From assembly GCA_002087915.1 (NCBI GenBank), contig LWDP01000067.1:1-10202 (forward strand): 10,202 bases of DNA. The letters are read 5' to 3'. Below the pieces are notes generated by a model, which saw only the letters and a program-made list of their open reading frames with translations, had not been told where the DNA came from and made no database searches. Position numbers and translations under genes: made by a program. This document shows, one piece after another, positions 1 to 10,202 of this stretch. The first letter of the stretch is position 1. Every line of letters begins with the position of its first letter. This DNA comes from Enterospora canceri. Its lineage: Eukaryota > Microsporidia > Enterocytozoonidae.

Positions 1-254
1 ATGACGTCATCGCAGTTGACGTATCCATCGAGTGTCTTTCTGAGACTGTTCCAGTCGAATGCCGCTGGATTGTCGAAGTCGTAGTCTCCTGCTTCACAGT
101 AGGCGAAGTTCTCCTCCTTGTAGTAGCAGTCGAGGGAGATCGAGGCAATTCGGAATCCAAGGAGACTCTTCTTCAGAAGTGTAGTGAAAGTTGTTTTACC
201 AGCACATGAACAGCCCTGAACCAGAACGAAGAGTGGTGCCCTACCATTTCCCAT
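1..254 (-). CDS. Uridine kinase-like protein, paralog 2 (3' part cut by window edge)
   Basis: Seen: reading leftward from an ATG at 254, 84 codons are open to the window edge. They carry a Walker A P-loop GCSCAGKT (residues 14-21), then SLDCYY (about 40-45) and YDFDNPAAFDW (about 58-68). This order, P-loop, D-x-YY and the DxDxPxAxD nucleoside-site segment, is that of uridine-cytidine kinases, which phosphorylate uridine/cytidine to UMP/CMP in cytosolic pyrimidine salvage. The protein matches the neighbour at 415-1539 along its length (QG-SC-GKT, DYDFDNPAA-DW, L-GY), so the two are tandem paralogs on the same strand, 160 bp apart. The start is set by CCC four bases upstream (259-261) and by alignment with the paralog's N-terminus. 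The LID region and C-terminus lie outside the window, so activity and exact substrate cannot be judged. A nicotinamide riboside kinase-like substrate is a less likely alternative. Confidence 0.82.
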   Translation of the reverse strand, partial: MGNGRAPLFVLVQGCSCAGKTTFTTLLKKSLLGFRIASISLDCYYKEENFAYCEAGDYDFDNPAAFDWNSLRKTLDGYVNCDDV

Positions 255-339
255 AAGTGGGATAAAATACAGTGAAATATAATATAGTAAAGTGTAGTGA
301 AATGAGTAAAATGGAATATTTTCTACCTAAATTGGTATT

Positions 340-401
340 ACAGTAGTAACAGTAGTAATGATAGTAACAGTAATAATAGTAACAGTAATAATAATAGCAA
401 C
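340..401. repeat. Degenerate AGT/AAC/AAT trinucleotide-type repeat in intergenic gap
   Basis: The 160-bp gap between the two uridine kinase genes (255-414) is AT-rich. Its part nearest the stop of the downstream-lying kinase consists of interrupted steps of AGTAAC, AGTAAT and AATAGT. This is a degenerate three-base-period microsatellite. The rest of the gap (255-339) holds only the CCC start context of the first gene and no recognisable gene. Confidence 0.7.
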
Positions 402-414
402 TTATTCAATCCAT

Positions 415-1539
415 TTACTCACGTCCAACCAGCCTCTCCTTCTTCTCCTTCTTCTCGAACTCGAATTCGTGCTCGAATCCAAGCTGAATCTCCTCAACCA
501 CGCCAAACTGGACGAACAGTCGCTCTGCAACTGCCCTGCATTCAGCCAGGTTGAATGTTCCACCAACTACGCGAATATCCGGCTCATTGTGCTCCGTGTA
601 AACCCATTTCTGGGTGGCTGGCCAAATCAGCGTCTCAAAGCGCGTCTCAAGCGACCGAGCAAACTCGGCCGAGCTGTCGCGGTACCTGCTTCCCGCATCC
701 CGCCTCATCCGAACTGCCTTCACCATCTCCTTCNTCTCCTTCTTCTCCTTCTTCTCGAACTCGAATTCGTGCTCGAATCCAAGCTGAATCTCCTCAACCA
801 CGCCAAACTGGACGAACAGTCGCTCTGCAACTGCCCTGCATTCAGCCAGGTTGAATGTTCCACCAACTACGCGAATATCCGGCTCATTGTGCTCCGTGTA
901 AACCCATTTCTGGGTGGCTGGCCAAATCAGCGTCTCAAAGCGCGTCTCAAGCGACCGAGCAAACTCGGCCGAGCTGTCGCGGTACCTGCTTCCCGCATCC
1001 CGCCTCATCCGAACTGCCTTCACCATCTCCTTCTCAAGGGTCATTTCTATTTTGATCACATCAAACAGCTCCCTGAAGGCGTGGGCGTTCTCGACGAAGG
1101 CGTCTGGGTTCCTCTCAGGCGGATTCCACGCACTCAGCCTGCTCGTGTCAAACACGGACCCGTTGAACAGGTTGAACGCGTAGATGCCCTCCAAAATGAT
1201 GATTTCCGGCCTACTGTTTCTGACTCGCTCGCTTCTCTCCCGATGCGTCGTGAAGTCGTACCGCTTCTCCACCACGAACTCGTCTCCATCCGCGTATCCG
1301 TGCAGGGCAGTGGCCAGCCCAGCCCAGTCCAGGGCGGCTGGGTTGTCGAAGTCGTACGAATCGGCCACCGTGTCGCGGTAGTTGAACTCAACTCCTCGAT
1401 AGTAGTCGTCAAGGCAGATCCGCTTCACGTTTCGCGTAATCTCCAAGTTCCCAGTCAAATAGTCGCCAAATGCCGTCTTTCCGGTGCACGAACTGCCCTG
1501 GATCAGCACCACGGCCGTCATTTTGCTCTCTCGTCCCAT
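415..1539 (-). CDS. Uridine(-cytidine) kinase, internally duplicated at an assembly gap
   Basis: Role (family knowledge): ATP/GTP-dependent phosphorylation of uridine/cytidine in cytosolic pyrimidine salvage. Seen: P-loop GSSCTGKT (residues 15-22), LDDYY (43-47), YDFDNPAALDW (62-72), YDFTTH (94-99), ILEGIYAF (115-122), a LID-like MRRDAGSRYRD (178-188), WPATQKWVY (206-214) and DIRVVGG (221-227). The start at 1539 has CCCC two bases upstream; a second in-frame ATG at 1521 would trim six residues and fits the paralog's N-terminus less well. As written the frame has 374 codons, but about 100 C-terminal residues (LID to the acidic-basic EFEKKEKKE tail) are present twice in frame, separated by one codon containing the N at 734. 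Removing one copy leaves an uninterrupted 274-aa kinase, the usual size for the family. I infer that the real gene is 274 aa. It lies next to its paralog and ends 160 bp before it. Confidence 0.85.
   Translation of the reverse strand: MGRESKMTAVVLIQGSSCTGKTAFGDYLTGNLEITRNVKRICLDDYYRGVEFNYRDTVADSYDFDNPAALDWAGLATALHGYADGDEFVVEKRYDFTTHRERSERVRNSRPEIIILEGIYAFNLFNGSVFDTSRLSAWNPPERNPDAFVENAHAFRELFDVIKIEMTLEKEMVKAVRMRRDAGSRYRDSSAEFARSLETRFETLIWPATQKWVYTEHNEPDIRVVGGTFNLAECRAVAERLFVQFGVVEEIQLGFEHEFEFEKKEKKEXKEMVKAVRMRRDAGSRYRDSSAEFARSLETRFETLIWPATQKWVYTEHNEPDIRVVGGTFNLAECRAVAERLFVQFGVVEEIQLGFEHEFEFEKKEKKERLVGRE
435..1033. repeat. Two identical 299-bp copies flanking a single N (probable scaffold join)
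   Basis: Bases 435-733 and 735-1033 read the same, with no difference seen by eye, and the only ambiguous base of the window (734) sits exactly between them. Both copies begin in a run of the 9-mer TCTCCTTCT, which codes for the Glu/Lys tail of the kinase on the minus strand. The same 9-mer lies at the end of the second copy (1026-1034). A single n between contig ends that really overlap is the mark some scaffolders leave. A true tandem duplication mediated by the 9-mer is the alternative. Confidence 0.9.
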
Positions 1540-1666
1540 TAGGGGCTACATTAAAATGATTCTTACTCTTTTCAGTGATGGATATTTTTAGATAAAAATG
1601 ACTACTAGCAAAGATCTATTGAATATTGTAGTTAATTTTGTGATCAATTACCCCTTAAAATGATGG

Positions 1667-1720
1667 TAGCTATCAATATCATTAGCTATCAATGTTGGTA
1701 GCTATCAATATTGATAGCTA
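1667..1720. repeat. 16-bp spaced direct repeats ending in a 22-bp perfect palindrome
   Basis: The 232-bp gap 1540-1771 has no convincing gene. It holds three copies of TAGCTATCAAT starting at 1667, 1683 and 1699, exactly 16 bp apart. The third is followed at once by its reverse complement ATTGATAGCTA (1710-1720), giving a perfect 22-bp palindrome at 1699-1720. Nearer the ligase stop is a twice-repeated CTACCACC (1753-1768). The region lies upstream of the uridine kinase start (1539) and downstream of the ligase stop (1772), so it could act in either gene's expression; no function is shown. Confidence 0.85.
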
Positions 1721-1771
1721 GTGATGTCATGGTGACAGATTGAAGTATATTGCTACCACCCTACCACCCTA

Positions 1772-3655
1772 TCAATTCCATTCGTCTGACCCTGACTCAT
1801 TTGCATCCTGTTTCATCCGTATCAGCTGTTGAGTTGTCGTGGCATCAGTGACTCCTTTTTCTGATCTAATTCGAACAAATCGTGGAAACCTGAGACTGAG
1901 TCCCCTCTCCAACAGGGTGGCTCCAGCTGCGTAGACGGGTGACTCGGAAATGGAGGCAGCCTTCACCTCCCAGACAGTCCCTTCCTCCACGAACACGTCT
2001 GGATCCTCCTTCACCACGAATCTCTTGCTTCTTCCCCCTGTTTTCAACTCATTTTTAATCTGCCTAAGAATCTCATCATCAAATCCAGTTCCAATCTTGC
2101 AACAGGCCTCAACCGTCTCATTCTCGTCGTTGTAGACGCCAAGGAGAAACCCACCGTAGAGTCCCGCCCTTCTTCCTCTCCCGTAGTACGCCCCCATCAC
2201 CACCAAATCAACTGAATCACCCAATCCATCCAAGTAGTCCTTCTTCAACTTGATCCACCTGTTTGATCGGTGAGACGGCCTATAGGGCGTATCAGTGTCC
2301 TTCAGCATCAGTCCCTCGCAACCAGATTCAACCGACTTCCCAAACAGCACCATCATTTTGTCAGTCGCCTCCTTTTCGAAGAGAGCGCCCTCAGCGAACT
2401 GAAACACCCCGGGAATCTCAGTGAAGTTGGCCCTGAGAATCTCACGACGCTCCTTCAGCGGCAGATCAAGCAGCTCCTGTCCGTCGTAGTAGATCAGGTC
2501 AAATGCAAAGACACAGACACCAACTGCTATTTCACCCACGTTCTTCCTCTTTCTGGTGCTCAGCACCTGAAATGGCTGAATTCGACCATTTGAGTACGCC
2601 ACCACCTCTCCATCAAGAATGAAGTCGCAGTCACTCAGCTTCACCCCTGCTACGTCCCTGTACTTCTCGCTGATATCCTCGTTGTTTCGGCTGAATATTT
2701 TGGTTAGGGGATGCACTTCACAGTTGTGGTTGTAGTGGTTACCATTTTCGTAGTTACCATTTTCATAGTTACTAATTTGACTACCATTTTCATAGTTACT
2801 AATTTGGTTACCATTTTCATAACTACCATTTTGACTACCACACCCTCCATGGATTTGTACTCGTTCTCCGTCGTACTTGAACTCGCCCAGGATGCCCTCG
2901 AACGTGGATGTCGCCCTCTCTGCGTCAGTCGTGGCCTTGGCCATCATCGGTCGAAGTGGAATCCCTGGCACAACCCCAATTTCCATTGACTCAAAATCAC
3001 CCCTGTTTTTGATCATCTGATTCACAAGGTACTCGAAATCCTGTCTCTTGCTGTACGCCTCCTTGATCAGCCCTGGATCGGCAGAGAAGGCAGTTGCTAA
3101 TCCAACCAGAACAGTCTGCAGTGCCAAACCAACCTTCAACTTGGTCTCAAGGAGTCTGATCAGAAACTTCGACTCAATTGGCGTACACCCCCGTATCACG
3201 GCCAGAATGGCCCTCTTCTTCTCGGCTGATGAGTTCTTGCCAGTCATCCGACAGAGTCCTCGCATCAGCCCAAAGACGTCACTCACCCCAAGTGCCCTCT
3301 CTTTCACCCGTATGAAACTGTTCAAATTCCCTGTTTTCTTGTGGTCTAAAATTATTGAGCCATAGTCCCCTCTTTTCTGGAACTCAGCCCTGATCTGCCT
3401 CAGATCGAGAGAGGTGCTCTCTCTGATGATTCCTAGGACAGTCGAGTCGCCTACGTTCATTTCCAGGGCGGAATACGGTGGATACGGTGCAGCAACACAC
3501 ATGCTCACCACCTCGTGCAATAGTGGTCCATTGGTGGCCAGAATGCGCCTGTAGTAGCCAGAGAGGATGGCCTGGATCTCAATTCGGCTCGACGTCTCCT
3601 CAATCAGCTGCATTGTCTCCGCAAACTCCCTGAATCCTGTTTCTTCACCCTGCAT
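1772..3655 (-). CDS. LIG1: ATP-dependent DNA ligase I
   Basis: Role: seals nicks through an enzyme-adenylate intermediate, joining Okazaki fragments and completing excision repair in the nucleus. Seen in the 627-aa protein: an N-terminal DNA-binding domain (about 8-220, opening FAETMQLIEETSSRIEI as in ligase I); nucleotidyltransferase motif I KYDGER (260-265, K260 the adenylated lysine); motif III ILDGEVVAY (346-354); FAFDLIYYDG (383-392); motif IV EGLMLK (447-452); motif V WIKLKKDYLDG (467-477); then the OB domain with GRGRRAG, GGFLLGVY, WEVK and SLRFPRF. All catalytic motifs are intact. The start at 3655 is chosen because homology begins just after it and CCC lies five bases upstream; the frame continues open further upstream, but only antisense to SEC24. 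The N-terminal PCNA-binding and regulatory tail of larger ligases is missing, in keeping with genome reduction. Residues about 272-312 are an unusual Asn/Tyr-rich insert. It is divergent from SEC24 across 35 bp. Confidence 0.97.
   Translation of the reverse strand: MQGEETGFREFAETMQLIEETSSRIEIQAILSGYYRRILATNGPLLHEVVSMCVAAPYPPYSALEMNVGDSTVLGIIRESTSLDLRQIRAEFQKRGDYGSIILDHKKTGNLNSFIRVKERALGVSDVFGLMRGLCRMTGKNSSAEKKRAILAVIRGCTPIESKFLIRLLETKLKVGLALQTVLVGLATAFSADPGLIKEAYSKRQDFEYLVNQMIKNRGDFESMEIGVVPGIPLRPMMAKATTDAERATSTFEGILGEFKYDGERVQIHGGCGSQNGSYENGNQISNYENGSQISNYENGNYENGNHYNHNCEVHPLTKIFSRNNEDISEKYRDVAGVKLSDCDFILDGEVVAYSNGRIQPFQVLSTRKRKNVGEIAVGVCVFAFDLIYYDGQELLDLPLKERREILRANFTEIPGVFQFAEGALFEKEATDKMMVLFGKSVESGCEGLMLKDTDTPYRPSHRSNRWIKLKKDYLDGLGDSVDLVVMGAYYGRGRRAGLYGGFLLGVYNDENETVEACCKIGTGFDDEILRQIKNELKTGGRSKRFVVKEDPDVFVEEGTVWEVKAASISESPVYAAGATLLERGLSLRFPRFVRIRSEKGVTDATTTQQLIRMKQDANESGSDEWN
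2720..2842 (-). repeat. Asn/Tyr/Gly-rich tandem repeat insert within the ligase gene
   Basis: Just after motif I of the ligase (KYDGERVQIH, about residues 260-269), roughly 40 residues of low-complexity sequence replace what is normally a short turn before the KIFSRN segment. The core is repeats of NYENG and QISNYENG. On the plus strand the DNA shows repeated units of TACCATTTTCATAGT and relatives. The frame is kept, and the flanking conserved strands are intact on both sides. Confidence 0.85.
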
Positions 3656-3690
3656 AAAATGGGTGATTCTTGTTTTCTTTTTACCCCAAA
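3656..3690. promoter_or_regulatory. 35-bp divergent promoter between ligase and SEC24
   Basis: Only 35 bp separate the two divergent ATGs. Each side carries its own start-proximal motif: GGG at 3661-3663 (CCC-ATTTT-ATG for the ligase on the minus strand) and CCCC at 3684-3687 (CCCC-AAA-ATG for SEC24). A pyrimidine-rich TTGTTTTCTTTTT stretch lies between them. There is no TATA box. Both transcripts must start within these bases or inside the opposite gene. Confidence 0.65.
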
Positions 3691-5619
3691 ATGAGTGACG
3701 CAAACAAGGAGCGAAACAGCTGCGTCTCAGCCAACGTGGGCGGGACGATCCACGTCGTGGCCGACTTCGACCGCAACGAGTCGCAGATCCAGGCCATTCC
3801 GCTCCACAGGTGCACGAACTGCCAGGGCTACCTGAACTGCTTCTGCGAGGTTGTCTCGCCTGGATTGAAGTGGCAGTGTGTCCTCTGCAAAAGGGTGAAT
3901 GTGGTGACTGATCCATTTGTGTACCGTGACAATGCGTACAGACAGGCTGAGGCAGTCGAAGACTACAACAGAAGGACATTTGAGTTTGTTCCCCTTGTTG
4001 ACGATGTCTACGAAATTGAGGCACCTGAGAACTTCAGCATCAAAACGACTGAGCCACCTGCCCTTGTTTTCGTAGTCGACTGCTCCCTGGAAGCCAGGAG
4101 ATGCGGGCTGCTTGAAAGTGTCCTGGACTCGGTGAAGGAGTCGCTGGAGCACGCAATCAGCACCAACTGCTACGACGCACGCAGCCGAGTCGCCTTCTTC
4201 TTCTACGCCGAACACGCCTACGTTCTGAACAGAAATGGATCAATAACTTGCGTGACTGGGCCAATGCCAATAATGCTGAAGGAGGAGATGAGTTTCAACC
4301 TCTACGAGGAGACTAAGGCCGTTCTGGCTGGGATGGAGGGCGTCCTAGGCCACTTTGGTCGAATCGAGTCGGGTCACACGAATCTGCTTGCGGCTGTTCA
4401 GCTGGCTGCGACTGCCTTCAGGTCTGGAACAATCTACGCCTTCATTTCGTCAATGCCAAATTCAGGAATTGGTGCCCTGAAACAGAAGAGCACCCTTCTT
4501 CCCCACGAGGAGTACGCGAAGACAGGGAGGATCCTGAACAGCCGAAACATCTCCCTGAGCCTCTACATGTGCACCAGAATGCCACTGGAATACGCCCAGA
4601 TGAGGCCACTGGTAGTGGGAGGCGGACAGGTCTACCACTACGCCAACTACGATGGGACTGATCCAGTCTACGTCGAGAAGCTTCACAGTGATCTACGAAA
4701 CCAGATTTGTAGCAAAACAGCCTACAACGCCTTGCTCCGAATCAGGTGCTCAGATGGGGCAGGAGTCAGACACGTATTCGGAAACTGCATCGAAAGAGGA
4801 AACAACCTCTTTGGCTACCCAAATTACAGTCCATCTCATTCAATCTGCTTCAACGTGGATGTGGGGACTAGAAGTGAGCCAGTCTACTTTCAGATGGCAA
4901 TGATTCGCGTGAATCAGCTTGGAATCAAGACGATCAAGGTTCAGACAATCAGGGCAAATGGATCAGAGGGAGGAGACCCGCTCTACTCGGCCATGGGCTG
5001 CTTCCAAAATGCAGTTGAGAAGGAGCTCGTCAAACAGGGGACTGGTCGCGTCTTCCTGGACCAGTCACTGAAGACGCTCTTCAGCACCGGTCTCGATAAG
5101 ACCGCCCTATCAACCTACTTTTCAGCCTACTCAAAGAATCTCGTTCTGGACCAGTCGATTTCATCTGATTTCAGGGCGTATTACGCGTATCTCTTCACCA
5201 ACTCATCAATTGAGGTGTTGGCGGCCATGTCGTATCCAACACTGATCAATGTCGCAGACGCAGAGGTGGCTCTGCCGCTGAGCCAGGCCTCCTTGGTCTC
5301 AGATGGCCTCTATTTGATGGATTCTGGGGTGAACTTGTATTTGTACGCTGGTGAGGGATACGACACCAGGGGGCTGTTCAGCGAGGAGGTGACGAGTGGC
5401 GTGACGCTCTTCGACTGCTTCTCAGACAACGAGCTGGGCAGATACGTCGGGGAGCTGATTTCGTATTTCACAGAAAGAAGAGCCATTAAACCACGGTACA
5501 TTCTGGTGCTGGAGAATGAGAAGTCGTCCTATGGTGAGATATTCAGGAAGCACCTCTACGATGACCCAATGAGGGGGTTGCCTAGTGCAATGGAGTACTA
5601 CAATAGAAACATAAATTAA
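3691..5619 (+). CDS. SEC24: COPII coat protein Sec24
   Basis: Role: Sec24 is the cargo-binding subunit of the COPII inner coat. It pairs with Sec23 on Sar1-GTP at ER exit sites to bud vesicles toward the Golgi. Seen in 642 aa: zinc finger C41-x2-C44 ... C63-x2-C66 followed by KRVN, as in Sec24; the TFEFV segment; a trunk (vWA-like) domain starting PPALVFVVDCS (122-132); GGGQVYHYANYDG (about 310-322); beta-sandwich opening LLRIRCSDG (about 349) with GNCIERGNNLFGYPN; a helical region; and a gelsolin-like domain with DGLYLMDSGVNLYLYAG (about 538-554). The RVN and GGQVYHY signatures favour Sec24 over its relative Sec23. The long disordered N-terminus of yeast and animal Sec24 is absent, which explains the short length. 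The start at 3691 has CCCC three bases upstream; an upstream TTG in frame was not used. A small gene follows after 12 bp. Confidence 0.94.
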   Translation: MSDANKERNSCVSANVGGTIHVVADFDRNESQIQAIPLHRCTNCQGYLNCFCEVVSPGLKWQCVLCKRVNVVTDPFVYRDNAYRQAEAVEDYNRRTFEFVPLVDDVYEIEAPENFSIKTTEPPALVFVVDCSLEARRCGLLESVLDSVKESLEHAISTNCYDARSRVAFFFYAEHAYVLNRNGSITCVTGPMPIMLKEEMSFNLYEETKAVLAGMEGVLGHFGRIESGHTNLLAAVQLAATAFRSGTIYAFISSMPNSGIGALKQKSTLLPHEEYAKTGRILNSRNISLSLYMCTRMPLEYAQMRPLVVGGGQVYHYANYDGTDPVYVEKLHSDLRNQICSKTAYNALLRIRCSDGAGVRHVFGNCIERGNNLFGYPNYSPSHSICFNVDVGTRSEPVYFQMAMIRVNQLGIKTIKVQTIRANGSEGGDPLYSAMGCFQNAVEKELVKQGTGRVFLDQSLKTLFSTGLDKTALSTYFSAYSKNLVLDQSISSDFRAYYAYLFTNSSIEVLAAMSYPTLINVADAEVALPLSQASLVSDGLYLMDSGVNLYLYAGEGYDTRGLFSEEVTSGVTLFDCFSDNELGRYVGELISYFTERRAIKPRYILVLENEKSSYGEIFRKHLYDDPMRGLPSAMEYYNRNIN

Positions 5620-5631
5620 GAGGGTGTAAGA

Positions 5632-5853
5632 ATGTTACGTAAAATAGCCTTATTTCAGATGCATAAGAAACAGATTAGCGAATTACTGGATGACATTCTG
5701 GGGGACTATTCTGAGATAATTGAGGCATTTGCAGCCACGGGAAGCAGGAGAGAGGAGGTTGAGGCATTGGTGAATGCCAGGATGAGATGCATGGGATTGA
5801 ATAACAAAATTTGTGAAATATTCAAGTTATTAGTGGAAATGAAGTACAACTAG
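5632..5853 (+). CDS. Unidentified 73-aa helical protein
   Basis: Not recognised. The frame starts 12 bp after the SEC24 stop, with GGG seven bases before its ATG (5622-5624), the same context as the other genes here, and a short Lys/Glu-rich product with regular leucine and isoleucine spacing (for example QISELLDDILGDYSEIIEAF at residues 14-33 and NNKICEIFKLLVEM at 57-70). It is predicted by eye to be almost all alpha-helix, probably two helices that could form a coiled coil. There is no signal peptide, membrane segment or metal-binding motif. The size and pattern recall small subunits of helical assemblies (DASH/kinetochore or Mediator), but no specific signature supports a choice. It is likely to be transcribed in the same direction as, and possibly read through from, SEC24. 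Confidence 0.6.
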   Translation: MLRKIALFQMHKKQISELLDDILGDYSEIIEAFAATGSRREEVEALVNARMRCMGLNNKICEIFKLLVEMKYN

Positions 5854-5862
5854 GGTGTGGTA

Positions 5863-5915
5863 GTAGTTACAGTAGTTGATTATATAGCTACCACTATAAC
5901 TACTTACATAACTAC
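5863..5915. repeat. Imperfect inverted repeat in intergenic gap
   Basis: The 76-bp gap 5854-5929 contains GTAGTTACAGTAGTT (5863-5877) and, 20 bases later, AACTACTTACATAACTAC (5898-5915). These are reverse complements apart from a three-base insertion and could pair as a hairpin. Between them ATAGCTACCA (5884-5893) is the reverse complement of a 10-mer found twice in the repeat region at 1664-1705. It lies upstream of the start at 5930 and downstream of the stop at 5853. Confidence 0.5.
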
Positions 5916-5929
5916 TCAAATTATTACCC

Positions 5930-6157
5930 ATGCCTATTAACTCTCCTGTGAAAGTGCTTCGTGGTTCAGCTGGTAGAAACCACCACGACAAACTGTCTAA
6001 GAAGAACAAGAAGACAAAGTCACTCCTTCTCTCTCCTATTGAAATACAGCAGATTGTATCAGACAAAATTAAGAGGATACTGAAACAGTCAACAAATGAC
6101 GAACAAGGCGATGTGCGACCTGGAGACGAGGATATTCGATTTGGACCTGTTGGTTGA
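5930..6157 (+). CDS. 75-aa basic frame overlapping the SNARE gene; possibly its N-terminus
   Basis: No family is recognised. The frame has a strong start context: CCC directly abuts the ATG (5927-5929), as at the 7179 start. Residues 1-35 are basic and low in structure (KLSKKNKKTK), and about 36-55 form an amphipathic helix (SPIEIQQIVSDKIKRILKQ). The last 20 residues run out of frame through the start of the syntaxin-like frame (6096) and look less natural (GDEDIRFGPVG). Two readings are possible. It may be a separate small gene overlapping the next by 62 bp. Or residues 1 to about 55 may be the true N-terminus of the SNARE, separated by a +1 frame break between about 6081 and 6157. The second is favoured because the SNARE frame has no CCC/GGG before its own first ATG. 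Confidence 0.45.
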   Translation: MPINSPVKVLRGSAGRNHHDKLSKKNKKTKSLLLSPIEIQQIVSDKIKRILKQSTNDEQGDVRPGDEDIRFGPVG

Positions 6158-6605
6158 TGACTACGTGCAGAATAAGGGGAAAGAAGACGGATGTGAAGCA
6201 GAATCAGAAATAAACAGTCAGATCATAGCCATTGATTCAGTGATAAGCAGCACCAATTTGCCTCGGTCTACGAGTCGGATGTTTCTGAACAGCAAGTTGA
6301 AGTACCTTGATACGTACACGGATCACACGTACTACGAGACAGTTCGTAGGAGCAGCAATCTGGATAAAATATACGATGATGCAAATGAAATAGCAGAAAT
6401 AACAGAATACCTGAATAAGACGGTGATATCACAGGATGAGCTGATTGATGGAGTATGCAACTTCATGGTGCAGGCTGAGAATGATACGAGAGAGGCAACT
6501 GCTGAATTGGATCGAGCAAATGCAAGAGAAGTGGGGAGGATGAAAGTGTACAGAATAATATTTGTGATAATTGGGCTGATTATCGGGTACGGAATAATAC
6601 GGTGA
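6096..6605 (+). CDS. Syntaxin-like Qa-SNARE, tail-anchored
   Basis: Role: Qa-SNAREs contribute one glutamine helix to the four-helix bundle that fuses vesicles with a target membrane. Seen in 169 aa: an N-terminal helical part (residues 5-85, LETRIFDLDLLVDDYV and others); a SNARE motif at about 90-145 with heptad hydrophobics; the zero-layer glutamine Q113 in VISQDELIDGV, which lines up with the Q-x-E-x-ID core of syntaxins; a short basic linker; and one C-terminal transmembrane segment (about 151-168, VYRIIFVIIGLIIGYGII) ending in Arg. This is a typical tail-anchored cytosol-facing topology. Which organelle it serves cannot be told. The N-terminal Habc domain is incomplete if the start is at 6096, and that ATG lacks the CCC/GGG context found at the other genes, so the coding region may begin at 5930 through a frame change. 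An AATAAA follows 43 bases after the stop. Confidence 0.8.
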   Translation: MTNKAMCDLETRIFDLDLLVDDYVQNKGKEDGCEAESEINSQIIAIDSVISSTNLPRSTSRMFLNSKLKYLDTYTDHTYYETVRRSSNLDKIYDDANEIAEITEYLNKTVISQDELIDGVCNFMVQAENDTREATAELDRANAREVGRMKVYRIIFVIIGLIIGYGIIR

Positions 6606-6647
6606 TGGTGCCATTTAATGGTGTCATCCTAGGAAGAGTATTTTATG

Positions 6648-6653
6648 AATAAA
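6648..6653 (+). terminator. Possible polyadenylation signal AATAAA
   Basis: AATAAA lies 43 bp past the SNARE stop, in the 73-bp convergent gap 6606-6678. It has the canonical eukaryotic signal sequence, but a chance match in AT-rich DNA is quite possible. Nothing else was seen in this gap. Confidence 0.35.
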
Positions 6654-6678
6654 TCTACTGATTTACGGTATCATGTTG

Positions 6679-7179
6679 CTACTCTTTGCCATTCTCACTG
6701 CTGAAGAATCCCTGATATTTTTCACTGCTGATTCCAAAGTACTCGATCCAGGTGGCCTCCTCTACGAAATCAACGTCCATCTTGAACTTATCCCAGAAAG
6801 TAGCCCCCTTCCACTCCTTCTTGTTGTCTCCTGCTATTCTTGGGCCATCTGACAGTATTCTGCATGTTACACCTATCTTAGTATCCTCCATTGCCACTCT
6901 TCTTTTGCTGGTGAATCCAACGTAGGCCCTTACTCTTTCTCCAGTCATCGGATACTCCTTCTTGGTGTCACCAATGCACGTGATATTGATTCTACACTTG
7001 GATGCACCCACCGTAATTGGGTATTTCACCACTTCATTCATCTTCTTCTCTATGCATGCACGAAGTAGTCTAATTCTGCTGTCTTGGTCGTCTCTCTCGT
7101 CAAACAGCTTCAGTCTCTCCAATTCAGCCTCGTAGTTTGCTTTATACAAATTGAGAAATTCCTTACCAGAAAGTGACAT
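6679..7179 (-). CDS. Unidentified 166-aa protein
   Basis: Not recognised. The start at 7179 is well supported by CCC directly abutting the ATG (7180-7182), giving an N-terminus of MSLSGKEF; an upstream TTG in frame was not used. Residues about 5-50 form one or two charged helices (NYEAELERLKLFDERD, then RIRLLRACIEKKMNEV). From about 51 the sequence alternates as in a beta-rich globular domain (YPITVG, CRINITCIGD, RVRAYVGFTSKRRVAM, KIGVTCRILSDG), and it ends with an aromatic helical part (TFWDKFKMDVDFVEEATWIEYFGI). There is no signal peptide, membrane segment or clear catalytic motif. A helix followed by a small beta domain occurs in many complex subunits, but no specific match is claimed. It converges on the SNARE gene and is divergent from the Suz12-like gene. 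Confidence 0.75.
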   Translation of the reverse strand: MSLSGKEFLNLYKANYEAELERLKLFDERDDQDSRIRLLRACIEKKMNEVVKYPITVGASKCRINITCIGDTKKEYPMTGERVRAYVGFTSKRRVAMEDTKIGVTCRILSDGPRIAGDNKKEWKGATFWDKFKMDVDFVEEATWIEYFGISSEKYQGFFSSENGKE

Positions 7180-7241
7180 GGGTAATTGCAATAAAATGTG
7201 ACTGTAATAGGCAGAATATTAAGGTGGTGTTGTATACCAAC

Positions 7242-7321
7242 TTACCCATCTAATTAGTTACTTATCTAATTAGTTACTCATCTAATTAGTTACTCATCTA
7301 ATTAGTTACCCATCTAATTAG
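7242..7321. repeat. Five tandem 16-bp units, TTAC(C/T)CATCTAATTAG, in a divergent promoter region
   Basis: Units start at 7242, 7258, 7274, 7290 and 7306, followed by one decayed unit (7322-7337). They differ only at two positions (C/T), and each contains the 8-bp palindrome CTAATTAG. The array fills much of the 192-bp gap (7180-7371) between the divergent starts at 7179 and 7372, so it lies in the only place both promoters can be. The unit also contains TTACCC, the same string that precedes the start codons at 7179 and 5930. Besides this, the gap shows only the CCC motifs next to each ATG. Confidence 0.9.
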
Positions 7322-7371
7322 TTACCTACCTATATTCATAATAATAAGTTACATTCCACTCATTGTACCCC

Positions 7372-8619
7372 ATGCCATCCTGGTACATTGAAAACCATCT
7401 TGGCCTCTATTCACCGATTCTACTCAAATCAATCAGACAAAATGGATCAGAATGTGAGACAATGCCAACAGTCTACGATCACAAGTGCATAGAGCAGACA
7501 TGTGCAAAAATGACAGTATTGAAGATAAATTCACCAGCAGAGGCAACAAAGGTCAAGGGATACGTCACGAATGGATCAGCACGAATTCCAGTTGACTTGA
7601 TGGAGAGCAACGTCCTCTACCTCCAGAGCTGCTTCGACCTTCTCCACCTCTTCGTCTACTTCGTAGACGCAGCCAATGGCGGAGTATTGCGCGTATTCAG
7701 CTGCAAAGTGGCAGCTTGTGGTCGATGGGGCGTCCTGGACGTCAAGGCCCATGAAGTTGGTTTCTTTGGTGATAAATCATTTGTGGTGGAAAATGATGAG
7801 TATCTTACAATTCAGCTGGAAGTAGAGGAGATGAGAACGAAACAGTACCACTACAGAATAGATTGTGATGATAGGAGAGTGGATAATAGACCAATTTGTA
7901 GTGGATTCAGCATGCTCTTCTATGGGAGACTGTACAGTTTGGTGGAATTCAGGTGTCCATTTTGTCAGGTGAAACACGGCAATTTGAGTCACCTGAAAAT
8001 GCACATAAATCACCAGCACCTTTATTTTAGGGCAGAAATAGAAGAGAAGACAGTCAAAATAGTGAAGAATGAGACAGAAACAGAAACAAGCAGGGAGTTC
8101 ACGTTTGTAAGCAGGATGTATCGGGGTAGAAATGCACAGATCATTGGGAAGAGGAACATGCGCCACTATAAGTTCATCAAGGTGGACGAGAAGGAGTTTA
8201 GGGGGCGTATTTATGAAATATACCACTATAGCGAGTATTTGGTTAGGGTATTGAAGTATGGGCTGGAACACAGGATGCTGATTGAGAAGGAGAGTTTGAC
8301 AGGTGGAAAGGTGAATGAGGCATTGGCAATTCACTTGAATAGCAGAATGGGAGACTACAAAATGAGAGAGGAAGAAAGGAGGATAATGGAAGAGTGGAAC
8401 AGGCTGAGGATTGAGGGAAGAGGGGCATTGGAGGCAGCGTACGAGGTGTTGGGGCTCTTTGGAGTCACAGAGGAGGTGCTTGGGCTGCTTGAGATTCTCT
8501 ACACGCAGGGAGTGGTGACTTCTCTTGATTTGATGCAGGCACTAAACAGGTACGAAGCAAAGAAGGAGACGACTGGTGATAAAAAGGTGTTCGTCCACTC
8601 TGACACACGTGCATCATAA
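7372..8619 (+). CDS. Suz12-like zinc-finger / VEFS-box protein (PRC2 subunit candidate)
   Basis: Role if correct: Suz12 is the scaffold of Polycomb Repressive Complex 2, which methylates H3 lysine 27; its VEFS box activates the E(z) methyltransferase. Seen in 415 aa: a single C2H2 finger C195-x2-C198-x12-H211-x4-H216 (CPFC ... HINHQH), with the same spacing as the Suz12 finger and an aromatic-rich strand right after it (LYFRAEI). In the C-terminal quarter there is EEERRIMEEWNRL (333-345), aligning with the E-K-E-V-M-x-L-W-N core of the VEFS box, then a helical stretch LEAAYEVLGLF ... LGLLEILYTQGVVTSLDLM (353-388), like the VEFS end. The N-terminal 180 residues are beta-rich (SCFDLLHLFVYFVDA, VLRVFSCKVAACGRWGVL), as in Suz12 orthologs. 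The start at 7372 is set by CCCC directly before the ATG. The match rests on motif order and spacing, not a database search; an unrelated C2H2 protein is possible. Confidence 0.68.
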   Translation: MPSWYIENHLGLYSPILLKSIRQNGSECETMPTVYDHKCIEQTCAKMTVLKINSPAEATKVKGYVTNGSARIPVDLMESNVLYLQSCFDLLHLFVYFVDAANGGVLRVFSCKVAACGRWGVLDVKAHEVGFFGDKSFVVENDEYLTIQLEVEEMRTKQYHYRIDCDDRRVDNRPICSGFSMLFYGRLYSLVEFRCPFCQVKHGNLSHLKMHINHQHLYFRAEIEEKTVKIVKNETETETSREFTFVSRMYRGRNAQIIGKRNMRHYKFIKVDEKEFRGRIYEIYHYSEYLVRVLKYGLEHRMLIEKESLTGGKVNEALAIHLNSRMGDYKMREEERRIMEEWNRLRIEGRGALEAAYEVLGLFGVTEEVLGLLEILYTQGVVTSLDLMQALNRYEAKKETTGDKKVFVHSDTRAS

Positions 8620-8637
8620 GTTGCATATGCTCTTAAT

Positions 8638-8891
8638 GGACTGGATGTGCAGAACATGACTGACCCCAGTCCATGAGGACTCTGGCTTAATAGAACTACG
8701 GGTAAATTTTGATAGAACTGAATTAGAGTAAAATTAGAAGTTGGGAATTAAATTGTTCGTTCAACCGCACACGCCTGCACCATGAAATACAGACGCGTTT
8801 TGTTGAATGGGCTGTATGAAACCTGATTGATCTCGTGCTTAGTAAAGCACGGACTTACCGGATCCATGGGGTAAATTTTAGATACTTTTTT
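8638..8891 (+). ncRNA. Candidate structured RNA ending in a T6 run
   Basis: The 273-bp gap 8620-8892, the longest in the window, has no reading frame of note but many complementary segments: GGACTGG (8638-8644) with CCAGTCC (8666-8672), enclosing ATGT/ACAT; TTCAACCGC (8760-8768) with GCG-TTTT-GTTGAA about 30 bases on; ATACAG (8787-8792) with CTGTAT (8812-8817); and a 7-bp perfect hairpin CGTGCTT-AGTA-AAGCACG (8834-8851). It ends in TTTTTT (8886-8891), a Pol III stop signal. TGGCTTAATAG (8683-8693) fits the A-box consensus, and GTTCAACCGC (8759-8768) is near the B-box. GGGTAAATTTT occurs at 8700 and 8869. I could not match it to tRNA, 5S, SRP, RNase P/MRP or snRNA signatures. Extent and strand are inferred from the T-run; simple non-coding spacer is the alternative. 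Confidence 0.35.
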
Positions 8892-8892
8892 A

Positions 8893-10202
8893 TTAGACTT
8901 CAGTTATGAATCTGTGTCTAAGAAGCATCTCTGGTCTCCATCTCCTAGTTTCATCAATTTCTAGACAGCAATCTAGAAAGTTCTCAATCAGTGGGTCTAG
9001 TTTTTTTGGCTTTGCGTACCTGAATTTGACTCGCCAGACGTAGTTATTTCTGTTTTTGAGTCCCTTTCCAAAATAATCATAAACGTTATTAGAATACATC
9101 ATAGTCTTTTCGCGCTCGCTTTTTCCAGGCCAAAGCAGAGGACAAATTACGTGAAGTCCAAGGTGCCAAATATCACTAGTCATCCCCACAACATCATGCA
9201 TTAGTAGCTCAGGTGGCATGAGCCATATTGGAACAAAACTAACATCTAATGTTCTAGTTATTGCAACCACTGCAACATCGAAATCAATTATTTTTGTAAC
9301 GTATTTTCCATCTACCTTTTTCTGCATCAGATTGGCCATTCTAAGGTCATTGTGGACAATACTTCTTGACTGAAGGTAGACCAATCCATTCAGAATATCT
9401 TTTGCTATTCTCTGAACTGCATAGTAGTCACCAGAATATTTTGATTCATCTATTTTCTCCAATTTCTCAGTCAGCATCACTACAGTAAGTTTTCCTTTTA
9501 ATCCTATTCTGAATGAATAATAGTGATACATCTTGATCACGTTTGGATGATCTAAATCCTTCATTATGTCACATTCTGTTCCTCCATTTATCTCCATTGA
9601 TGTGTTTATCTTCAGACAATATTTATCATTAATATAAATTTTGGTCTTCTCTACATTATAGGTTCTCAGATATCCTAGCCTTAGCATATATGCCTGGATT
9701 TCAGCATGTTTGAATTGACGGAATAATGATTCAATCATTCTGGCCGTTTTTATGAAGTTATCTCTGATAAATAGATCATTTGGATTAGCAGGCGGTGGCT
9801 TGGCAGCTTCTGTGTATTTTGCTAATGATGCTATTGCTCCAAGTGGTTTTGTTCCTAGTGGATTATATCTTAGTGATGGTCTCACTGCTGGTAATTTTGG
9901 TCTATATGGATTTGCTGCTGGTATAAATGGCAATCCTACTGTAGGTGGACCAGGTTTTGTTGCTGGGAATGACAATCCTACTATAGGTGGACCAGGTTTT
10001 GCTGGTAGTCCTTTTTGTGCTGGAGTTCGTAAAAATCTAGATGTATGATGTACTAGTGGTTTGGCGACAAGATTGTGTATTGGTTTTCGTGGCTGTGGCG
10101 GTGTAAATACTCGCTTTGGTGGCACATATGATTCTTCTGTTGGTATCGGTATGTGTCTAAGTGGTGTTTTTTGTTTTATTGGTGTTTTTTGTTTTATTGG
10201 TG
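8893..10202 (-). CDS. Protein kinase with proline-rich N-terminus (5' end off window)
   Basis: Seen: the frame is open from the stop at 8893-8895 to the window edge, so the true start is outside. Numbering from 10125 as residue 1, residues 1 to about 115 are Pro/Lys-rich with a repeated KPGPP-VGL motif, preceded by two PIKQKT repeats. The kinase domain runs from about 145 to 407: K172 (CLKI), likely helix-C Glu E184, catalytic loop HNDLRMAN (258-265; D260 and N265 kept, HRD changed to HND, the usual Lys changed to Arg), DFD in place of DFG (281-283, metal-binding Asp kept), PPE (304-306), SDIWHLG (317-323) and WRP (396-398). The glycine loop is weak (LGYLRTYN). With VAIK-Lys, catalytic Asp and metal Asp present, activity is plausible. 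The subfamily is not recognised. By eye its codons are more A/T-ending than those of SEC24 or the ligase. It converges on the Suz12-like gene. Confidence 0.85.
   Translation of the reverse strand, partial: PIKQKTPIKQKTPLRHIPIPTEESYVPPKRVFTPPQPRKPIHNLVAKPLVHHTSRFLRTPAQKGLPAKPGPPIVGLSFPATKPGPPTVGLPFIPAANPYRPKLPAVRPSLRYNPLGTKPLGAIASLAKYTEAAKPPPANPNDLFIRDNFIKTARMIESLFRQFKHAEIQAYMLRLGYLRTYNVEKTKIYINDKYCLKINTSMEINGGTECDIMKDLDHPNVIKMYHYYSFRIGLKGKLTVVMLTEKLEKIDESKYSGDYYAVQRIAKDILNGLVYLQSRSIVHNDLRMANLMQKKVDGKYVTKIIDFDVAVVAITRTLDVSFVPIWLMPPELLMHDVVGMTSDIWHLGLHVICPLLWPGKSEREKTMMYSNNVYDYFGKGLKNRNNYVWRVKFRYAKPKKLDPLIENFLDCCLEIDETRRWRPEMLLRHRFITEV
10164..10199 (-). repeat. Two 18-bp tandem units coding PIKQKT
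   Basis: GTGTTTTTTGTTTTATTG occurs twice in a row, at 10164-10181 and 10182-10199, and may continue past the window edge. It is in frame with the kinase and codes for PIKQKT repeats in its N-terminal tail. Confidence 0.8.

Follow-up and report, generated by a model that had tools for sequence, protein, structure and literature searches.

A candidate, very diverged Suz12 subunit and a likely PRC2 core in a microsporidian genome

SUZ12 of humans and other vertebrates is the closest described counterpart of the protein studied here, and a highly divergent orthologue, MES-3, has been described in C. elegans (PMC9253717). In Microsporidia, the telomere-to-telomere paper on Encephalitozoon lists one 'Histone-lysine N-methyltransferase Clr4/EZH2' together with HP1 and RBBP4, from which H3K9/CLRC machinery was inferred; in a word search, 'polycomb' and 'H3K27' were absent from its main text (PMC10158259). 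E(z)-group genes have already been reported in Microsporidia, several of which have no SET gene, according to PMC9692433; therefore, an E(z) gene in this group is not new. Such parasites are described as sharing a pattern of missing epigenetic homologues (PMC9252792). By word search, 'microsporidia' was absent from the main text of the PRC2 surveys and reviews PMC9018016, PMC10638273, PMC8788455 and PMC7348808. Among the papers listed by searches of an open-access library, which does not extend to subscription papers, none was found to describe EED or Suz12 from Microsporidia.

We analysed a window of 10,202 nucleotides, i.e., the whole stretch of DNA, in an assembly of 2,242,678 bases in 75 contigs. 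Its SSU rRNA is microsporidian and matches RF02542 over the full model (1210.7 bits, top of its Rfam clan). The features are collected in Table 1. Because the same assembly also carries E(z) and EED matches, we consider it likely that the gene at 7372-8619 encodes the Suz12 scaffold of a microsporidian PRC2 in a very diverged form. Judged by sequence alone, the product has one finger and shows signals of the Suz12 type; its Suz12 identity is not proven, the VEFS assignment of its C-terminal part rests on a motif only, and it is the best Suz12 candidate found in the assembly.

Table 1. Features of the candidate Suz12 gene and its upstream region (positions in the window)
Feature	Positions	Strand	Basis
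Candidate Suz12 subunit of PRC2	7372..8619	+	415-aa ORF, ATG to TAA; Zn_SUZ12 best Pfam match, under its cut-off
Possibly the C2-like part of Suz12, rich in beta strands (residues 50-170; low confidence)	7519..7881	+	Predicted strands at residues 63-129, model pLDDT 37
LFYGRLYS (residues 182-189)	7915..7938	+	MAFFT pairing with IFYQFLYN immediately before the SUZ12 finger; block score 22
C2H2 finger C-x2-C-x12-H-x4-H (residues 195-216)	7954..8019	+	Pfam scan and spacing comparison
EEERRIMEEWN (residues 333-343)	8368..8400	+	MAFFT pairing with GEKEVMKLWN in the VEFS part of SUZ12; shuffle test
Helical tail (residues 344-407)	8401..8592	+	VEFS-like in predicted helices only, models pLDDT 36 and 37; block score only 8
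16-bp tandem repeat TTACTCATCTAATTAG, 5.2 copies	7242..7325	.	Lies about 50 bp before the ATG of the candidate gene

The candidate resembles SUZ12 in its finger spacing, in an FYxxLY block ahead of the finger, in the motif E...[IV]M..WN (first Cys to Trp, 147 residues in the candidate and 167 in SUZ12) and in being encoded in the same genome as E(z), EED and RBBP4. However, it is shorter (415 aa versus 739), has no VEFS profile match and no recognisable N-terminal binding segments, and in the VEFS part MAFFT left gaps that are 18 to 20 residues long. As described for MES-3, there is no obvious similarity to SUZ12 while the partners are known (MES-2, the EZH2 counterpart, and MES-6, the EED counterpart, in the worm), and the VEFS-like part is shortened. 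Profile-profile and structural comparison established the identity of MES-3, whereas the models of the candidate are too poor for this; moreover, the profile link of MES-3 lies in the N-terminal region, whereas that of the candidate lies in the finger.

The finger sequence, CPFCQVKHGNLSHLKMHINHQH (beginning CPFC), has the same spacing as human SUZ12 residues 450-471, an exact match that bears out the Suz12-type finger claimed in the preliminary description. The EEERRIMEEWN segment had been placed about 120 residues later, which holds because its start at residue 333 is 117 positions past the last finger His. Among 24,736 Pfam models, Zn_SUZ12 was the top match (E 4.7e-5; next models 0.012 and 0.027), and other zinc-finger models reached 0.027 or worse. 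The Zn_SUZ12 score was 23.5 bits against a curated cut-off of 28, covering only model positions 23-51 of 70. Across the whole assembly (E <=10), this model matched in two places, the candidate (1.8e-4) and a second gene (0.009) whose own Pfam scan favours general C2H2 models; two of the 14 control genomes, each from a prokaryote, also gave a match under the cut-off (E <=10). Pfam scans of the pieces gave no support for a C2-like reading of residues 50-170. PF17003 (Actin_micro), considered as a misnamed orthologue family (E 0.012 here), was rejected because the true member in this assembly sits on another contig at E 5.9e-60.

The VEFS-Box profile gave no match at E <=10 in the candidate, either in the whole protein or in pieces, although 13 of 13 SUZ12 controls were positive; when the assembly was searched with it in six frames, no match appeared, and the control genomes were likewise silent. 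Of the Suz12/VEFS identity originally proposed, the finger spacing and the WN motif stood, whereas no VEFS profile match was obtained for the 415-aa product, an outcome that the preliminary description had listed as refuting. We also fetched the best 120 of 1022 proteins (E <=1) from a search with a query alignment including human SUZ12; by our reading of the names, 115 carried a vertebrate species and 5 carried none, and the remaining 902 matches may include nearer relatives of the candidate. An HMM built from 96 of these 120 proteins (24 were dropped, with a cut-out motif missing or the motifs too far apart) was run against the candidate, 142 ORFs and 2000 shuffles. The finger of the candidate scored 0.1 bits, which is noise level; with the VEFS part, the candidate was absent from the results and shuffles reached 8.2 bits. 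A tail-only alignment of the candidate was misplaced and was excluded from the analysis. BLASTP against human SUZ12 returned the finger only (E 0.5). In a collection of 5.8 billion proteins, searched by a method that scores only proteins with short exact words in common, the whole candidate shared words with 2002 proteins, none of which reached E 1e-3, and residues 175-415 with 1029, none of which reached E 10. The AlphaFold models, of residues 175-415 alone (pLDDT 36.2) and of the whole candidate with 13 SUZ12 rows (pLDDT 37.3), were both too poor for a judgement of the fold and were treated as unusable.

The WN motif was carried by 120 of the 120 fetched SUZ12 proteins and, among the 236 ORFs compared, by the candidate alone; the finger spacing was shared by 3 of the 236, the candidate among them. 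This set includes retrieved WD40 loci (30 of 48 matches) and is not the whole genome. In 200,000 shuffles of residues 215-415, a strict EEERRIMEEWN-type pattern arose once and the loosest form, M-x2-W-N, 241 times, with the patterns composed after the motif had been noticed. Pairwise BLOSUM62 alignment to human SUZ12 was weak: the finger part reached a local z of 2.8 (73/5000 shuffles) and a global z of 2.9 (66/5000), and the VEFS part a local z of 2.4 (148/5000) with the global score at chance level (1215/5000). Unaided, MAFFT with the candidate fragment and human SUZ12 placed finger on finger and YKMREEERRIMEEWN on FSDVNEGEKEVMKLWN; with 13 SUZ12 proteins, it additionally aligned LFYGRLY to the finger-proximal IFYQFLY. 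For the N-terminal RBBP4-binding segment, MAFFT aligned LYSPILLKSI to LIAPIFLHRN-type letters, whereas the block test favoured another site with a score of 4. Five human SUZ12 blocks, chained in order, gave a score of 90, which was reached by none of 600 shuffles (maximum 72) and none of 68 decoy ORFs (maximum 60; 250-800 aa, from the retrieved loci and not a random genome sample). The score of the finger and WN block alone was likewise reached by 0/600 shuffles and 0/68 decoys; the chain without the finger was equalled by 19/600 and 1/68. The N-terminal block (score 4) and the last helices (score 8) contributed little or nothing. The blocks were picked after the alignments had been seen; therefore, the block score counts as support and not as a blind test.

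The partner search of the same assembly, proposed in the preliminary description, yielded E(z), EED and also RBBP4, which bears out the PRC2 inference made there. A six-frame SET search found two proteins, one EZH2-like and one MLL/SET1-like. The E(z) protein (471 aa) matched EZH2 in a phmmer search of the PDB at 6.2e-28 over CXC and SET, with the best MLL chain at 9.2e-17; pairwise, 16 of 18 CXC cysteines were kept and 73 of 201 aligned residues were identical. In Pfam, its SET domain was above the cut-off and no CXC model was reported. The second SET protein was closest to MLL/SET1 (3.5e-23), followed by SETD2 (1e-17), SUV39H2 (1.6e-11) and EZH2 (2.9e-11). No SUV39-type (CLRC, Clr4) SET enzyme was found in the six-frame search, which a strongly diverged or split SET domain could escape, and no SETD2-type enzyme was found in the assembly SET search.

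In human lymphoma, changes at Tyr641 of EZH2 boost trimethylation. Residue 366 of the E(z) protein, aligned with Tyr641 of EZH2, is His (the position was derived from alignment coordinates, and a read error is possible), which would fit strong trimethylation. The codon-641 variants of EZH2 reported earlier are all given as gain of function in PMC3237460, which names Y641H once.

The gene of the EED candidate, a 350-aa WD40 protein, lies 796 bp away from that of E(z). For the C-terminal 192 aa of this protein, EED occupied all of the first 24 PDB rows (1e-5 to 1.2e-4), and RACK1 followed at 0.013; for the whole protein, other WD40 chains filled the best 60 of 482 rows, with EED not among them, and its best Pfam model was WDR3, under the cut-off. 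With human EED as the query, it ranked first of the 236 ORFs (56.2 bits versus 45.2 for the next). In a rough global alignment that is poor in this region, the aromatic cage residues of EED faced other letters (Tyr148 against Leu, Phe97 against a gap, Trp364/Tyr365 against Phe/Lys); the cage looks altered and a normal H3K27me3-reading cage is not favoured, although no firm conclusion is drawn from this alignment. RBBP4, which is common to complexes other than PRC2, was found at E 1.1e-90 with CAF1C_H4-bd above the cut-off. Because E(z), EED and RBBP4 were found independently of 7372-8619, the prior for an existing Suz12 is higher. These gene matches make it very likely that the assembly encodes a PRC2 core, and the original wording of a 'remnant' is too weak, since candidates exist for all four core subunits.

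As side observations, a 189-aa ORF, by eye a membrane protein, lies between E(z) and EED, and contig C2 carries these two genes (locus L048, 1609-4873) and the sole SSU rRNA gene found (L047) in a stretch of about 15 kb.

The histone context was also surveyed. A canonical-type H3 (L035) has ARTKQ at K4, ARKT at K9 and KAARKT at K27 compared with human H3, and a small insertion after K9 shifts the K27 numbering. Its tail between K27 and the alpha-N helix diverges from human around K36. Beside it, there are two diverged H3-like proteins (L036 and L037), one of which may be CENP-A; by eye, L036 begins PRTKQ and has no K27 context. An HP1-like protein is present; its chromo and chromo-shadow domains each score above the cut-off. 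Searches of the assembly for JmjC, BAH and RAWUL (PRC1) returned no match; of the 14 controls, 1, 1 and 0, respectively, were positive, each under the cut-off, so that the lack of a match is no proof of absence.

Two other readings of the gene were weighed against a diverged Suz12. The product might be an unrelated single-finger C2H2 nuclear protein, e.g., a transcription or RNA-processing factor, with the Suz12 spacing and WN arising by chance and the E(z)-EED pair having another partner. The negative VEFS profile, the SUZ12 HMM at noise and the restriction of profile support to the finger, in a class where fingers readily cross-match, all speak for such a protein, as does the recurrence of the spacing in 3 of 236 ORFs, the candidate included. 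However, the Zn_SUZ12 E-value is more than two orders of magnitude better than that of any other zinc-finger model, the combined block chain stands above all 600 shuffles and 68 decoys, and an E(z)-EED pair is expected to have a Suz12-type partner, for which the candidate is the best found in the assembly; we therefore regard an unrelated finger protein as improbable.

It could also be a functional stand-in that does not descend from Suz12, like Bnd1 of Cryptococcus, i.e., a PRC2 scaffold with a C-terminal part of independent origin. According to PMC7348808, a functional homologue may have taken the place of SUZ12 in certain fungi, e.g., C. neoformans, and the missing VEFS match would agree with this. 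Against such a stand-in, the FYxxLY block is followed by the finger and then by the WN motif, as in SUZ12, and we rate it as the least probable explanation.

For a diverged Suz12, we propose that the finger-containing half of the candidate would hold RBBP4 and that its C-terminal helices would clamp E(z) to EED; from established PRC2 biology, E(z) would be inactive without this scaffold. Within PRC2, E(z) would methylate H3K27, perhaps K9 too, at chosen genes, leaving some genes silent, and the HP1-like protein would be a possible reader of these marks. The one other SET protein found is MLL/SET1-like, and PRC2 would therefore be the sole writer of repressive H3 methylation found in the assembly. 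As no SUV39-type enzyme was found, HP1 would read PRC2-made marks or none. The E(z) of Paramecium, Ezl1, methylates both H3K9 and H3K27 (PMC6586856); therefore, a dual writer is conceivable here. Both Paramecium and the present organism are unicellular eukaryotes with an E(z)-type enzyme, whereas K9 activity has been demonstrated there, by that account, and is a mere possibility here. A more doubtful possibility is that a single PRC2 has taken over the entire repressive histone code: built on a 415-aa Suz12, with an E(z) that has His at the Tyr641 position, it would write both H3K27me3 and H3K9me3, feed HP1 and completely replace Clr4/SUV39.

Several observations concern the surrounding DNA. 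The 16-bp unit upstream of the candidate gene had five matches assembly-wide (<=1 mismatch), all at 7242-7325; each unit contains the palindrome CTAATTAG, and the array is possibly a binding array for a regulator. Downstream, the spacer of about 260 bases at 8620-8880 has stretches that are self-complementary by eye and matched no Rfam family at E <=1. Single N sites in the retrieved loci were in 10 of 10 cases followed by an exact repeat of the upstream bases, 164 to 299 bases long (119 where one locus ends early), at window 434-1035 and in L006, L011, L012, L021, L030, L046 and L047. These exact repeats behind every single N therefore suggest that overlapping contig ends were joined in the assembly. 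One such join lies in the ORF at 415-1539 (minus strand), a uridine kinase by eye, and its 300-bp repeat is probably an artefact and not a duplication.

Genome reduction is extreme in Microsporidia, which serve as models for it. If the reading of the gene as a diverged Suz12 is true, a tiny genome retains Polycomb-type gene silencing: a PRC2 core would have been kept in a 2.24-Mb assembly, implying that facultative silencing was worth retaining when nearly all else was shed. Like the present genome, that of Encephalitozoon is microsporidian, listed with one enzyme named 'Clr4/EZH2', HP1 and RBBP4; here, by contrast, an E(z)-type enzyme is accompanied by EED and a Suz12 candidate, the two enzymes being set side by side by description only. 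The gene content found here thus points to PRC2 and not to H3K9 machinery, and a retained PRC2 core also calls into question the H3K9 (Clr4) reading of the Encephalitozoon SET enzyme (PMC10158259). A retained PRC2 would be a testable claim on the possible control of stage-specific genes in microsporidian parasites.
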